Source: a virus. Taken from it: DNA of 64,000 bases. Made by a program: the position numbers and the translations under genes. Position 1 is the first letter of the stretch. Every line of letters starts with the position of its first letter. Shown piece after piece: positions 1 to 64,000 of the stretch. The notes beneath the pieces were generated by a model. The model worked only from the letters and a program-made list of their open reading frames with translations, was not told the origin of the DNA and searched no databases. The DNA lies in IMG/VR virus record IMGVR_UViG_3300025122_000008, positions 1 to 64,000 of that record; one strand, 5' to 3'.

Positions 1-1
1 T

Positions 2-148
2 AATAAATTTCTAGATGGACAATATAGAAAAGACGGAAGCAATAAAGAGTTGTTAAACCTAATTGGCAATTTTGAATTTACCCCTTTTAGAGATGGTATA
101 ATGAAGGTTTTTAAATGGTATAACGAGCAAAGGGTTTGTGAAAAATGA
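2..148 (+). CDS. fcl: GDP-L-fucose synthase, C-terminal end (partial at left edge)
   Basis: An open frame enters from the left edge and stops at a TGA that overlaps the next ATG (ATGA). The visible 48 residues contain DGQYRKDGSNKELL and FEFTPFRDGIMKVFKWYNEQ. From memory this matches the C-terminus of GDP-L-fucose synthases, where the human enzyme has DGQFKKTASNSKL and FRFTPFKQAVKETCAWF. The enzyme epimerises and reduces GDP-4-keto-6-deoxymannose, the product of Gmd, to GDP-L-fucose in the cytoplasm. The gmd gene two places downstream supports the call. The catalytic part lies outside the window, so activity cannot be judged. Confidence 0.8.
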   Translation, partial: NKFLDGQYRKDGSNKELLNLIGNFEFTPFRDGIMKVFKWYNEQRVCEK

Positions 149-1446
149 AAATAGGCTGCTTAATATATGCCCTCGGTGCTGCTCACGAGAAGATAGCAAA
201 ATGCGCTGTTAATAGTTTTTCTAAATTTCATCCGGATGTTACACTTCATTTTGTAACAAACGACAATGTAGAAGAATATGAAACGACACAAGAATTTGAA
301 ACAGAATATCACAATAATCACGGCATTTTTCGTTATGCATTAGCACTAGAGTTAATGGAAAAAGAACAGTATGATAAATTAATTATTCTAGGCGCCGACA
401 CCATTACTTGCGCAAGATTATCTGAATTTGTAGAAGAAAATGATCATGATATATTAGGTACTTTAGATTACGACTATCAAATAACTTTTCCGTGGCGCCG
501 CGGCGACGGCGACGTTGTAACTATTTATGAACCTACGCTGATTTTACATTATGATGCCTTTACACCATTGCCCAAGCTTAAGTATGATTATTATTATAAT
601 GTAGATGTGCACGAAGCTCAAACGGAACTTATTAAATCCGACAAACAAGGTATCGTGCGCATATTCTACGAAAATATAAATGCTGATGTAATATGTTTTA
701 ATGGTACTTCCGGTTTAAAGGCTGTTGTTGATGCGTCTTTAGATTATTGGGAGCTTTTCTATAATCGAAAAATCAGACCTACCCATGAATTCTATGCCGA
801 ACAGGGTGGGGTAAATATTGTAAATATTTTATCAAAATTGTCAGTAGACTATGCCGGATCTGCACCTCAAGACACAGAGGGAATCACGGTATCTAGGGAA
901 CTTAACCATAGATATATGAAAGAACACCGTATGGTTATTCCCGATATTAAAATTAAAATAGTCGATTCCGATCATGATCGCCCTCGATCGAACCATTACA
1001 CGCCCGGGCGTCATCTCGAACCTCACGTGCCCATATACAACGTACAAGCGAAATTTTCGGATGATATAGAATTTTTTCTAAGAGGAGGCACCGCCCCTCA
1101 ACCGAAAGAATTTCCTAAAATTTTTAAGTTTCTGGAGGAACGTGGGCTTATGGCCCCTACCCCGGCCGAAATACCGCCTTTGAGATTCGACTACATAAGC
1201 TCGGCTATGCAAGAAAAATCAATAAATATTAGAAACTTTACAGTTAAAGATGGTAAACTATACTCTGTAGACGGAAGACAGATTAAAGTATGGCATTATT
1301 GTGATGGATTTTCTGAGGGCACCAAAGAAGAACTGGAGCGCTCGCTGAATTCGTATATCTTTTACTTATTCAATGATGAAACCAAAAACTTTTTTAAAAA
1401 TAATTGCAATTGTGGAAAATTTTTTGATAAACAATTTAAACTATAG
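145..1446 (+). CDS. Glycosyltransferase-like protein (GT-A type, predicted)
   Basis: 433 aa. The N-terminal half reads like a nucleotide-diphospho-sugar transferase. It opens with MKIGCLIYALG, then a segment on surface residues and HFVTNDN. A stretch YDKLIILGADTI near residues 80-90 occupies the usual position of the metal-binding DxD region, although a strict DxD is not present. The C-terminal ~200 residues are not recognised and carry a GC-rich, Pro/His-containing linker around residues 285-330. The gene sits between the fcl and gmd homologues and overlaps fcl by 4 nt, so it is probably co-translated with them. The likely role is transfer of fucose or a related sugar, but acceptor and linkage cannot be read. 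The GT assignment rests on motif pattern and context only. Confidence 0.55.
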   Translation: MKIGCLIYALGAAHEKIAKCAVNSFSKFHPDVTLHFVTNDNVEEYETTQEFETEYHNNHGIFRYALALELMEKEQYDKLIILGADTITCARLSEFVEENDHDILGTLDYDYQITFPWRRGDGDVVTIYEPTLILHYDAFTPLPKLKYDYYYNVDVHEAQTELIKSDKQGIVRIFYENINADVICFNGTSGLKAVVDASLDYWELFYNRKIRPTHEFYAEQGGVNIVNILSKLSVDYAGSAPQDTEGITVSRELNHRYMKEHRMVIPDIKIKIVDSDHDRPRSNHYTPGRHLEPHVPIYNVQAKFSDDIEFFLRGGTAPQPKEFPKIFKFLEERGLMAPTPAEIPPLRFDYISSAMQEKSINIRNFTVKDGKLYSVDGRQIKVWHYCDGFSEGTKEELERSLNSYIFYLFNDETKNFFKNNCNCGKFFDKQFKL

Positions 1447-1458
1447 AGGGAAAAACAT

Positions 1459-2433
1459 ATGAAAACAGCACTAGTAACAGGAGTTACGGGCCAAGACGGA
1501 TCATATTTAGCGGAGCTTCTGCTATCAAAAGGATATCGTGTAATAGGCGTCAAAAGACGCACATCTTTATTAGCTACCGACAGAATAGATCATATATTTA
1601 ATAACGTTAATTTTATTTTAGAATACGGAAATCTACACGATGCAGGATGCTTTTGGAAGCTGCTATATAAACATATGCCCGACGAAATTTATAACATAGG
1701 GGCGCAATCGCACGTACGTGTTTCTTTTGATGTGCCAGAAGAAACGGTTGATACAATTGCAATGGGCACGTTGAGATTGTTAAACGCATACAAAGAAATT
1801 TGTCCGGACTCTAAATTTTACCAAGCATCATCTTCAGAAATGTTCGGTGATAATCCACTTCCTCCGTTTAATGAAGAGACCACTTTTAGCCCAGCGAGCC
1901 CTTATGCCTGCGCTAAAGTATTTGCACACAATTTGATAAGAAATTATAGAGAAAGCTATAATCTACACGCATCTAGTGGTATATTGTTTAATCACGAGTC
2001 TCCTCGTCGGGGAGAGACGTTTGTTACGAGAAAAATTACTATGGCGGCCGCCAAGATTAAACTGGGGTTACAAAAGGAATTGTATTTGGGCAACTTAAGC
2101 GCGCGCCGTGATTGGGGATATGCCGGAGATTACGTAGAGGCTATGTGGCTTATGTTACAACAGGATGCTCCGGAGGATTATGTTATCGCCACAGGAAAAA
2201 GCCATACGGTTAAAGAATTTTTAAACTATGTGTTTAAATACGCTGGTTTGGGAGATCCAAGCGACTATGTAAAAATAGACGCCAGGCTTTTTAGACCACA
2301 CGAGGTGCCCTTTTTACTTGGTGATCCGAGTAAGGCAAAAAAAGAATTAAATTGGAGTCCCAAAGTGGACTTTAAAGAATTAGCAGAAATGATGTATAAT
2401 GCTGATTATAGACTAATCAAGAAAGGAATATAA
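1459..2433 (+). CDS. gmd: GDP-mannose 4,6-dehydratase
   Basis: 324 aa, slightly shorter than the usual 340-370. It is a short-chain dehydrogenase/reductase that converts GDP-D-mannose to GDP-4-keto-6-deoxy-D-mannose, the first step to GDP-L-fucose. The NADP-binding glycine motif GVTGQDGSYLAELL is at residues 8-21 and is diagnostic for Gmd. SSSEMFG supplies the catalytic Ser/Glu region, and YACAK (Y149, K153) is the catalytic Tyr-Lys pair. NHESPRRGETFVTRKI is the family substrate-binding segment. An AGAGGGA ribosome-binding site lies upstream. With fcl at the left edge it completes the GDP-fucose pathway. Confidence 0.93.
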   Translation: MKTALVTGVTGQDGSYLAELLLSKGYRVIGVKRRTSLLATDRIDHIFNNVNFILEYGNLHDAGCFWKLLYKHMPDEIYNIGAQSHVRVSFDVPEETVDTIAMGTLRLLNAYKEICPDSKFYQASSSEMFGDNPLPPFNEETTFSPASPYACAKVFAHNLIRNYRESYNLHASSGILFNHESPRRGETFVTRKITMAAAKIKLGLQKELYLGNLSARRDWGYAGDYVEAMWLMLQQDAPEDYVIATGKSHTVKEFLNYVFKYAGLGDPSDYVKIDARLFRPHEVPFLLGDPSKAKKELNWSPKVDFKELAEMMYNADYRLIKKGI

Positions 2434-2607
2434 ATGTCTACCAAGAAAAAAAATGAAAATCTATTTAACTACGTCTCTGAGGCAGAGGTTAAAGAATTGG
2501 TCGAGGTAATGTTGGGGGATGCTTTTCGAGAACACTCACGTCAATTGGAAGCACATCTTCGAAGTATACACGATAGAATACAAAATCTAGAAACTACGAG
2601 GCGATAA
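2434..2607 (+). CDS. Small hypothetical protein (57 aa)
   Basis: The ATG follows the gmd stop directly, behind an AAAGGAAT ribosome-binding site. The 57-residue product starts MSTKKKNENLFNYVSEAEV and is charged and probably helical: VKELVEVMLGDAFREHSRQLEAHLRSIHDRIQNLE has heptad-like spacing suggesting a short coiled coil. Its TAA overlaps the next ATG (TAATG), the coupling used throughout this genome, which supports it being real. Function unknown; it could be a small structural or accessory protein. Confidence 0.65.
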   Translation: MSTKKKNENLFNYVSEAEVKELVEVMLGDAFREHSRQLEAHLRSIHDRIQNLETTRR

Positions 2608-2831
2608 TGAAATTATCGAGCCAAGCGATGGGCGCCCTCATGATGGCGCTTCAAAAGTGTCTTATGGAGGAAACTGATATAGTTCCTCTATTAGAAGAAA
2701 TGAATTTTCAAGTGGATGGCACCTCTCAATCAGAACTGGTCATAACCAACCCTCCCGTAGTAACTTTAGAAGATGTGGAAGTAAAAACTGTTCCCGATTT
2801 CGTTGAAAATGTTTTGAACGATACGGAGTAG
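2607..2831 (+). CDS. Small hypothetical acidic protein (74 aa)
   Basis: 74 aa, starting MKLSSQAMGALMMALQKCLMEETDIVPLLEEMNF. An N-terminal amphipathic helix is followed by a Val/Glu-rich tail (VVTLEDVEVKTVPDFVENVL). The start overlaps the stop of the preceding 57-aa gene by one base, so the two are translationally coupled. I recall proteins of this type next to sigma-factor genes in aquatic T4-like phages but know of no function. No catalytic motif, signal peptide or membrane segment is visible. Confidence 0.7.
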   Translation: MKLSSQAMGALMMALQKCLMEETDIVPLLEEMNFQVDGTSQSELVITNPPVVTLEDVEVKTVPDFVENVLNDTE

Positions 2832-2845
2832 AGCACGCAATATAT

Positions 2846-3094
2846 ATGCCACGTTATGCCTATAGGTGCGCCCTGTGTAAGAGAGAGTTTATGACGATGC
2901 ATTCTTCTGACGAAGAATTAAAAAAGTGCGATCTCGACGACTGTGGAGGTGCCCTGGTGAAGCTTTTAACCAGGCCCTCTTATGGTAAAAAGAAGGCAAA
3001 GGGGAGAAAAATGGGTGACCTAACAGAAGAATTTATTAAGGATTCTAGAGAGGAATTAAAAAAGCAGCGGGATGAGTTAGAGCAAAACAGATGA
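2846..3094 (+). CDS. FmdB-like zinc-ribbon protein
   Basis: 82 aa. The N-terminus MPRYAYRC-x2-C with C8, C11, C28 and C33 is the FmdB/CxxC_CxxC single zinc ribbon, known as a small putative regulatory domain. The C-terminal half is Lys/Glu-rich and helical. Family members are common in phage and bacterial genomes and their molecular role is not settled; a regulatory or nucleic-acid-binding role is an inference. The stop overlaps the next start by 4 nt (ATGA). Position just upstream of the late sigma factor is compatible with, but does not prove, a transcription-related job. Confidence 0.7.
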   Translation: MPRYAYRCALCKREFMTMHSSDEELKKCDLDDCGGALVKLLTRPSYGKKKAKGRKMGDLTEEFIKDSREELKKQRDELEQNR

Positions 3095-3435
3095 CATATT
3101 TAGTATTAGGTTTATTAGTATCGGTGGCTTTTAATATTATATTGATTTGGTATTTAAGTAATGTGTTATCTAAACTTTTATATACGTCGGATAATTTAGG
3201 AGATTTGTTTATTGCATTACGTATGTATGAAGGGTTTGTAACCTCTTTATATAATATGGATGCGTATCATGGTGAACCAATTATCGAGGAACTAATACTA
3301 AAAACCAAATTACTTCGTGAAGAAGTACAACGGTTTGATCAGATATATGGGCTTACAACAGATACAGATTCCCTTGAAGAGGTACTAGCGAATGACGATG
3401 ATAGAGAAGAAGAAGAAGCGGCGCAAGAGAACTAA
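3091..3435 (+). CDS. Single-pass membrane protein, unknown function
   Basis: 114 aa. Residues 2-24 (TYLVLGLLVSVAFNIILIWYL) form one clear transmembrane segment at the N-terminus. A soluble helical part follows, with a conserved-looking YEGFVTSLYNMDAYHGEPII segment, then an acidic C-terminal tail rich in Glu/Asp. The 3' end overlaps the start of the sigma-factor gene by 44 nt in another frame. I recall similar proteins in aquatic T4-like phages but know no function. It is expected in the host inner membrane. Confidence 0.7.
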   Translation: MTYLVLGLLVSVAFNIILIWYLSNVLSKLLYTSDNLGDLFIALRMYEGFVTSLYNMDAYHGEPIIEELILKTKLLREEVQRFDQIYGLTTDTDSLEEVLANDDDREEEEAAQEN

Positions 3436-4102
3436 AAATTATTATTTTACTAAGGTTCACGAAGAAGCAATAGTAGAATATTCACAACCAAATACCACGA
3501 GAGAGCGCAAGTCTGAGCTTTATGTTGCGCTTATCCAGCCAGCACTCAACGAGATGGTTAATAAAATAGTTTTTACTTATAGGTTTACCTCACTTCCCAA
3601 CATTGACTCTCTAAGAGAGGACTGTAAGATTTGGCTTACTACAATACTTGATAAATATGATCCAGATAAGGGATCAAAAGCATTTTCATATTTTAGCGTT
3701 GTTACTAAAAACTGGTTTATTCACAAGGTAAAGAAAAACGCATCTCGTGCCAAAAAAGAGGTGTACCTTGAGGATATGATAAATAAAGTTGAAGAAGATG
3801 TGGTATCTTCTGAGAAACAATATGACCAAATAAGAGAAGAGCAGGAATTTTGGCAGAATTTTACTAAAGAGATGTCTAGTTGGGACGTGGATATGCTTAA
3901 GGATAATGAAAAAAAAGTTCTTGAAGCGGTTAAGATTATATTTGAGTCCTCGGCCGATATAGAAATTTTCAATAAAAAAGCTATTTATTTATACTTAAGA
4001 GAGATAACGGGTTTGAATACCAAACAAGTGGTTAATAACCTTAATAAGCTTCGTAAAAAATATAGGGTATTTAAAGGAAAATGGGAAAGCGGAGAAATTT
4101 AG
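3392..4102 (+). CDS. 55: Late-transcription sigma factor, T4 gp55-like
   Basis: 236 aa (T4 gp55 is 185 aa). After a very basic N-terminus comes a sigma-70 region-2-like segment: PNIDSLREDCKIWLTTILDKYDPDKGSKAFSYFSVVTKNWFIHKVKK, roughly residues 69-117. This matches T4 gp55, where an equivalent stretch reads '[27 protein letters not shown]'. Gp55 replaces the host sigma on RNA polymerase and recognises TATAAATA late promoters; such a box is present at 36151. The first ATG overlaps the upstream gene by 44 nt; a second in-frame ATG at 3398 is possible. The C-terminal ~70 residues are helical and unassigned. Confidence 0.8.
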   Translation: MTMIEKKKKRRKRTKNYYFTKVHEEAIVEYSQPNTTRERKSELYVALIQPALNEMVNKIVFTYRFTSLPNIDSLREDCKIWLTTILDKYDPDKGSKAFSYFSVVTKNWFIHKVKKNASRAKKEVYLEDMINKVEEDVVSSEKQYDQIREEQEFWQNFTKEMSSWDVDMLKDNEKKVLEAVKIIFESSADIEIFNKKAIYLYLREITGLNTKQVVNNLNKLRKKYRVFKGKWESGEI

Positions 4103-4377
4103 AAGATTATATCAACGAAGCAACCCGAAATATTCGGGAGGATCGTGCATTGGCCAAAACACTTCTTATGGAGGCCATGGGCGATATGAAGACTGGAGAA
4201 ACTACTCGCCGCGAACTTGGTCCAATCGCAGCCAAATACATTGAAAACTTACAGCGCTCTAATGAGCAGATGGTTAAGCTAACATCGCTTCTACAGAAAC
4301 AAAGCCATGGCATTGAGGGACTTTCAGAAGAAGACAAAGCAGATATATACGATGTGCTAAACAGAGAAACTGAATAG
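4081..4377 (+). CDS. Small helical protein, candidate small terminase subunit (gp16-like)
   Basis: 98 aa, strongly helical and charged. The segment RRELGPIAAKYIENLQRSNEQMVKLTSLLQK recalls the central coiled-coil of T4-type small terminase gp16, which contains an [25 protein letters not shown] stretch. The resemblance is of pattern, not strong identity. An alternative is a gp33-like late co-activator, since the gene directly follows and overlaps the gp55-like gene by 22 nt; it does not resemble T4 gp33 to me. The large terminase lies far away at 50087. Confidence 0.4.
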   Translation: MGKRRNLEDYINEATRNIREDRALAKTLLMEAMGDMKTGETTRRELGPIAAKYIENLQRSNEQMVKLTSLLQKQSHGIEGLSEEDKADIYDVLNRETE

Positions 4378-5621
4378 TGTCTCGTGGGAAAAAAACATCT
4401 CTTTTGGATATTAAATTTGGTGAGCTTAATAGCTCCTATCTTGAGGCCGAAAACGCACCAAACCAACACTCCTTAAGCCATCGGCGCACGTCCATTTCAA
4501 GTGCGTGGAGAGCGGCCAGATCAGACTGGTATACGCCTGATTTAAACGTGGGTCTTGATTCTCCCGCCTACGCCTTAATACTAAGGTCAACCCAACAAAA
4601 GAGGCCCTTGATGACAAATTCTGTACAGCTACTCAAGGCTAACTTTAATTCGACCTCCGTTAACGAAGAAGTGTTGGTTACCGAGGTGCCTAAATATTAT
4701 ACGTATAAAGTTTGGCCACTTGAATATAATTCAGCTGCTCACGAACCTCCTAAAAGCCTATCCGAGGTTAAAGGAATGCACCAGGGTAGAATTAATATGG
4801 CGCCAGACGCGTTTGCCGAAATGGGTTCTAGTCTAGAGGGGGTATCGCTGCCGCCGGGGCTGGTTTGTGAGTATAGATATGGGAATAAATATGGAATAGA
4901 CACTATAGTGCTTACTAAAGTTGCTGGCGAACAATTTCAATTTCAAGGCGTAAAAATAGATGATTCTTGGAAAGGTGCTGTATTACAAACACACATGAAT
5001 GTTCCCCCGGCTCCACAAGCCATTATCCCTGGAAACCTTATGTTGATTGGCGACAGTCAAACCTCGTCAGTCACTTTTAGATCTACTTTGAAAGCCGGGC
5101 TAAAAGCGAAGGGGATCACAATGCATGCGCAGTGGAAATCTGGTACTGGAGTGCTAGCTTGGGGACAGAAATCAGAAGGGGATTATTGGGAAATCGAGAA
5201 TCCGTATGGTAAATTATTTTCTGAAGTTAATAATTTTCGGCCAGAACACATTATCATAGAGCTTGGAGGAAACGACAGTCGTGTATATTTTAAGAAAGAA
5301 TCCGCGTATGGAATAAGATTAAGGTTGTGGGCAAAACTTCTTATTGCAACCGGTGCAAAGATTTATTGGTTCGGCCCTTCTTTTTCAACTCAGACTGGTT
5401 ATGACCCTTTGAGACAAAAGATAAGAGATTTTCAAAGAAATATATTCTCCAACACATCTGTAACCTGGTATGACATGGTACCACATACGACTGGCCTAAC
5501 TTATCAGGCTAATGATCCAGGGGTGCACTTTGATCAGAGTTCATATAAAACGTGGGCCGAGCGCTTGCTTGCCGCGGCGCCGCTAGCAAATATTTCTCAT
5601 ACGGCGGCCCCAAGCGCATAA
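4377..5621 (+). CDS. Baseplate-type protein with C-terminal SGNH/GDSL hydrolase domain
   Basis: 414 aa, GTG start overlapping the previous TAG. Residues 1-205 are the N-terminal domain shared with the next two genes. Residues ~220-405 look like an SGNH hydrolase: block I MLIGDSQTSS with D226 and S227, block III ELGGND with N299, and a late D380-PGV-H384 in place of the usual DxxH (one residue longer here). SGNH enzymes are esterases or lipases that often deacetylate polysaccharides, so a role in opening host capsule or cell-wall glycans during adsorption is plausible. The lysozyme-bearing paralogue next door suggests the same location, the baseplate hub or spike. Confidence 0.65.
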   Translation: MSRGKKTSLLDIKFGELNSSYLEAENAPNQHSLSHRRTSISSAWRAARSDWYTPDLNVGLDSPAYALILRSTQQKRPLMTNSVQLLKANFNSTSVNEEVLVTEVPKYYTYKVWPLEYNSAAHEPPKSLSEVKGMHQGRINMAPDAFAEMGSSLEGVSLPPGLVCEYRYGNKYGIDTIVLTKVAGEQFQFQGVKIDDSWKGAVLQTHMNVPPAPQAIIPGNLMLIGDSQTSSVTFRSTLKAGLKAKGITMHAQWKSGTGVLAWGQKSEGDYWEIENPYGKLFSEVNNFRPEHIIIELGGNDSRVYFKKESAYGIRLRLWAKLLIATGAKIYWFGPSFSTQTGYDPLRQKIRDFQRNIFSNTSVTWYDMVPHTTGLTYQANDPGVHFDQSSYKTWAERLLAAAPLANISHTAAPSA

Positions 5622-5665
5622 AAGTAAATGTTGGGGGTAATTATAGACGAACTACGGTATATAAC

Positions 5666-6295
5666 ATGGTAAACAAATATAAAAATATTTCAGACATTAA
5701 ATTTGGCCAACTTAACGATTCGCTTTTACAGGCAGAATTCAGCCCCGCTCAGCAAACTTTAAGCAGAAGACGAACCTCTACGACTCAGGCACTTAGGGCC
5801 CCCGTTAAAAGTCTTTATGAACAAGATTTGGCCAAGGGCACTGACCGCGCGGCCTTTGCCATAATATTAAGGGCTACCGAGCAAAAGAGGCCCTTGATGA
5901 CAAATTCTGCGCAATTGCTTAAGGCCAATTTTAACTCGACTTCTGTCGGTGAAGAGGTGTTGATTACTGAAGTACCCAGGTATTATACTTATAAAGTTTG
6001 GGTTTCGGAGGGGCCTTCCGCTGCCCACGAACCTCCTAAAAACCTATCCGAGGTTAAAGGAATGCACCAGGGTAGAATTAATATGGCGCCAGATGCGTTT
6101 GTTGCTTCGGGTACCGGCTTTGAAGGTACTAGGCTTCCCCCCGGATTAGTTTGTGAGTATAGATATGGAGATAAATATGCCCAGGCGCCCATAATATTAA
6201 CCAGGCCGGCCCCTATACAGTTTCAACTGCCGGGCGTCAAAATGGATGATACCTGGAAGAATCCCCTGAGGCCCCGGTCGGGTTTGGTGACTTAG
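5666..6295 (+). CDS. Baseplate-type paralogue, N-terminal domain only
   Basis: The reading frame is open from 5552, but the conserved paralogous start MVNKYKNISDIKFGQLN begins at the ATG at 5666, so I place the start there (209 aa). It consists of the shared domain alone and ends shortly after VKMDDTWKN with no enzymatic tail. Residue patterns such as QKRPLMTNSAQLLKANFNSTSV and EEVLITEVPRYYTYKVW are near-identical to both neighbours. I suspect an OB-fold like that of T4 gp5, from the strand pattern, but cannot prove it. Possibly a plain subunit of the same ring or hub. Confidence 0.65.
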   Translation: MVNKYKNISDIKFGQLNDSLLQAEFSPAQQTLSRRRTSTTQALRAPVKSLYEQDLAKGTDRAAFAIILRATEQKRPLMTNSAQLLKANFNSTSVGEEVLITEVPRYYTYKVWVSEGPSAAHEPPKNLSEVKGMHQGRINMAPDAFVASGTGFEGTRLPPGLVCEYRYGDKYAQAPIILTRPAPIQFQLPGVKMDDTWKNPLRPRSGLVT

Positions 6296-6296
6296 T

Positions 6297-7592
6297 ATGG
6301 CAAGAAAATATAAAACTATTTCAGATATTAAATTCGGAGAGCTTAATGGTTCGCTTCTCCAGGCGGAATTAAGCATGGAACAGGACTCTTTAAGTAAAAG
6401 GCGAACCTCTACGACTCAGACGCTTAGAGCGCCAGCTAAGGCACAATATGAACAAGATTTAGTCGGCGGATCCGATCGTCCTCAGCTTGCTATAATACTG
6501 AGAAGCACCGAACAAAAGAGGCCCTTGATGACAAGTCCGATACAATTACTTAGGGCCAACTTTAATTCAACCTCTGTCAGCGAAGAGGTGTTGATTACTG
6601 AAGTACCCAGGTATTATACTTATAAAGTTTGGCCGATCGAATATAATTCCGCAGCTCTAGAGCCACCCAAAAGTTTGTCCGCTGTTAAAGGAATACATCA
6701 GGGCAGAATTAACATGGCGCCAGATGCATTTTGTGCACCAGGATCTGATTTTGAGGGCGTCGGGCTTCCCGAAGGATTGGTTTGTGAGTATAGATATGGA
6801 GATAAATATTCTCTTTCTCCTATACTGTTAACGCGCCCGGCCGATATACAGTTTCAGCTACCGGGCGTTAAGATGGATGACACCTGGAAAAGTCACATGA
6901 AACAACGCTTTCAATTAGATCCCATGAATATTCCTGGTCCAGTGGTACCCGTAAAGGATACTATTGACTTTTTCAACAAAATGAAGGGAAGTGGCAAATT
7001 CCCCGGGTTCTGTGATGCTATGATTGCTGGCATGGTGGCGAATGCCAAAAGTGAATCCAATTTTAGGAACAATGCTGTTGGTGACAAAGTTAGCGATCTT
7101 GGCGCCAACGCCAGACGTACTGAACGAGCCATTTTTACTACTCCACGCCAGAAAACTAAATGGACTGGTACCGGCGGCGAAGATTATTATTGTTCTTTCG
7201 GATATTGGCAATTGAACGTTTGCGGCGGCGGTGGCGTAAGATTTGCAAAAAAATTTGGATTTTGGCCAACTCACGCGGGGAACAAACAAGCTCTTCTTAC
7301 GGCCATACACGACCCAGATAAACAATTTGACTTTATGTTTGAAGAGATGAAAAGAATATTTGGGAGTAAAGTATCGGACTGTTCTCTGGATGGCACATAC
7401 TGGGGCCAACAAATAGCAATAAAATTTGAAAAATGCGTTGGTTGCTTTGAGCCGGGGTACAGAAAAGTTACAGAATCAGGAAGAGTATTAGACGACAGGG
7501 GGACATTAAAACGTGGTGCAGTTGCTCAAGGTTTGCTTGAGGTTGTTAACAAGGGTGGGATCCCCGGCAGACCCATACCCCCCATTGATTAA
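6297..7592 (+). CDS. Baseplate hub-type protein with C-terminal phage tail lysozyme domain
   Basis: 431 aa. Residues 1-200 are the paralogous domain. From ~215 to 400 follows a domain resembling phage tail lysozyme (the Phage_lysozyme2 family): FCDAMIAGMVANAKSESNF with likely catalytic E253, then SFGYWQLNVCGGGG, which corresponds to the family's 'GLFQ/W' segment. The architecture (binding domain plus lysozyme) mirrors T4 gp5, which cuts peptidoglycan when the tail tube enters the periplasm. It lies directly upstream of a spike-like gene, gp25 and gp6, which supports a baseplate location. Start ATG follows the previous TAG by one base. Confidence 0.75.
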   Translation: MARKYKTISDIKFGELNGSLLQAELSMEQDSLSKRRTSTTQTLRAPAKAQYEQDLVGGSDRPQLAIILRSTEQKRPLMTSPIQLLRANFNSTSVSEEVLITEVPRYYTYKVWPIEYNSAALEPPKSLSAVKGIHQGRINMAPDAFCAPGSDFEGVGLPEGLVCEYRYGDKYSLSPILLTRPADIQFQLPGVKMDDTWKSHMKQRFQLDPMNIPGPVVPVKDTIDFFNKMKGSGKFPGFCDAMIAGMVANAKSESNFRNNAVGDKVSDLGANARRTERAIFTTPRQKTKWTGTGGEDYYCSFGYWQLNVCGGGGVRFAKKFGFWPTHAGNKQALLTAIHDPDKQFDFMFEEMKRIFGSKVSDCSLDGTYWGQQIAIKFEKCVGCFEPGYRKVTESGRVLDDRGTLKRGAVAQGLLEVVNKGGIPGRPIPPID

Positions 7593-7620
7593 AAAAAAGA
7601 TATAGGATACTAATTATATT

Positions 7621-8667
7621 ATGGCAGACGAAGACAACAGCTTCCTGACAAATCCAGGACCTGAAAACGACAATAGCGCAGGATCATTTGGGACCTTTAA
7701 ATTAAAGAAACCTTCAATGCTGGCACCACAAGGAAACAACAAGAGGCCCATACAATTGTCGATTTCTCCTGCTGTAAGACAACAGTTTGAGGAGATGACA
7801 GATGAGGCTAAACTTATGTATTCTGGGGTGGGAAATGCAAAAACTCCCCCCACCGACGTTCCAAACTATATCGCCGCAGAAGCAGAAGATATTATATCAA
7901 ATGGCAACTCTTGGATTGTGTTGGGTAAGGATCGGCCCGGAACTATTGGTGATGGGTTTGGCGGCCTAGGCAATACTCATTGTGCAGCGATTGATTTAGT
8001 CGCAGGTAGAATGGGCGGCCGAGCCACACAAATGGACGCACAGAACGAGGCCGTATATGTAAATCCTAATTTCACTATGGATGCCGCGCGCATATATATT
8101 TCTCAAAAATCTGATATTGATCATTATTTAGATCTTAGGCCCGGAACGGTGGGGAACACAACATATCTTAAGCCCGCATCCGCAGTAGCGCTCAAAGCGG
8201 ATGCCATACGAATCGTCGGACGAGAGGGTATAAAACTTGTTACATGTACAGATGTTGAGAACTCTCAAACAGGAGATGTGAATGTTAATGCCGGAATAGA
8301 CCTGATCGCGAACAATGACGACGAAGATATGCAGCCACTAGTTAAAGGCGATTATTTAGTTTCAGCATTGCAGGAGATATTTATACAGATAAATGATACT
8401 CGCGAAATATTATATAATTTTCTAGCAACCCAAAAGGATTTTAATCGCGAGATAATGTCACACACTCACCACTCTCCATTCTTTGGTATTCTAACATCTC
8501 CCTCTCCTGCGGTTTTGGCACAAGGGGTTAAGAACATGATTGATATTATCAAGGGTGCTGAGGTTCAGTGTTATAATCACCTTAATAACAGCAATATGGC
8601 CCAGCTGAAATATGCTAAAGAAACTGGAGCAGCGTACGTACTTAGTAAGTATAATCACACCAATTAA
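7621..8667 (+). CDS. Baseplate/spike-associated structural protein (beta-rich)
   Basis: 348 aa. After a low-complexity N-terminal ~85 residues comes GDGFGGLGNTHCAAIDLVAGRMGG, then VNPNFTMDAARIYISQKSDIDHYLDL and KPASAVALKADAIRIVGREGIKLVT. This run of short strands resembles a beta-helical or OB-type spike segment. I recall close relatives in aquatic T4-like phages annotated as virion structural or baseplate proteins. The C-terminus has a His-rich MSHTHHSPFFGI stretch that might bind metal, as spike tips do. Context (after a tail lysozyme and before gp25/gp6) fits the baseplate hub. The precise T4 equivalent is unclear. Confidence 0.6.
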   Translation: MADEDNSFLTNPGPENDNSAGSFGTFKLKKPSMLAPQGNNKRPIQLSISPAVRQQFEEMTDEAKLMYSGVGNAKTPPTDVPNYIAAEAEDIISNGNSWIVLGKDRPGTIGDGFGGLGNTHCAAIDLVAGRMGGRATQMDAQNEAVYVNPNFTMDAARIYISQKSDIDHYLDLRPGTVGNTTYLKPASAVALKADAIRIVGREGIKLVTCTDVENSQTGDVNVNAGIDLIANNDDEDMQPLVKGDYLVSALQEIFIQINDTREILYNFLATQKDFNREIMSHTHHSPFFGILTSPSPAVLAQGVKNMIDIIKGAEVQCYNHLNNSNMAQLKYAKETGAAYVLSKYNHTN

Positions 8668-8679
8668 CACAAAAATATT

Positions 8680-11600
8680 ATGGCCAATACACGACTAATC
8701 ACAGACTGGCTTTCTAAGGAAGTATTAATACCATATGCCGACGGTGAACTAAACTATATCATTGTTACGGCCCCGGCCGAATATTCCGACCTTTCAAAAG
8801 AAGAGATAATATCGGGCTTTGAAAATCGAATTTTCGGTGATGCAATACGGGGTTTTCTTAAATTCTATTATCCTGAGATGTACTACGCGGGAATGGATCC
8901 CGACGATCTTGCAGATCGACTAGAACAAAGGTTTTTAGCAACACTAGCTACGATAAACGAAAGGGCAGCCGGCGACGAAGACCTGCGCCAGATCGACCCG
9001 AATCGATTCCCTGCGGAAAACATGGGCCAGCTGTCCGCGGATTGGAATTATGAAAAAGCCGACGAACTCTATGATCAAATTAGAGCCGACGTATCAATAG
9101 TGTCGGCAAGAAAGAAGCGCCGCCCGGGTTCTCGTTGGCATTTTCTGGTTGCAACTAATTTAGACGTTGGTAATATCTACGACGTTCGATCACCCGCATA
9201 TGATACGGTGTCCACTAGCTTCGATCTTGCTAGAGAATGGTGGTATGAAAACAATGATATTACTGCTGGGAACTCCGGAACTGTAGTAACTTTAAAATGG
9301 GCCAACATCAATAAAGAATATCAAAAGATTGAAACTCTTTTTTCAAAATATAATATACAAAAAAGGCATTTTGATGGACAGATAATACCAGATATCGATT
9401 TTGGGCAAGAGGCTCTTCAACTGGCAGACGCAATAAGTATGATAAGAACAATTATCAGATTAAATGGGTTTAGCTCGAACACATCCCAAAACGATGAAGT
9501 TACAATACTTTTAGACGCCGCCTATAAATTAAAAAAAATCTCCTATATGCAACCAAACGTGTCCTTGAACTATGTTCAATGTAACGTGGGCTATTTTGTA
9601 TATAGCCTAAAAAATCCTTTCGATAATTTTCAGACCATGGTTTATTTGAGTAAATGGAAAAACTTACTCGATCTAACAGATCCTTCTTACAATTATGATA
9701 AACGATACAGCATTTTTATTAATTTTATAAAAGATTATTCCAGCTCTTATCTAAGAGAATATGAAATAAACTATTGTGGCACCCCCCACAGCCCGCCGGC
9801 GATGGCTGGCGTACAGGACAGTTTTACGACACCCATTCAAGATAATTCGGCTTTTGGCGGCCCGAATTCGATTGATGTTGATGGGACCATGGAGTCAACA
9901 GGCTTGTTCGGTGCCAAAAATAAAACCTTGTATTTAAGATTTTCCAACGTACAGTTACAAAGCAAGGTCATGAAAAACCCTGTAAACAAGAAGCTCATAT
10001 TGGAAGATCAGTATTCCAAGGTAGAACAGAAGGCAGAAGACGCGATTAAAAAAGTAATGGAAGGCCTCAGAAAGATTCAGAATTCTGAGGAGATGTCCAT
10101 TATCAAAGACGTTCTCAACAAAGTAGGCATTGATGTTATAATTATAGAAGCTATTAAATGTCTCGCGTTTAACTCCAATTTTGATCCGAATAGTGTTAGA
10201 TCAGACATACGAGATCTGGTGTCTGAAACCGGAGATCTCTGGGCCGGCCGAAAGCCACCCATGGGAATTAAATTGCCCGATATAGAAATAAAGATTCCTA
10301 TATTTTCCATGACTGGCGGTCTGGATAAGATCATGCTAAAGATGATCGAGGATGCGCTGATGGAGATTGTCGCCGCGCTGATTCAAGCCATGGCAGATAT
10401 AATTAGAGACTCGTGCGCGGCGAAGGATTTATCAGGAGGAGACTATGGTGAGTTAGATTTGTCGGACATGTTTAATATAAATCCGGATAAAGATACTCCT
10501 GATGTGCTAGGCGAAACAGAAGGAACTCCCTTACATGCGTGTTTTGAGGCAAATAATATTCCAACTGCAGTCGGAATGCAGTATATATCTCGGGTTTCGA
10601 ACATATTAAACCCTTCTGAGATTTGTCAACTTTTAAAAATGTCTGCTCCGGTTAATGTGGTGGAAGCGGTTAGAGAGTTTAATGAAGCCTATGAGGAGCC
10701 AGCAATTGTTGAAAATCTAAATACACATACGGCGATAGTGACCTTTTTTGGCTGTTTGGGCGATATGGTAGATATTGATTCTATTTGTGATACGCTAGTA
10801 AGCAATAATATCCTCCCCAATGTGGATGATGTTTGTTTTAATGAGTCTAACCTATTATCTGCGACCGATCTGTTTAATTTAAACAACCTCTTAGATATGC
10901 TTGAAAATGGAATACAGCTGGAAATTCCTGAAATAAACATAACATGCCCCACCAAGCCGGGGTATATACCAAACCCTCTTGTTGATAGGTCTATACCACA
11001 GTTAATAAGCGCTCTTGCGGAGTCTGTGGCGATTAATTTTTATCTATCTGTTGATGGCCTCAAGGCTGTTTTACTAACATCTACGACGTCAGCTGGGGAC
11101 TCCGCTGCCGCATGCGCACTTGAGCTTGCGCCCGAAGGTCCCGGCTTTACGACCCCAGAAGAGGGCGCGGGTGTCGACTCCGGCCCCAATAGCCCCATGG
11201 GGAAGATGGCCAAGGGCCTTCGTGACCTGGCTGATAAGTTTTCCGAGCCCAACGACTTCCGGGAGCTGATGAAGGACTGCGGCATGGCCGAGGATGGTTC
11301 CGATATATTTGGAGGAGCGGACAATCTCACCGCGGCCGTCGACGCGCTGGCCGAGCTTTTAGAAAACTTTGATTTTTCAGCAGCGGTTCAGCTGGGCAAC
11401 GATATGGATGCGGCTGCTGAGGCAAGCGCCAATGGTATTTTACCTTTAGCTAACTATGAATTTCCCCAATCCTATAAGGACGCTTTAAAAGACCTGGTTC
11501 CAGACATATCGTTTAATTCAATCAGGTACCGCCCGACCTTCGACTGGATCGAAGTTTTAAAAGACGAGCCGGAGCTGCACACCGACTTCTTTAGGGCGGG

Positions 11601-14600
11601 TAAGACCAGGTCCCACGGTACCGGGAGCCATGGCTCTCCAAAGCATCTTCACTTCCGATTTACGGATGGTGGGTGGTCGATGGCCAATATTGAAAAAGAG
11701 GTAATAAAATATGGCGGTGGTGGGTCCCCGCGCGCTGCCAGAGCAGCGCCGGGCCTCACAGGGGGGGACGAGATCATCTTATCGGTTTCCATTACCGGTC
11801 CGACCGTGTTTAGAGATAATCCAACTTTTATAGCCGAAACATATAATAGGCAAGAGCTTCTTGACAATCTGGGTACGGTAGCCGATAACTATGTCACTTC
11901 GAAGTTACACAACCCAGCACTTGATGCTTTTGCCGGTATGGCACTTTCTTCTTTTAAGAACTTCTTGGAAGGACACGAAAATGTTGTTGATACCCCCGAA
12001 TGCCGCGATAGTTGGCTAGAAGACTTCTTTAAAGCTAATCAAAGGAGTTATCATCATTCAGTAACTGCTGGACTTGTTAATGGCTTTACTGAGTATATAC
12101 TTGGACATGGTCGATTTAGTACTGAAAGCTTTATGAAAATGCTCCTTCGTCGCGACAATACAAATTGTATTAATGACCCATCAAAGGTGGGGGATCTGAT
12201 GGATATGAATGGTATTGTTAAAGACGTACAAGACGAATATAATGATTCAATGTGCAACGACACTATGTCGATGGAAGATACATTAGATGGGTGTATAATT
12301 TTCGGAGCACAACTTTTATTTTTCCAAATAGCCGCGGTTAAGTTTTTCTTGAAAAATGTGAGTGCCCTTTCCGCATTTAAATTGTCTGAAGTGTGGAAAT
12401 TAAATGTTGTAAGAGATTTTGTAACGGCTACTGTTTTTCGCGAGGCTCAACGCTATATAGAAAATTCAAGTGCCTCTACCTCTGTAGGAGACTTTACGAC
12501 CAAATTTGTTGAACACGCAAATGAATGGATGGGAAGAAAAATAAATCGGGAGGATCCAAAACTCGACCGGGACGTATTAGATACATTGGGTATTAATTCT
12601 GATAGGCTTAGCGATCTTTTGATCGATAATAACGCACTTAAGTATATTTTGATGTGGAGAATGAAAAGATCAGCCACCGCTGTCGGTAATATAATATCTA
12701 AGCCCGGCGCCGGCCCGCAGGACGCAAGGTCGATAGAGGATATTTTTATAAGATTTATTCTTGGGTTTGCAGCACCACTCGGTGGTGTACCTTTTCACAA
12801 AGGTACGGTGGATGTGGAGAACGCGTTGGCCACCTCTACTAATATTTGGAATCATAAAATTTCTATCGACAGCACCGTTCCCGGTATTAAGGAATTATTT
12901 GCATACGGTGGATTCAAACTAGAGCCTTACTTAACGTGGGACGCGAACACCTGGGACATCCAGCCCGGCGACACGGGCGTAGAAAATATTATTGCTTCTA
13001 AGCCAGTTTATACCAGCAGACTTATGTTAACCGGCGTCGAAGACGAAGACGGCGCCTCTCTATCGAAATTACGACGCTATATACAAATTAATGATCCCCA
13101 TGCATCGGCCCGGGCGGCCGCCGCTGCCGCCGCAGGAATCCCGGAGCCCCCGGGGCCCATGGACTATAAAACACTTATCAATCCCAAACTCAAATATCGA
13201 CTGGTATATTATGTCCCGGCTGAATACGATCGAAACTTTGGGGACGTCGAGGCGAAGAAGCGCAAATTTAGAACAATTTCCACCTTGCTAAAGGAATATA
13301 TCGAGCTTGATTACAGTGAAGAAGACGAAGACGCCGCCCTCGAATCGGGTATTCTTGACACTAGCAAGCTTAATAAGATATTCAATGATCGTGAAGCGTT
13401 TATTCCGCTTTCTATATATAAACCTCGGGTTCAATCTTCTGAACAGGTGGATTCGACTATAAGTCTTTCGCTTCCACAATGGGAGCCGTATTATTCAGCT
13501 GACGATCCCGACACCGGCTGCGGCTACATGAATCGCACGCATTCTGGCCACTTCGGTCAGTACCGAGACCCTTCGAACGGGCACCTCCACGGCGAACCAC
13601 CAGCTTTCTGCAATGATCCCGGGTATCCCGAATCGACGCCTCTACAAGAAGGTCATGGGTGGGCCTGGATAAGAGATAAGGGCCTGGACACCGACGACGA
13701 CGGGGATGTAGACGCATCGGAGTTGCCCTGGGATGATCCCGCCGGCCACTACGAACAGCAGCCGCTTACTGAAGAAGTAACCGAGACGATGGACACCTCT
13801 ATACCGGCAAACTTTAGAAATGAGGTAGCCAGCTTTGGTATACCAATAATGGAATTTTCGGTACCAGAGCTAGATCGAGGTGAAATTACTTTGGCCGAAG
13901 TGAAAGACTATTATCCAACTAAATCTAGCCAGCACTCACACAACTTAAAGAGTTCTCCGGATTATCCAAAATTTCAATATTTCTTCTCAAAGATTTTTGA
14001 TAGAGACCTGGCCCTGACAACTGCGTTAATGAATAATTTCTATCAATCAGAAACCAGATTCTCTTCCGGAATCAATGAGTTGTTTTATGGTACCGTTGAT
14101 TCAGCGGCATATTTGTTTTTGACAGCGATGGAGACCCCACGCGGCTCGGGCATCCGAGAGGACAGGTCCGTGGGTATTCCCGGAGTTCAAAATCCTACTG
14201 GTGGTGCCCCCGCGATTGACATGAGAGGATATATACTCAAGGCCCTAATGGAAACGCCCCTTAAAATTCTTAGAGGAGTGTGCGAAACTATGGACCCTCA
14301 CGTGGCAATCATGAAAATAATACGAGACGTTACTGGTCAAGTTATAGACCAGGTTATTGACGGAATGGAGATGGGGCTAGAAGTTGCCGGTGAAGCGGAT
14401 CCAACCGGGGTATTAAATGCAATTGATATAAAAGCAGAAGGCCTCGTCGATTTAATGTTCTGCGGGATTAACGAAGCCAATGAGGAAATGATTGATGATT
14501 TATGGGACCCTGCTGAACTTTCTGCCAACGACGCATGTTTTGATATTGGTATCAATGCACCCCCGCCACCGTCTCTGCTTCCCAAATTTGAGAAGACGGG

Positions 14601-14742
14601 TATAGATTTTACCGGAACATTACCAGGATTGTTTATGATGCCTCCTGGCCCATTTGGTATATTGTATTTTCTTTTGGGCCTTTTGGACCTAGACAAGGCA
14701 GAAGACGAGGCCCTTCTAGAAGAAGAAGAGGATTCTTGTTAA
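8680..14742 (+). CDS. Very large virion/baseplate protein (2020 aa)
   Basis: 2020 aa, no recognised family. The N-terminal ~450 residues are globular (MANTRLITDWLSKEVLIPYADGELNY). Several long helical segments follow, with scattered Cys (for example around residues 600-750), and Ala/Gly/Pro-rich inserts near residues 805-850, 970-1030 and 1472-1490. Residues 1670-1681 (DTDDDGDVDASE) form a textbook EF-hand/dockerin-type calcium loop inside a Cys/Gly/Pro-rich insert. The C-terminus is hydrophobic then acidic (PGLFMMPPGPFGILYFLLGLLDLDKAEDE). Position between the spike-like gene and gp25 suggests a baseplate component. It is not obviously a tape measure, since long coiled coil does not dominate. 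Confidence 0.7.
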   Translation: MANTRLITDWLSKEVLIPYADGELNYIIVTAPAEYSDLSKEEIISGFENRIFGDAIRGFLKFYYPEMYYAGMDPDDLADRLEQRFLATLATINERAAGDEDLRQIDPNRFPAENMGQLSADWNYEKADELYDQIRADVSIVSARKKRRPGSRWHFLVATNLDVGNIYDVRSPAYDTVSTSFDLAREWWYENNDITAGNSGTVVTLKWANINKEYQKIETLFSKYNIQKRHFDGQIIPDIDFGQEALQLADAISMIRTIIRLNGFSSNTSQNDEVTILLDAAYKLKKISYMQPNVSLNYVQCNVGYFVYSLKNPFDNFQTMVYLSKWKNLLDLTDPSYNYDKRYSIFINFIKDYSSSYLREYEINYCGTPHSPPAMAGVQDSFTTPIQDNSAFGGPNSIDVDGTMESTGLFGAKNKTLYLRFSNVQLQSKVMKNPVNKKLILEDQYSKVEQKAEDAIKKVMEGLRKIQNSEEMSIIKDVLNKVGIDVIIIEAIKCLAFNSNFDPNSVRSDIRDLVSETGDLWAGRKPPMGIKLPDIEIKIPIFSMTGGLDKIMLKMIEDALMEIVAALIQAMADIIRDSCAAKDLSGGDYGELDLSDMFNINPDKDTPDVLGETEGTPLHACFEANNIPTAVGMQYISRVSNILNPSEICQLLKMSAPVNVVEAVREFNEAYEEPAIVENLNTHTAIVTFFGCLGDMVDIDSICDTLVSNNILPNVDDVCFNESNLLSATDLFNLNNLLDMLENGIQLEIPEINITCPTKPGYIPNPLVDRSIPQLISALAESVAINFYLSVDGLKAVLLTSTTSAGDSAAACALELAPEGPGFTTPEEGAGVDSGPNSPMGKMAKGLRDLADKFSEPNDFRELMKDCGMAEDGSDIFGGADNLTAAVDALAELLENFDFSAAVQLGNDMDAAAEASANGILPLANYEFPQSYKDALKDLVPDISFNSIRYRPTFDWIEVLKDEPELHTDFFRAGKTRSHGTGSHGSPKHLHFRFTDGGWSMANIEKEVIKYGGGGSPRAARAAPGLTGGDEIILSVSITGPTVFRDNPTFIAETYNRQELLDNLGTVADNYVTSKLHNPALDAFAGMALSSFKNFLEGHENVVDTPECRDSWLEDFFKANQRSYHHSVTAGLVNGFTEYILGHGRFSTESFMKMLLRRDNTNCINDPSKVGDLMDMNGIVKDVQDEYNDSMCNDTMSMEDTLDGCIIFGAQLLFFQIAAVKFFLKNVSALSAFKLSEVWKLNVVRDFVTATVFREAQRYIENSSASTSVGDFTTKFVEHANEWMGRKINREDPKLDRDVLDTLGINSDRLSDLLIDNNALKYILMWRMKRSATAVGNIISKPGAGPQDARSIEDIFIRFILGFAAPLGGVPFHKGTVDVENALATSTNIWNHKISIDSTVPGIKELFAYGGFKLEPYLTWDANTWDIQPGDTGVENIIASKPVYTSRLMLTGVEDEDGASLSKLRRYIQINDPHASARAAAAAAAGIPEPPGPMDYKTLINPKLKYRLVYYVPAEYDRNFGDVEAKKRKFRTISTLLKEYIELDYSEEDEDAALESGILDTSKLNKIFNDREAFIPLSIYKPRVQSSEQVDSTISLSLPQWEPYYSADDPDTGCGYMNRTHSGHFGQYRDPSNGHLHGEPPAFCNDPGYPESTPLQEGHGWAWIRDKGLDTDDDGDVDASELPWDDPAGHYEQQPLTEEVTETMDTSIPANFRNEVASFGIPIMEFSVPELDRGEITLAEVKDYYPTKSSQHSHNLKSSPDYPKFQYFFSKIFDRDLALTTALMNNFYQSETRFSSGINELFYGTVDSAAYLFLTAMETPRGSGIREDRSVGIPGVQNPTGGAPAIDMRGYILKALMETPLKILRGVCETMDPHVAIMKIIRDVTGQVIDQVIDGMEMGLEVAGEADPTGVLNAIDIKAEGLVDLMFCGINEANEEMIDDLWDPAELSANDACFDIGINAPPPPSLLPKFEKTGIDFTGTLPGLFMMPPGPFGILYFLLGLLDLDKAEDEALLEEEEDSC

Positions 14743-14798
14743 TTTGTGTACAATTCTATTAACAATTCTATTTATTTTAAAAAGGAGTATGGTTACTA

Positions 14799-15203
14799 AT
14801 GTCAGCAAATGATCAAGGTTTATCTGTGGCACTTCCTCTGACTGTAGATCCTACATTCGGCCCATATGGTTTAAACACCACATATGAAGACCTAGCAAAA
14901 CAAAATCTTAAAATGCTTTTGTTAACCAACAGGGGTGAAAGAATAATGCATCCCAATTTTGGTGTAGGCCTTAGATCTTATTTATTTGAACAAAACTCGC
15001 CCGTAACTTTTGGAGAGATTGATAGGACTATAAGAAAACAGGTTGATAGATATCTTCCATACATTGGAATTAATACAATAAAGTTTTCTACTTCGGAGGT
15101 TGGCAACGAATTTGATCCTAATTTTATGGGGGTAACAATATATTTTACAATATTACCAATACAGGTATCAACATTTTTGCAGATAAGTGCCGACGAAGGC
15201 TAA
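14799..15203 (+). CDS. 25: Baseplate wedge subunit gp25
   Basis: 134 aa, the typical length (T4 gp25 is 132). GPYGLNTTYEDLAKQNLKMLLLTNRGERIMHPNFGVGLRSYLFEQ is the conserved core of the gp25/GPW lysozyme-like wedge family. The protein joins the baseplate wedge to the tail sheath and initiates sheath polymerisation. A clean AAAAGGAG ribosome-binding site precedes the start, and a 10-bp repeat lies upstream (14751-14772). The next gene is gp6, matching conserved gp25-gp6 neighbourhood in contractile tails. Confidence 0.92.
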   Translation: MSANDQGLSVALPLTVDPTFGPYGLNTTYEDLAKQNLKMLLLTNRGERIMHPNFGVGLRSYLFEQNSPVTFGEIDRTIRKQVDRYLPYIGINTIKFSTSEVGNEFDPNFMGVTIYFTILPIQVSTFLQISADEG

Positions 15204-15231
15204 TTAAATAGAATAATTGGAACTTTAACTT

Positions 15232-17031
15232 ATGCCCAAGAAACTACAACCCATTAACTATACTAGCCGTAATTTTGATAGTATCCGTCGGGATTTAGAA
15301 AATTATGCTAAAAGATATTACCCCAACACTTTTAAGGATTTTAATGAGGCTAGCTTCGGCTCGCTAATGCTGGACACTGTTTCGTATGTTGGGGATATAT
15401 TATCTTTTTATTTAGATTATCAAACAAACGAATCTTTTTTAGATAGTGCTATTGAATACAACAACGTTATTCGATTAGCTCGCCAAATGGGCTTTAAATT
15501 AAGTCCAAGCCCTTCTTCATATGGCCTTGTTACATTTTATATTGAAATTCCTTCTACTACAACTGCTGGTGGAACACCTAACACCAATTATGCACCCATA
15601 CTCAAAGCGGGCTCACAGTTTTCTTCTGTTGGTGGCGGCACGTATACGCTTTTAGAAAATGTAGATTTCGCCAAGTCATCAAATTTAATGGTAGCCGGCG
15701 CAGTAAATTCTACTACTGGCGCACCCACAACGTATGTTATTCGCGCACAGGGTCGTATAGTTTCGGGAAGAGTTACTAGAGAAACCATCACATTAGGAGG
15801 TTTCCAGAGATTTTTAAAGATACCACTGAAATCTAACAAGGTAGCTGACATTATTTCTGTAAAAGATTCCGAAAGTCATATGTACTACGAAGTTGACAAT
15901 TTATCACAAAATGTGATTTATAAGGCAATTAACAACAACAACTCCGATCGAAATACCGCTCCGTCTATTTTGAAAGCTGTTCCGGTTGCACGAAGGTTTG
16001 TGTTGGAATATGATGGCGAAACTGCGTATATGCAGTTTGGGTACGGATCTGACTCAGAGCTTTTGTCTGAATCAATAGTCGACCCCTCAGAGGTGGTTTT
16101 AGACCTACATGGGCGTAATTATATTACTGATACAGAATTTGATCCAACCAGACTTATAAGTACAGACAAATTTGGCATTGCTCCGTCAAATACAACTCTC
16201 ACCATAGCTTATCGAGTTAATACCACGCAGGATGTTAATGCCGCGGTTAACAGCGTAACGCAAGTTGGTGCTGCCAATTTTAAGTTTAGAAATGCCGGAG
16301 CCCTTAGTCTTGATACCAGAGAGACGGTTAGAACATCGTTAGAGCTTACGAATGAAAATCCGATAGTGGGGGACGTTTCTCTTCCATCATCCGACGAAAT
16401 ACGTCAAAGGGTAATTGCGCATTATGCGGCCCAACACCGCGCCGTGACATTAGAAGACTATCAGGCAATCACTTATGGCATGCCGGCAAAATATGGATCT
16501 TTAAAGAGATGCGTTGCATCGCGTGATTTCAGCGAGTTTAAACGAAATATTAATTTATATGTTATATCAGAAGACCCAGAGACGATGAGATTAACTTCTG
16601 CCAACAGTACACTTAAATTGAATTTAAAAACTTGGCTTTCGCGGTATAAAATGGTGAATGACACCATTGACATATTAAACGCGAGAATAGTCAACTTTGG
16701 AGTGGAGTATATAATAGTCACTGATTACGAAACCAATAGATTTACGGCCCTTAATCTGGCTAACGCTGCGCTTAGAAAATACTTTAGCAAGGTGGGCGAC
16801 ATTGGTGAGCCTGTATATATTTCTGATATGTATAGGGTACTTCAGGATGTTCCCGGGATTATTGACGTTTTAACAGTTAGGGCTGTTAATAAATCCGGCG
16901 GTATTTATTCCAGTTATGCATATGATTTTGATGGTGCGACGTCGGCCGACGGCCGTCGTATTGATGGTGCAAAGGATATTATTTTTGAATTAAAATATCC
17001 AGACGCTGATATTAAAGGATCGGTAAGATAA
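15232..17031 (+). CDS. 6: Baseplate wedge subunit gp6 (Baseplate J-like)
   Basis: 599 aa (T4 gp6 is 660). The N-terminus INYTSRNFDSIRRDLENYAKRYYPNTFKDFNEASFGSLMLDTVSYVGDILSFYLDYQTNESFLDSA is characteristic of T4-type gp6. Further on, VTLEDYQAITYGMPAKYGSLKR and KYFSKVGDIGEPVYISDMYRVLQDVPGIIDV are typical Baseplate J motifs. Gp6 dimers form the inner baseplate ring that links wedges. The stop overlaps the next gene's ATG by one base. Confidence 0.9.
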   Translation: MPKKLQPINYTSRNFDSIRRDLENYAKRYYPNTFKDFNEASFGSLMLDTVSYVGDILSFYLDYQTNESFLDSAIEYNNVIRLARQMGFKLSPSPSSYGLVTFYIEIPSTTTAGGTPNTNYAPILKAGSQFSSVGGGTYTLLENVDFAKSSNLMVAGAVNSTTGAPTTYVIRAQGRIVSGRVTRETITLGGFQRFLKIPLKSNKVADIISVKDSESHMYYEVDNLSQNVIYKAINNNNSDRNTAPSILKAVPVARRFVLEYDGETAYMQFGYGSDSELLSESIVDPSEVVLDLHGRNYITDTEFDPTRLISTDKFGIAPSNTTLTIAYRVNTTQDVNAAVNSVTQVGAANFKFRNAGALSLDTRETVRTSLELTNENPIVGDVSLPSSDEIRQRVIAHYAAQHRAVTLEDYQAITYGMPAKYGSLKRCVASRDFSEFKRNINLYVISEDPETMRLTSANSTLKLNLKTWLSRYKMVNDTIDILNARIVNFGVEYIIVTDYETNRFTALNLANAALRKYFSKVGDIGEPVYISDMYRVLQDVPGIIDVLTVRAVNKSGGIYSSYAYDFDGATSADGRRIDGAKDIIFELKYPDADIKGSVR

Positions 17032-18575
17032 TGGCAATTAAAAGATATGTAGCCGCTGTGGACAACACGATAGCCAATGCTTTTGAGGCCAACCTGTCAA
17101 CTCGGGGCACCGGTTCAAATATGGGCGCTGCTGATAGCTTGGAGGTTTTTTCCTTGTACGGGCAGGTTTCTTCATCGACAGGCCCCAGTAACGAACTTTC
17201 TAGAATACTTATAAAATTTCCTATTGCAGGCACTCTAACCGCTAGCGCGCCAGATATACTTGCTGATCGAAATGCTAGTAAAATTCCTGCTAGTGGTAGT
17301 GTTAATTTTTATTTGAAGCTTTATAACGCGGAACATCCCTATACCCTTGGAAAGGATTACCAATTAAATATTTATCCCGTTTCTTCTTCTTGGGAAGAGG
17401 GATATGGTCTAGATATGGAGGAGTATAAAGATCTCACCTATGATAGTACCGGGTCTAATTGGGATCGCCGCGGGAACGCAGGCGCCTGGAATACAGGTAG
17501 CGGCGGCGGAGATTATAGATCTGATTATAATTTTACAGCTAGCTTCCTAAATGGTTGGGAAGATCTTGAAGTTGATGTAACGCCCGCGGTGGAAAGGTGG
17601 ATGCAAACGTCTGGGACCTCGCTACACTTTGACAATCACGGATTTTTAATTAAGCTCACCAACAATCAAGAGTCTGCTAGCTTTTCATATTACACAAAAA
17701 AGTTTTTCGCTCGTTCAACAGAGTTTTTCTATAAAAGACCAGTTATTGAAGCGCGTTGGGATTCTCGCACAAAAGATGATCGTGGAGATTTTTATTATAG
17801 TAGTTCGTTGGCGCCTGCCGCAGATAATTTGAATACAATATATATGTATAATTATGTAAGAGGTCGTTTAATAGATATTCCCAATTCTTCTAGTGTGGGC
17901 CTTACGGGATCTCTGCTGGTAAGTGTTTATTCGGGATCTACAGTCCCGACCGCCTCAAAATTACTTTTGCCGGCTGGCGGAGGAGTTGCTGCAGCATCGG
18001 ATTACAATATCACAGGCGGGTGGGTATCAACTGGAATTTATTCGGCATCCCTTGCTTTAACGGCAGCCGCCACTTCTTTAACAAAAATTTTTGATGTTTG
18101 GCATGATGGTACGGAAGAAACTAAAGGAAGCAATATTGAATATTATACAAGCTCATTTGCTCCTCAAAAACTAAGCGCCCATAATAATGCGCCCACTTTT
18201 GAGTATGTTTCTAATATAACAAATCTTAGATCTCAATATATGCGTACGGAAGACGCGCGCTTTCGATTTTTTATTAGAGAAAGAAACTGGAACCCAACCA
18301 TATATTCAGTTGCTACGGCGGCAATATCGAACACAACGCTAGTAAGCGCCTCATATAAGGTTTTAAGATTGACGGACGAGCTAGAAGTAATTCCATACGG
18401 CACCGGTAGTGATTATCAAACATATCTTTCTTATGATGTTTCCGGAAACTATTTTGATTTAGACATGAATCTTCTCGAAAAGGATTATGCATATGGTATT
18501 AAACTGGCATATTACAACAACTCGATTGGTTCTTGGGTAGAACAACCAGAGATGTTTAAATTTAGAGTAGAATAA
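17031..18575 (+). CDS. Virion structural protein, beta-rich (possible wedge/tail component)
   Basis: 514 aa. The sequence is rich in Ser/Thr/Gly and beta-prone: SRILIKFPIAGTL, YPVSSSWEEGYGLDMEEYKDLTY, GWEDLEVDVTPAVERWM and NHGFLIKLTNNQES. The arrangement, with a conserved 'W-EG-G' loop and 'D-T-V-W' strand, resembles carbohydrate-binding or DNRLRE-type jelly rolls, though this is a weak resemblance. I recall related proteins downstream of gp6 in aquatic T4-like phages. TAATG overlaps on both sides tie it to gp6 and the giant gene, so a baseplate-peripheral role is likely. Confidence 0.6.
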   Translation: MAIKRYVAAVDNTIANAFEANLSTRGTGSNMGAADSLEVFSLYGQVSSSTGPSNELSRILIKFPIAGTLTASAPDILADRNASKIPASGSVNFYLKLYNAEHPYTLGKDYQLNIYPVSSSWEEGYGLDMEEYKDLTYDSTGSNWDRRGNAGAWNTGSGGGDYRSDYNFTASFLNGWEDLEVDVTPAVERWMQTSGTSLHFDNHGFLIKLTNNQESASFSYYTKKFFARSTEFFYKRPVIEARWDSRTKDDRGDFYYSSSLAPAADNLNTIYMYNYVRGRLIDIPNSSSVGLTGSLLVSVYSGSTVPTASKLLLPAGGGVAAASDYNITGGWVSTGIYSASLALTAAATSLTKIFDVWHDGTEETKGSNIEYYTSSFAPQKLSAHNNAPTFEYVSNITNLRSQYMRTEDARFRFFIRERNWNPTIYSVATAAISNTTLVSASYKVLRLTDELEVIPYGTGSDYQTYLSYDVSGNYFDLDMNLLEKDYAYGIKLAYYNNSIGSWVEQPEMFKFRVE

Positions 18576-21500
18576 TGTCTTTACGCAAATACTTTCAAAA
18601 AGCGCAGGAGATAAAAAATCTTTCCAATCTAAGCGAAGAAGAGGTTGCTGGAGAAGTAGAGTCTGTTGGCTTTCACGAAGCTGATGTTGTAAAAGACAAC
18701 CGGTTTATACCGGCGGTAGATTACTCAGATCCAGCAAATTTTGCCAGGTATGGATCTGCAGTAGAGTATTACGATCGATCAATAAAATGGATTTATGGAG
18801 ACTATCCTTATGATGGTTCACTTAGAGAGAAACTAGAGTGGGAAAATAGTTCTTCGTACGTAGATCTATATATATTTGAAAATAAATATCCCAGATCTAA
18901 TGGATATGCACTGTTTTCTGCTGATGGTTGGGGCGCCCTCGCAAGTACTGCCCACCAGTACGGCACCCCCTCTAATTTAGAATACATTTATATAAAAGGA
19001 GGGCCCAACACCAACCCAGATGGGATGTCACCGTTCCGCCTTGCATTTACGGGATCAAACTATCATGAAACCGCCTCTAATCGTGCATCAAACCTAGAAT
19101 TTGATTTAGTGAATAAGGGGGCAAGTGTTGAGTTTTGGCTGAAGAAGACCGCTTTTGATGAAGATCTGACTGGTCGTGAGGTTATATTTGATCTGTGGAA
19201 CCTTAAAAACTCTGGTAGTGACGGATATGGAAGACTTAGAGTAGAGGTTACGGGTGGTGTAGGGTATAAAGGATCGCCCTTCCTCATCACTTGTCATTCC
19301 GGGTCTAGTACGACACCATATGGATTCGTAACCGAATCCGTTGGGCTAAGTTTGACGGGCGCCCTAGAAACCTGGAGCCATTATGCCGTTACTTTTAAAT
19401 CAGCTTCTGACGGCGTTGATGTTCGCCTCTATAAGGATGGCGCTCTAAACCATTCGGTTACCACGGGGAGCAATATTGGTATCGTCACAGGCGCCCTAAA
19501 CGCCACCATTGGTGCGTTAATTGTCCCCCCCAACAATATCAGTGAATCAGGTTCCGCAGGCGCTGGAAAACTGTCTGGTTCAATCGACGAGTTTAGATAT
19601 TGGAAAACACAAAGATCTTCTAAAGATATTGGTCGTTATTGGTTTACACAAGTAGGTGGCGGCACCAACAGCGATCCGACGCCTGGCCGCATTGTTACAT
19701 CCGCAAGCCTAGCCAATACCAGATTGGGTGTATATTATAAATTTAATGAAGGGATTACGGGTGATGCCACTACCGATGCTAAAGTTCTAGATTATTCTGG
19801 TCGTATTAGTAATGGTACTTGGACGGGGTATGATTCATATTCTAGGAATACTGGTTCAGCTATACTCTCAGCCAGCGCCGCAATTAGGGAATTTGAAGAT
19901 CCAATTATTTACGACGCTCACCCCGATGTAGTGTCCCTTAGTGCTGAACTAGCCGCGTCTGGCTCTCAGCATGATGCAACAAATAACGCCTCCCTTTTTA
20001 ATGCGATGCCCACGTGGGTTATAGAAGAGGATGAACTTGGGAGCAAAGATTTAAAATATTTAACCCAAATAATGGGCAGTTATTTTGATACCCTACACCT
20101 TCAAATAGAATCTCTCAACAGACTTAAGGATAAAACATATATAACCGGTAGTGATAAGCCTCTAACATTTGCAAATAGGCTCCTAGAACAGGCCGGCCTA
20201 ATATCCCCAGAAATGTTTTTGGATGTTGATATATTAGAAAAATTAGCTGATCGATCAGAAAAAAGGCTATATGAGAAAAACTTAACTGATATTAAAAATT
20301 CAATTTATCAAAACATATACAACAATCTATCGTATATATACAAATCAAAAGGCGCCGAAAAATCATTCCGGAACCTGATTCGTTGCTACGGAATAGATGA
20401 CGAGCTTATTAAATTTAATATGTATGCAAATAATATTGAATTTGAATTACGCAATAACGTTACGAGCCACGTTTTAGCAAAAAGATATGCAGACTTTAAT
20501 ACCACATCGAGTATAGAAGCAACAGTATACCAGTCAGGAAGTTATATAAGCGGTAGCCGCAATTTGTCTGATGGCTTTGCTTTTACGGCCGAAGCAAATG
20601 TTATATTCCCCGAGAAACTATCGCGGACCGATAAAAAGTTTATTGGTCTGCAGTTTATTTCTGCTTCTATATTTGGTTTACACAGTTCCTCACACGAGAC
20701 TCAAGACGCGATGGATCCGGAGTGGGCAGAACAAGATGCTGTAAACTTCCAAGTATATGCCGTACGTGATGAGCTGGGGTCTCCAAACGCAAAATTTGTG
20801 TTAACCGGTACAGCCGGCGGCTATGTTCCGCGACTTACTAGTAGTTTATACGAAGATGTTTATGATAATACAAATTGGAATTTGGCCGTAAGAATCAAGC
20901 CAGAAAAGTATCCTTATGCAAATCTGATTATGGAACCATCAACTGGTTCCGTTGGCCCGACTTATATTGTTGAATTCCATGGTATAAACATGCAAGATGG
21001 TACCATCATTAATGAATTTAATGCAACGGGAAGTATTACGGCTCCGCCAAAAATGTTTGTCACAGGATCCCGAAGACTATATGGGGGCGCCCATCGTACA
21101 AACTTTACTGGTTCGTTATTACAGTATTCCGATATCAAGCTGGGTTCTATACGCTATTGGTTTAATTATCTAGAGAACACCACGTTGGCTGCCCACGCGA
21201 AAGATATACAGAATCATGGTACTTTGCGTGCTGCTTCATATCCATATTTGTTTCAGCCCTCAGCTTCTTTTGGAGAGTTAAGCGAACAAGAGACATTGGC
21301 GCTTAATTGGGAATTTACTAATATTACTGGTTCTGATGCTAATGGGCAATTTACGGTATATGATATATCAACAGACTCTACAAGTCCATCAACAGGTTCA
21401 TATGGGTGGCTTGGACCCCTATTGTTGAGCGATCACGAAGGAAAGGGCTATGGATTTGCTTCGAATGATACGACTGCAATTGATAAAGATTATGTTACAG

Positions 21501-24500
21501 CGGTAAGACAGAATCTTCCGGAGAACCTTAAATCTCAGGATATGATAACCATCTATAATGAAATAGAGAGGGACTTGTTTACTAAGGAAACGCGCCCTGT
21601 TAATTTCTCTTTTGCTTTCGAAAAAAGCATTTACCAGAATATTTCTGAACAAATGTTGAATTATTTTTCAACTTTACACGAATTCCATAATTTAATTGGT
21701 GAGCCAGTAAACAGATATCGTATGAACTATAAGTTGATGGAAAAGGCTCGTACGGCCTTTTTCGAGAAGGTTCAAAACAATAAGATAGATTTTGAGAAGT
21801 TTTATGAGTTTTATAAGTGGTTTGATAGCTCTTTGTCCATAATGCTTAATCAACTGGCGCCAGCATCGGCCGACATTGTAGAAAATATTCGTACGATGAT
21901 TGAGAGTCACGCACTAGAAAGAAATAAATATCAATTTAAGTTCCCCACTTTAGAGGATAAATCTCCCGGCGCATGCAACAGTAAATGTGCCCTGGAGATT
22001 GGTACTGTATATATGGCCAGCGAGATGGCGCCCGGCGGCAAGCCCGGGAATGCTGGTAGTTTGGGTACCAAAGAATATACTCCAAGACAAGTTGGCACTT
22101 ACGACTGTAGAAAGCAAGGTGGCTGGAAGTGGCAATACGCACCAGTTGACGGGGATCAAAAGAAGAATAAAGATTGGTGGAAATATCGGGCCGAAAAATA
22201 TGGTGAGAAATATGGTGGTAAAACTAGCGTCAATTATTCTCGTCAAGGTATTTTTAAGAAAATGGCATGCGAGGTGGGCGACAGAATATCAAAGATATAC
22301 AGATTCTCAGTATCTGAGGAACCAACCTTCCCTTCGACCAATCTACATCCGAGTAAGCGTTGGGGTGCAATATATAATGTAGTTGCACCAGCGGGCCCAC
22401 TAATCGAGGGCCTGAATATTCCGGCTAACGTAGCGTTGATATCTGAAGTGGAAAAGTTAATAGATTCAAATGATAATCCGGTTCCACACCGCAAACAAAG
22501 ACTTGGGTTTTCTTTAAATGCCAGAATAAACAAACCCAGTGGTCACGATTATTTGAATGCTGATGGCAATATAATAGCTCCATTTAGTATATACAGTTCT
22601 TCTGTAACCACGGGCCAGAATGCTCAGGTGGTAAACAAATTCACCGGCAATGTTGAAATTACCAATCTGCACCACGACATGTATGGTACTTATACGGAAA
22701 CTCCTTTACAGGGTCCGTTTTCTGAAACGTGGGTGGGTGGCAGAGAGCATAGGCACGTACGCATTAATCGATATGATCCAGCAAAAAAAGGTGACAACAA
22801 TTTAGATTCCGCCTTGGATCGACCAGAAGGGTTTAAGTTATTGTTGGGCCCAGACTTGGGGCCCCAGGGCCTTGATGGGGCCTATATTGGCGGCATAGTG
22901 GGTCCACAATATCCCGAGCCGGAATCCCCGGAAGTGACGCCTCCTTATCTTTTTTATAGGCCCAAGGGCAATATGACGCGCGGCTTAATAACCAAACGAC
23001 CGGTTAATATTAAAAATATTTTAATGACTTCCGCATCCCTTAGTCAATCGCTTTCTGGCGTCCTGACACACGGGAGAGTTGGTAACTATCAACATAATTA
23101 TCAAGTCATTCAGTCTGTCGGCCGTAGCACCAATGATCCTTTTTGGCAAGACCAATCGTTTACTTTTGCTGCAAACCCGCAAAGTCCCTACCCCCGATTA
23201 TCTAATGTGGACCAGTTACCCGTACAAAACATTAGAGTCAAAAATACAAAAGCTGCCTCGATTAATGATAATTCTCCTTATAATTGTTATGTTTTTGCTT
23301 CTGATTCCGCGATGAATGCAAACAGCGCCGAAACATGGGCTTTTTGGCTGAATCTTACAAATCCGGACGAACTTAATTTTATTTTTGCGGACAATGCGGC
23401 CGGTGATCGTTATATATCTTTAACGGCAGCCAACACCCTGGCCTTTAAAGCTTATCACTCCACTACCGATGGAGTTTGGCAAACAGACGCTGCAATAACT
23501 ACCGGTAATGAGTGGGTTCATGTTGCCGTAACATATAACGGCAACTCTAACGCGAATGATGCAGTATTCTATATTAATGGTGAAAAAGTTGCATCCACCA
23601 ACAGTACATCCCCTGTTGGTACGCTGGAGGCTTATGGTGGCAACATAAACCTTGGTTATCCCAATGCAAATGGTTTTGAGGGGTATATGTCCGATGTGGC
23701 CTTTTACAATATCAATTTAACTGCATGCGAAATTAAGGCAATTTATAGTAATTCGACGTTAGACTTAATTAACCACGGGCCCCCGCGAGCTGCCTCCAAT
23801 CTTATATTCTGGTGGAGAATGGGCGACGGCGCCGGAGATGTCGCAGCCACCATTGTTGACCAGAAAGGAAATGCAAATTTGACTGCTGTTAATTCTCCAA
23901 CAATTATTGGTATTAGTCCTGATGATTGTTTGGTTACTGCAAATGATAACAATTTTGCTCTTCCAAATCGGCAAGGCGCGAATTCAAATAAGACTATATT
24001 TGTTAATCTGTTTAGTGCCCCGGGGTCATATGAGACATTATCGCGCGGATATCTTGATACTGCTCACGAGGAGAAGTCGGTTTATAATGCATTACCATTC
24101 CGTAACCTGTCTATTAGGGCATCTGGAAGTGGTGAATCGGGATCGCTACATGTTCAGTCTCATATTACCGGTACCGCTGGCCGTCGGGCTCTAAGAACGT
24201 TGCTCACCCTACACGCTGGCCCATTTGGGACCGATGCTCAATATGGTAGTGTATTATCTGCTATATATAATACGACCCCCTCTTTTCACAAGGTTAATAG
24301 AAATAGAAAATATCGATATGAGCTGAAACCCGTAGCCGCGTCCGCAGTAGATTGCATTGATACAACTGGTCTCCTAGCTGATCGATACAACGATGCTTCG
24401 TTTACAATATCGATCTCAGTGTCGGCCGGTGGTCTAGGTGGCACGGCTGTTACAATTTTACTTGATGCCAGCGAGTCCACCAGCGGCACTGGAGGCGCAA

Positions 24501-27500
24501 ATCAAATCATGATTGGCACCGATGATGGCATTACCGATGCAGCCCGGGCAGCTCTCATTATCAAAGCCATTAATGGAGATACCGATTCCAAAGTCAATTA
24601 TGCAACGTCAGGAAATGGCCAAGCCGGCGACGACCTGGGCATTACAGCGGCCGAAGGTTCAAGCGATACTCAAATTACGCTGACGATGGATGCTGCCGGC
24701 GCAGCGGGCAATATTGCTAGTGCGTTAGCCAGCGCATCAGGCGTCGACATAATTGACGTAACGTATTTTACCGGCGGTGGCAACGAGTCCGAAGGTGATG
24801 CCGCAGCTACTTTAACCGGCTCGGTTCGAGATAATTGGTGGGTACAGCATCCTATCCCGCGGGCAGCAAGAAATTATGCTTGGATAACTGCCAGCTTACC
24901 ACTTAGTAGTGATTATTACACATACATTGAACTGAGTGGCGGATTTCTGACAAGCACGCCAAGCATCAGTGGCGCCGATATTTTAACCACTGAATTGAAT
25001 AGTACCACTCCGGGGTATATTCGTGATTTTATTGGAACAAATACATTAATAAAAGAGCCAGTAAGCTGCTCACAAAACCAATTGGGGTATGCACCTTCAA
25101 TTGGTCTCGGCTCTCTTGCTACATTAAATCCGGCCGGTTCTACGGCAATTGATAAATTTAGTTCACTAGCCTCTAATTTTAATATGTTGATGCTTCATAG
25201 AAATGGTCCATATCAATACCCCTCATGGAAACAAATAAGAACAGGTGAGCACCCCGTCGTACGAGATCAAAAAGAAATAAATATTATGTCCGTAAGAGAC
25301 GAGCCGACCCAATTTACATACCTATCTTCATTAGGAAGTGTTTCGGTCGCCGGCCTGAAAGGAAATACTTTTACGTCTTATATAGAACAGCCTGTTAGTA
25401 GCCGACATCATCCTGTGGCGTTTTTCTATAAGACTGGGGATGTTGCTGCACTATCTAGAGTTACGTGGGCTAATAATTTAGACTACCTATCCAACGAAAG
25501 CCTTAATAATAAATTGGATATAGCGAAAGATGTTGAGCTTAGTCAGCCATATTATACAATAGTCAATACCGTATTAAACACGGTGCAGAACAACGAACAG
25601 GTAGTAGAATATTCTGAGAGGATTTATCCACGAGAAGTTAATGCATACCAGAATAGAGTGCGCGCGCGTACACAATATACTGTGGGAATGGGACTACAGA
25701 GTTCGGCTACTTCGGCCTCAATATGGAATTCATCAAGAAGTATAAGGTCTAACGTAAACACTATAAATTCTCAGGGGCATACAATAAACAATATGTCACG
25801 CTGGCCTTTAGATGGTCATATAGACTTTACCACCACTTACACCCTAGCTACGTCTTCTGACGCGGGCACCAATGGTCGCGAAGGAGAATTGTTAAATAAA
25901 TTCTGCAGATATGGGACTACTGGAAGTTTTTCAATTAGTGCTAGTGCACTTTATGCAATGCCGGTACCCGTTGGTTCGGCTTCGGTTAATGGTGACCCAA
26001 TTTATAACGGAGACGCCTTGTGGCAGTTGGGCACAGGCAGCAATGCCCCTTATCGTACATATGAAGATTATATGATATATCTCAGATTAACCGGGAAGGA
26101 CCACACCATTGTACCCGAATTTAGGATTAGTGACCACATAGAACGATATATCAATGCATCCGCCTCTAACTGGTTAACTGCGCTTGATAATAGTACACCA
26201 GGGATGTTTGAAATTACTGGTGCTTACATAGATAATAGTTTTGATGATGGTGTAAAAGTTTGCGAAGTTGTCGATACCGATAAGTTTTATAATGTTTATG
26301 GCCATACTGATTTCTTGAAATATTTTAAGGTAATAGACGACGATCTTAATAATAGAGAAACGGCAGACGGTACAAAGATTAGAAAATCATTATTATTAGA
26401 ATGCTCTGCAAAATTAAAATTTTTGCCATACAAGGGATTTTATCCGGTTGAAAGAACTGTTGAATTGGCGCGCCTTTTTTCTCAATCATATGGGCCTCAA
26501 ATTTCGGCAAGCAATCCACAGGCATATCGAGCAGTTTTAGAACCGTTATATGCCCCCGGAATTATGTATAATACGATCAAGTCAGGAATTGGTGTGGGAA
26601 GCTTTATAGTTTATAATGCAAGCTATGACCCAGACGACTCGGAAAGCGCAGTGTTTGATGTATCTAAAAAGAATGCGCTAAACTCCGCAGACACCACGCT
26701 TCCAGAGGGTACAATTAATTTTGGACAAAAATCAATATTAAGTATGAGTGCCTATCCCGAAAAAGAGGGCTCGACGGGCGGCTATAGTCTTCAGAGAATA
26801 CCTTTTGAGGCGATTCTTAAGCCCGAGGCTTATTTAAATACCGGCCTGCGTGGAAATGTTAGTGGTTCTGTTATTTTTGATAGTGGTATCGGTAGTGCTA
26901 GTTTATCTGGAAATACGGCGGGCGCCTCAGCGCTTAATCATATACGATTTTATGGCGCCGGATCCAAACTATATGGGATGGCGATCGATAATTTCTTATG
27001 CAATACTGCTGATTTCTTTTTGGAAAAAAGCCACCACAGCCCCAATGGGCTAACGACGTTGCTGGCCAGCAAAGAAGAAACTCAGTATACACCGCTAGTC
27101 GAGGATCAGGTATATGCTGTTACAATTAATTTGTATCGGACCCTGAAAAGCAAGAACGGCATTTCTAAAGCTGATTTTGATTCATTTAGTTTATATAATA
27201 ATGCTGGTGCTTTTGGGCCACCCTTCTGCTTGGATTGCGCAGATGCGGACGCTTCAACTGGAAACTTTAAGGCAAGTTTTGCTCCTGTTACACCATCATA
27301 TTTTTATGGAACAAGCTCGGTAACCATTATTTATAAAGCTCCTTTTACGGGGCAGCCCACATTTGATGATATAAGGTCTAGAGCTACGTTTGTTTACTCG
27401 CGTCAAATGGAAGAACAGACCACAAGCACAAGCGCGACTGGATATTGGTTTGCTCAACAAATTACCGGTAGTCTGAAGGTAATGGAGAAAGTAAATGCCA

Positions 27501-28744
27501 ATGGAGTTCGTTGGATGATTCAAAGTAAATTCGAAACCCCTGTTTTAAATTTTGCCGATAGTAATGCCGAAGCCCCGCTTACGTCTCCTAAGTTTTCGAT
27601 TACGGGTTCTAATCCGATTAGTACAAAGGGAATTTGGCATCAACTAGGAGAAGTACCAAAAGACTCTTCGAAGGGTATTTTTGTAAGCGTTACGACTCCG
27701 GAAACTGTAATAGATACTGATGGTACAACTTATAGAAGAGTTAAGCCGTTGGCGCCAGTGGTTGGTCTTGATGATTTTGAAGGGCGCCCCGTTCGTATTG
27801 GAGACGTGGCGACGAAGCGCACTCTAGAAGAAGCTGTGGTAGCTATACCATTTACTGTCAAAAAAGGCAGAAGAAAGTTCTTCAACATGCAGCAAGGTAA
27901 CCCACAGTACCCCCTTTCAACAGCACTGCTACAGAAGTATATTTTTCCTCCTACATTTGATTATGTATTGAACAATACAAAACCCATACTATTTTATGCC
28001 TTTGAGTTTACTATGGATATTGACCGGGAAGACATCAGTAAACTATGGCAAAATATTATGTTTGATAGCGGGGCCTCATCTACCGATTTTGATTTAGGAG
28101 AGTGTGCCACCATCAACAACCAACTATCCTCTTGCGTCTTAGAAGATCAAGATCTTATCAAACAAATATATGGATGCATTGATGACCTGAAGTGGCTTGT
28201 TTTTAAGGTTAAAAAGCGCGGCGTGCGCGATTATAATAGATATATAAAGGGAAATATTCCTGGGATCCCCACGAATCAAATATCTAAAATCGCACCCAAC
28301 GTGACAGAAAAATATACCTATAACTGGCCATATGATTATTTTTCATTAGTTGAGCTAGTCAAAATGGATGCCACGGTTAGATATTCTGCAACAGATGCCG
28401 AGAGGATCATACAGCCGGCATTTACTCCTGCGCAAACTCCCACTGCCGAACTATATACACCAGGGAGAATCATGGAACAGGCGAAGGGAGAAGTGCTGGC
28501 CGATATCGATACTAAAGATTTGGGAGGCTTGCGACTACCCGATCTGATAGCTACTACTAACGTTACTACAGTGGACATAGGTAAAGATTATTCTGTAGCA
28601 GATGCTACCCCGGGCCAGATTTCGATTCCCGGTGATCCCTTCCAGTCGGATCGTGGGATGTCCGATGCCGCGGCCGCCGCCAAGGCCAAAGCCGCGGCTG
28701 CCGCTAAGTACCTCCAAGGCAAGAGCGACAAGGGAAATAAATAA
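18575..28744 (+). CDS. Giant virion structural protein (3389 aa) with two LamG-like domains
   Basis: 3389 aa, the largest gene here. Residues ~178-355 form a concanavalin/LamG-like jelly roll (KGASVEFWLKK ... SHYAVTFKS ... VRLYKDG ... SIDEFRYWKTQRS). A second LamG-like domain is at ~1582-1760 (ETWAFWLNLTN ... WVHVAVTYNG ... FYINGEKVA ... SDVAFYNINL). Such folds bind glycans or other ligands. Residues ~1930-2080 are a Gly/Ala/Thr-rich, GC-richer module that looks inserted. The tail ends in an Ala/Lys-rich helix (SDAAAAAKAKAAAAAKY). Position after gp6 suggests a peripheral baseplate or tail-fibre-network protein, perhaps functionally like the large wedge subunit gp7; that parallel is inference. 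Confidence 0.7.
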   Translation: MSLRKYFQKAQEIKNLSNLSEEEVAGEVESVGFHEADVVKDNRFIPAVDYSDPANFARYGSAVEYYDRSIKWIYGDYPYDGSLREKLEWENSSSYVDLYIFENKYPRSNGYALFSADGWGALASTAHQYGTPSNLEYIYIKGGPNTNPDGMSPFRLAFTGSNYHETASNRASNLEFDLVNKGASVEFWLKKTAFDEDLTGREVIFDLWNLKNSGSDGYGRLRVEVTGGVGYKGSPFLITCHSGSSTTPYGFVTESVGLSLTGALETWSHYAVTFKSASDGVDVRLYKDGALNHSVTTGSNIGIVTGALNATIGALIVPPNNISESGSAGAGKLSGSIDEFRYWKTQRSSKDIGRYWFTQVGGGTNSDPTPGRIVTSASLANTRLGVYYKFNEGITGDATTDAKVLDYSGRISNGTWTGYDSYSRNTGSAILSASAAIREFEDPIIYDAHPDVVSLSAELAASGSQHDATNNASLFNAMPTWVIEEDELGSKDLKYLTQIMGSYFDTLHLQIESLNRLKDKTYITGSDKPLTFANRLLEQAGLISPEMFLDVDILEKLADRSEKRLYEKNLTDIKNSIYQNIYNNLSYIYKSKGAEKSFRNLIRCYGIDDELIKFNMYANNIEFELRNNVTSHVLAKRYADFNTTSSIEATVYQSGSYISGSRNLSDGFAFTAEANVIFPEKLSRTDKKFIGLQFISASIFGLHSSSHETQDAMDPEWAEQDAVNFQVYAVRDELGSPNAKFVLTGTAGGYVPRLTSSLYEDVYDNTNWNLAVRIKPEKYPYANLIMEPSTGSVGPTYIVEFHGINMQDGTIINEFNATGSITAPPKMFVTGSRRLYGGAHRTNFTGSLLQYSDIKLGSIRYWFNYLENTTLAAHAKDIQNHGTLRAASYPYLFQPSASFGELSEQETLALNWEFTNITGSDANGQFTVYDISTDSTSPSTGSYGWLGPLLLSDHEGKGYGFASNDTTAIDKDYVTAVRQNLPENLKSQDMITIYNEIERDLFTKETRPVNFSFAFEKSIYQNISEQMLNYFSTLHEFHNLIGEPVNRYRMNYKLMEKARTAFFEKVQNNKIDFEKFYEFYKWFDSSLSIMLNQLAPASADIVENIRTMIESHALERNKYQFKFPTLEDKSPGACNSKCALEIGTVYMASEMAPGGKPGNAGSLGTKEYTPRQVGTYDCRKQGGWKWQYAPVDGDQKKNKDWWKYRAEKYGEKYGGKTSVNYSRQGIFKKMACEVGDRISKIYRFSVSEEPTFPSTNLHPSKRWGAIYNVVAPAGPLIEGLNIPANVALISEVEKLIDSNDNPVPHRKQRLGFSLNARINKPSGHDYLNADGNIIAPFSIYSSSVTTGQNAQVVNKFTGNVEITNLHHDMYGTYTETPLQGPFSETWVGGREHRHVRINRYDPAKKGDNNLDSALDRPEGFKLLLGPDLGPQGLDGAYIGGIVGPQYPEPESPEVTPPYLFYRPKGNMTRGLITKRPVNIKNILMTSASLSQSLSGVLTHGRVGNYQHNYQVIQSVGRSTNDPFWQDQSFTFAANPQSPYPRLSNVDQLPVQNIRVKNTKAASINDNSPYNCYVFASDSAMNANSAETWAFWLNLTNPDELNFIFADNAAGDRYISLTAANTLAFKAYHSTTDGVWQTDAAITTGNEWVHVAVTYNGNSNANDAVFYINGEKVASTNSTSPVGTLEAYGGNINLGYPNANGFEGYMSDVAFYNINLTACEIKAIYSNSTLDLINHGPPRAASNLIFWWRMGDGAGDVAATIVDQKGNANLTAVNSPTIIGISPDDCLVTANDNNFALPNRQGANSNKTIFVNLFSAPGSYETLSRGYLDTAHEEKSVYNALPFRNLSIRASGSGESGSLHVQSHITGTAGRRALRTLLTLHAGPFGTDAQYGSVLSAIYNTTPSFHKVNRNRKYRYELKPVAASAVDCIDTTGLLADRYNDASFTISISVSAGGLGGTAVTILLDASESTSGTGGANQIMIGTDDGITDAARAALIIKAINGDTDSKVNYATSGNGQAGDDLGITAAEGSSDTQITLTMDAAGAAGNIASALASASGVDIIDVTYFTGGGNESEGDAAATLTGSVRDNWWVQHPIPRAARNYAWITASLPLSSDYYTYIELSGGFLTSTPSISGADILTTELNSTTPGYIRDFIGTNTLIKEPVSCSQNQLGYAPSIGLGSLATLNPAGSTAIDKFSSLASNFNMLMLHRNGPYQYPSWKQIRTGEHPVVRDQKEINIMSVRDEPTQFTYLSSLGSVSVAGLKGNTFTSYIEQPVSSRHHPVAFFYKTGDVAALSRVTWANNLDYLSNESLNNKLDIAKDVELSQPYYTIVNTVLNTVQNNEQVVEYSERIYPREVNAYQNRVRARTQYTVGMGLQSSATSASIWNSSRSIRSNVNTINSQGHTINNMSRWPLDGHIDFTTTYTLATSSDAGTNGREGELLNKFCRYGTTGSFSISASALYAMPVPVGSASVNGDPIYNGDALWQLGTGSNAPYRTYEDYMIYLRLTGKDHTIVPEFRISDHIERYINASASNWLTALDNSTPGMFEITGAYIDNSFDDGVKVCEVVDTDKFYNVYGHTDFLKYFKVIDDDLNNRETADGTKIRKSLLLECSAKLKFLPYKGFYPVERTVELARLFSQSYGPQISASNPQAYRAVLEPLYAPGIMYNTIKSGIGVGSFIVYNASYDPDDSESAVFDVSKKNALNSADTTLPEGTINFGQKSILSMSAYPEKEGSTGGYSLQRIPFEAILKPEAYLNTGLRGNVSGSVIFDSGIGSASLSGNTAGASALNHIRFYGAGSKLYGMAIDNFLCNTADFFLEKSHHSPNGLTTLLASKEETQYTPLVEDQVYAVTINLYRTLKSKNGISKADFDSFSLYNNAGAFGPPFCLDCADADASTGNFKASFAPVTPSYFYGTSSVTIIYKAPFTGQPTFDDIRSRATFVYSRQMEEQTTSTSATGYWFAQQITGSLKVMEKVNANGVRWMIQSKFETPVLNFADSNAEAPLTSPKFSITGSNPISTKGIWHQLGEVPKDSSKGIFVSVTTPETVIDTDGTTYRRVKPLAPVVGLDDFEGRPVRIGDVATKRTLEEAVVAIPFTVKKGRRKFFNMQQGNPQYPLSTALLQKYIFPPTFDYVLNNTKPILFYAFEFTMDIDREDISKLWQNIMFDSGASSTDFDLGECATINNQLSSCVLEDQDLIKQIYGCIDDLKWLVFKVKKRGVRDYNRYIKGNIPGIPTNQISKIAPNVTEKYTYNWPYDYFSLVELVKMDATVRYSATDAERIIQPAFTPAQTPTAELYTPGRIMEQAKGEVLADIDTKDLGGLRLPDLIATTNVTTVDIGKDYSVADATPGQISIPGDPFQSDRGMSDAAAAAKAKAAAAAKYLQGKSDKGNK

Positions 28745-29749
28745 ATGGTAGCATTTTTCAACAAAAAAGAAGAGGTTATAGACCTTCAACTTACGGAATA
28801 TGGAAAATATCTCCTTTCACTAGGAAAGTTTCGGCCAGAGTATTATTCTTTTCATGATGATGATATATTATATGATTCACAGTATGGAGGTTTCTCCGAG
28901 GCACAAAACGATACGAATGGTCGAATCTTGGACGACACTCCATCTCTAAAAGTTATACGACAAATTACAAGCGCCGAAACAAGAGTGAATCAATTTGTTA
29001 GTTCGGTTGAAACTAGTTATGACGAATCCACCATCGCGACGGCTAGTTCTGATATAGCGTTTGCGTTTGATCAACAGACGTTTGAAGATAGAATAAATTT
29101 ATTAAATGAGCCGCTGGGTACAAGTACTTTATCTAATCAATATGTACCGGCATGGTCTATTGATGTGGCAATGAACAATATTTCGTCGAGTGCTAATCAA
29201 ATTTCTGTTCGGAATGAGTCTTGGGATGCTGGCGTACCCACCTTTACTAGCGGGACAATACAACAGATTCCACAACTTAATATTGTAATCGACTATAAAA
29301 CATACGCCAGAGACGGAGAATATACAGTAAACGCAATAAGTGATTATTTGAATGCGGAGATATATCTTGCGCTGAAGCCCAATTATTTATTTTTGGATGT
29401 TTTGGAGGAAAATACTGATTATCTTAAAGAGAATTTTGATATCGAAGTGTTCCATTCTGGCTCAGTTCAGGAAGATAACCAGGTATTGCAGCCAGAAGAC
29501 CCGAATCTAGAACTAATCCAAATGGCATTTTTAAACGACGATAGCGTTAACGAGCCTCAAAAACTAGATAATCCAGATGATACTTATCCCAATGTAGAAT
29601 ATTATATGGACATACTTGTTGATAATGAGATACCAGATTCTATAATGAAAGAGGCTGGAGTTCTTAGTTCTCAGGCATCGCGGACATCAAAGCGTCTAAG
29701 ACTTACGCGAGATCTATATACCACAGAAGAACAGGATCCTTGTGACTAA
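28745..29749 (+). CDS. Virion structural protein (334 aa)
   Basis: 334 aa, starting MVAFFNKKEEVIDLQLTEYGKYLLSLGKFRPEYYSFHDDDILYDSQYGG. I recall this N-terminus as conserved in structural proteins of cyanophage-like and other aquatic myoviruses. The later VEYYMDILVDNEIPDS segment is also beta-rich. Its N-terminal pattern (D-I-V-L-T-xxG-KxLL-KG-F) is shared in outline with the 37541 gene (DAVLTDEGRKRLAKGDCSF), suggesting a common domain. No enzymatic motif. Coupled to the next gene by TAATG. Confidence 0.65.
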   Translation: MVAFFNKKEEVIDLQLTEYGKYLLSLGKFRPEYYSFHDDDILYDSQYGGFSEAQNDTNGRILDDTPSLKVIRQITSAETRVNQFVSSVETSYDESTIATASSDIAFAFDQQTFEDRINLLNEPLGTSTLSNQYVPAWSIDVAMNNISSSANQISVRNESWDAGVPTFTSGTIQQIPQLNIVIDYKTYARDGEYTVNAISDYLNAEIYLALKPNYLFLDVLEENTDYLKENFDIEVFHSGSVQEDNQVLQPEDPNLELIQMAFLNDDSVNEPQKLDNPDDTYPNVEYYMDILVDNEIPDSIMKEAGVLSSQASRTSKRLRLTRDLYTTEEQDPCD

Positions 29750-32700
29750 TGGCTAATATAAGCAAACATTCTTTTAATCAAACTATACCTAATGTATATT
29801 TAAGAACGGCTAAATTGTATAAAAACGGTAATAATACAATTACGGTTGATTTAAATATACTTTTTAAAGTTATAGATAATGCTGGTTTGAATAGTATAAG
29901 AAAACGCCTTCGTTTGGCTGTTTGTTTGGTTACAAATCAAGATGGGATGATGCGTATGTTACATCTAAAAAACTACGCTCGTCGTATTATTAAAAATTCT
30001 ATTTCAACAAACACAATAAAAACAAAAATTGCTTCTTTTGAAGATTCCTGTTTTTGTTCGTGCGAAGACGAAGCCCGCGGAAAAAATATTGAAATCATAA
30101 ACAATAAGAACGATTTTATTAAAAATTATAACCTTTCTGTCAAATTTGAATATGATGATGTTCCCTACAATTATATGGGGTGTTTTTTGGTACCATACTT
30201 GGCAGACCCCAATGCTGGAGTCGTTTCGGGCGTTACGCGAATTAATTTTGCTATTGGGAATGTTGTGGCAGAAAATATTTTAGTGGATAATGTGTTCCCA
30301 GCCAGGAGTTTGATTTATACTTTGGGTGAAACCGTCAAGGGCTATGGATCCACGGGCCAGCTTTGGGCCGGCCCCTATCACGTACAGGCACAGACGGCGG
30401 AGGCAGCCCGTGAGCTTCGGGCATACCCGAATCTTAAGGCGCCCATTGCGGATGCACATGTAATGGCTGGGGCCGGCCACGTTGGCCGACCCCACCCTCG
30501 CCTGCAGGAAGAAACGGTACCCAATATGAAGATAAGAGATCTCAGATATGCCCTCAACTATCATGCCATATTGGGCGCTCAAGCTAGAGACTCGCGTATG
30601 CAAGATATTAACTCAACTTTTCGTCATGCCGAAAACAGATTATTTGAAGATTTAGAAGTGTTAAAAACATTTAAGAGTAGAGATTATTTTTCTCCCATAA
30701 ACTATTCTAGAAATTTGGATGATTCTGTGACGGTGATGTTTAGTGCCGATATGTATAAGCTGTCAAAAAATATAGCAAAATATTCATTTTTATATAATCC
30801 ATCGAATTTTTCAAATTCAGTTGCTATTAAGGGCGTGGAGGTCTTCCGCCGACGCGTACAACACGATCCGTTGAATAATAAATTAACCGGAGTACCATAC
30901 GCTAATCGATGGTTTGATGTTAACGAAGAAGATGAGATAATCGCCTCTTTTCGTGATATAGATTCCCTACAATTTTTTACGTCTCCGAATTCTCCCGGGA
31001 TACATCACTGGACCGCAACGGATACTGGAATGTCTTCTATTACTGATGGGTTATATCGATATGGTGTACGCTTGAAGCTGGTGGACAAATCAATTCTAAA
31101 ATTAAATAATATGGTTAACACGCTAACTTCTGCTTTGGATAATTATAAGATTTATATAAAAAAGGCTGATGTTCTTGGGGGCGTTGATTGTGGGTCCAAT
31201 TCATTGAGCGAAGATCGCATTAAACAACTACTTTCTATGCCAGGAAGGCCGTGGGGAGCTTTGCTTAATGCTTATATATCTGTTTATGATCTAATTAATC
31301 CTCTTCGATCTGGTCACGTATTATTGTCTCATCTCCTGGCAAGTCTAGCATTTCCTCGTTTTGCAACGTCTGAAAGTCTTGTAGTGGCACAACAGATAGT
31401 AGAATCACTAACCAATAGACTTAGTCGTCTTTTGAATAAACCGCCCACATCTAATAACTCACAAGCTATGAGCTACAGATCCAAGGTGGACAATGTTTCG
31501 CTTAATTTGGCAATTATAGACGTAGAACATGAATTTATGTCTGCTTATAATGCTCGAATTACACATGGCCGCGGCCTAAGTTATACTCCGGGTCTGAAAC
31601 ACTCCGCCGGATCCCTTATGAAATACAGTCGTGCCGCCTGGAGGGGCAGAGTTAATCAAGAGTTAACCAAGTACGGTTCCTCCGACGTCAAATCAAAAAA
31701 TTCTAATATTCATGGATATTTATCGCCAACTACGATTGTAATGCCAAAGGGTGTTAATAATATAGCAATATCAAAAAAAATGAAATTTGATACCTCTTTG
31801 CAAATTTTACTAGCAAATAATAATCCGGCCGAAGTTGGTTTAGACTTGGCTCCTGGCTCCGGGGGTTCTATAGCGGCCGCTAAAATGGCCTTATTGGCTA
31901 AAAGTGGTATTAGTATGCAACTTTTTCGGCAAGGAGCGAGAGAATTCATTTCTAGAGATCGATCTTGCATGAATCTGCTTGATTCCAAGGAATATTTTGG
32001 AGCCAAGTCCGCTTTTGTTCAAGATACTAAGAAGCAGGAAGATGACCCAAATTTAAAGGGGCACAAAGATGCGGATTTGCGAGCATCTGATAGTACTGTG
32101 GTTAAAAATATAATACAGGATTACGCCAATGGATTTAAAAAAGAAGAAATGGATAATTTAAATAATATTTCTAACTCCATTGCTGTAAAAAATATGAAAG
32201 ACGCATCGAAAATGAATAATTTTACCTTCAATATGGTTTATAATTCTTTGCAAAAAGTCCAATATATATCTGGATATAGAGATGGATATGTGGCAGATCC
32301 TATATGGACCAAGCTGGACAAAGAAACGGTTGAAAATATGGATGGTGATTCGTATTTGATTTGCAGACTTAAGGAAGCCGGCTCTATTACTAAAACTAAA
32401 AATGCATATACTAAATCATTTTCTCCTTATAACCAACTATTTCTCATCGGATCCGATCCGCCATATAAGACGGGAGTGGCTGCAACGCTTCCGGGGGACT
32501 ATGGAGTGGCTGCGCCGGCCGGCGAAGGAATGGGTAGCTCTGGCACGGGCGCCCCGATCGCCGGCGATTTACAAAGGACCTTCGTGGCGCCTGTTGATAT
32601 CCCAGTTGAGTATTATAGGGCTCCCCCCAGCCCTGTTAGTGATTATTCCACCGGTTACACCCCCGGAATGCGTCGAACAAAGACCGCCCCCCAAGCGCCC

Positions 32701-32853
32701 GCGGGCCCGACCCGAGCCCTAGGCCGCCAGGGATCCCCTAGCTCCACTTCCAGGAAGACCACCACAAGCGCAGGATCTTTGCGTCGTACTATGGGTAGCT
32801 CGGGCCGTACTCCACGAGGCGGCTCCGGCGGCTCCCGCGGCGGCGGATATTAG
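29749..32853 (+). CDS. Virion structural protein (1034 aa) with Gly/Ser/Arg-rich tail
   Basis: 1034 aa. It opens MANISKHSFNQTIPNVYLRTAKLYKNGNNTITVDLNILFKV, a start I associate with structural proteins of aquatic T4-like phages. Around residues 195-260 a GC-rich Gly/Pro/His segment (GQLWAGPYHVQAQ ... AGHVGRPHPRLQEETVPN) interrupts AT-rich sequence; a Pro-His core of this kind seems conserved in relatives. The last ~100 residues are low complexity, rich in Gly, Ser, Pro, Thr and Arg, ending GGSRGGGY, and are probably disordered. No catalytic motif. It belongs to the tail/baseplate structural block. Confidence 0.65.
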   Translation: MANISKHSFNQTIPNVYLRTAKLYKNGNNTITVDLNILFKVIDNAGLNSIRKRLRLAVCLVTNQDGMMRMLHLKNYARRIIKNSISTNTIKTKIASFEDSCFCSCEDEARGKNIEIINNKNDFIKNYNLSVKFEYDDVPYNYMGCFLVPYLADPNAGVVSGVTRINFAIGNVVAENILVDNVFPARSLIYTLGETVKGYGSTGQLWAGPYHVQAQTAEAARELRAYPNLKAPIADAHVMAGAGHVGRPHPRLQEETVPNMKIRDLRYALNYHAILGAQARDSRMQDINSTFRHAENRLFEDLEVLKTFKSRDYFSPINYSRNLDDSVTVMFSADMYKLSKNIAKYSFLYNPSNFSNSVAIKGVEVFRRRVQHDPLNNKLTGVPYANRWFDVNEEDEIIASFRDIDSLQFFTSPNSPGIHHWTATDTGMSSITDGLYRYGVRLKLVDKSILKLNNMVNTLTSALDNYKIYIKKADVLGGVDCGSNSLSEDRIKQLLSMPGRPWGALLNAYISVYDLINPLRSGHVLLSHLLASLAFPRFATSESLVVAQQIVESLTNRLSRLLNKPPTSNNSQAMSYRSKVDNVSLNLAIIDVEHEFMSAYNARITHGRGLSYTPGLKHSAGSLMKYSRAAWRGRVNQELTKYGSSDVKSKNSNIHGYLSPTTIVMPKGVNNIAISKKMKFDTSLQILLANNNPAEVGLDLAPGSGGSIAAAKMALLAKSGISMQLFRQGAREFISRDRSCMNLLDSKEYFGAKSAFVQDTKKQEDDPNLKGHKDADLRASDSTVVKNIIQDYANGFKKEEMDNLNNISNSIAVKNMKDASKMNNFTFNMVYNSLQKVQYISGYRDGYVADPIWTKLDKETVENMDGDSYLICRLKEAGSITKTKNAYTKSFSPYNQLFLIGSDPPYKTGVAATLPGDYGVAAPAGEGMGSSGTGAPIAGDLQRTFVAPVDIPVEYYRAPPSPVSDYSTGYTPGMRRTKTAPQAPAGPTRALGRQGSPSSTSRKTTTSAGSLRRTMGSSGRTPRGGSGGSRGGGY

Positions 32854-32929
32854 ATGTTTAATATTTTTTTAAAAAAGCTAATTAGTAGGAAATAATGGCT
32901 ATTGAAAATCAAATGGAAGGTGAAACAAT

Positions 32930-35900
32930 ATGACTCCTCTCTCGACCGGACCCATATGCTTTGTAATGCCCTATATTGACAGAAGAGCAGTGGGACGAGC
33001 ACCATCAGGTGATTGGTGGGCCCACGGACAGGGTCACCCGGCTCTGAGGACTGCAGACGGCTGGCTAGCGCTTGATAGATTTCGTGCTGCCATGGGTTTT
33101 CATTTTTGGGAAGGCGACCTCTACGGCGAGGATTGGTCATGGAGACATGGCCTGGCTTCACCAGTCTTAGCCGGGGATGGCTATAGCCTCGCGAACGGCC
33201 GATTATTAAGCCCCGTGGGCGACGGGCTGGAGGCCCCGTCGTCGTCGCCCGTTGGCTCCCTCCGACGGGAGTATCCTATCGCCTTTATTTACAGGACCTT
33301 CATCTTGGCCGACCCGGCTGGGCAGCCGACGATCCAGCCATCTTCGATATGGGCAGGACAACGGGACCAAGGTACCATGTTTCATGGATACCCATCTGAC
33401 TTCCCCGAGGGTCTACTAGACGAATTAAATGGCCTAGGCCACCCTTATTTCGAAAATTGGGTCTACAATAAAGTCCACTTGCCCACCAGTGAACGAGGAA
33501 TCCCCTCTGATGATGCCCTCGTTGGTCAATATTTAGATGATAATATTCCGGGCCTCCTTTCGCCGGTGTGGGGATCCTATGGCTATAAAGCAGATTACAC
33601 TACTTTTTGTCCTTCACCAACCCCGGTTGGCCCCACGCCCGACGCAGCCGCCGGCCCGGACGACACCACACTCTTTGATATTAGTGTGCGCGGGGTCTAT
33701 AATTCATATAGTCGTGCTCTAGAGGAGACGTTTACATCCCTTAATTTGGGCGAGCATTGTCTTCCAAATTATTATATGATGTTTTATGTTCCTTCGCAAG
33801 ATAGCACTAATACTGTAGAGATGCCGACGATATATCAGAGACAAATAGATCTCGCCCAAGCCGCCAATTGGGGTCACGGGCCCGCTGACGAAGGCGGCGC
33901 CGACCCGAACGGGGTACCCAGTCTCGATCAGCCGGCTTCTTTCTACCAAGAATTAAATGCTGCATATGCTGCACTAAGAGATAACGGCGAAAGCCGCGGC
34001 ACCACCATCAGCGAAGTTACCGCTGCTATGGAAAAATATAAAGTTATTGTGGTAAGACCCCGGGCCCATTCAGAAATAACGTCCCCGGGTAGCGATATAA
34101 ACAATCAATTTAAGATAGACACTTTACCATATTATATAGATATCCAATATAACGATAATGGTGCGGATGTTGCCCCGCTGACTCACCCCCCGAGTTTGTT
34201 TAATCCTAGTGGAGATTTTATATACGAAAGGGTTAGTAGTTTTTTTAGGAGATGGGGAATGTATGACATTCTGATGGATTTGATAGTTGAGGGCGATACC
34301 GGCGCTCGTTCTACTCCCGTAAATCCGTCCAGCAGCGAGATCCTTCCCGATAACTCCGTCGAATTCGGTATATTTGCTGACTCCGGCGACACAACATACG
34401 TAAATCTTACATGGATTATCCGCCAACTCGGCCGTTCTAATCTCTGGAATGACGGCGACCCGGCTACCGAGCCAGCTGGAGGCCTACCGGGCGCTAGCTC
34501 CTCATGGCCGAAGATGGACCTCCCAACGGGATACACAGACGCGTTCCTTAGTATTCAGCCGGGAGCGGATCCTGATGCAGACGCTACGGGAGTTTATTTG
34601 GACAAGCCATCATTTTGGACTGGCCGGAGCCCATTCCCCGGCCCGACTCCGCCGGCGACCGGCGTTTATAATGACGCCATCTCCGCTACTTTGGGTGAGA
34701 CCACGAACCTTGCCGCGGCAACTCCGGGCATCATTGCGTTCTCTCAATTCGCCCAATTTGACTCCATGAAAGACGACCTAAGGACCCTTATTGTAAATTT
34801 GCAACGTACCCCCGCGGAGTTGTTCGAAGGTGTGGGTTGTTATTCTGAAACAGTTGCTTATAAAATAGAGAAGTATAGGGTCCACCCCTCCACAGGAAAT
34901 CGTACGAACGTTCAGACATTTTATATCCCCTGTATGCCGAATCCTGCAGATGATAGTTGTAGCTTCAGGTATATTGATACACAAGTAATTTATGGGTTTG
35001 AATATGTATATGACATACACCCAATAAAGATTGTTGTTGGGACAGTGTATGGTTACGCTGACGTAAATGTTTCTACGACAGCCACTAAGGGTAATGGGCG
35101 CGCCCTAGGAAACGCATTGGGATTTTATGAAGACCTCGCGGGCCCGGGCGGCATGCCCGGGCCACACAACGCGAACCGTTGGTCGACGTGGATGGATGAT
35201 TATTTACGTGATAATGAAGACACCTCCGACGCTTCCATGCACCGGGGCTCTTTTGTATTAGCACATCCATCCCTGGACGGCATACTCTGTGGTTTGGGTG
35301 AGAATGAAATCCCCTTCACCGAGTCCTACAAGTCCGGAATCAGACTGAACGAGCAGGACGTACAGCCCTTTATCAAAGAACGAGTTTCGCTACAACTCCG
35401 GCCCGGCGACGGTGTCGACAAGAACGAGGACGGCGGTGCGATTGCCGAGGCCCTAGGCGCCTGGAAGCCCGCGGTGCCGTACGTGATGACCGAGGCCGAG
35501 GAGACCTGGTGTATCTTCAACGACGCTATGGACGTGGATGAAGAGTGCTTCGTTGCCGGTACGAAGGTAGCCGCTATTATCGATGGACAAATTCAACTTG
35601 TTAATATTGAAGATCTTCAATCTGGAGATTTGGTGATGTCTTATAATCTTGTTAGCAGGAGCACAGAAGCAAAATCGATTGTACGAACCAGTTCCCCGAT
35701 TCACAGTGATATTGTCGAGTTTGGATTCTCAAACGGAACCACAACCCAACACACTTATGATCATCCATATTATGTAGAAAATAAGGGCTGGTCTTCATAT
35801 ACACCGGAAAAGACTATCGAAACATATAAAAATCCTGAACTTGAGAATACTTCAAGAATTGAGATTGGAGATCGGTGTAGACTGATTAGTGGAGAACTTG

Positions 35901-36130
35901 TAACGTTAGTGGCCATAACAGAAGTGTTTAGCGGCCCAACACAAACCTACAATATTGTGGTTGAGGACAATCACAATTACTTTGCCGATGAAATTTTAGT
36001 GCACAACAAGACGGTGGAAGGCACCCCAGGCCCAGGACCGGGCGATCCGGACGATCCTCCAATGGGCGGTGAACAGGGGCCCGAGGACGACGACACCGAC
36101 CCCGATGACCAGCGGATGCTTGAGGACTAA
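32930..36130 (+). CDS. Virion structural protein ending in a Hint (intein/BIL-like) domain
   Basis: 1066 aa. Residues 1-~650 are Gly/Pro/Asp-rich, beta-type and unassigned. Residues ~640-730 are FnIII-like (SETVAYKIEKYRV ... IDTQVIYGFEYVYDIHPIKIVVGTVYGY). Residues 873-1026 form a complete Hint domain: block A CFVAGTKV with C873, block B T942-x-x-H945, block F TYNIVVEDNHNYFA and block G VHN (H1025, N1026). The residue after N1026 is Lys, not Cys/Ser/Thr, as in A-type bacterial intein-like domains, so cleavage rather than splicing is expected. A 40-residue Pro/Gly/Asp tail follows. DNA of the Hint segment is clearly more AT-rich than its flanks. The next gene seems to continue the same structural protein. 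Confidence 0.75.
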   Translation: MTPLSTGPICFVMPYIDRRAVGRAPSGDWWAHGQGHPALRTADGWLALDRFRAAMGFHFWEGDLYGEDWSWRHGLASPVLAGDGYSLANGRLLSPVGDGLEAPSSSPVGSLRREYPIAFIYRTFILADPAGQPTIQPSSIWAGQRDQGTMFHGYPSDFPEGLLDELNGLGHPYFENWVYNKVHLPTSERGIPSDDALVGQYLDDNIPGLLSPVWGSYGYKADYTTFCPSPTPVGPTPDAAAGPDDTTLFDISVRGVYNSYSRALEETFTSLNLGEHCLPNYYMMFYVPSQDSTNTVEMPTIYQRQIDLAQAANWGHGPADEGGADPNGVPSLDQPASFYQELNAAYAALRDNGESRGTTISEVTAAMEKYKVIVVRPRAHSEITSPGSDINNQFKIDTLPYYIDIQYNDNGADVAPLTHPPSLFNPSGDFIYERVSSFFRRWGMYDILMDLIVEGDTGARSTPVNPSSSEILPDNSVEFGIFADSGDTTYVNLTWIIRQLGRSNLWNDGDPATEPAGGLPGASSSWPKMDLPTGYTDAFLSIQPGADPDADATGVYLDKPSFWTGRSPFPGPTPPATGVYNDAISATLGETTNLAAATPGIIAFSQFAQFDSMKDDLRTLIVNLQRTPAELFEGVGCYSETVAYKIEKYRVHPSTGNRTNVQTFYIPCMPNPADDSCSFRYIDTQVIYGFEYVYDIHPIKIVVGTVYGYADVNVSTTATKGNGRALGNALGFYEDLAGPGGMPGPHNANRWSTWMDDYLRDNEDTSDASMHRGSFVLAHPSLDGILCGLGENEIPFTESYKSGIRLNEQDVQPFIKERVSLQLRPGDGVDKNEDGGAIAEALGAWKPAVPYVMTEAEETWCIFNDAMDVDEECFVAGTKVAAIIDGQIQLVNIEDLQSGDLVMSYNLVSRSTEAKSIVRTSSPIHSDIVEFGFSNGTTTQHTYDHPYYVENKGWSSYTPEKTIETYKNPELENTSRIEIGDRCRLISGELVTLVAITEVFSGPTQTYNIVVEDNHNYFADEILVHNKTVEGTPGPGPGDPDDPPMGGEQGPEDDDTDPDDQRMLED
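35546..36007 (+). other. Hint domain coding segment (BIL-A/intein-like, 154 aa)
   Basis: The segment runs from TGC (C873) to AAC (N1026) of the 1066-aa gene. It is 154 codons, a length typical of BIL domains and mini-inteins, and there is no homing endonuclease insert. Visible catalytic residues are C1, the T-x-x-H of block B, and the terminal His-Asn. Local composition is AT-rich, while the bases just before (35400-35540) and after (36010-36120) are very GC-rich, so the domain edges coincide with a compositional step. Confidence 0.82.
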
Positions 36131-36150
36131 GAGGTATCGATAATGATTAT

Positions 36151-36158
36151 TATAAATA
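36151..36158 (+). promoter_or_regulatory. T4-type late promoter box TATAAATA
   Basis: An exact match to the T4 late-promoter consensus recognised by gp55-type sigma factors. It lies 13 nt upstream of the ATG at 36172, in the 41-nt gap after the Hint-bearing gene. A start site ~6-8 nt downstream would leave a very short leader that includes the A-rich AGGAGAAATAAATA ribosome-binding region. The short distance is tight but not impossible; the sigma factor gene at 3392 makes the box meaningful. Confidence 0.5.
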
Positions 36159-36171
36159 GGAGAAATAAATA

Positions 36172-37494
36172 ATGGATCCACACCATGCCTACCGCGAGCC
36201 CGGAAATTTAGGGTGGTGGCTCGACATTACAGAGACGGGGCTAAATGGTGCAGTCGCGAATCGATTTTCTGTACCATTGCCGTTTGACAAGGGCCAAATC
36301 ACCCTGTGGAACTTCGAGGACGAGATGAATTATGTTCTGCAGAATTTTCTTCCTGATCTTGAAGTAACCGAGCGCTCGTATAGTTACTCCCTGGTGCCGA
36401 AAAGGCTCCATGCCGGCACATCCGCTCAAGACACGCGCATGTTAATTCTACATTATATCAGGTGCACCGCGGCCGACCCCGAGGACCCCGAGGACGACGA
36501 CACATACAAGAAATTTAGTGTTAAATTTATTAATGGTCCTCATGGTCTAAACGGGGTCAACGAGATGGAATGGGATCCTAGCTTGATCCCCGATGTTGGC
36601 GCGCCGCTAGTAGATATCCCAGACGAGTACTATGTTACCTCAAAAATGAAAATGTATGCTCGAACTAACGTTGGTGCGTTTTCACCATTTTACAGTACAT
36701 CTGTCATGGTACAGGATAAACCACCGATGTCTCCTGACGCTGAATTTGTTCCCTATAGAAATATTAACAATAGGATGCTTATTATATTGAGCGGCCAAAC
36801 CGGAGTCAAAGAAGAGGTGCCAGTTCTTATTTTGGATGCCGATAATCAAAAATTTAATAATGTGTATATATCACAAGGCAAAAGTGCAAATGATTTTACC
36901 CAGACAATGGAATTTTCAAGCGATGACCCTGTCTATACGTATCAATTGTTTAGAACGACGGTGCCACCAACCACATACTCAGATTTTAGTGAAAACTTGT
37001 TGTCTGAATATACAGAATTTGCCGGCGACGAAACACCAGCTACATTGGCAACCTATGTGGATCATATTCTGCCGAATACAAAATATTATTATTGCTTTAG
37101 ATCTGTGGATATACATGGTAATATATCTAATCCAACTGCAATATATCAGGTGGAGATGATTGATAACAATGGGCAGATATATCCAGATATTCGTTTGTAT
37201 GGTGGTTGCGCAGATATTAATCAAAAAGATTTAGCAAAACCTGGAAGACGATTTATTTATATTGCACCCTCGACGAGTCAAACTAACCTGGAAGGAGATA
37301 CCGACATCAACCTGCCGTTGGGCAACTCGCTGCCACTAAACCCATTGGTGGCACCTAGTAATAATATTCTTGGTACTCCCGGAGAAGACCCGGTATGGGA
37401 TAAAATCTTCAAGATTAGATTGACTAGTAAAAAAACGGGTCGAAAGACGGATCTTAATTTGATCTTTAAAAATACAGGGGTAATAGATCCTTAG
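36172..37494 (+). CDS. FnIII-type virion structural protein, probable C-terminal half of a split protein
   Basis: 440 aa. After a GC-rich N-terminal ~110 residues (DPEDPEDDDTYKKF) come conserved structural segments: KPPMSPDAEFVPYRNINNRMLI, DPVYTYQLFRTT, LPNTKYYYCFRSVDIHGNISNPTAIYQVEM (an FnIII strand pattern, ~305-335) and KIFKIRLTSKKTGRKTDLNLIFKN at the C-terminus. In relatives I recall these segments following the 'IDTQV-Y-YVYDI' segment in one polypeptide; here that segment is in the preceding gene. An AGGAG ribosome-binding site and the TATAAATA box precede it. Role: tail/baseplate structural protein. Confidence 0.65.
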   Translation: MDPHHAYREPGNLGWWLDITETGLNGAVANRFSVPLPFDKGQITLWNFEDEMNYVLQNFLPDLEVTERSYSYSLVPKRLHAGTSAQDTRMLILHYIRCTAADPEDPEDDDTYKKFSVKFINGPHGLNGVNEMEWDPSLIPDVGAPLVDIPDEYYVTSKMKMYARTNVGAFSPFYSTSVMVQDKPPMSPDAEFVPYRNINNRMLIILSGQTGVKEEVPVLILDADNQKFNNVYISQGKSANDFTQTMEFSSDDPVYTYQLFRTTVPPTTYSDFSENLLSEYTEFAGDETPATLATYVDHILPNTKYYYCFRSVDIHGNISNPTAIYQVEMIDNNGQIYPDIRLYGGCADINQKDLAKPGRRFIYIAPSTSQTNLEGDTDINLPLGNSLPLNPLVAPSNNILGTPGEDPVWDKIFKIRLTSKKTGRKTDLNLIFKNTGVIDP

Positions 37495-37540
37495 GGAAAC
37501 TTATCGATTTTATTACTATTTATAGAAAGAGGAAACTTTT

Positions 37541-38482
37541 ATGGGATTTTTAGACAATTCGGGAGATATTATTTTAGATGCCGTTTTAACGGACGAGGGC
37601 AGAAAACGATTAGCAAAGGGGGATTGTAGTTTCAATATTTCTAAGTTTGCTCTCGGAGATGATGAAATTAATTATACACTATACAATAAGAACCACCCTA
37701 GCGGTTCTCAATATTATGATTTGGAGATCCTTCAGACTCCAGTACTTGAGGCATTTACCAACAACACCTCTACTATGAATTCTAGACTTGTTTCAATACC
37801 CAGAAATAATGTTTATTATCTTCCCATAATGAAATTGTATAATCGTTCCAATTTTTCGCAACATGCTAATGGAAGTTATAATGTTTTGGTTGATATGGCC
37901 ACGGTTGATTATGCAAAAGAAAGCAATAGCGTTAAATATGCTGGCCAATTGGGTTCTGGTCTTCTAAACGGATATCAGCCGGGCGCAACGGAGAATGCAG
38001 TTGCGATTGATCAAGGAATAGACAATGCCCTTCACCCCCGAACGGTGGCCATACCAAATGATTTAAGAGAGACCGCTTTTATAGTTCAAATGGATAATCG
38101 GTTAATTTCGTTGGTTTCGGCAGCTAGCGCGAACCAACAGACCTATTCTTTTATCGATGATGACCAAATAGCAATGTATTATGTACAATCGCCTAGCGAT
38201 CTTATAGGATTTTTAGGAACGGATGCAACCACTGATTCAACAATATTGGGCTCCCGGGGAGCAAGATTTTCATTTAGACTTAAGGCCAGCAACGAAGTAG
38301 CCAGCTCTTATAGTCTGTTCGAGAGAATCGGAAGACAAACCGCTTCTGGTGCCAATATCGCAAACGCCGATGGGACCGCCATAACTCAGTATTGGTCAAT
38401 AGATACTAATGTGCGCATCACCGGGATTACCACTGGGTATCGTATAGATATTCCCGTTAAACTAGTTAAGTATTATACTTAG
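37541..38482 (+). CDS. Virion structural protein (313 aa)
   Basis: 313 aa, beginning MGFLDNSGDIILDAVLTDEGRKRLAKGDCSFNISKFALGDDEINYTLYNKNHPSGSQYYDLEILQTPVLEAFTNN. This N-terminal domain is, from memory, highly conserved among aquatic T4-like phages. The remainder is beta-rich and ends YRIDIPVKLVKYYT. A strong AAGAGGAAAC ribosome-binding site precedes it. Function unknown; probably part of tail or baseplate. Its opening domain resembles that of the 28745 gene in layout. Confidence 0.7.
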   Translation: MGFLDNSGDIILDAVLTDEGRKRLAKGDCSFNISKFALGDDEINYTLYNKNHPSGSQYYDLEILQTPVLEAFTNNTSTMNSRLVSIPRNNVYYLPIMKLYNRSNFSQHANGSYNVLVDMATVDYAKESNSVKYAGQLGSGLLNGYQPGATENAVAIDQGIDNALHPRTVAIPNDLRETAFIVQMDNRLISLVSAASANQQTYSFIDDDQIAMYYVQSPSDLIGFLGTDATTDSTILGSRGARFSFRLKASNEVASSYSLFERIGRQTASGANIANADGTAITQYWSIDTNVRITGITTGYRIDIPVKLVKYYT

Positions 38483-38495
38483 GAAGGAATAGAAA

Positions 38496-39575
38496 ATGAC
38501 TACGACTACATTTAAAGAATTGGGCCCGGGCGATATTGTTTCTAGCCGCACCCTACTACACGAGAGTGTTCCCCTCACCGGCACGATCATGTCAGGGACG
38601 TATACAGACTCAGCAGGTACCGAATACAATGTTAAGACATTTGCGCATGGAATGTTTCAATCTATGTACGATTATCCCTATCTAAGTTCATCTGCAAATC
38701 ATGTTGTAGATTTAACGGTGGGATACTCAAGTCAAGCTGGATCTTTAACCCTTTCTTCCTCTACAAATGTTCAAAATTCAAAGAAGTGCAACATATACAA
38801 CCAGATGGCGCAAGTTTTAGTAGGGCACGATATAACAGGGGGAATTAGAAGATTTGATCAAGATGGCCTGTTAGAATCTGGTGTAAAGATTGATAATGCG
38901 TTCTTTGTCAATTTCACGCGACTTTTATCAAAAGATGAGATTAAAAAAGGCTCTTTCCAGATGACAGTTTATACTGGCAGCGTTGTGAATGCTCCAACTG
39001 GAGGTTTGACGCTTTATGATGCATCGGTCGACAGATACCTGGTTAATTCACCCGCAGGCGAATACACCTTACTACACACCTCTTCTGATGGAGGCGCCAA
39101 TAGCGATGATGTTCCGGTCGGACTTCTCTATTATCAGGCTGGAATTGCGGTTTTAACCTCCAGCATATTTACTTTTGAAGAAAGTCAGGGTGAAAGCGCG
39201 AAATATTTTGGAGACGTCTTGTCTTCTTCGTGGAGCGTAAGCGGCTCCTTCACTGGTTCCTCCATTGATAACGCATGCGACGGATTTAGAAACAGATTAA
39301 AGAACATACAGTTTAACAACACCACCGAATTGAACTCTACAATTTACTTCTGCAGGGTACACCACAACGAGTTTAACTATAGCTCTAATCCCACATATTT
39401 AAGTGCTAGCACCATTAGGGTTAAGAATGTGGCAGGAGATATTCCAATATCATATATTACTACGGTTGGGCTGTATTCTGCCGACAACGAGTTGATGGCA
39501 ACAGCTAAGCTATCTGAGCCCTTAAGAAAAGATTCTAACAACGAATTTACTTTGCGTGTTAGATTGGATTATTAA
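38496..39575 (+). CDS. Virion structural protein, paralogue A (359 aa)
   Basis: 359 aa, beta-rich, Ser/Thr-rich. The C-terminal ~70 residues (FNYSSNPTYL ... ISYITTVGLYSADNELMATAKLSEPLRKDSNNEFTLRVRLDY) align with the end of the next gene (LNHSNNPTNIRYG ... TYISKMGIYDYNKNLIAIAKVATPVKKTEERDFTFKLKLDI). The two are therefore paralogues with a shared C-terminal domain. Middle segment KGSFQMTVYTGSV also has a counterpart (KGSVKLQFYITGAL). An AAGGAAT ribosome-binding site precedes the ATG. Likely a tail structural component. Confidence 0.65.
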   Translation: MTTTTFKELGPGDIVSSRTLLHESVPLTGTIMSGTYTDSAGTEYNVKTFAHGMFQSMYDYPYLSSSANHVVDLTVGYSSQAGSLTLSSSTNVQNSKKCNIYNQMAQVLVGHDITGGIRRFDQDGLLESGVKIDNAFFVNFTRLLSKDEIKKGSFQMTVYTGSVVNAPTGGLTLYDASVDRYLVNSPAGEYTLLHTSSDGGANSDDVPVGLLYYQAGIAVLTSSIFTFEESQGESAKYFGDVLSSSWSVSGSFTGSSIDNACDGFRNRLKNIQFNNTTELNSTIYFCRVHHNEFNYSSNPTYLSASTIRVKNVAGDIPISYITTVGLYSADNELMATAKLSEPLRKDSNNEFTLRVRLDY

Positions 39576-39583
39576 GGAATGAG

Positions 39584-41020
39584 ATGCCATTTTATAAGTT
39601 TGACCCAACAGATAAATTTATAAACACCGTTGTAACCTACCCCTCCGTAGAATTTGTAATATACGATCAGGCGGTACATTATAATAAAGAGATTGCCGTG
39701 TCGGGCGCCCGGGCACCATCTGTACGACATGTACCAGCCGGCAATATAAGTCTTTACGAATACAATATCGATCGAGAGACGGGAAGTTATGGGGAGTTCC
39801 TGGCTTCGAATGGTGTGGTTAATACCGGATTGGTGCAGCCATGGTCAGTAAAAGATGGCACTAGAATTTCTTTTAAAACAGTAAGCATAACGGGATACAA
39901 TGGCCTACAGCCGGGAGACGTTGTAAGCGGCTCTTATCCAATGTCGGCTACGATAAGTAAAGAATATTACCCAACAAGCTTTGCTAGAAAAAATGCGGCT
40001 GTAATTTTTGACGCCCCAACCTGGGGGGCGTCAGTCATAGGCTTTGCCGATTCTGGTTCTCAAAACAATAACCCATCCTCGATAACTGGTGCGTATCATG
40101 TTGATAGTAACGATAATGGCATTAGATCTGTTGCTAACGTATCACATCTTTTTGCTCTTCGCAATACAATGGAAAGATATCGACACGTAAGTCCTCATTA
40201 TACTGTTTCTTCTTCTGTTGTCGGAGGTGGTAGGGACTTGACAGCTTCATCGGGCGATGTCGATCCCGACGGCAACGTCATCGCGCGCCCAAGTCCAGAC
40301 CCAGCGCCCCCCATTAATGTGGGCTTAGTATCTGTTCCTTCCATTTTTTATGGATCAGGCATCAAAAAAGGATCAGTAAAACTACAGTTTTATATTACGG
40401 GCGCACTACATGGCACTCTAGAGGATTCTGATAGAAACGGGGAACTAATACAGACCGGCCCAACTGGAAGCCCATATTCTGGTAGTGTTGCTGGCGTTGT
40501 ACTTTACAACGAGGGCATTATGGTACTAACGGGTGGTTGGGATTTATCTGACGGTGCACATAGTGAGAAGTACTGGACCACGACAGCCGGCGTCGACACC
40601 GCCGCGGCTCCTTCGTGGGCACTCTTCGGTCAATCTCTTTCTGGTACCATTACGGCGCCCTCATCCTCCTTCACCATGTATTTTTCTGGCACAACCAAAA
40701 CCCAGACCTTGACGATGTTTGCAAACGCCAATAAAGGAGAATTAAATCATTCTAACAACCCCACCAATATACGATATGGAAATATGCGATCTGGTTCGGT
40801 GGGATATTTTGGATATACACAATCAGACAAACAAATAATTAAAAATATTGTCAGTTCATCGTATAATGATCCTACTGGAAGTTTTAAAAAGACGACCTAT
40901 ATTTCTAAAATGGGCATATACGATTATAATAAAAATCTTATTGCAATTGCCAAGGTTGCAACTCCGGTTAAAAAAACGGAAGAAAGAGACTTTACTTTTA
41001 AATTAAAGTTAGATATTTAA
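39584..41020 (+). CDS. Virion structural protein, paralogue B (478 aa)
   Basis: 478 aa, starting MPFYKFDPTDKFINTVVTYPSVEFVIYD. It shares the C-terminal domain described for the preceding gene and has an extra GC-rich insert near residues 220-240 (SGDVDPDGNVIARPSPDPAPP). Ser/Gly/Thr-rich and beta-prone throughout, without enzymatic motifs. The stop overlaps the next gene's ATG by one base, so structural and DNA-metabolism genes are coupled here. Confidence 0.65.
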   Translation: MPFYKFDPTDKFINTVVTYPSVEFVIYDQAVHYNKEIAVSGARAPSVRHVPAGNISLYEYNIDRETGSYGEFLASNGVVNTGLVQPWSVKDGTRISFKTVSITGYNGLQPGDVVSGSYPMSATISKEYYPTSFARKNAAVIFDAPTWGASVIGFADSGSQNNNPSSITGAYHVDSNDNGIRSVANVSHLFALRNTMERYRHVSPHYTVSSSVVGGGRDLTASSGDVDPDGNVIARPSPDPAPPINVGLVSVPSIFYGSGIKKGSVKLQFYITGALHGTLEDSDRNGELIQTGPTGSPYSGSVAGVVLYNEGIMVLTGGWDLSDGAHSEKYWTTTAGVDTAAAPSWALFGQSLSGTITAPSSSFTMYFSGTTKTQTLTMFANANKGELNHSNNPTNIRYGNMRSGSVGYFGYTQSDKQIIKNIVSSSYNDPTGSFKKTTYISKMGIYDYNKNLIAIAKVATPVKKTEERDFTFKLKLDI

Positions 41021-41553
41021 TGATTATTGGTTTTGATATTAGTACTAGTATTATAGGCATATCCTGTATTGACAAAGAGGGGCGAATAGTATTTTGCGAT
41101 CATTGCGATTTGCGAAAACATCAAGGATTGTTTGCGAAAGCAGATGTTTTTAAAAAATTTTTAGACGACCATAGATATTTACAGGCAGTAGTACGAGAGG
41201 CGTGGATAGAACAGCCGTTTACTTTTTTTAGGAGCGGAGGCTCTAGTGCTAAAACAATGGCTATCTTACAAAAGTTTAATGGAATGGCATCTTTGCTTAT
41301 TCGAGATACTTTTGGAATGGAACCACAATACGTGGGTGCCTCTCGCGCAAGAAAATTAAATAATATAAAGATTCCAAGAGGAACAAAAGCAAAAGAAAAA
41401 GTATTAAATTATATCCTTGACACGGTAGATGGTTTTCATGTAGAATATACTAAGCATGGGAATCCGAAACCGGGCTATGGCGATAGAGCCGATAGTTTAG
41501 TGGTGGCCCGTGCTGGATTGAGTTTATGGAATCAGAAAAATTTAGAATCTTAA
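41020..41553 (+). CDS. RuvC-like / RNase H-fold nuclease, putative Holliday junction resolvase
   Basis: 177 aa, the size of RuvC. MIIGFDISTSIIGISCID carries the first acidic residue (D6) in the typical strand-1 GxDxS context. WIEQP supplies E64, and GDRADSLVVARAG supplies D155 and D158, the order expected of a RuvC-type D-E-D(D) site. Such enzymes resolve branched DNA before packaging, a task done by the unrelated endonuclease VII in T4. The overlap of 28 nt with the primase gene supports a replication/recombination operon. Branch-specificity cannot be judged from sequence. Confidence 0.65.
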   Translation: MIIGFDISTSIIGISCIDKEGRIVFCDHCDLRKHQGLFAKADVFKKFLDDHRYLQAVVREAWIEQPFTFFRSGGSSAKTMAILQKFNGMASLLIRDTFGMEPQYVGASRARKLNNIKIPRGTKAKEKVLNYILDTVDGFHVEYTKHGNPKPGYGDRADSLVVARAGLSLWNQKNLES

Positions 41554-42452
41554 AGAGTGTTTTAGGTTCAAATCGCAGATCAAATCAAGAATATCTTTTT
41601 TATTGTCCCTATTGTGAACACCACAAGCCTAAATTATCCGTTAATCTAGAAAAGAACGTTTATAAATGCTGGGTTTGTGACACGAAGGGTCGTAATTTAT
41701 ACCACATAATACGTAAATTTGGAGAGTATAAACATAAACAAGAGTGGTTACAGCTTGAATCAGAAATAGATTATGTCGATCTTGAAGATTTTTTTACAAA
41801 GGCCAAAAAGATAGAACAAGTAATTTCTTTACCAAATGAATATATTTCGTTGGCAAATAGTAATCTTGCCGCAACAGGATTTATGGCGAGGAAGTATTTA
41901 AAAGAGAGAGGTATAACAAAACGGGATATTATTTGGTGGAAAATGGGATATTGCCCTTCCGGCGAATATGAAAATAGAATTATCATTCCCTCGTTTAATG
42001 AAAATGGAGAAGTTAATTATTTTGTATCAAGGTCATATGATAACAGTTATCCGAAATATAAAAATCCTCCCGTCAATCGAGATGTTGTCTTTAATGATCT
42101 TTTTATTGACTGGACCACAGATGTAATTTTGGTGGAGGGTATATTTGATGCAATTGTGGCAGGCCGCAATAGTGTTCCTTTGTTGGGTTCTACTCTGCGG
42201 GTGGATTCTAGTCTCTTCCGAAAAATTGTCCAGAAAGACGCCTCCGTCTACATTGCCCTCGACCCAGACGCCGAAAAAAAAGCACTAGAAATTATTAAAA
42301 ACTTCTTGACATATGATGTCGAGTTGTATAAGATAGACTTATATCCCTATAAAGATTTGGGAGAGATGCCAAGAGAAGAGTTTAGGACGCGCAAAGCCTC
42401 CGCAGTAAGAATGAATTTCGATAATCTTCTTCAACAATCTATATTGGCCTAA
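41526..42452 (+). CDS. 61: DNA primase, T4 gp61-like (zinc-binding and TOPRIM)
   Basis: 308 aa (T4 gp61 is 342). The zinc-binding motif is C27-P-Y-C30-x17-C48-W-V-C51, the CHC2-type primase finger that reads template DNA. A TOPRIM catalytic core follows: VEGIFDA near residue 204 and ALDPDAEKKA near 245 provide the metal-binding Glu and DxD. It would make RNA primers on the lagging strand with a gp41-type helicase, which is not in this window. It starts inside the RuvC-like gene. Confidence 0.82.
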   Translation: MESEKFRILKSVLGSNRRSNQEYLFYCPYCEHHKPKLSVNLEKNVYKCWVCDTKGRNLYHIIRKFGEYKHKQEWLQLESEIDYVDLEDFFTKAKKIEQVISLPNEYISLANSNLAATGFMARKYLKERGITKRDIIWWKMGYCPSGEYENRIIIPSFNENGEVNYFVSRSYDNSYPKYKNPPVNRDVVFNDLFIDWTTDVILVEGIFDAIVAGRNSVPLLGSTLRVDSSLFRKIVQKDASVYIALDPDAEKKALEIIKNFLTYDVELYKIDLYPYKDLGEMPREEFRTRKASAVRMNFDNLLQQSILA

Positions 42453-42464
42453 AGGAAAACCTAT

Positions 42465-45400
42465 ATGTATAAAATTGCACACTGTGCAGACGTTCATATT
42501 AAAAATTTAAAATATCATTTCGAATATAGAAAAATATTCGATCAAATGTATGAATCATTAAGAGAAGAAGAAGTAGACTTCATTTATGTTGGAGGCGACA
42601 TTGCACACACAAAGACACAAATATCCCCAGAATTTGTTGAGATGTGTTCAAAATTTTTATCATCTTTGGCGGATATTGCGCCAACCTATGTGATACTGGG
42701 GAATCACGATGGTAATTTACGAAATTCTTCTAGACAGGATGCGATTACTCCAATCGTCGATGCACTACAACATCCGAGACTACACCTTCTGAAAAATTCC
42801 GGTGAGGTTTTGTTGGCACCCGATCTTTCTATGAACGTTCTTTCTGTTTTCGATGAAGAAAATTGGGTAAAGCCATCCGATCCGAATAAAATTAATATAG
42901 CCGTATACCACGGTTCAATTGCCGGCGTACAGACAGACATTGGTTGGATAATGGATCATGGTGATCACGATGTTTCTATTTTTGAAGATCATGATTATGC
43001 CATGCTTGGTGACATACACAAAACAAATCAAATATTAGACACTGAGGGGAAGGTGCGCTATAGCGGTTCTATAGTACAACAGAACCATGGCGAGACTAAT
43101 GATAAAGGTTTCTTGATTTGGGAAATTGTTGATAAAGACGACTTTACTGTGAAGCACATAAAGTTGCTTAATCCAAAGCCCTTTGTTACTATTGAATTAA
43201 CTCCCAAGGGCAGAATGCCGCGCGGATTAACGATTCCCGCGGGGGCACGAATTAGGCTTGTTAGTAACAACAACCTTCCCTTGAATGTTATGAAAAAGGC
43301 GGTTTCGGTTGCAAAACATAGGTTCAATCCAGAAAGCATCACCTTTCTCAATAGGGCGGCCGGCCAACGTGGTAGCATCGATGTCAGTGGAAATGGATTT
43401 TTTAAAGAAAATCTTAGAGACATCTCGGTGCAAGAGAGACTGATGAAAGAATATCTTAGCGATTTCGAAGCCTCTACGGAGATGATGGAACGCGTTAATC
43501 ATTTAAATAAAAAATACAACTCGTTGGTTGAAGCCGAGGAAGATGTTGCAAGAAATATCAACTGGAAACTAAACAGCTTTGAGTGGGATAATTTGTTTAA
43601 CTATGGCGAAGACAATAAAATTAATTTTGAAAAATTGAGCGGCATAGTTGGGATCTTTGGAAAAAATTATTCAGGTAAATCTAGTATTATTGATGGGCTA
43701 CTTTATTCAATATTTAACACTACATCTAAAAACGAAAGAAAAAATTTAAATGTAATAAACCAACATAAGGCCGCATGTAGTACCAAAGTGGAACTTCAAA
43801 TAGGAGACAAAATTTATACTATCAATAGGCGGTCCGAAAAATATGTCAAGAAACTAAAGGGTGAGGTTACTGACGAGGCACGCACTGATTTGGATTTTGA
43901 TTATTATGATCCGGTTCTAGATGAAAGTCATAGTCTTAACGATACCAGCAGAATAAAAACTGATGCCGCTATCCGTAAACATTTTGGTACGATAGAAGAT
44001 TTTCTTTTAACATCGATGGCATCACAATTAGATTCCCTTTCTTTTATTAAGGAGGGCTCCACCCGTCGAAAAGAAATTTTAGCAAAATTTTTGGATTTAG
44101 AGGTTTTTGAAAAGAAATATAAATTTGCTAAAGAAGATAGTGCCGATCTTAAGGGTGTGTTGCGCAGGGTAGGTGACCGGAATTTCGAAGAAGAAATCGC
44201 TGAAGTCGCTAGAGATATAAAAAAGACCAATAGTCAATTATCCGAACAGGAAGATAAGTGCGAAAATATACAAGAAGAAATTAAGGAAAAAGAGAGACAG
44301 CTAGAAGAAATAGAGAAATTATTGGACCTGATTCCCGTGGATGCGGTTAATATTATTGAGGTTGAACAAAAAAGGCTAGATCTTAATTCAAAACTAGGAG
44401 CGCTCACGGAAGAAAATGAACAGCGCACCAAAGAAATACAGGAGCTGAGGACTCTGGTTCGGAATGTGAATGAGTTTATCAATGAATTTGATATTGATGA
44501 GTTGAATAAAAAATATGAGTTAATAGTTTTAAAGCAAGAAAAGTTAGATGCGATTGTCAACGAGGCCAAGTTTTTGCAAAAAGATTTTAATATTAAAAAC
44601 CTTAAGCTTAGGTTATTGGACGAGGTACCATGCGGAGATGAATATTCACAATGTAAGTTTATTCGAGACGCCCACAAGGCAAAAAGAGAAGTGGCTCCCC
44701 TGCAGGCTAAAATAGTAGAAAATATTGAATGTGCCAAAGAATTCAAGATCGATCTTGGCAATCTAAATCCGAAAGAGGTATCACAAAATAGGCTTAAGCA
44801 TGGTACTCTAATTGATCAGCGTTCTGTTGCAGAAAATAAAATTAAGGATTTAGAATTATTGTATGCGCGCACCAAGAATAAAATTATATCTTTTATGAGT
44901 GATATAACATCTCTTCAAAGTAAAATAGAAAAGTATGAAGACTATTCCGAGAGCATCGAAAATTTTGAGTGTCTAACTGCACAACGGCAAGATATTTTGG
45001 AGGCTGTTGGTTCATTGGCCACAGAGAATAAAAACTGTCAAGGCATGGTTTTAGAATATTATAAGCTCAAAGGCTCATATGAACAAAAGGTTAGCAATCT
45101 AATAGAACAACAAAAAGAATTTAAAGATATTCAACAAGAATATGCTGCTTATGATTTATATATGAGATGCATGCATTCAAATGGTATTGCTTATGATATT
45201 ATAAAAAAACAGCTGCCATTTATTAATGAAGAGGTTGCAAAGGTATTAGCAAATATAGTAAATTTTGAGATTTTTTTTGAAGATGATGGCAAGCGCCTCA
45301 ACATATTTATTAAACACCCCAAACACGAACCCCGCCCCCTAGAGATGGGTTCTGGAGCAGAAAAGACCATAGCAGCTATGGCCATTAGACTGGCCTTGTT

Positions 45401-45620
45401 GAGCGTTTCTAATTTGCCAAAGGGGGATATTTTTATCTTAGATGAACCCGGGACTGCCCTGGATGCTGACAATATGGAAGGTTTTGTACGTATACTTGAA
45501 CTGATTAAGTCGTATTTTAAAACTGTTATATTAATTTCGCATCTTGATAGTTTAAAGGACTGTGTTGACACACAAATCATAATAGAGAAAATAGATACAT
45601 ATGCTCATGTAGAAGTATAA
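42465..45620 (+). CDS. 47-46: Fused recombination endonuclease: gp47 (Mre11/SbcD) plus gp46 (Rad50/SbcC)
   Basis: 1051 aa. Residues 1-~340 are a metallophosphoesterase of the Mre11/gp47 type: HCADVHI (D9, H11), GGDIAHT, LGNHDGN (N80, H81) and YSGSIVQQNHGE. After a linker, the Rad50/gp46 ATPase starts: Walker A FGKNYSGKSS at ~398-407. A long coiled coil (~560-900) follows, with a hook-like C723-x6-C730 instead of the usual CxxC. Signature GSGAEKTIAAMA is at ~962 and Walker B FILDEPGTALD at ~990. In T4 the two subunits are separate genes and together resect DNA ends for recombination-dependent replication. The continuous frame shows a true fusion. Confidence 0.88.
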   Translation: MYKIAHCADVHIKNLKYHFEYRKIFDQMYESLREEEVDFIYVGGDIAHTKTQISPEFVEMCSKFLSSLADIAPTYVILGNHDGNLRNSSRQDAITPIVDALQHPRLHLLKNSGEVLLAPDLSMNVLSVFDEENWVKPSDPNKINIAVYHGSIAGVQTDIGWIMDHGDHDVSIFEDHDYAMLGDIHKTNQILDTEGKVRYSGSIVQQNHGETNDKGFLIWEIVDKDDFTVKHIKLLNPKPFVTIELTPKGRMPRGLTIPAGARIRLVSNNNLPLNVMKKAVSVAKHRFNPESITFLNRAAGQRGSIDVSGNGFFKENLRDISVQERLMKEYLSDFEASTEMMERVNHLNKKYNSLVEAEEDVARNINWKLNSFEWDNLFNYGEDNKINFEKLSGIVGIFGKNYSGKSSIIDGLLYSIFNTTSKNERKNLNVINQHKAACSTKVELQIGDKIYTINRRSEKYVKKLKGEVTDEARTDLDFDYYDPVLDESHSLNDTSRIKTDAAIRKHFGTIEDFLLTSMASQLDSLSFIKEGSTRRKEILAKFLDLEVFEKKYKFAKEDSADLKGVLRRVGDRNFEEEIAEVARDIKKTNSQLSEQEDKCENIQEEIKEKERQLEEIEKLLDLIPVDAVNIIEVEQKRLDLNSKLGALTEENEQRTKEIQELRTLVRNVNEFINEFDIDELNKKYELIVLKQEKLDAIVNEAKFLQKDFNIKNLKLRLLDEVPCGDEYSQCKFIRDAHKAKREVAPLQAKIVENIECAKEFKIDLGNLNPKEVSQNRLKHGTLIDQRSVAENKIKDLELLYARTKNKIISFMSDITSLQSKIEKYEDYSESIENFECLTAQRQDILEAVGSLATENKNCQGMVLEYYKLKGSYEQKVSNLIEQQKEFKDIQQEYAAYDLYMRCMHSNGIAYDIIKKQLPFINEEVAKVLANIVNFEIFFEDDGKRLNIFIKHPKHEPRPLEMGSGAEKTIAAMAIRLALLSVSNLPKGDIFILDEPGTALDADNMEGFVRILELIKSYFKTVILISHLDSLKDCVDTQIIIEKIDTYAHVEV

Positions 45621-45638
45621 TTCGAGATACTTTGTGTT

Positions 45639-45658
45639 TCCGTTCTAATTAGAACGGA
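45639..45658. repeat. Perfect 20-bp palindrome overlapping a ribosome-binding site
   Basis: TCCGTTCTAATTAGAACGGA is a perfect inverted repeat. It could act as an operator for a dimeric repressor or, in RNA, as a hairpin. Its right end runs into CGGAGGG, the presumed ribosome-binding site of the 45672 gene, so folding would limit access to that site. There is no U-run, so a simple terminator is less likely. Confidence 0.7.
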
Positions 45659-45659
45659 G

Positions 45660-45671
45660 GGTTTATAAACC
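45660..45671. repeat. Perfect 12-bp palindrome directly before the 45672 start codon
   Basis: GGTTTATAAACC is a perfect palindrome abutting the ATG at 45672 and only one base from the preceding 20-bp palindrome. It may be part of the same regulatory element. Its TTTATAAA core is only loosely like a late promoter. Confidence 0.55.
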
Positions 45672-45857
45672 ATGAGACATATAGTCGATAAAGGATTAGA
45701 AAAATTAGTATCGCGCAAGCTTCTAGCCTGGGCCACAGCAACGGGTCTGTTGCTATTCTCGGATCTTACTTCACCAGATTGGGTTATGATTACGTGTGTA
45801 TACATTGGCGGCCAAACGGTTGTTGATACAGTGGCGCGTCTTAAGGGGCTTAAATGA
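45672..45857 (+). CDS. Small membrane protein, holin-like candidate (61 aa)
   Basis: 61 aa. A short charged N-terminus (MRHIVDKGLEKLVSRK) is followed by LLAWATATGLLLFS and WVMITCVYIGGQTVVDT, two hydrophobic stretches that could form one or two membrane segments, and a basic end. Size, topology and position before a TM/coiled-coil protein and a signal-peptide protein fit a holin in a lysis cassette, but no endolysin is adjacent. The stop overlaps the next ATG (ATGA). Two palindromes sit over its translation start. Confidence 0.5.
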   Translation: MRHIVDKGLEKLVSRKLLAWATATGLLLFSDLTSPDWVMITCVYIGGQTVVDTVARLKGLK

Positions 45858-46270
45858 GCCTGCTTTTGTTAAAAAATAAAATTAAAAAATGCTGGGTGTG
45901 GCTTAAACACCATTGGTATGTTCCTTTGGTTGTTATGGGGCTTATAATTGCGTTGTTAATCTGGGCTCTTACCAAAAATGGCGCTTTTGTGGCAAGCCTT
46001 ATGGACGTATTGGAAAATTCTCGCAAGTCACATCAAAAAGAAGTAGAAAAATTAAATGAAATTCACAATCGAGAATCAGAAGAGAGAAAACGTATATTAG
46101 AGGAATATAATAAAAATATCGATATTTTAAAAAAAGAGTATGCTGATAAGGATCGAGAACTAGATAGTGAAAAAAAGAAAGAAATTAAAAAACTGGTCGA
46201 AGAGGGCTATAATGACCCTGAAAAATTATCTCGCGAATTGGCTAAGTTATATGGGCTTGAGTATGGTTAG
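45854..46270 (+). CDS. Membrane-anchored coiled-coil protein (inner-membrane spanin-like)
   Basis: 138 aa. One transmembrane segment lies near residues 22-43 (VPLVVMGLIIALLIWAL), followed by a long Glu/Lys-rich coiled coil (~60-120: SHQKEVEKLNEIHNRESEERKRILEEYNKNI). N-in topology with a periplasmic coiled coil is the layout of an i-spanin, but this is a shape argument only. It overlaps both neighbours. Alternative: an accessory membrane protein unrelated to lysis. Confidence 0.55.
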   Translation: MSLLLLKNKIKKCWVWLKHHWYVPLVVMGLIIALLIWALTKNGAFVASLMDVLENSRKSHQKEVEKLNEIHNRESEERKRILEEYNKNIDILKKEYADKDRELDSEKKKEIKKLVEEGYNDPEKLSRELAKLYGLEYG

Positions 46271-46724
46271 AAAAATATTATCTTTAATTTTAATTTCTCT
46301 TTTGGCTTTTCCTCCGATAGCAATTGCCGAGGGATCAGAAGAGGCAACATATGAAGTGACGTCATTAAAGGCCGGCGAACCGGCCCCATTTGATGGCGTG
46401 TTGCTATCATCGGCGGCCGCAGCTAAAATAGCAGTGGATAAAAAATTTGAAGACGCAGAGTGTGATCTTCGTATCGACTATGAGCTTCGCATACAAGAGC
46501 AGCGCTATAGCCTACAATTGGACTTTAAAGATGTTGAGATTCATTCGTGGAAAGATAAATATGAGTCTATGATGATTCTTAAGACTGCGGAGAATGATTA
46601 TTTAATGGAGTTGGTTTTAAAGCAGAAGCCTGCCAAAGATCCATTCTTGGTTGCCTTAGGATTTGGAATTGGTACCCTGACTTCTTTGGGGATATTTGCT
46701 TTATCAACCGAAATAGCTAGGTGA
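46263..46724 (+). CDS. Exported protein with signal peptide and C-terminal TM segment
   Basis: The frame is open from 46167, but MVRKILSLILISLLAFPPIAIAEGS at 46263 is a clear signal peptide (basic start, hydrophobic core, AIA|E cleavage near residue 22), so I choose that start, giving 153 aa. A helical, charged middle follows (CDLRIDYELRIQEQRYSLQLDFKDVEIHSWKDKYES). The C-terminus PFLVALGFGIGTLTSLGIFAL is a membrane segment. The protein would be periplasmic and anchored by its C-terminus. It has no lipobox. The 8-nt overlap with the coiled-coil gene suggests the two act together. Confidence 0.6.
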   Translation: MVRKILSLILISLLAFPPIAIAEGSEEATYEVTSLKAGEPAPFDGVLLSSAAAAKIAVDKKFEDAECDLRIDYELRIQEQRYSLQLDFKDVEIHSWKDKYESMMILKTAENDYLMELVLKQKPAKDPFLVALGFGIGTLTSLGIFALSTEIAR

Positions 46725-46731
46725 CCAACAG

Positions 46732-48303
46732 GTGCCTAAATTAATACCAGAAGCTACTAGTCGAGCGAAGCTCCTTTCTTTTATAAGAAACCACAGGCAC
46801 GCGGCCGGAATCGTATCCGGTGCTGCGGGTTCTGGTGATGAAATTCAATTTAACGAGGGTGGCCAACTCGGAGGCTCCACACAGTTTGTTTTTGACAAAA
46901 CCACTGGTAAGGTTGGTATAGGTCTAACAGATCCTGATTGCTTCCTAGAGATTATGGCTGAGACCGGAAATCAGTTAAAACTATCTGAGAATGGCACCGA
47001 CAATGTTACTTTTGATCATAGGCTCGGTAAATTTACGATATCGGTTGACGGCGGCGGGGGCGACCCCATGGTGGTTCAAGCAGGACAAGTGGGCGTTGTA
47101 GACGGGGGCAACCAACTTACACCTACGGCAATGTTTCATGCTTCGTCTTCTACTGATAGCGCTCTCTTGCGTCTAGAAGCTGCGGACTGTAGTAAGCCCA
47201 TATTGTTTGCCACCGGTTCTATACGTGGTGTTGGCATTAACACAGCCTCTCCCAATCACGCCCTAACGGTGAGTGGTGCAATATCTGCTTCTATTGATAT
47301 TTCGGCTTCCTCTTTCTATGGTGACGGGTCCGGTATTACGGGCCTTACAGTTACATCAGTTTCGGGCACCACTGCACAATTAACAACGGGCATAATCAAT
47401 TCCGGATACTTAAATGTTTCTGGAGTGGTTACTCTTGAAAACGATATCACCGGTGCCAAAGGCTATGTTAATTTTAAGAATGGCCATTTTTCTATTACAG
47501 GATCCCCCGAGATTGCAGGCGCCGTTTATATAAAGACAGGCAACTCACTATCATTTAACGGCTTAACGAATACTGCCAAAATTACTAACAATGGTACAAA
47601 CCTTGATATTAATTCGCCGGGCCTTATTAATCTCAATGCCGGTAGCCCGGCAGTTGTTTCAAGTTCCGATTCACTACAAATAGTTGGTAACTCTATCTTC
47701 GGGGGCGCCCTAGACGTAAGCGGCGTTGTGAAGGCGGCGTCTGGTGTCCGGTCCGCTGGACTGCTTTCCGGATCGAATTCGCTGCAAATAGTTGGCGATT
47801 CCATCTTCGGTGGGAAGCTTAACATCTCGGGAGGCCTCGGTTTAGGAAAGGTCCCTAAGATTACATTAGATACTCATTTCACAGGGGCCCTGAACCCAAT
47901 TAATCTTGAAAACGATACCGGTGGTGGCGACGTGATATATTTTGGTACCTCCTCCGCAGGCTTAACAGCGGGCGCCCTCTATTATCTTAATAGTGATGGC
48001 GGGTGGTCGTCTGCATCGGCCGGAGCGACGGGGAGCGGCCATAATCAACTTCTTGGGATTTCAATAGGCGCCAAGGCAATTGCCAATGGAATGCTGCTTC
48101 GTGGATTTTTTGATATGAGTACCTATTATTCAGGGACCTTTGTAAAAGGGGGTCCGGTTTATATACTTTCCGGAAGCAAGGGGTACGTGAGTGACCAAGC
48201 CCCGTCAGCTAGCGATGCTTTTGTGAGGGCCGTGGGCTTTAGCACCGATACGGCGAATGTAATTTATTTTAATCCGGACCCTACATATGTTGAGATCGCA
48301 TAA
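46732..48303 (+). CDS. Tail-fibre-type protein with repeat shared with the 60575 fibre
   Basis: 523 aa, GTG start. The N-terminal region contains a fibre motif (FNEGGQLGGSTQFVFDKTTGKVGIGLTDPD). Residues ~270-330 hold KITNNGTNLDINSPGLINLNAGSPAVVSSSDSLQIVGNSIFGGALDVSG, the same module that is repeated four times in the 60575 gene. The C-terminal part (YYLNSDGGWSSASAGATGSGHNQLLGISIGAKAIANGMLLRGF) is recalled as a common phage fibre end domain. Probably a trimeric beta-structured fibre or head-attached fibre. TAATG coupling to the next gene suggests the two gene products associate. Confidence 0.65.
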   Translation: MPKLIPEATSRAKLLSFIRNHRHAAGIVSGAAGSGDEIQFNEGGQLGGSTQFVFDKTTGKVGIGLTDPDCFLEIMAETGNQLKLSENGTDNVTFDHRLGKFTISVDGGGGDPMVVQAGQVGVVDGGNQLTPTAMFHASSSTDSALLRLEAADCSKPILFATGSIRGVGINTASPNHALTVSGAISASIDISASSFYGDGSGITGLTVTSVSGTTAQLTTGIINSGYLNVSGVVTLENDITGAKGYVNFKNGHFSITGSPEIAGAVYIKTGNSLSFNGLTNTAKITNNGTNLDINSPGLINLNAGSPAVVSSSDSLQIVGNSIFGGALDVSGVVKAASGVRSAGLLSGSNSLQIVGDSIFGGKLNISGGLGLGKVPKITLDTHFTGALNPINLENDTGGGDVIYFGTSSAGLTAGALYYLNSDGGWSSASAGATGSGHNQLLGISIGAKAIANGMLLRGFFDMSTYYSGTFVKGGPVYILSGSKGYVSDQAPSASDAFVRAVGFSTDTANVIYFNPDPTYVEIA

Positions 48304-49124
48304 TGGCCCAGGCCATCGCAAGTATATCAGGAGTAAGTATGGCGAATATTAAAAGTATTGCTGGCGTTGACTATAGCGGCTGGGAAGAAACATATTCGAT
48401 CGACTTTGCTGACTATGATAGTGATGGAAATATGAGTGATGATGACACTATCAGTATTAATGGTGTTACGTGGACTGCCGACGTCGTCAACGGCACAATT
48501 GAGGTTAAACCGGATCACGGCCTTCTTATAGTTGCGGGCTCTAGTAGCGATATGTTCGGCGGCACCTTTGCTGTTCCTCGCTTCTCGGCCGATGTGAGTG
48601 ATCTGGTGCCCAACTTAAGTGCACGTGATGTTGTGTGCATGCAATGGGTTCAGAGTTACCCCGAAGCCCTCCCCGCGGCTAATTATGAAGCAGCCGGCTC
48701 GCAATTTTGGAACGGTTCCACGGGGGGAGGCTGGAGAGGGATGGGCTTACGAATGCTGTACAACGGTGGTCAAAAATGGTGCCCGATGCGGGGAACCACC
48801 AATGAATTGAAAACTAGTGTAGCAGCTGACGATGAATATAATGCATTTGAGGTGGTATGGTATTTTACTGGCCAGGCTAGCGTAATGTCTTCTCCGGCTG
48901 TTGATGTAACGACACTATCGGATCCCTTGGTTATGAACTCACAACGCGCTTATTCCAACTATATGGGCTCGGTCACCCCCACGGCGACCGAGGCAAGTGT
49001 TGCGGGCGCAGAGATTACAATTGCTAATGCGAAAGTGATGTTCTATGCCATGAAGGTTAGCTCGGGGAATGATTTTTCAGGCCTTACTACAAAATTTAGA
49101 ATGTTTAGGGCCCGCGTAGGGTAG
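48303..49124 (+). CDS. Putative fibre-tip or adsorption structural protein (273 aa)
   Basis: 273 aa, beta-rich with many aromatic residues: YSGWEETYSIDFADYDSDGN, GSQFWNGSTGGGWRGMGLRMLYNGGQKWC. DYDSDGN-MSDDD is Asp-rich and might bind calcium. A jelly-roll, lectin-like fold is a reasonable guess from the strand pattern; no family is recognised. It is coupled to an upstream fibre gene, a layout often seen for receptor-binding proteins. Function inferred from context only. Confidence 0.5.
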   Translation: MAQAIASISGVSMANIKSIAGVDYSGWEETYSIDFADYDSDGNMSDDDTISINGVTWTADVVNGTIEVKPDHGLLIVAGSSSDMFGGTFAVPRFSADVSDLVPNLSARDVVCMQWVQSYPEALPAANYEAAGSQFWNGSTGGGWRGMGLRMLYNGGQKWCPMRGTTNELKTSVAADDEYNAFEVVWYFTGQASVMSSPAVDVTTLSDPLVMNSQRAYSNYMGSVTPTATEASVAGAEITIANAKVMFYAMKVSSGNDFSGLTTKFRMFRARVG

Positions 49125-49142
49125 TTAAATCTTGGAAATATA

Positions 49143-49532
49143 ATGAAAAAAAACAAACAAGAATATATTGCTAAATTAGAAAAAGCCATCTCGCAAAAAT
49201 ATGGGGATGACGCAATAAACAATCCGCGGCGTTTTTGGGACGAAGAGAAAGAAAAAAAATACATAGCGCAATCTCAAGAAGAGCAAAGGAAGTTTGCCAA
49301 ATTATCTGAAACACAAGACAAAGTAGAAACAGGCGGATTTTTAGTAAACAAAAAACTACTTAGTAGAGATACAAACAGGCTTTGTCCCGTTTGCAGTAAA
49401 TATTCATTTGACGTGCGCGACGATTTATATTTAAATAAGTTTGAATGTTGTTGGAGATGTCACATTCAATGGGTAGAGGGTAGAGAAGAAAGATGGGCAA
49501 CAGGATGGCGCCCAAATAAAGAGGATAAATAA
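49143..49532 (+). CDS. Zinc-finger-like protein, unknown function (129 aa)
   Basis: 129 aa. A Lys/Glu-rich helical N-terminus is followed by a four-Cys metal site: C81-PV-C84 and C103-WR-C106. HIQWVEGREERWATGWRP completes a compact domain. Similar proteins occur before terminase genes in other aquatic phages, as far as I recall. A role in packaging or DNA binding is possible but not shown. The stop overlaps the next start by one base. Confidence 0.6.
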   Translation: MKKNKQEYIAKLEKAISQKYGDDAINNPRRFWDEEKEKKYIAQSQEEQRKFAKLSETQDKVETGGFLVNKKLLSRDTNRLCPVCSKYSFDVRDDLYLNKFECCWRCHIQWVEGREERWATGWRPNKEDK

Positions 49533-50074
49533 TGGCGACAACACTAGAAATTATTAGAGGAATTGCGCAGGCCGCGGCCAATGCATATGATGGTTCTCAC
49601 GAGGAATCACTAAGCGCAGATGGCAAGGCAAGAAAGGTTGGTCTACACCGAGAAGAGGGGCACCTCATTAATGATCGTCGTGTCATAGACGGGTTTAACG
49701 TAAGATTTAGTGGCCCGATCCTAACAATTACATATCAATCGGAAATTAGACTTAAAGAAGTAGCTCAGCCGGGCTTTGAAAATGAAGTGGTGGGGATGAT
49801 TAGGAAGGTTGCCTCCTTTTTAAAGAAGGAGTACAAAAGTATTACCGGCGACACCCTATCTCTGACTAAGGTCGGTGAGCCAGCCGTATTGGTACAAAAA
49901 ATTTCCAATTTCCGATCGGACGTTCAAGCCTCATGTAATTATAAAATTGGTGGCATGGGCGATGTAGAGGAAAACAAAATGCCCTCAGAAGATCGTCTGG
50001 ACAAAGCAGTCCGAGACTGGCTAGCCCTGGGCCCAGGCAAAAAGCGGCCTTCAAACGACACTCGCAAAGGGTAG
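49532..50074 (+). CDS. Hypothetical protein upstream of terminase (180 aa)
   Basis: 180 aa. Starts MATTLEIIRGIAQAAANAYDGSHEESL with a helical N-terminus, then a beta/alpha region (VIDGFNVRFSGPILTITYQSEIRLKEV) and a charged C-terminal tail (GPGKKRPSNDTRKG). No known family, membrane segment or catalytic motif is seen. It is coupled to the zinc-finger gene and precedes terL by 12 nt, so a head/packaging function is likely; I recall homologues in the same position in aquatic T4-like phages. Confidence 0.6.
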   Translation: MATTLEIIRGIAQAAANAYDGSHEESLSADGKARKVGLHREEGHLINDRRVIDGFNVRFSGPILTITYQSEIRLKEVAQPGFENEVVGMIRKVASFLKKEYKSITGDTLSLTKVGEPAVLVQKISNFRSDVQASCNYKIGGMGDVEENKMPSEDRLDKAVRDWLALGPGKKRPSNDTRKG

Positions 50075-50086
50075 TAATAGCGTGTT

Positions 50087-51673
50087 ATGGGGTATAGTCC
50101 TACTAAACAGGAGATAGTCAAGGAGGTAGTTAAATCTGGCAAAAGTCCAGTTTATTTTATTACAAATTATTGTAAGATATCGCATCCCCAACAAGGTTTA
50201 ATCCCATTTAAAACTTATGATTTCCAGGACAACCTTTTAAAAGATTTTAACGATCATCGATTTAATATAGTATTAAAGGCGCGCCAATTAGGTATATCCA
50301 CAATTACTGCAGCCTATATCGTGTGGCTGATGTTGTTCCATCGTGACAAAAATATTCTAGTTGTTGCAACTAAATTACAAACCGCAACAAATCTGGTAAG
50401 AAAAGTTAAAAAAATAATGAAATCTCTTCCCCCATGGGTGAAGATATCTCAAATTAGCATAGACAATAGGACTTCTTTTGAGCTTACAAACGGATCTCAG
50501 ATTAAGGCATCTTCGACCTCGTCAGATGCTGGTCGTTCAGAGGCCTTATCGTTATTAGTAGTAGACGAAGCCGCACACGTTGAGAATCTTGAAGAAATAT
50601 GGACCGCTTTGTATCCGACTTTATCTACCGGTGGTCGATGTATCGCTCTTTCTACCCCCAATGGGGTTGGCAATTGGTTTCACAAGGCATGTGTTGAGGC
50701 CGAAGCAGGTATAAATAATTTTTATATGACGACGCTTATGTGGGATATGCATCCCGATAGGGATCAAGCTTGGTATGAAAGAGAAACAAGAAATATGTCC
50801 CAGCGCCAGATTGCGCAGGAGCTAGAATGTAACTTCAACGTTTCTGGAGAAACAGTAATACATGCAGATGATCTATCTTATTATCTTAATAATGTGAATG
50901 AGCCAAAATATCGTACCGGCTTTGATCGTAATTATTGGATATGGGAGGAGTATAAAGACGAGTCGTCTTATTTAATTGCTGCTGATATTGCACGTGGAGA
51001 TGGTCAAGACAATTCAGCATTTCACGTATTCAAGTTGGATACCCTGGAAATAGTTGCAGAATATATTGGTAAACCAAATCCAGACGATTTTTCTGATATA
51101 TTATTTGATGCTGGAAAAGAATATGGCACCTGTATGATTGTCGCAGAAAATAATAACATAGGGTTTGCTGTACTTAATAAGTTAAAAGATAAGGAGTATA
51201 ATAATATATATCATTCTACGAAAACTTCTCATGATTACGTTGATCCAATCCAAGCACAGTGGATGTCTAATATTGTCCCGGGTTTTACAACCTCTTCTAA
51301 AACAAGGCCGCTGGTGATTGCCAAGATGGAAGAGTTTATGCGGAACAAACTAGTTAAGATTAATTCTAATCGATTGCTTTCTGAAATGAAAACGTTTATA
51401 TGGCACCACGGAAGGGCCCAGGCGATGAGATCTTATAATGATGATTTGATTATGTCGTTTGCAATTGGGTGCTGGGTACGAGATACAGTGCTTATAGAAA
51501 ATCAAAGATTAACCGAATATAATAGAAATGCTCTTTTGTCAATATCGACCTCTTCAAAGAAAATGAACACAACAATACCTGGAATGATCGGGTATAAAAA
51601 ACATACCGAAGGCCCGCGCCAGCAGGAAGCGGCACAGTTTAATGAACAATATGCTGCGATTATTAAAGGATAG
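50087..51673 (+). CDS. 17: Terminase large subunit gp17
   Basis: 528 aa (T4 gp17 is 610). The N-terminal ATPase has the deviant Walker A K64-ARQLGIST72, as in T4, and Walker B LLVVDEAAHV with D160 and catalytic E161. TLSTGGRCIALSTPNGVGNWFHK is motif III. The C-terminal nuclease begins IAADIARGDGQDNSAF (D300), with MIVAENNNIGF and a late YNDDLIMSFAIGCW. The enzyme docks on the portal, pumps DNA into the prohead and cuts concatemers. No separate small subunit is adjacent; a candidate is at 4081. Confidence 0.95.
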   Translation: MGYSPTKQEIVKEVVKSGKSPVYFITNYCKISHPQQGLIPFKTYDFQDNLLKDFNDHRFNIVLKARQLGISTITAAYIVWLMLFHRDKNILVVATKLQTATNLVRKVKKIMKSLPPWVKISQISIDNRTSFELTNGSQIKASSTSSDAGRSEALSLLVVDEAAHVENLEEIWTALYPTLSTGGRCIALSTPNGVGNWFHKACVEAEAGINNFYMTTLMWDMHPDRDQAWYERETRNMSQRQIAQELECNFNVSGETVIHADDLSYYLNNVNEPKYRTGFDRNYWIWEEYKDESSYLIAADIARGDGQDNSAFHVFKLDTLEIVAEYIGKPNPDDFSDILFDAGKEYGTCMIVAENNNIGFAVLNKLKDKEYNNIYHSTKTSHDYVDPIQAQWMSNIVPGFTTSSKTRPLVIAKMEEFMRNKLVKINSNRLLSEMKTFIWHHGRAQAMRSYNDDLIMSFAIGCWVRDTVLIENQRLTEYNRNALLSISTSSKKMNTTIPGMIGYKKHTEGPRQQEAAQFNEQYAAIIKG

Positions 51674-51677
51674 ATAG

Positions 51678-53684
51678 ATGCCACCAGATAAAAAGATAGA
51701 TCACAGAAACAATCCGAGAAACCCGGCATCACCTCTTTTTAAGAGACTAACGAGGCTTTTTACGGGCCCCCTCATTAATTATCGGGCCCAATTTACGAGA
51801 GAAGAACGACGATCTGCGTTAGATAAATATAAATATAGATTTAGAAGTTTAAGCGGCCAGCAGTTCAAACGTTCCGCAGACAATTTATCTCGTAATTATA
51901 ATATGTTAACTTCCGCGGCAATGCGGAATCAAAACAGAAACGAAAGATATATTGATTTTGATCAGATGGAATATATGCCAGAGATTGCGTCTGCACTAGA
52001 TATTTACGCAGACGAGATGACAACCTCTAACGGATACAATCCACTTCTTAAGATTGAATGTAGAAATGAAGAAATTAAAACAATTTTGCATGGTCTTTTT
52101 TATGATGCGCTAAATGTTGAGTTTAATGCGTTCGGCTGGGCGAGAACCATGTCTAAATATGGCGACTTCTTTTTGTATTTAGATGTAGATGAAATATTAG
52201 GTGTAAAATCGGTTATTGGATTACCTTCTGGAGAAGTAGAGAGGCTGGAAGGGCAGGATCCTACAAACCCAAATTACGTACAGTATCAATGGAATTCTGC
52301 TGGGATGACTTTTGAAAATTGGCAAGTTGGCCACTTTAGAATTCTTGGTAATGATAAGCACGCCCCATATGGTACTTCTGTTTTAGACCCTGCTCGACGT
52401 ATTTGGCGTCAATTGGTTTTAATTGAAGATGCTATGCTGGCTTATCGTGTTGTTCGTGCGCCAGAACGACGAATGTTTAAAATCGATGTGGGCAATATTC
52501 CGCCCCAAGAGGTGGAACAATATATGGAAAAGGTTAAGACCTCTTTGAAAAGAAATTCTTTGGTTGATGCATCGACCGGTCGAGTAGATTTGCGATATAA
52601 TCCGTTATCTGTTGAAGAAGATTATTTTATTCCAATTCGTGGTGGTGTAGGATCCGATATTACAACTTTGGCGGGGGCATCTCAACTCAATGATATTGAC
52701 GATGTAAAGTATATCCGAGATAAATTATTCTCGGCCATCAAGATACCTCAAGAGTATTTGTCAATGACAGAGGGATCCGGCCAAGGAGAAACCACGTTAG
52801 CACAAAAAGATGTACGATTTGCGCGCACCATACAGAGACTTCAGAGGGCCTTTGTTTCAGAGCTTGAAAAAATTGCTGTTGTACACTTATTTACGTTGGG
52901 CTATCGTGGTCAGGATTTAATTTCTTTTAAGTTGGCCCTAAATAATCCCTCTAAACTAGCAGAATTGCAAGAGATTGAACATCTTCGTAGCAAATTTGAT
53001 TTGGCCAACAATGTTGTTGAGGGCATGTTTAGTAAGTATTGGATCTCAAAAAACATACTTCGCATGTCCGATGAAGAATTTTTACGAAATCAACGAGAGG
53101 CGTTCTATGATCGCAAATATCAAGTGGCCCTCGATGCGGTGACCGAAGAGGGCGCTGCGGAAGCTGCCGGTGGTGGACTTGGCGCTGCGGATCTGGGTGG
53201 AGGCGACCTAGGCCTTGAGGGCGGCGCCGACGCCGGTCTTGATTTGGGCGGAGAAGAAGGTGCTGGCGAACTAGGCGGAGAAGAAGGTGCCGGCGAACTA
53301 GGCGGAGAAGCTGCCGCTGGTGAAGAGTCAACCCTATTGGCGGCTCCTGCGCGCGTCGAGGATCGACCCACAATAGCCAGTCTTGAGCCGCAGGCTAAGG
53401 GTAAGAAATATTATAGAAGAAAGGAAGATACCAGAAAAACAAACAAGAAGGGCCCTACTAGCAGAAAAGTACGCCCGCGCGCGAAGACTTCCACTCGCGA
53501 TGTTTTCCCAGGTAACAAGCTTTTGAACATCAACGCACTTTATGAGGATTATGAATCTATTTATATTAATAAGTCTGATGATCAAGAGGTGAAACTGTTT
53601 GAGAACACCAAAGATATTCGTAAATTGATAACAGAGTTGGAAATAAAAGAAGCGGAGACAGATAACGGTGAAGACAAAGCATAA
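51678..53684 (+). CDS. 20: Portal protein gp20
   Basis: 668 aa (T4 gp20 is 524). NRNERYIDFDQMEYMPEIASALDIYADEMTTSN, APERRMFKIDVGNIPPQEVEQYMEKVK and REDKLFSAIKIPQEYLSMTEGSGQGETTLAQKDVRFARTIQRLQ-type segments mark the T4 portal family (KYIRDKLFSAIKIPQEYL is seen here). The dodecamer forms the DNA entry vertex. Unusual is a C-terminal extension from ~residue 480: a Gly/Glu/Ala/Leu repeat block, a basic Lys/Arg stretch, then a conserved-looking end (FPGNKLLNINALYEDYESIYIN). The end overlaps the next gene by 17 nt. Confidence 0.92.
   Translation: MPPDKKIDHRNNPRNPASPLFKRLTRLFTGPLINYRAQFTREERRSALDKYKYRFRSLSGQQFKRSADNLSRNYNMLTSAAMRNQNRNERYIDFDQMEYMPEIASALDIYADEMTTSNGYNPLLKIECRNEEIKTILHGLFYDALNVEFNAFGWARTMSKYGDFFLYLDVDEILGVKSVIGLPSGEVERLEGQDPTNPNYVQYQWNSAGMTFENWQVGHFRILGNDKHAPYGTSVLDPARRIWRQLVLIEDAMLAYRVVRAPERRMFKIDVGNIPPQEVEQYMEKVKTSLKRNSLVDASTGRVDLRYNPLSVEEDYFIPIRGGVGSDITTLAGASQLNDIDDVKYIRDKLFSAIKIPQEYLSMTEGSGQGETTLAQKDVRFARTIQRLQRAFVSELEKIAVVHLFTLGYRGQDLISFKLALNNPSKLAELQEIEHLRSKFDLANNVVEGMFSKYWISKNILRMSDEEFLRNQREAFYDRKYQVALDAVTEEGAAEAAGGGLGAADLGGGDLGLEGGADAGLDLGGEEGAGELGGEEGAGELGGEAAAGEESTLLAAPARVEDRPTIASLEPQAKGKKYYRRKEDTRKTNKKGPTSRKVRPRAKTSTRDVFPGNKLLNINALYEDYESIYINKSDDQEVKLFENTKDIRKLITELEIKEAETDNGEDKA
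53247..53321 (+). repeat. 27-bp tandem repeat inside the portal gene
   Basis: Two almost identical 27-bp units (53247-53273 and 53274-53300; encoding GGEEGAGEL) are followed by a partial third. They make the portal C-terminus a low-complexity Gly/Glu-rich linker. Single-base T/C difference between units indicates recent duplication. Confidence 0.8.
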
Positions 53685-54492
53685 TAAAAAAAGAAATACT
53701 GCAATTCTGTATGAACTGGTAACCAGGGAATTAACTGATTCTATTGTTAAAAAAGACAATGATAGATATAAATTTACTTTATCTGTTCTAAAAGAGTCTT
53801 TCGGAGAAAAAACCATACTTGGTCGTGAACTTCGATGCTATCGCGACGTTTTAGAAACAAGGGACGTTGAAAAATATACAGCAGAGAGAATAATACACGA
53901 AACGAGGGGTGTTCATGGGCGCCTAAATTCTAAGAAAATATTTGATTCTCAAACAAAAGTTATTAATAAAATTAACAAAGCCCTGTCAAAGGATATATGG
54001 AGCACCTTTATTCCTAATTTTAAAACCCTTGCAACAATATCAGCGGTTTTTAATTCAAATACTTCTGCAAAGCAAAGAGTGCTGCACGAAGATATTTTAA
54101 TAAAAATTATGAGTTCGGCTGAGAAATTAGAAGAGGGAATATTACAGCCGATGGATGATATAATTTATCATTCGTTCGTAAAAAAGTTTAATGATAAATA
54201 CTCGTTACTTCTTAAAGAACAGAAAAATTTACTCAACAGATATATAGCATCTTTTTCTGATAATGGGTTAGAGCTGAATCTGTATCTTAATGAAGAGATA
54301 GGTCGTTTAAAAAATATTATGACCGACGCACTTCAAACACAAGAGGTCAAGTCGGACGAGACTATGATTGAAAAAACAAAAAAAGTTTTAAGCATATTAG
54401 AGAGCTTTAAAGAGATTTTCCCAACTAAAGAGACGATTGAAAAAGTATTACAAATTCAACAGCTAGCCGGGGAAATATGCTCCGATGATTAA
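53668..54492 (+). CDS. Hypothetical head-module protein (274 aa)
   Basis: 274 aa, GTG start inside the portal gene. Highly helical and charged: KKRNTAILYELVTRELTDSIVKKDNDRYKFTLSVLKESF, DSQTKVINKINKALSKDIW and SFKEIFPTKETIEKVLQIQQLA. I recall homologues directly after the portal gene in aquatic T4-like phages. In T4 this slot holds the small core proteins gp67 and gp68, so a prohead-core role is possible, but no sequence similarity is evident. Overlaps the next gene by 8 nt. Confidence 0.65.
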   Translation: MKTKHNKKRNTAILYELVTRELTDSIVKKDNDRYKFTLSVLKESFGEKTILGRELRCYRDVLETRDVEKYTAERIIHETRGVHGRLNSKKIFDSQTKVINKINKALSKDIWSTFIPNFKTLATISAVFNSNTSAKQRVLHEDILIKIMSSAEKLEEGILQPMDDIIYHSFVKKFNDKYSLLLKEQKNLLNRYIASFSDNGLELNLYLNEEIGRLKNIMTDALQTQEVKSDETMIEKTKKVLSILESFKEIFPTKETIEKVLQIQQLAGEICSDD

Positions 54493-54991
54493 TATTAATA
54501 TTGGGGGCCCCCAGGCGACAAAAAGTTTCAGGGCCAGAAAAACTCTTGATGGTAATTTAATGATTATGGATCATGATATTATCGATATTGTACTGTTACC
54601 AGAGAGTAGTAAAATCTTAACATTTCCTAAAAGTCGATCAGTCGAAGATGCCTATAATACTCAGGCCAGGTTTTTTGATTTTTTATCCGACAAGGGAGTA
54701 GTCGATCGAGAGACAGTTCAGGGTGGAAACATCTTTCGTTCTTTGGAGGCTCTTTTACCCGAGGGCAAAGGGGCGAATTCGCTACAAGCGGCCGTTTATG
54801 TAATATCGGAGTTTCTACGGGAAGAACTGGACGCCTTAAATAAGGCCGAAGAATACGAAAAAGAATTAGAAAATTATTTTGTGGATCCCACCGATAGGGA
54901 CTCTACAGAGTTGGGCGAGGTACCACAACATGCAGAGAAGGGTGCGATGATACCTGGGTATTACTATATCCCATTGCGATACAGATTATAG
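54485..54991 (+). CDS. Hypothetical head-module protein (168 aa)
   Basis: 168 aa: MININIGGPQATKSFRARKTLDGNLMIMDHDIIDIVLLPESSKILTFPKS, then a helical part (YVISEFLREELDALNKAEEYEKELENYF) and a C-terminal MIPGYYYIPLRYRL. No known domain or membrane segment. It lies between the 274-aa gene and a membrane protein, with overlaps on both sides, so it is probably co-translated with the portal operon. Function unknown. Confidence 0.6.
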   Translation: MININIGGPQATKSFRARKTLDGNLMIMDHDIIDIVLLPESSKILTFPKSRSVEDAYNTQARFFDFLSDKGVVDRETVQGGNIFRSLEALLPEGKGANSLQAAVYVISEFLREELDALNKAEEYEKELENYFVDPTDRDSTELGEVPQHAEKGAMIPGYYYIPLRYRL

Positions 54992-55323
54992 TGGAGATGC
55001 AAGTGATAATGTGGCCAACATTAGAGAGTCTCGCAATCTTTATATTGTGTGCTTATGGCCTTACACAGCTTCTTTGTTTTTCAAAACTTTTAGATAAGAT
55101 TAGGCCCAAACATTATTTCTTTTCTTGCCCCATGTGTATAGGATTTTGGGTTGGTGCGTTTCTATGGGGCGTTAATAGTTATACTGAACTATTTATGTTT
55201 GATGGCAATAATCTCTTAACTGGGTTTTTGCTTGGATGCCTGAGTTCGGGTACATCATATGCTTTAAATGTGATTATCTGTGATGACGGAATACAAATAG
55301 GAAGAGGAGAACATCATGACTAA
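54991..55323 (+). CDS. Membrane protein, DUF1360-like (110 aa)
   Basis: GTG start overlapping the previous TAG; an ATG two codons later (54997) is an alternative. Three hydrophobic segments: ~10-30 (LESLAIFILCAYGLTQLLCF), ~45-60 (FSCPMCIGFWVGAFLWGV) and ~73-95 (LLTGFLLGCLSSGTSYALNVII). The C46-PM-C49-IGFWVG pattern resembles DUF1360 membrane proteins, whose function is unknown. It stands among head genes although it is a host-membrane protein. Confidence 0.55.
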   Translation: MEMQVIMWPTLESLAIFILCAYGLTQLLCFSKLLDKIRPKHYFFSCPMCIGFWVGAFLWGVNSYTELFMFDGNNLLTGFLLGCLSSGTSYALNVIICDDGIQIGRGEHHD

Positions 55324-55366
55324 ATGGATGCTACAGCCAGTAAGACGATGCTGCAAAGGCAGTTGA
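55316..55366 (+). CDS. Possible 16-aa mini-gene
   Basis: ATG at 55316 overlaps the end of the DUF1360-like gene and is preceded by AGAGGAGA at good spacing. It encodes MTKWMLQPVRRCCKGS and then stops. Basic, with a Cys-Cys pair. The good ribosome-binding site is the only support; it may equally be chance or the remnant of a longer gene. The remaining 23 bases to the next gene contain that gene's AAAGGAAT site. Confidence 0.25.
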   Translation: MTKWMLQPVRRCCKGS

Positions 55367-55389
55367 CTACTTTACTAAAGGAATAAAAA

Positions 55390-55809
55390 ATGAGCAAATA
55401 TTCAAGCTTTAAAGAATTTCAATTGATAACCGAGAACTGGCGTAAGTATTTCTTGCACGAGACAGTATTGCGCGAGGCCGGCGGAGGCGCAGGCGCTATT
55501 CCACACTTTTCGCCTCTTAGTGCAACGAAGCCAGGGGAGCGTATTCCGGTACCGGGATCTCAGCGACCCTATGAACAGCGGGATATCGATGGGAATGTTG
55601 CCGCTATAGCGGAGGCATTCGCAGATGTTGATGAGCGCTTCGAGGCTCTCGTTGCCGTCGTCGCGAAACCCGACGCGGATGGCTACCGAGGCGCCCCACC
55701 GGAGTTGTGGGAGTTGCGCAATGCAATAGAACTTGCAAGCGCCCGCTTCGCGAGCTTGCAAAATCGTATTGGAGAGGACCCTCGGGCCCCTCGCCTAGAA
55801 GAGGAATAA
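55390..55809 (+). CDS. Putative prohead-targeted protein with capsid-targeting-like N-terminus
   Basis: 139 aa. The N-terminus MSKYSSFKEFQLITENWRK-YFLHETVLRE|AGGG contains several L/I-x-E sites, the cleavage consensus of T4 prohead protease gp21. VLRE|A resembles the T4 capsid-targeting sequence end (FIAE|A). The same FLxETVLRE stretch opens the next gene and is nearly identical in DNA. The rest is Ala/Pro/Glu/Arg-rich and helical (ELWELRNAIELASARFASLQNRI), with no known domain. The protease gene lies two genes downstream. A role as prohead core or internal protein is an inference. Confidence 0.55.
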   Translation: MSKYSSFKEFQLITENWRKYFLHETVLREAGGGAGAIPHFSPLSATKPGERIPVPGSQRPYEQRDIDGNVAAIAEAFADVDERFEALVAVVAKPDADGYRGAPPELWELRNAIELASARFASLQNRIGEDPRAPRLEEE

Positions 55810-55813
55810 AACC

Positions 55814-56281
55814 ATGGCACGTTATAAAAAAAATGTAAAAAGAATAGACCCAAGATACTTCTTGAACGAGACAGTATTGCGGGAAGGGGATGAGGCTGCA
55901 CTTGCCCAAGCCGGCGAGGAAGCACTCGCAGATATGGGTGAAGAGGGAATCCTTGCCCAGCTGGGGCAACTGCCTCCAGAAACGCAGGCAGAAATCCAGG
56001 CAGCTGCAGCAGCTACGGCAGAAGAAGCCTCACAAATGAACGAATCCGGGGAACTTGATGATTCATATCTCGCCGGCCCTCGGGGAAGCGCAATGGCCAC
56101 CGGCGGCGTTGCCGGCGCAGGACTTGGCGCCGCTGCCGGAGCAGTAACTTCATCTCTTATGAGTCTTGCCACCGCCAATGCGGTGGGAACTGTGCTTGGC
56201 GCCGCTGCCTTTGGCGCCTCCGGTGGAATTATCGCAGCTGCCGTCTATATTCTGGCTAAGAGGATGCTCCAAGGGAAATAA
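55814..56281 (+). CDS. Putative internal head protein with glycine-zipper membrane domain
   Basis: 155 aa. N-terminus MARYKKNVKRIDPRYFLNETVLRE|GDEAA shares the FLxETVLRE segment with the previous gene and contains potential gp21 cleavage sites (LNE|T, LRE|G). Residues ~20-75 are Ala/Glu-rich and helical. Residues ~93-150 (ATGGVAGAGLGAAAGAVTSSLMSLATANAVGTVLGAAAFGASGGIIAAAVYILA) form two or more glycine-zipper hydrophobic helices, a pattern of membrane-inserting or pore-forming segments. Placed next to gp21, it could be packaged and ejected with DNA. Alternatively it is an ordinary membrane protein. Confidence 0.55.
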   Translation: MARYKKNVKRIDPRYFLNETVLREGDEAALAQAGEEALADMGEEGILAQLGQLPPETQAEIQAAAAATAEEASQMNESGELDDSYLAGPRGSAMATGGVAGAGLGAAAGAVTSSLMSLATANAVGTVLGAAAFGASGGIIAAAVYILAKRMLQGK

Positions 56282-56284
56282 ACA

Positions 56285-56884
56285 ATGGCACAACTTCTCC
56301 GAGAATACTATGAACTATGCGAAGGCGGCGTCTGTCAGGATCTTCTGACGGAGGATGAAAAACGCTTTGTTCGTGATGGTGGTATGATGTTATCGGGGAT
56401 GATGCAGATGGCAGAGACCCAAAACGGCAATGGTCGCGTGTATCCTCAAGCAATATTGGAGAGAGAAGTTAAAAATTATAAAAAATTAGTAAAAGATAAG
56501 CGCGCCTTGGGCGAACTTGATCATCCGGAAGATTCCGTTATTAATCTTAGAAATGTTTCTCATCAAATTACTGATATCTGGATGGACGACAATAAAGTTA
56601 TGGGCAAAATGAAGGTATTGGACACGCCTTCCGGCGGCATCCTTCGTTCACTGGTTGATTCCGGTGTTTCTATAGGCATTTCTTCAAGGGGACTCGGTTC
56701 GGTTACCGAGAACGCCGGCAAGACCATTGTCGAGGACGACTTTCAGTTGATTTGTTTTGATATGGTTTCTGAACCATCAACCCCGGGCGCATTTATGATG
56801 AGAGAGAACAAAAATAGAATTGAAGAAATTTTTACCAAGGCGGATCGAATTAATCGTGCTTTAAACGAAGTATTAGAGGAATAA
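56285..56884 (+). CDS. 21: Prohead core protease gp21
   Basis: 199 aa (T4 gp21 is 212). MAETQNGNGRVYPQAILEREVKNYKKLV and RALGELDHPEDSVINLRNVSHQI contain the catalytic His (H80). GVSIGISSRGLGS holds the Ser (S133 or S134), and FDMVSEPSTPGAFM is the conserved end. It is a Ser-His type prohead protease that cleaves scaffold, vertex and major capsid proteins at L/I-x-E sites after assembly. The scaffold gene starts at 63484, several genes away, rather than directly downstream as in T4. Confidence 0.92.
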   Translation: MAQLLREYYELCEGGVCQDLLTEDEKRFVRDGGMMLSGMMQMAETQNGNGRVYPQAILEREVKNYKKLVKDKRALGELDHPEDSVINLRNVSHQITDIWMDDNKVMGKMKVLDTPSGGILRSLVDSGVSIGISSRGLGSVTENAGKTIVEDDFQLICFDMVSEPSTPGAFMMRENKNRIEEIFTKADRINRALNEVLEE

Positions 56885-56887
56885 GAG

Positions 56888-59398
56888 ATGAGTTCAGCTA
56901 TGATTTTAACCGAGTCACAAATTAAGGAAGCCATAAGAGAGGAGTTCGCCAAAAGCGGCGTAATTCTCACCGAGGAAGAGCTTAACGAACTGTTTGGAAT
57001 GTTCGGTAAGAGTAAGTTAATTAAACAAATTAAAAAGTTAGATCCCGACGGCAAAGCCATGGATAAGCTGGGATACGATGCGGAAGAGGTTTTTGCCGGC
57101 CGCGCTGGCTCGGGCACGATTAAAGCAATATTGGCCGATCTTAAAAGTGAGGTTGGAGAACCCGAGGAAGAGGATGATCGCGGCTTCGTTAAAAAAGGCC
57201 TCGCGCGTATGCGCGGCGCTCTTGATATCTTAGATCCGCGAAGTGAAGCTGGAACTCTCCTTGGTGGCGATGAAGTTTTCGACATGAAGAAGCGTCGACA
57301 ATTGATGGGCGATGCTAAAGCGGCCCTTAAAGATACACTGAGTAAACTGAGGAAGGTCGACCCTGAGGGCTCCAACCAATTAAAGAAATTGCGCATGGCG
57401 TTGGAAAAGAATGGTTTTCCAAATATGCGCGGCAATGGCAATTTCAAGACAGCTGCGACTGATATTGATATTGCTTATGATCAAATTATAAAAGATTTCG
57501 AAGAAAAGAAAATTGATTGTACGACAGCTAATGTTCGCATCGCGGTGTTGCGCTATATAGTTATTTATTACCAAGATTTCCGAATGGGGGATCAATATTA
57601 TTACCGAAACGAGGCGTTGACGCCCGAAGATTTGATACTTTTGACGGAAGAAGAACAAGAACAGCTTGGTGTGAAACAGGGTGCGGCCGCCAAGGGTTAT
57701 GAAACCGCATATGGTATGAAGTTTCCTAAAGTCCTCGCTGCTGTGGGCGTCGGCGCATTGGCCGCAGGCTTTTTAGCGGACTCAGACTTTTTCCAGAATC
57801 TTTTAGAAAGATTCAAAGATGTGGACGAAATCACGGATACCAAGATAATCAAAGATACGGTCATCGAAGTCTCCGGCCTAGGCGAAATTGAGAGCGGCGA
57901 AGGTATCATCAAAGTTGTTCGTCGGCTTGGTGGCGAATCGATGAAAAACTTTGGCCGTTCAGGTGGACCCGGAATGGCTGAGCTGGGCGATCCCAAATAT
58001 AGTTTAGTGGTCAAGTTACTTGGTGCTGCCATGATGTCCAAGCAGGGCCCGGGCGCCCTTCAGCAAGCAATTCAGCAAAACGCTGATCCTGTAAAATTAT
58101 TTATTAGCGGGCCCGCCTCGGGGACCGGCCGCGCCGGAGAAGAACTATTTGGACTCAACAAAGGCGTTTTTGAGGAGAATCTATCAAAGGTTATCGAGGA
58201 CAAGACAGAAACTTTTCTAAAGGTCCCAGCAAAAACTCTTAAAAATAAATTTTTGAGCGGATTGGGTGAATTTGCCGGTCCGGTTCTTAAGGCCCTCGGC
58301 CTCAGCGCTCTAGCCGGCGCCGGAGCTTCCGCGGCGATGCGTTATAGTGGTAAAGGTGAGGGAAGATTCGCTTTGGGCTCGCGCATGTCCTTCCTTAAGA
58401 AAAAAGTTGATGAGATGGAAGACGTCCCCTGCAAGGAGACGGAAGAACCCAAGTGCCCTGATGGATCTGATCCTCCCTGTAAGGATGAGCCCCCGCCACC
58501 ACCGGGCGAATGCAGCGACGAAGAAAAAGAACAAGGTAAAGTTTGGAACCCGGGTACCGGCAAGTGCGAATGTCCCGAAGATCAAGCCTTCAACGACGAG
58601 ACCGGCAAGTGTGAAGAGAAGAAGCCCGACTGTGATCCTGACACTCAAATGGTCGACCCCGATACGGGCGAGTGCATTGATATACCCAAGTGTCCCGACG
58701 GCACCGTTTATAATCCCGCGACCGGCAAATGCCGTCGCCCCAGACAGTTGGTTCAGCCGCAACGTTTAGAGATTACGATATACAGTGAGATAGTCGGAAA
58801 ACCTGGCCGACCTTCGGTAGAAAAGGTTGTTCGCGAATTCGGCGCCGCAAATGGATACAAGATCGATGATGAGAACTTAGAAGATACATTAGGAAAGATT
58901 GAGCAATGGGTTGAGTGGACGAATTTGCGGGCTTATGGTTTGCCTCGAAACGCGAAGGCCCAGCCCGTGAACCCGAAGGCGCTTCTAGGTCTAAAGGAAG
59001 ACAATCCGCTAAACGAGTTGTCACCCGCTCCAGGCTCGGAAGGGGAAGAGACAGAAAAAGATCCGCAGAATAGTTTCATGCCTCGTTCAAAGAGTGATGT
59101 TCGTGATGGAAAAATCTTAATCTTTGTTAAGAAAAATGGAAAAGGAAAAATAAGAAGAAGTTTGCGCAATTTCCTTTTTACTAATATTTTTATGAGCCAA
59201 GGCCAAGATACTCCATTTGATAGACCGCTAGATCGCAAGGATGCAAAAGCGCTGGCAATTGCTATAGGTGACTTTGTTTTTGATGAACTTCAGCAACAAG
59301 GTGGAGAAGTTGTGCAACAACAACAGCAACAAGAGGCGAAGCAATTGTCCGAATCGTTACAGCTTAATCGATGGAAGGTGTTAGCGGGTATAAAATGA
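56888..59398 (+). CDS. Large head-module protein with Cys-rich TGxC repeats (836 aa)
   Basis: 836 aa, family unknown. N-terminus SSAMILTESQIKEAIREEF is a helical segment with L/I-x-E sites. Around residues 278-295 a Gly/Ala-rich hydrophobic segment (VLAAVGVGALAAGFLA) and near 475-485 (LGLSALAGAGASAAM) suggest membrane-active helices. Residues ~511-618 are Cys/Pro-rich with four repeats of [N/D]-x-x-TG-[K/E]-C separated by CPDG or CPED loops, like small extracellular Cys-knot modules. Residues ~625 on are globular, with a C-terminal Gln-run (QQQQQQEAKQL). Position between protease and scaffold suggests a head or internal protein; function unknown. Confidence 0.6.
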   Translation: MSSAMILTESQIKEAIREEFAKSGVILTEEELNELFGMFGKSKLIKQIKKLDPDGKAMDKLGYDAEEVFAGRAGSGTIKAILADLKSEVGEPEEEDDRGFVKKGLARMRGALDILDPRSEAGTLLGGDEVFDMKKRRQLMGDAKAALKDTLSKLRKVDPEGSNQLKKLRMALEKNGFPNMRGNGNFKTAATDIDIAYDQIIKDFEEKKIDCTTANVRIAVLRYIVIYYQDFRMGDQYYYRNEALTPEDLILLTEEEQEQLGVKQGAAAKGYETAYGMKFPKVLAAVGVGALAAGFLADSDFFQNLLERFKDVDEITDTKIIKDTVIEVSGLGEIESGEGIIKVVRRLGGESMKNFGRSGGPGMAELGDPKYSLVVKLLGAAMMSKQGPGALQQAIQQNADPVKLFISGPASGTGRAGEELFGLNKGVFEENLSKVIEDKTETFLKVPAKTLKNKFLSGLGEFAGPVLKALGLSALAGAGASAAMRYSGKGEGRFALGSRMSFLKKKVDEMEDVPCKETEEPKCPDGSDPPCKDEPPPPPGECSDEEKEQGKVWNPGTGKCECPEDQAFNDETGKCEEKKPDCDPDTQMVDPDTGECIDIPKCPDGTVYNPATGKCRRPRQLVQPQRLEITIYSEIVGKPGRPSVEKVVREFGAANGYKIDDENLEDTLGKIEQWVEWTNLRAYGLPRNAKAQPVNPKALLGLKEDNPLNELSPAPGSEGEETEKDPQNSFMPRSKSDVRDGKILIFVKKNGKGKIRRSLRNFLFTNIFMSQGQDTPFDRPLDRKDAKALAIAIGDFVFDELQQQGGEVVQQQQQQEAKQLSESLQLNRWKVLAGIK

Positions 59399-59853
59399 AC
59401 AAGACGGAATTAAAAAAACTTTTAAAACCACTCATAAAAGAATGCATAAAGGAGGTGATGTTTGAAGATGGCGTTCTTTCAAAGGTAGTTTCGGAGGTGG
59501 CTCAAGGTATATCAGCCCCTCGGCTTGTTGAATCACAAAGTTCTGTAACAAAGATACAAAAAGATGAACAGAGTCAGCAGACAAATCTAATGAAAAGATC
59601 TACAGAACAGACAAAAAATAAATTTAATAAACGTCGACAAAAATTAATGACGGCCATCGGAAAAGATGCCTATAACGGCATTGATCTTTTCGAGGGTACT
59701 GCGCCGCTATCCTCAGGAGGAAACACCAGCAATGCAGTAACCCCGCAGGGGCCCTTGGCTAATATCTCTTCCGGCGATCCCGGGGTCGATATTAATAATT
59801 TGTTAGGAAACGTGGGGGCACACTGGAAAGCTCATATGGATTCTGGAAGTTAG
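59395..59853 (+). CDS. Hypothetical head-module protein (152 aa)
   Basis: I place the start at the ATG at 59395, overlapping the previous TGA (ATGA), rather than the in-frame ATG at 59371, which would lie within the neighbouring coding region. MNKTELKKLLKPLIKECIKEVMFEDGVLSKVVSEVAQGI is an amphipathic helix. The middle is Gln/Lys-rich (KRSTEQTKNKFNKRRQKLMTAIG) and the C-terminus Gly/Asn/Pro-rich and probably disordered. I recall similar proteins beside head genes of aquatic T4-like phages. Function unknown. Confidence 0.6.
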   Translation: MNKTELKKLLKPLIKECIKEVMFEDGVLSKVVSEVAQGISAPRLVESQSSVTKIQKDEQSQQTNLMKRSTEQTKNKFNKRRQKLMTAIGKDAYNGIDLFEGTAPLSSGGNTSNAVTPQGPLANISSGDPGVDINNLLGNVGAHWKAHMDSGS

Positions 59854-59862
59854 AGGTGAAAA

Positions 59863-60078
59863 GTGGCAATTAATGTATCAGTTCATCGTAAACACAATGA
59901 GAGTACGGAACGCTTAATTAGACGATTTATTAAAAAAGTTAAGCGAGAGGGCGTTTTAACGAAATATAGAGAACGTTGTTCTTATTATATAAAACCGGCC
60001 GTCAAAAGAAAGATAAAATCAGAAAAAGCTCGTCGAGAGCGTGAGCGCGTAGAAAGAAAGCGCAATAAAAGGAAATAG
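59863..60078 (+). CDS. rpsU-like: Ribosomal-protein-S21-like small basic protein (71 aa)
   Basis: 71 aa, extremely basic, GTG start with an AGAGGTG site. MAINVSVHRKHNESTERLIRRFIKKVKREGVLTKYRERCSYYIKPAVKRKIKSEKARRERER follows the bacterial S21 pattern: an N-terminal beta segment, 'E-x-x-x-R-RF-KK-x-x-x-x-G-x-L-x-x-x-R' and a Lys/Arg-rich helical tail. S21 homologues are known in aquatic phages and are thought to replace host S21 on the 30S subunit, near the Shine-Dalgarno duplex, to favour phage messages. The similarity is in pattern and length; a plain RNA- or DNA-binding basic protein is the alternative. Confidence 0.75.
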   Translation: MAINVSVHRKHNESTERLIRRFIKKVKREGVLTKYRERCSYYIKPAVKRKIKSEKARRERERVERKRNKRK

Positions 60079-60121
60079 TTATAATTTGAGACTATTTAAA
60101 ACAGTTTGGAGTTAGGTACAT

Positions 60122-60568
60122 ATGACACAACAATATAAAGTAGGATTACACAACGTTGGATCTTATCAGGTTTCTGGTAAACCATTCGCCACAGGGTCTA
60201 TAGATTGTCGCACCGGTGTTACAGGAGTTGGACAGATTGATTTCCCACAGGTGACCTCGTGGGTAATGATATCCAATCACGATAGCGGCAATCGTAATGT
60301 CAGGGTGGGATTTTCAAGCAAGGGGGTGTTGGGTTCGAATACAGAACAGGGGAACAGATTTATAGAAGTTCCCTCCACTAGCGGATCGGGCCCCGTTCGA
60401 CTTGATTTAAAATTAACTCAGCTTTTTGTTAGTGGTTCCGATAACGTTTCTGTTGTTGCTGGCCTTACATTTATCAGTACGGGATCTATTAATAACATAG
60501 CTATCTCCCCGGCAGCCGATGAAGGGTCTCACGTTGGTAAGAACTGGTCCGGATCTACGGGAATATAA
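60122..60568 (+). CDS. Virion structural/decoration-type protein (148 aa)
   Basis: 148 aa, all-beta and Gly/Ser/Val-rich: QYKVGLHNVGSYQVSGKPFATGSIDC, VTSWVMISNHDSGNRNVRVGFSSKGV, VRLDLKLTQLFVSGSDNVSVVAGLTFIS. A small jelly-roll or beta-sandwich is likely, and I recall homologues annotated as structural proteins in aquatic phages. It sits directly before a long fibre gene with a 6-nt gap, so it might be the fibre's base or a head decoration protein. An ATTTGAGACTATTTAAAAC stretch upstream could be a weak promoter. Confidence 0.55.
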   Translation: MTQQYKVGLHNVGSYQVSGKPFATGSIDCRTGVTGVGQIDFPQVTSWVMISNHDSGNRNVRVGFSSKGVLGSNTEQGNRFIEVPSTSGSGPVRLDLKLTQLFVSGSDNVSVVAGLTFISTGSINNIAISPAADEGSHVGKNWSGSTGI

Positions 60569-60574
60569 TCGATC

Positions 60575-63370
60575 ATGGCCGGTTGGGCATTCGTCAATGT
60601 CGATCTTGCTTCGGGTAGCGGGCCTACTGGTTCTGTACAGTATCACGTTGAGGGAAGAGGAGTTTCCGGTAGTGAACAATTTATGTTTCACACCGCTTCG
60701 GTGCATGGTTATGCAGCAAATACCTTAGTTTTAACCGGAGCCCTTGTTGTATCTGGTGCGATTAGCGCCAGTAGTTATACAATAAAAGACATCACACATA
60801 TTGATGTATCTGGTTCAACCAGATTTGGTGATGATGCCGGCGACTCTCACATATTCACCGGTAGCCTATATGTGTCAAACACATCATCTCTTTCTTCGAT
60901 AGCCGTATCGAGTTCTATTTCCGGCTCAAGCACCCTGCAGGCCGTCGGAGCCACCACTTTGGGAGGCACATTAGGTGTTAGCGGTAATGTTGGCATCGGA
61001 ACTGCCACCCCGGGCGGCCCACTTCATGTATATAAAGCGGCTGCCAACCAAGACCACACACCCATGGAATTACTGAGACTGGAGCAGCAAGATGAAGGCG
61101 TTGACATGGCCGCTGGACACGGACCTGCCATTACTTTTTACGTTGGAGAAACTGCCGGCTCGGATCACGGCGGCAGTGTGGCGGTTGTTAGAGAAGAGCA
61201 AGGCGATGCGGATTCTGCTGCTGCCATGTCCTTTTATACTGCGGCCGATGATAGTGCCCCAACAGAAAAAATGCGAGTTACCAGTACTGGCAAAGTCGGC
61301 ATCGGAACGACAAGTCCGACCGACACACTTACTGTCGTTGGTACGGTTTCTGGCTCCTCAACTTTACAGGCAGTCGGAGCCACCACTTTGGGAGGTGCCC
61401 TGAATGTTTCTGGAGCCAGCACACTCAAGGGGGCCATTTCTGGCGCATCCACATTGCAAGCTGTTGGTGCTACTGTTTTGGGAGGCGCCCTGAATGTTTC
61501 TGGCGCTGTTACGATGGCTGGTGGGCAATCTCTCATCTATGGCAACGCAAACGCCAAAATTACCAACAATGGTACTAACCTTGATATTAATTCCCCCGGC
61601 CTTATTAACCTTAACGCTGGTAACCCGGCCATTGTTTCAAGCTCTGATGGGCTGCAAATAGTTAGTGACTCCATCTTTGGTGGAAGACTGAAGGTTTCTG
61701 GAGCCAGCACACTCAAGGGGGCCATTTCTGGCGCATCCACATTGCAAGCTGTTGGTGCTACTGTTTTGGGAGGCGCCCTGAATGTTTCTGGCGCTGTTAC
61801 GATGGCTGGCGGGAATGCACTCATTTATGGCAATGCAAACGCCAAAATTACCAACAATGGCACCAATCTAGATATTAATTCACCAGGCCTCATTAACCTT
61901 AACGCTGGTAACCCGGCCATTGTTTCAAGCTCTGATGGGCTACAAATAGTTAGCGATTCCATCTTCGGCGGAAAACTGCAGGTAAGCGGCGCCCAGTCCT
62001 GGGCTGCAAAGGTTTCAAGTTCAGCCGGCGCAGAAATTGTGGGTAACTCGATATTCGTCGGTAATCTCGCCACTTCGGGTACCTTCACATCGAAGGGCGA
62101 TACACAATTGGCTGCAGCAGGCGTTGGCACGACTGTCAACGGCGACCTCACGGTCGCTCAACCGGCTACTTTCCAAGATAGTATTAGCGGCTCTTCAACC
62201 TTACAAATGGTTGGTGCTTCCATCTTTGGTAACAACCTTAGTGTTTCGGGTACCTTCACATCGAAGGGCGATACACAATTGGCTGCAGCCGGCGTTGGCA
62301 CTACTGTCAACGGTGACCTCACGGTCGATCAAGGGGCTACTTTCAGTTCCACTTTGACACTCGCCGGCAAACTTTCGAGTTCTGCTGCGATGGAAGTTGT
62401 TGGTGCTACTGTTTTGGGAGGTGCCCTGAATGTTTCTGGCACTGTTACGATGGCTGGTGGGCAATCTCTCATCTATGGCAACGCAAACGCCAAAATTACC
62501 AACAATGGTACTAACCTTGATATTAATTCCCCCGGCCTTATTAACCTTAACGCTGGTAACCCGGCCATTGTTTCAAGCTCTGATGGGCTACAAATAGTTA
62601 GCGATTCTATCTTCGGCGGAAAGCTCAACGTAAGTGGCGCAATGGTCGTGGCAGGCATTTCCGGCTCAAGCACCCTGCAGGCCGTCGGAGCCACCACTTT
62701 GGGAGGTGCCCTAAATGTTTCTGGAGCCAGCACATTCAAGGGGGCCATTTCTGGCGCATCCACATTGCAAGCTGTTGGTGCTACTGTTTTGGGAGGTGCC
62801 CTAAATGTTTCTGGCACTGTTACGATGGCTGGTGGGCAATCTCTCATCTATGGCAACGCAAACGCCAAAATTACCAACAATGGCACCAATCTAGATATTA
62901 ATTCACCAGGCCTCATTAACCTTAACGCTGGTAACCCGGCCATTGTTTCAAGCTCTGATGGGCTACAAATAGTTAGCGATTCTATCTTCGGCGGAAATCT
63001 GGACGTCAGTGGCGGGATGTCCATTGGTGCTTCGTCTGCCAATCAAGTGAATGTCAAGGCTGCGATCGCTTTCGCTGGCCCCGAGGCACATAAGTTAGGT
63101 ACGATTACAGCAGCTGCCGAACTCACCGCATCGACATCGAGGTCTTATCAGATTGTTAGTGGCGGGGCGAGCGCTGTTACAGTTATTTTGCCCTCCGCTA
63201 GTAACTACAACTACACGTATATGATTAAGCGCCACTCGCTTATGAGTGGGAATGTTGTGATTGAAGGCGGTGGATCCGAGAAGGTTGATGGAAGTGCAAA
63301 TAAAACTTTGTCTTCTGCTGGGGACGCTGTGTTCTTGATCTCTGATGGTACTCGGTGGAATACCTTCTAG
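60575..63370 (+). CDS. Long repetitive fibre protein (931 aa)
   Basis: 931 aa. An N-terminal domain (MAGWAFVNVDLASGSGPTGSVQYHVEG) is followed by beta-type fibre repeats: STLQAVGAT-LGGALNVSG units, KITNNGTNLDINSPGLINLNAGNPAIVSSSDGLQIVSDSIFGG modules (four copies) and FTSKGDTQLAAAGVGTTVNGDLTV (two copies). GKVGIGTTSPTDTL and VGIGTATPGGPLHV are classic fibre turns near residues 130-150 and 245. The C-terminus (SYQIVSGGASAVTVILPSASNYNYTYMIKRHS ... FLISDGTRWNTF) is a globular end domain known from phage fibres. It probably forms a trimeric shaft with a binding tip; attachment to head or tail is not certain. Confidence 0.75.
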   Translation: MAGWAFVNVDLASGSGPTGSVQYHVEGRGVSGSEQFMFHTASVHGYAANTLVLTGALVVSGAISASSYTIKDITHIDVSGSTRFGDDAGDSHIFTGSLYVSNTSSLSSIAVSSSISGSSTLQAVGATTLGGTLGVSGNVGIGTATPGGPLHVYKAAANQDHTPMELLRLEQQDEGVDMAAGHGPAITFYVGETAGSDHGGSVAVVREEQGDADSAAAMSFYTAADDSAPTEKMRVTSTGKVGIGTTSPTDTLTVVGTVSGSSTLQAVGATTLGGALNVSGASTLKGAISGASTLQAVGATVLGGALNVSGAVTMAGGQSLIYGNANAKITNNGTNLDINSPGLINLNAGNPAIVSSSDGLQIVSDSIFGGRLKVSGASTLKGAISGASTLQAVGATVLGGALNVSGAVTMAGGNALIYGNANAKITNNGTNLDINSPGLINLNAGNPAIVSSSDGLQIVSDSIFGGKLQVSGAQSWAAKVSSSAGAEIVGNSIFVGNLATSGTFTSKGDTQLAAAGVGTTVNGDLTVAQPATFQDSISGSSTLQMVGASIFGNNLSVSGTFTSKGDTQLAAAGVGTTVNGDLTVDQGATFSSTLTLAGKLSSSAAMEVVGATVLGGALNVSGTVTMAGGQSLIYGNANAKITNNGTNLDINSPGLINLNAGNPAIVSSSDGLQIVSDSIFGGKLNVSGAMVVAGISGSSTLQAVGATTLGGALNVSGASTFKGAISGASTLQAVGATVLGGALNVSGTVTMAGGQSLIYGNANAKITNNGTNLDINSPGLINLNAGNPAIVSSSDGLQIVSDSIFGGNLDVSGGMSIGASSANQVNVKAAIAFAGPEAHKLGTITAAAELTASTSRSYQIVSGGASAVTVILPSASNYNYTYMIKRHSLMSGNVVIEGGGSEKVDGSANKTLSSAGDAVFLISDGTRWNTF
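61412..62996 (+). repeat. Near-identical direct repeats in the fibre gene
   Basis: A ~275-bp unit starts at 61412 and recurs at 61700 (period 288) and again at about 62723. Its ~179-bp second half (encoding the NNGTNLDINSPGLINL module) also occurs alone at about 62443-62621. An 83-bp unit is repeated at 62075 and 62246. A diverged copy of the 179-bp half is in the 46732 gene at about 47526-47705. Copies differ at scattered third positions, so they were kept similar by recent duplication or gene conversion. Confidence 0.85.
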
Positions 63371-63483
63371 GAGGCCGGCCAGTATTGCATTGCGGTTTCA
63401 CAAGAGAGTTATGCAAAAATTGTCTTTTCTTAATGTACATAACTAATTAACATGACTAATTACATGTGGATAGGAGTATATAT
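63371..63483. other. Intergenic region before scaffold gene
   Basis: A 113-bp gap, the longest in the window. It contains GGCCGGCC near its start and a tandem pair ACTAATTAACATG / ACTAATTACATG at 63442-63466, followed by the TAGGAG ribosome-binding site. No exact late-promoter box or terminator hairpin is evident, though a promoter for scaffold and major capsid genes would be expected here. Confidence 0.5.
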
Positions 63484-64000
63484 ATGTCTTCGTTGTTAAA
63501 GCAAGCTATTATAGACGCATCAGCCTTGAAGGAGGCCGCGCTTAAAAATGCGGAGAGTACAGTTCTAGAAAAGTATTCTTTAGAAGTAAAAGAGGCGCTT
63601 TCAACACTTTTGGAACAAGAGGAAGATCTTGGCCTAGGTGCTCCCGCCGATACTTCTCCCACAGCCGACGCTTCTTTTATGGACGACGTTCCTCTTGGCC
63701 ACGAAGACCCAGAGATAGACGGGCCCGCCGAAGATGAAGTTATTGAAATCGATTTTGATGATTTAAAGGCGCGCCTTCACACGGATGAAGAAGCCGGCGC
63801 CGAACCAGAAGCCTCTGAACTATTGGGATCCGAAGAAACTGCCGAAGAAATTTTTGGGGGTATGGAAGAACCAGAGTTAGCCGCGCCCGCGGGAGCCGAA
63901 GAGCCCCTAGCAGAGGAAGTAGAAATTAGTGATCAGCTCATCGATGCTATAGCCGAAGAGCTTACAGTCGATGTTGCCGCGAGACTGCAAGGCTGGTCGT
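63484..64000 (+). CDS. 22: Prohead core scaffolding protein gp22 (partial, runs off right edge)
   Basis: The open frame of 172 codons has no stop before the edge. MSSLLKQAIIDASALKEAALKNAESTVLEKYSLEVKEALSTLLEQEEDLG matches, from memory, the N-terminus of T4-type gp22 scaffolds of aquatic phages. A very acidic Glu/Asp/Ala/Pro-rich middle follows, then ISDQLIDAIAEELTVDVAARLQGW. The protein forms the internal core on which the capsid assembles and is later degraded by gp21. The major capsid gene is expected just beyond the window. A TAGGAG ribosome-binding site precedes the start. Confidence 0.8.
   Translation, partial: MSSLLKQAIIDASALKEAALKNAESTVLEKYSLEVKEALSTLLEQEEDLGLGAPADTSPTADASFMDDVPLGHEDPEIDGPAEDEVIEIDFDDLKARLHTDEEAGAEPEASELLGSEETAEEIFGGMEEPELAAPAGAEEPLAEEVEISDQLIDAIAEELTVDVAARLQGWS

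Follow-up and report, generated by a model that had tools for sequence, protein, structure and literature searches.

Hedgehog proteins end in a Hint domain (Hog) that lacks a terminal Asn and has a sterol region. Type A BIL domains with the signature described below mostly cleave and sometimes splice (PMC4031507), and Tetrahymena BIL2 reportedly links to other proteins via Lys isopeptide bonds (PMC8616854). In the open-access phage papers found, the genes reported to carry inteins are those for TerL, ribonucleotide reductase and helicase; in the open-access literature searched, no study of phage particle or tail proteins with Hint, BIL or intein-like domains was found. Here, a Hint domain is described from a 64-kb window, the whole stretch of DNA analysed, which belongs to a 98,425-base IMG/VR virus record. 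The BIL domain type is known, and its use on phage particle proteins is likely to be new.

Anatomy and fold of the Hint in ORF A

Translation of nucleotides 32930-36127 gave a protein of 1066 residues with the following features.

ORF A: 32930..36130, + strand; 1066 aa, an 872-residue baseplate-region protein followed by a Hint and a 40-aa tail (ORF list, translation)
GDGVDKNEDGGA motif: 35405..35440, + strand; residues 826-837, the final conserved element of A ahead of its variable C-terminal tail
Hint domain (BIL type A): 35546..36007, + strand; residues 873-1026, 154 residues
C873, N-terminal nucleophile: 35546..35548, + strand; invariant among 72 Hints
T942-Y-D-H945, block B (TxxH): 35753..35764, + strand; Thr in 71/72 and His in 72/72 Hints
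H1025-N1026, block G: 36002..36007, + strand; His in 71/72 and Asn in 63/72 Hints
K1027, +1 position: 36008..36010, + strand; Lys or Arg in 60/72 aligned Hints; the sole Lys of the tail
40-aa tail: 36008..36127, + strand; acidic and Gly/Pro-rich, with a C-terminal LED common to the window and locus L004

The first-pass annotation had named C873, T942, H945, H1025, N1026 and K1027, and translation of ORF A revealed these positions to be exact. Its statement that a homing endonuclease is missing was borne out, since a domain of 154 residues is too short for one. Third-position GC content forms a mosaic along the gene, with 0.52 in A, 0.30-0.34 in the Hint and 0.70-0.88 in the tail, and is alike in the window (32930-36127) and in L004 (6575-11062).

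Pfam, PDB and Foldseek matches indicate that the Hint did not arise from a chance similarity. Pfam PT-HINT (PF07591) matched ORF A at 1.6e-6 and 28.8 bits, above the curated cut-off of 27.7, and Pfam AXH matched at 3.8e-11. A phmmer search of the PDB found the BIL domain 2lwy at 5e-8. The AlphaFold2 model of the Hint had a pLDDT of about 97 (91-98) over most of the domain, and Foldseek aligned it with Tetrahymena BIL2 (6y75) at 5.3e-13 and a TM of 0.87, and with 2lwy at a TM of 0.90 and an rmsd of 1.4, so that the top PDB matches are solved BIL domains. Pfam, phmmer, the AlphaFold2 model and Foldseek thus concur on a Hint domain nearest to BIL domains, which confirms the observation.

The type of Hint was judged from its ends and its position. 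The fold begins with Cys, carries TxxH in block B, ends in His-Asn (H1025-N1026) and is followed by K1027 in place of a Cys, Ser or Thr at +1, which is the anatomy of a type A BIL; the earlier BIL-type reading was upheld in every sequence and structure test run. A canonical class 1 intein has a +1 nucleophile and is inserted at a conserved site of its host protein, whereas this Hint precedes Lys and lies in a variable tail past the final conserved motif. The pretoxin HINT model scores over its cut-off, but no toxin domain follows, and a Pfam search found no domain in the 40-aa acidic tail; release of a toxin by the Hint was rejected on this ground. A Hedgehog-type domain does not fit either, as N1026 is kept and the tail is acidic.

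Profile A2 of the Hints also revealed the eukaryotic AXH domain (ataxin-1, HBP1) to be a Hint relative, with matches to AXH structures of ataxin-1 (4.9e-13) and to HBP1 (5e-8). Pfam AXH matched the tandem Hint array of L073 at 3.4e-35; in the window, the match covers 35549-35878 (residues 874-983), beginning past the Cys1 position and stopping short of blocks F/G. No paper naming both AXH and Hint was found in the open-access literature.

The baseplate module and its relatives

The gene for ORF A has a gp25/gp6-like baseplate wedge pair on one side and replication genes (RuvC-like, primase) on the other; genes for terminase, portal and head protease lie farther along. A 3389-aa protein with LamG-like domains (18575-28744) is also encoded within the baseplate module. 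A particle role of the A protein is likely from this gene order, and its presence in the particle is putative, as no cultivated phage with an A protein is known. The previous label 'virion structural protein' is drawn from the gene neighbourhood; the 872-residue part itself was named by none of the family models searched, and its predicted structure had a mean pLDDT of 45 and no PDB match. A similar gene block occurs in Flavobacterium phage immuto and Microcystis phage Mel-JY01, where orthology is established for gene 37541 only, because the large genes gave no match to the module profile. No full-length relatives were found in phage records or, with peptide patterns, in IMG/VR.

Downstream of A lies a second reading frame.

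ORF B: 36172..37494, + strand; 440 aa, with AGGAG upstream and no frame linking it to A

Residues 172-435 of B are the counterpart of the second half of a single A-B protein in relatives. The module survey comprised 104 loci, with five contigs doubled (L050/L214, L051/L226, L055/L237, L060/L230 and L061/L260); among its roughly 90 contigs, A and B form one ORF in about 78 and two ORFs in 12. A Hint was found in the window and in L004 only, both with split A/B. The closest relative, L203 (ortholog of gene 38496, 69% identical), likewise has A and B as two genes yet no Hint, and so do nine other contigs; the Hint was therefore rejected as the cause of the split. Fusion of A, Hint and B by frameshift or read-through was likewise rejected, the frames not being linked. 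The GDGVDKNEDGGA motif of A is common to L203, L205, L217, L220, L234, L249 and L273; the A protein of L203 carries GDGVxNNxDGGA and diverges past this motif, as do the other tails of the split class. A search of 17 whole records with alignment A1 revealed no Hints in the nine that belong to Hint-less relatives of the module.

By sequence comparison, the Hint is an accessory of the module, placed in the variable C-terminal tail of A. The same survey weakens the earlier suggestion that phage tail maturation includes a self-processing step: most module relatives are without a Hint, which argues for an accessory rather than a conserved maturation step.

Selection, related Hints and the predicted reaction

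C1 and the block-B His were present in all 72 of the Hints aligned, a diverse set from phages, bacteria and archaea; the Thr and the penultimate His were each present in 71. The most conserved positions are thus the catalytic ones (C873, H945, T942, H1025); selection of the homologues as whole-domain matches may partly inflate this conservation, while the search pattern itself contained neither C1 nor TxxH. The two tandem Hints of L004, the sole close relative, form one clade with the window Hint (support 100). Their dN values against the window Hint were 0.22 (Hint1) and 0.33 (Hint2), compared with 0.40-0.85 for the other genes and parts compared, and dS was saturated or nearly so in every case. 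No other segment compared has a dN as low as that of the Hint, which implies that the domain is maintained, and we conclude that it is under purifying selection. An inert or purely structural Hint, i.e. a decayed mini-intein or toxin-type relic, would agree with the many module relatives that manage without one; given that all catalytic residues are retained and dN is lowest (dS being saturated), we consider this the least probable reading.

The domain therefore combines a complete fold, all catalytic residues, no +1 nucleophile, purifying selection and patchy presence. On its sequence and model, we give a probability of about 0.55 to residues 873-1026 being an active type A BIL on the variable tail of a baseplate-region protein, with a thioester at C873, cleavage after N1026 and release of residues 1-872. 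In the folded Hint, C873 would attack the 872-873 peptide bond in an N-S acyl shift assisted by T942 and H945, and cyclisation of N1026 would free the tail from K1027 onwards. Residues 1-872 would be released mainly via hydrolysis of the thioester and partly via attack of an amine, either the alpha-amine of K1027 once freed or that of a nearby Lys, so that residue 872 would be the last of the mature A protein or be followed by the acidic tail only. The LED end of the tail in both phages counts against this, as a tail that is only cleaved off and lost would have no need of it. By analogy, release of the N-terminal part of A, or its transfer to another nucleophile, is plausible; release, splicing of the 40-aa tail and isopeptide transfer are all compatible with the sequence.

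One IMG/VR scan and one scan of GTDB genomes with alignment A1, together with earlier loci, yielded 91 non-redundant Hints. Cys is first in 88, the other three having starts that the profile truncated or misaligned, and 75 end in HN, with K (55), R (10; K/R 65) or C/S (7) at +1. One group consists of ordinary inteins with a +1 nucleophile. Other phage Hints form tandem arrays of 2-4 with linkers of one to few residues, several with HNK-stop (L072-L118, e.g. L073:3676-6450), behind an N-terminal part of ~470 aa; ATP-grasp identity of this part, assigned by eye, was rejected for want of Pfam, PHROGs or PDB support. An Asn-less HSE class keeps C1/TxxH and has lost the final Asn, in short phage proteins resembling tail proteins (L007:400-1530, L122, L128-L149). 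Single Hints occur in other large proteins (L006, L119, L130, L143). The Hint at L006:6037-6480 is a near-clean insertion in a linker, with a Hint-less homologue in Tenacibaculum phage PTm1 (ORF-011); proteins similar to the L006 host protein match in the Chryseobacterium MA9V-1 and Sphingomonas PAU phages. Flavobacteriia (L151-L160) have proteins with a C-terminal Hint that closes with VHNK or VHNR; the 1-14 residues beyond it leave no room for a toxin domain.

The L006 insertion speaks for splicing by the window Hint as a nucleophile-free mini-intein. In such splicing, a route of which type A BILs are capable (PMC4031507), the K1027 alpha-amine, freed by N1026 cyclisation, would attack the C873 thioester and join residues 1-872 to the acidic tail. 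The Gly/Pro/Asp-rich stretches with a common LED end behind the Hints of both phages would suit this, as would the Hint being an AT-richer island (GC3 0.30-0.34) amid GC-rich flanks (0.52 before, 0.70-0.88 after). Cleavage predominates in type A BILs, however, the LED tail is absent from Hint-less relatives, and in the many related Hints that stop at HNK-stop splicing would add a single residue; we hold splicing to be unlikely.

The Asn-less sister class recalls Hedgehog, and the nearest structure is BIL2, with its reported Lys isopeptide bonds (PMC8616854). Both point to conjugation, where the C873 thioester would pass residues 1-872 to Lys or a different nucleophile of a putative partner, a second molecule of the particle or one on the host surface. 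The 872-residue protein would then be attached covalently via its C-terminus to an amine of another particle component or of the host surface, and the tandem and Asn-less Hints of phages would be other forms of the same strategy. Against this, N1026 is retained, which sets the window Hint apart from the Asn-less type, and Arg at +1 in ten relatives implies that the +1 Lys side chain is no general acceptor. We rate conjugation as less likely than splicing.

Comparison with known systems

If the predicted type A BIL is active, phages would trim or join a particle-associated protein by intein-type chemistry, without protease or ATP. The tandem arrays and Asn-less C-terminal Hints suggest that this strategy would be commoner among environmental phages than is apparent from the literature searched; the related Hint sets also provide natural BIL variants for protein ligation.

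The Clostridium thermocellum BIL (2lwy) shares the fold (TM 0.90, rmsd 1.4), C1, the H-N end, the lack of a +1 nucleophile and of an endonuclease, and variable flanks; the window Hint, predicted from sequence, differs in its carrier, a baseplate-region protein of a phage. In the Tetrahymena BUBL1 ubiquitin-like locus, BIL2 (6y75, 6tmm), the top Foldseek and profile match, sits between ubiquitin-like domains, whereas none was recognised in the window protein. Pretoxin HINT (PF07591) is matched above its cut-off, but the acidic tail behind the window Hint holds no recognised domain. The C-terminal Hints of Flavobacteriia (L151-L160) are ~40% identical, with the VHNK/VHNR end and few residues beyond, and belong to RHS-type bacterial proteins (called by eye from a repeat motif in L152 and L154), unlike phage particle proteins. 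The BFVD entries named 'Hint domain containing protein' from uncultured Caudovirales are unstudied Hint-bearing phage proteins; collagen or Fn3 domains gave some of them their names, and their host protein differs from A.
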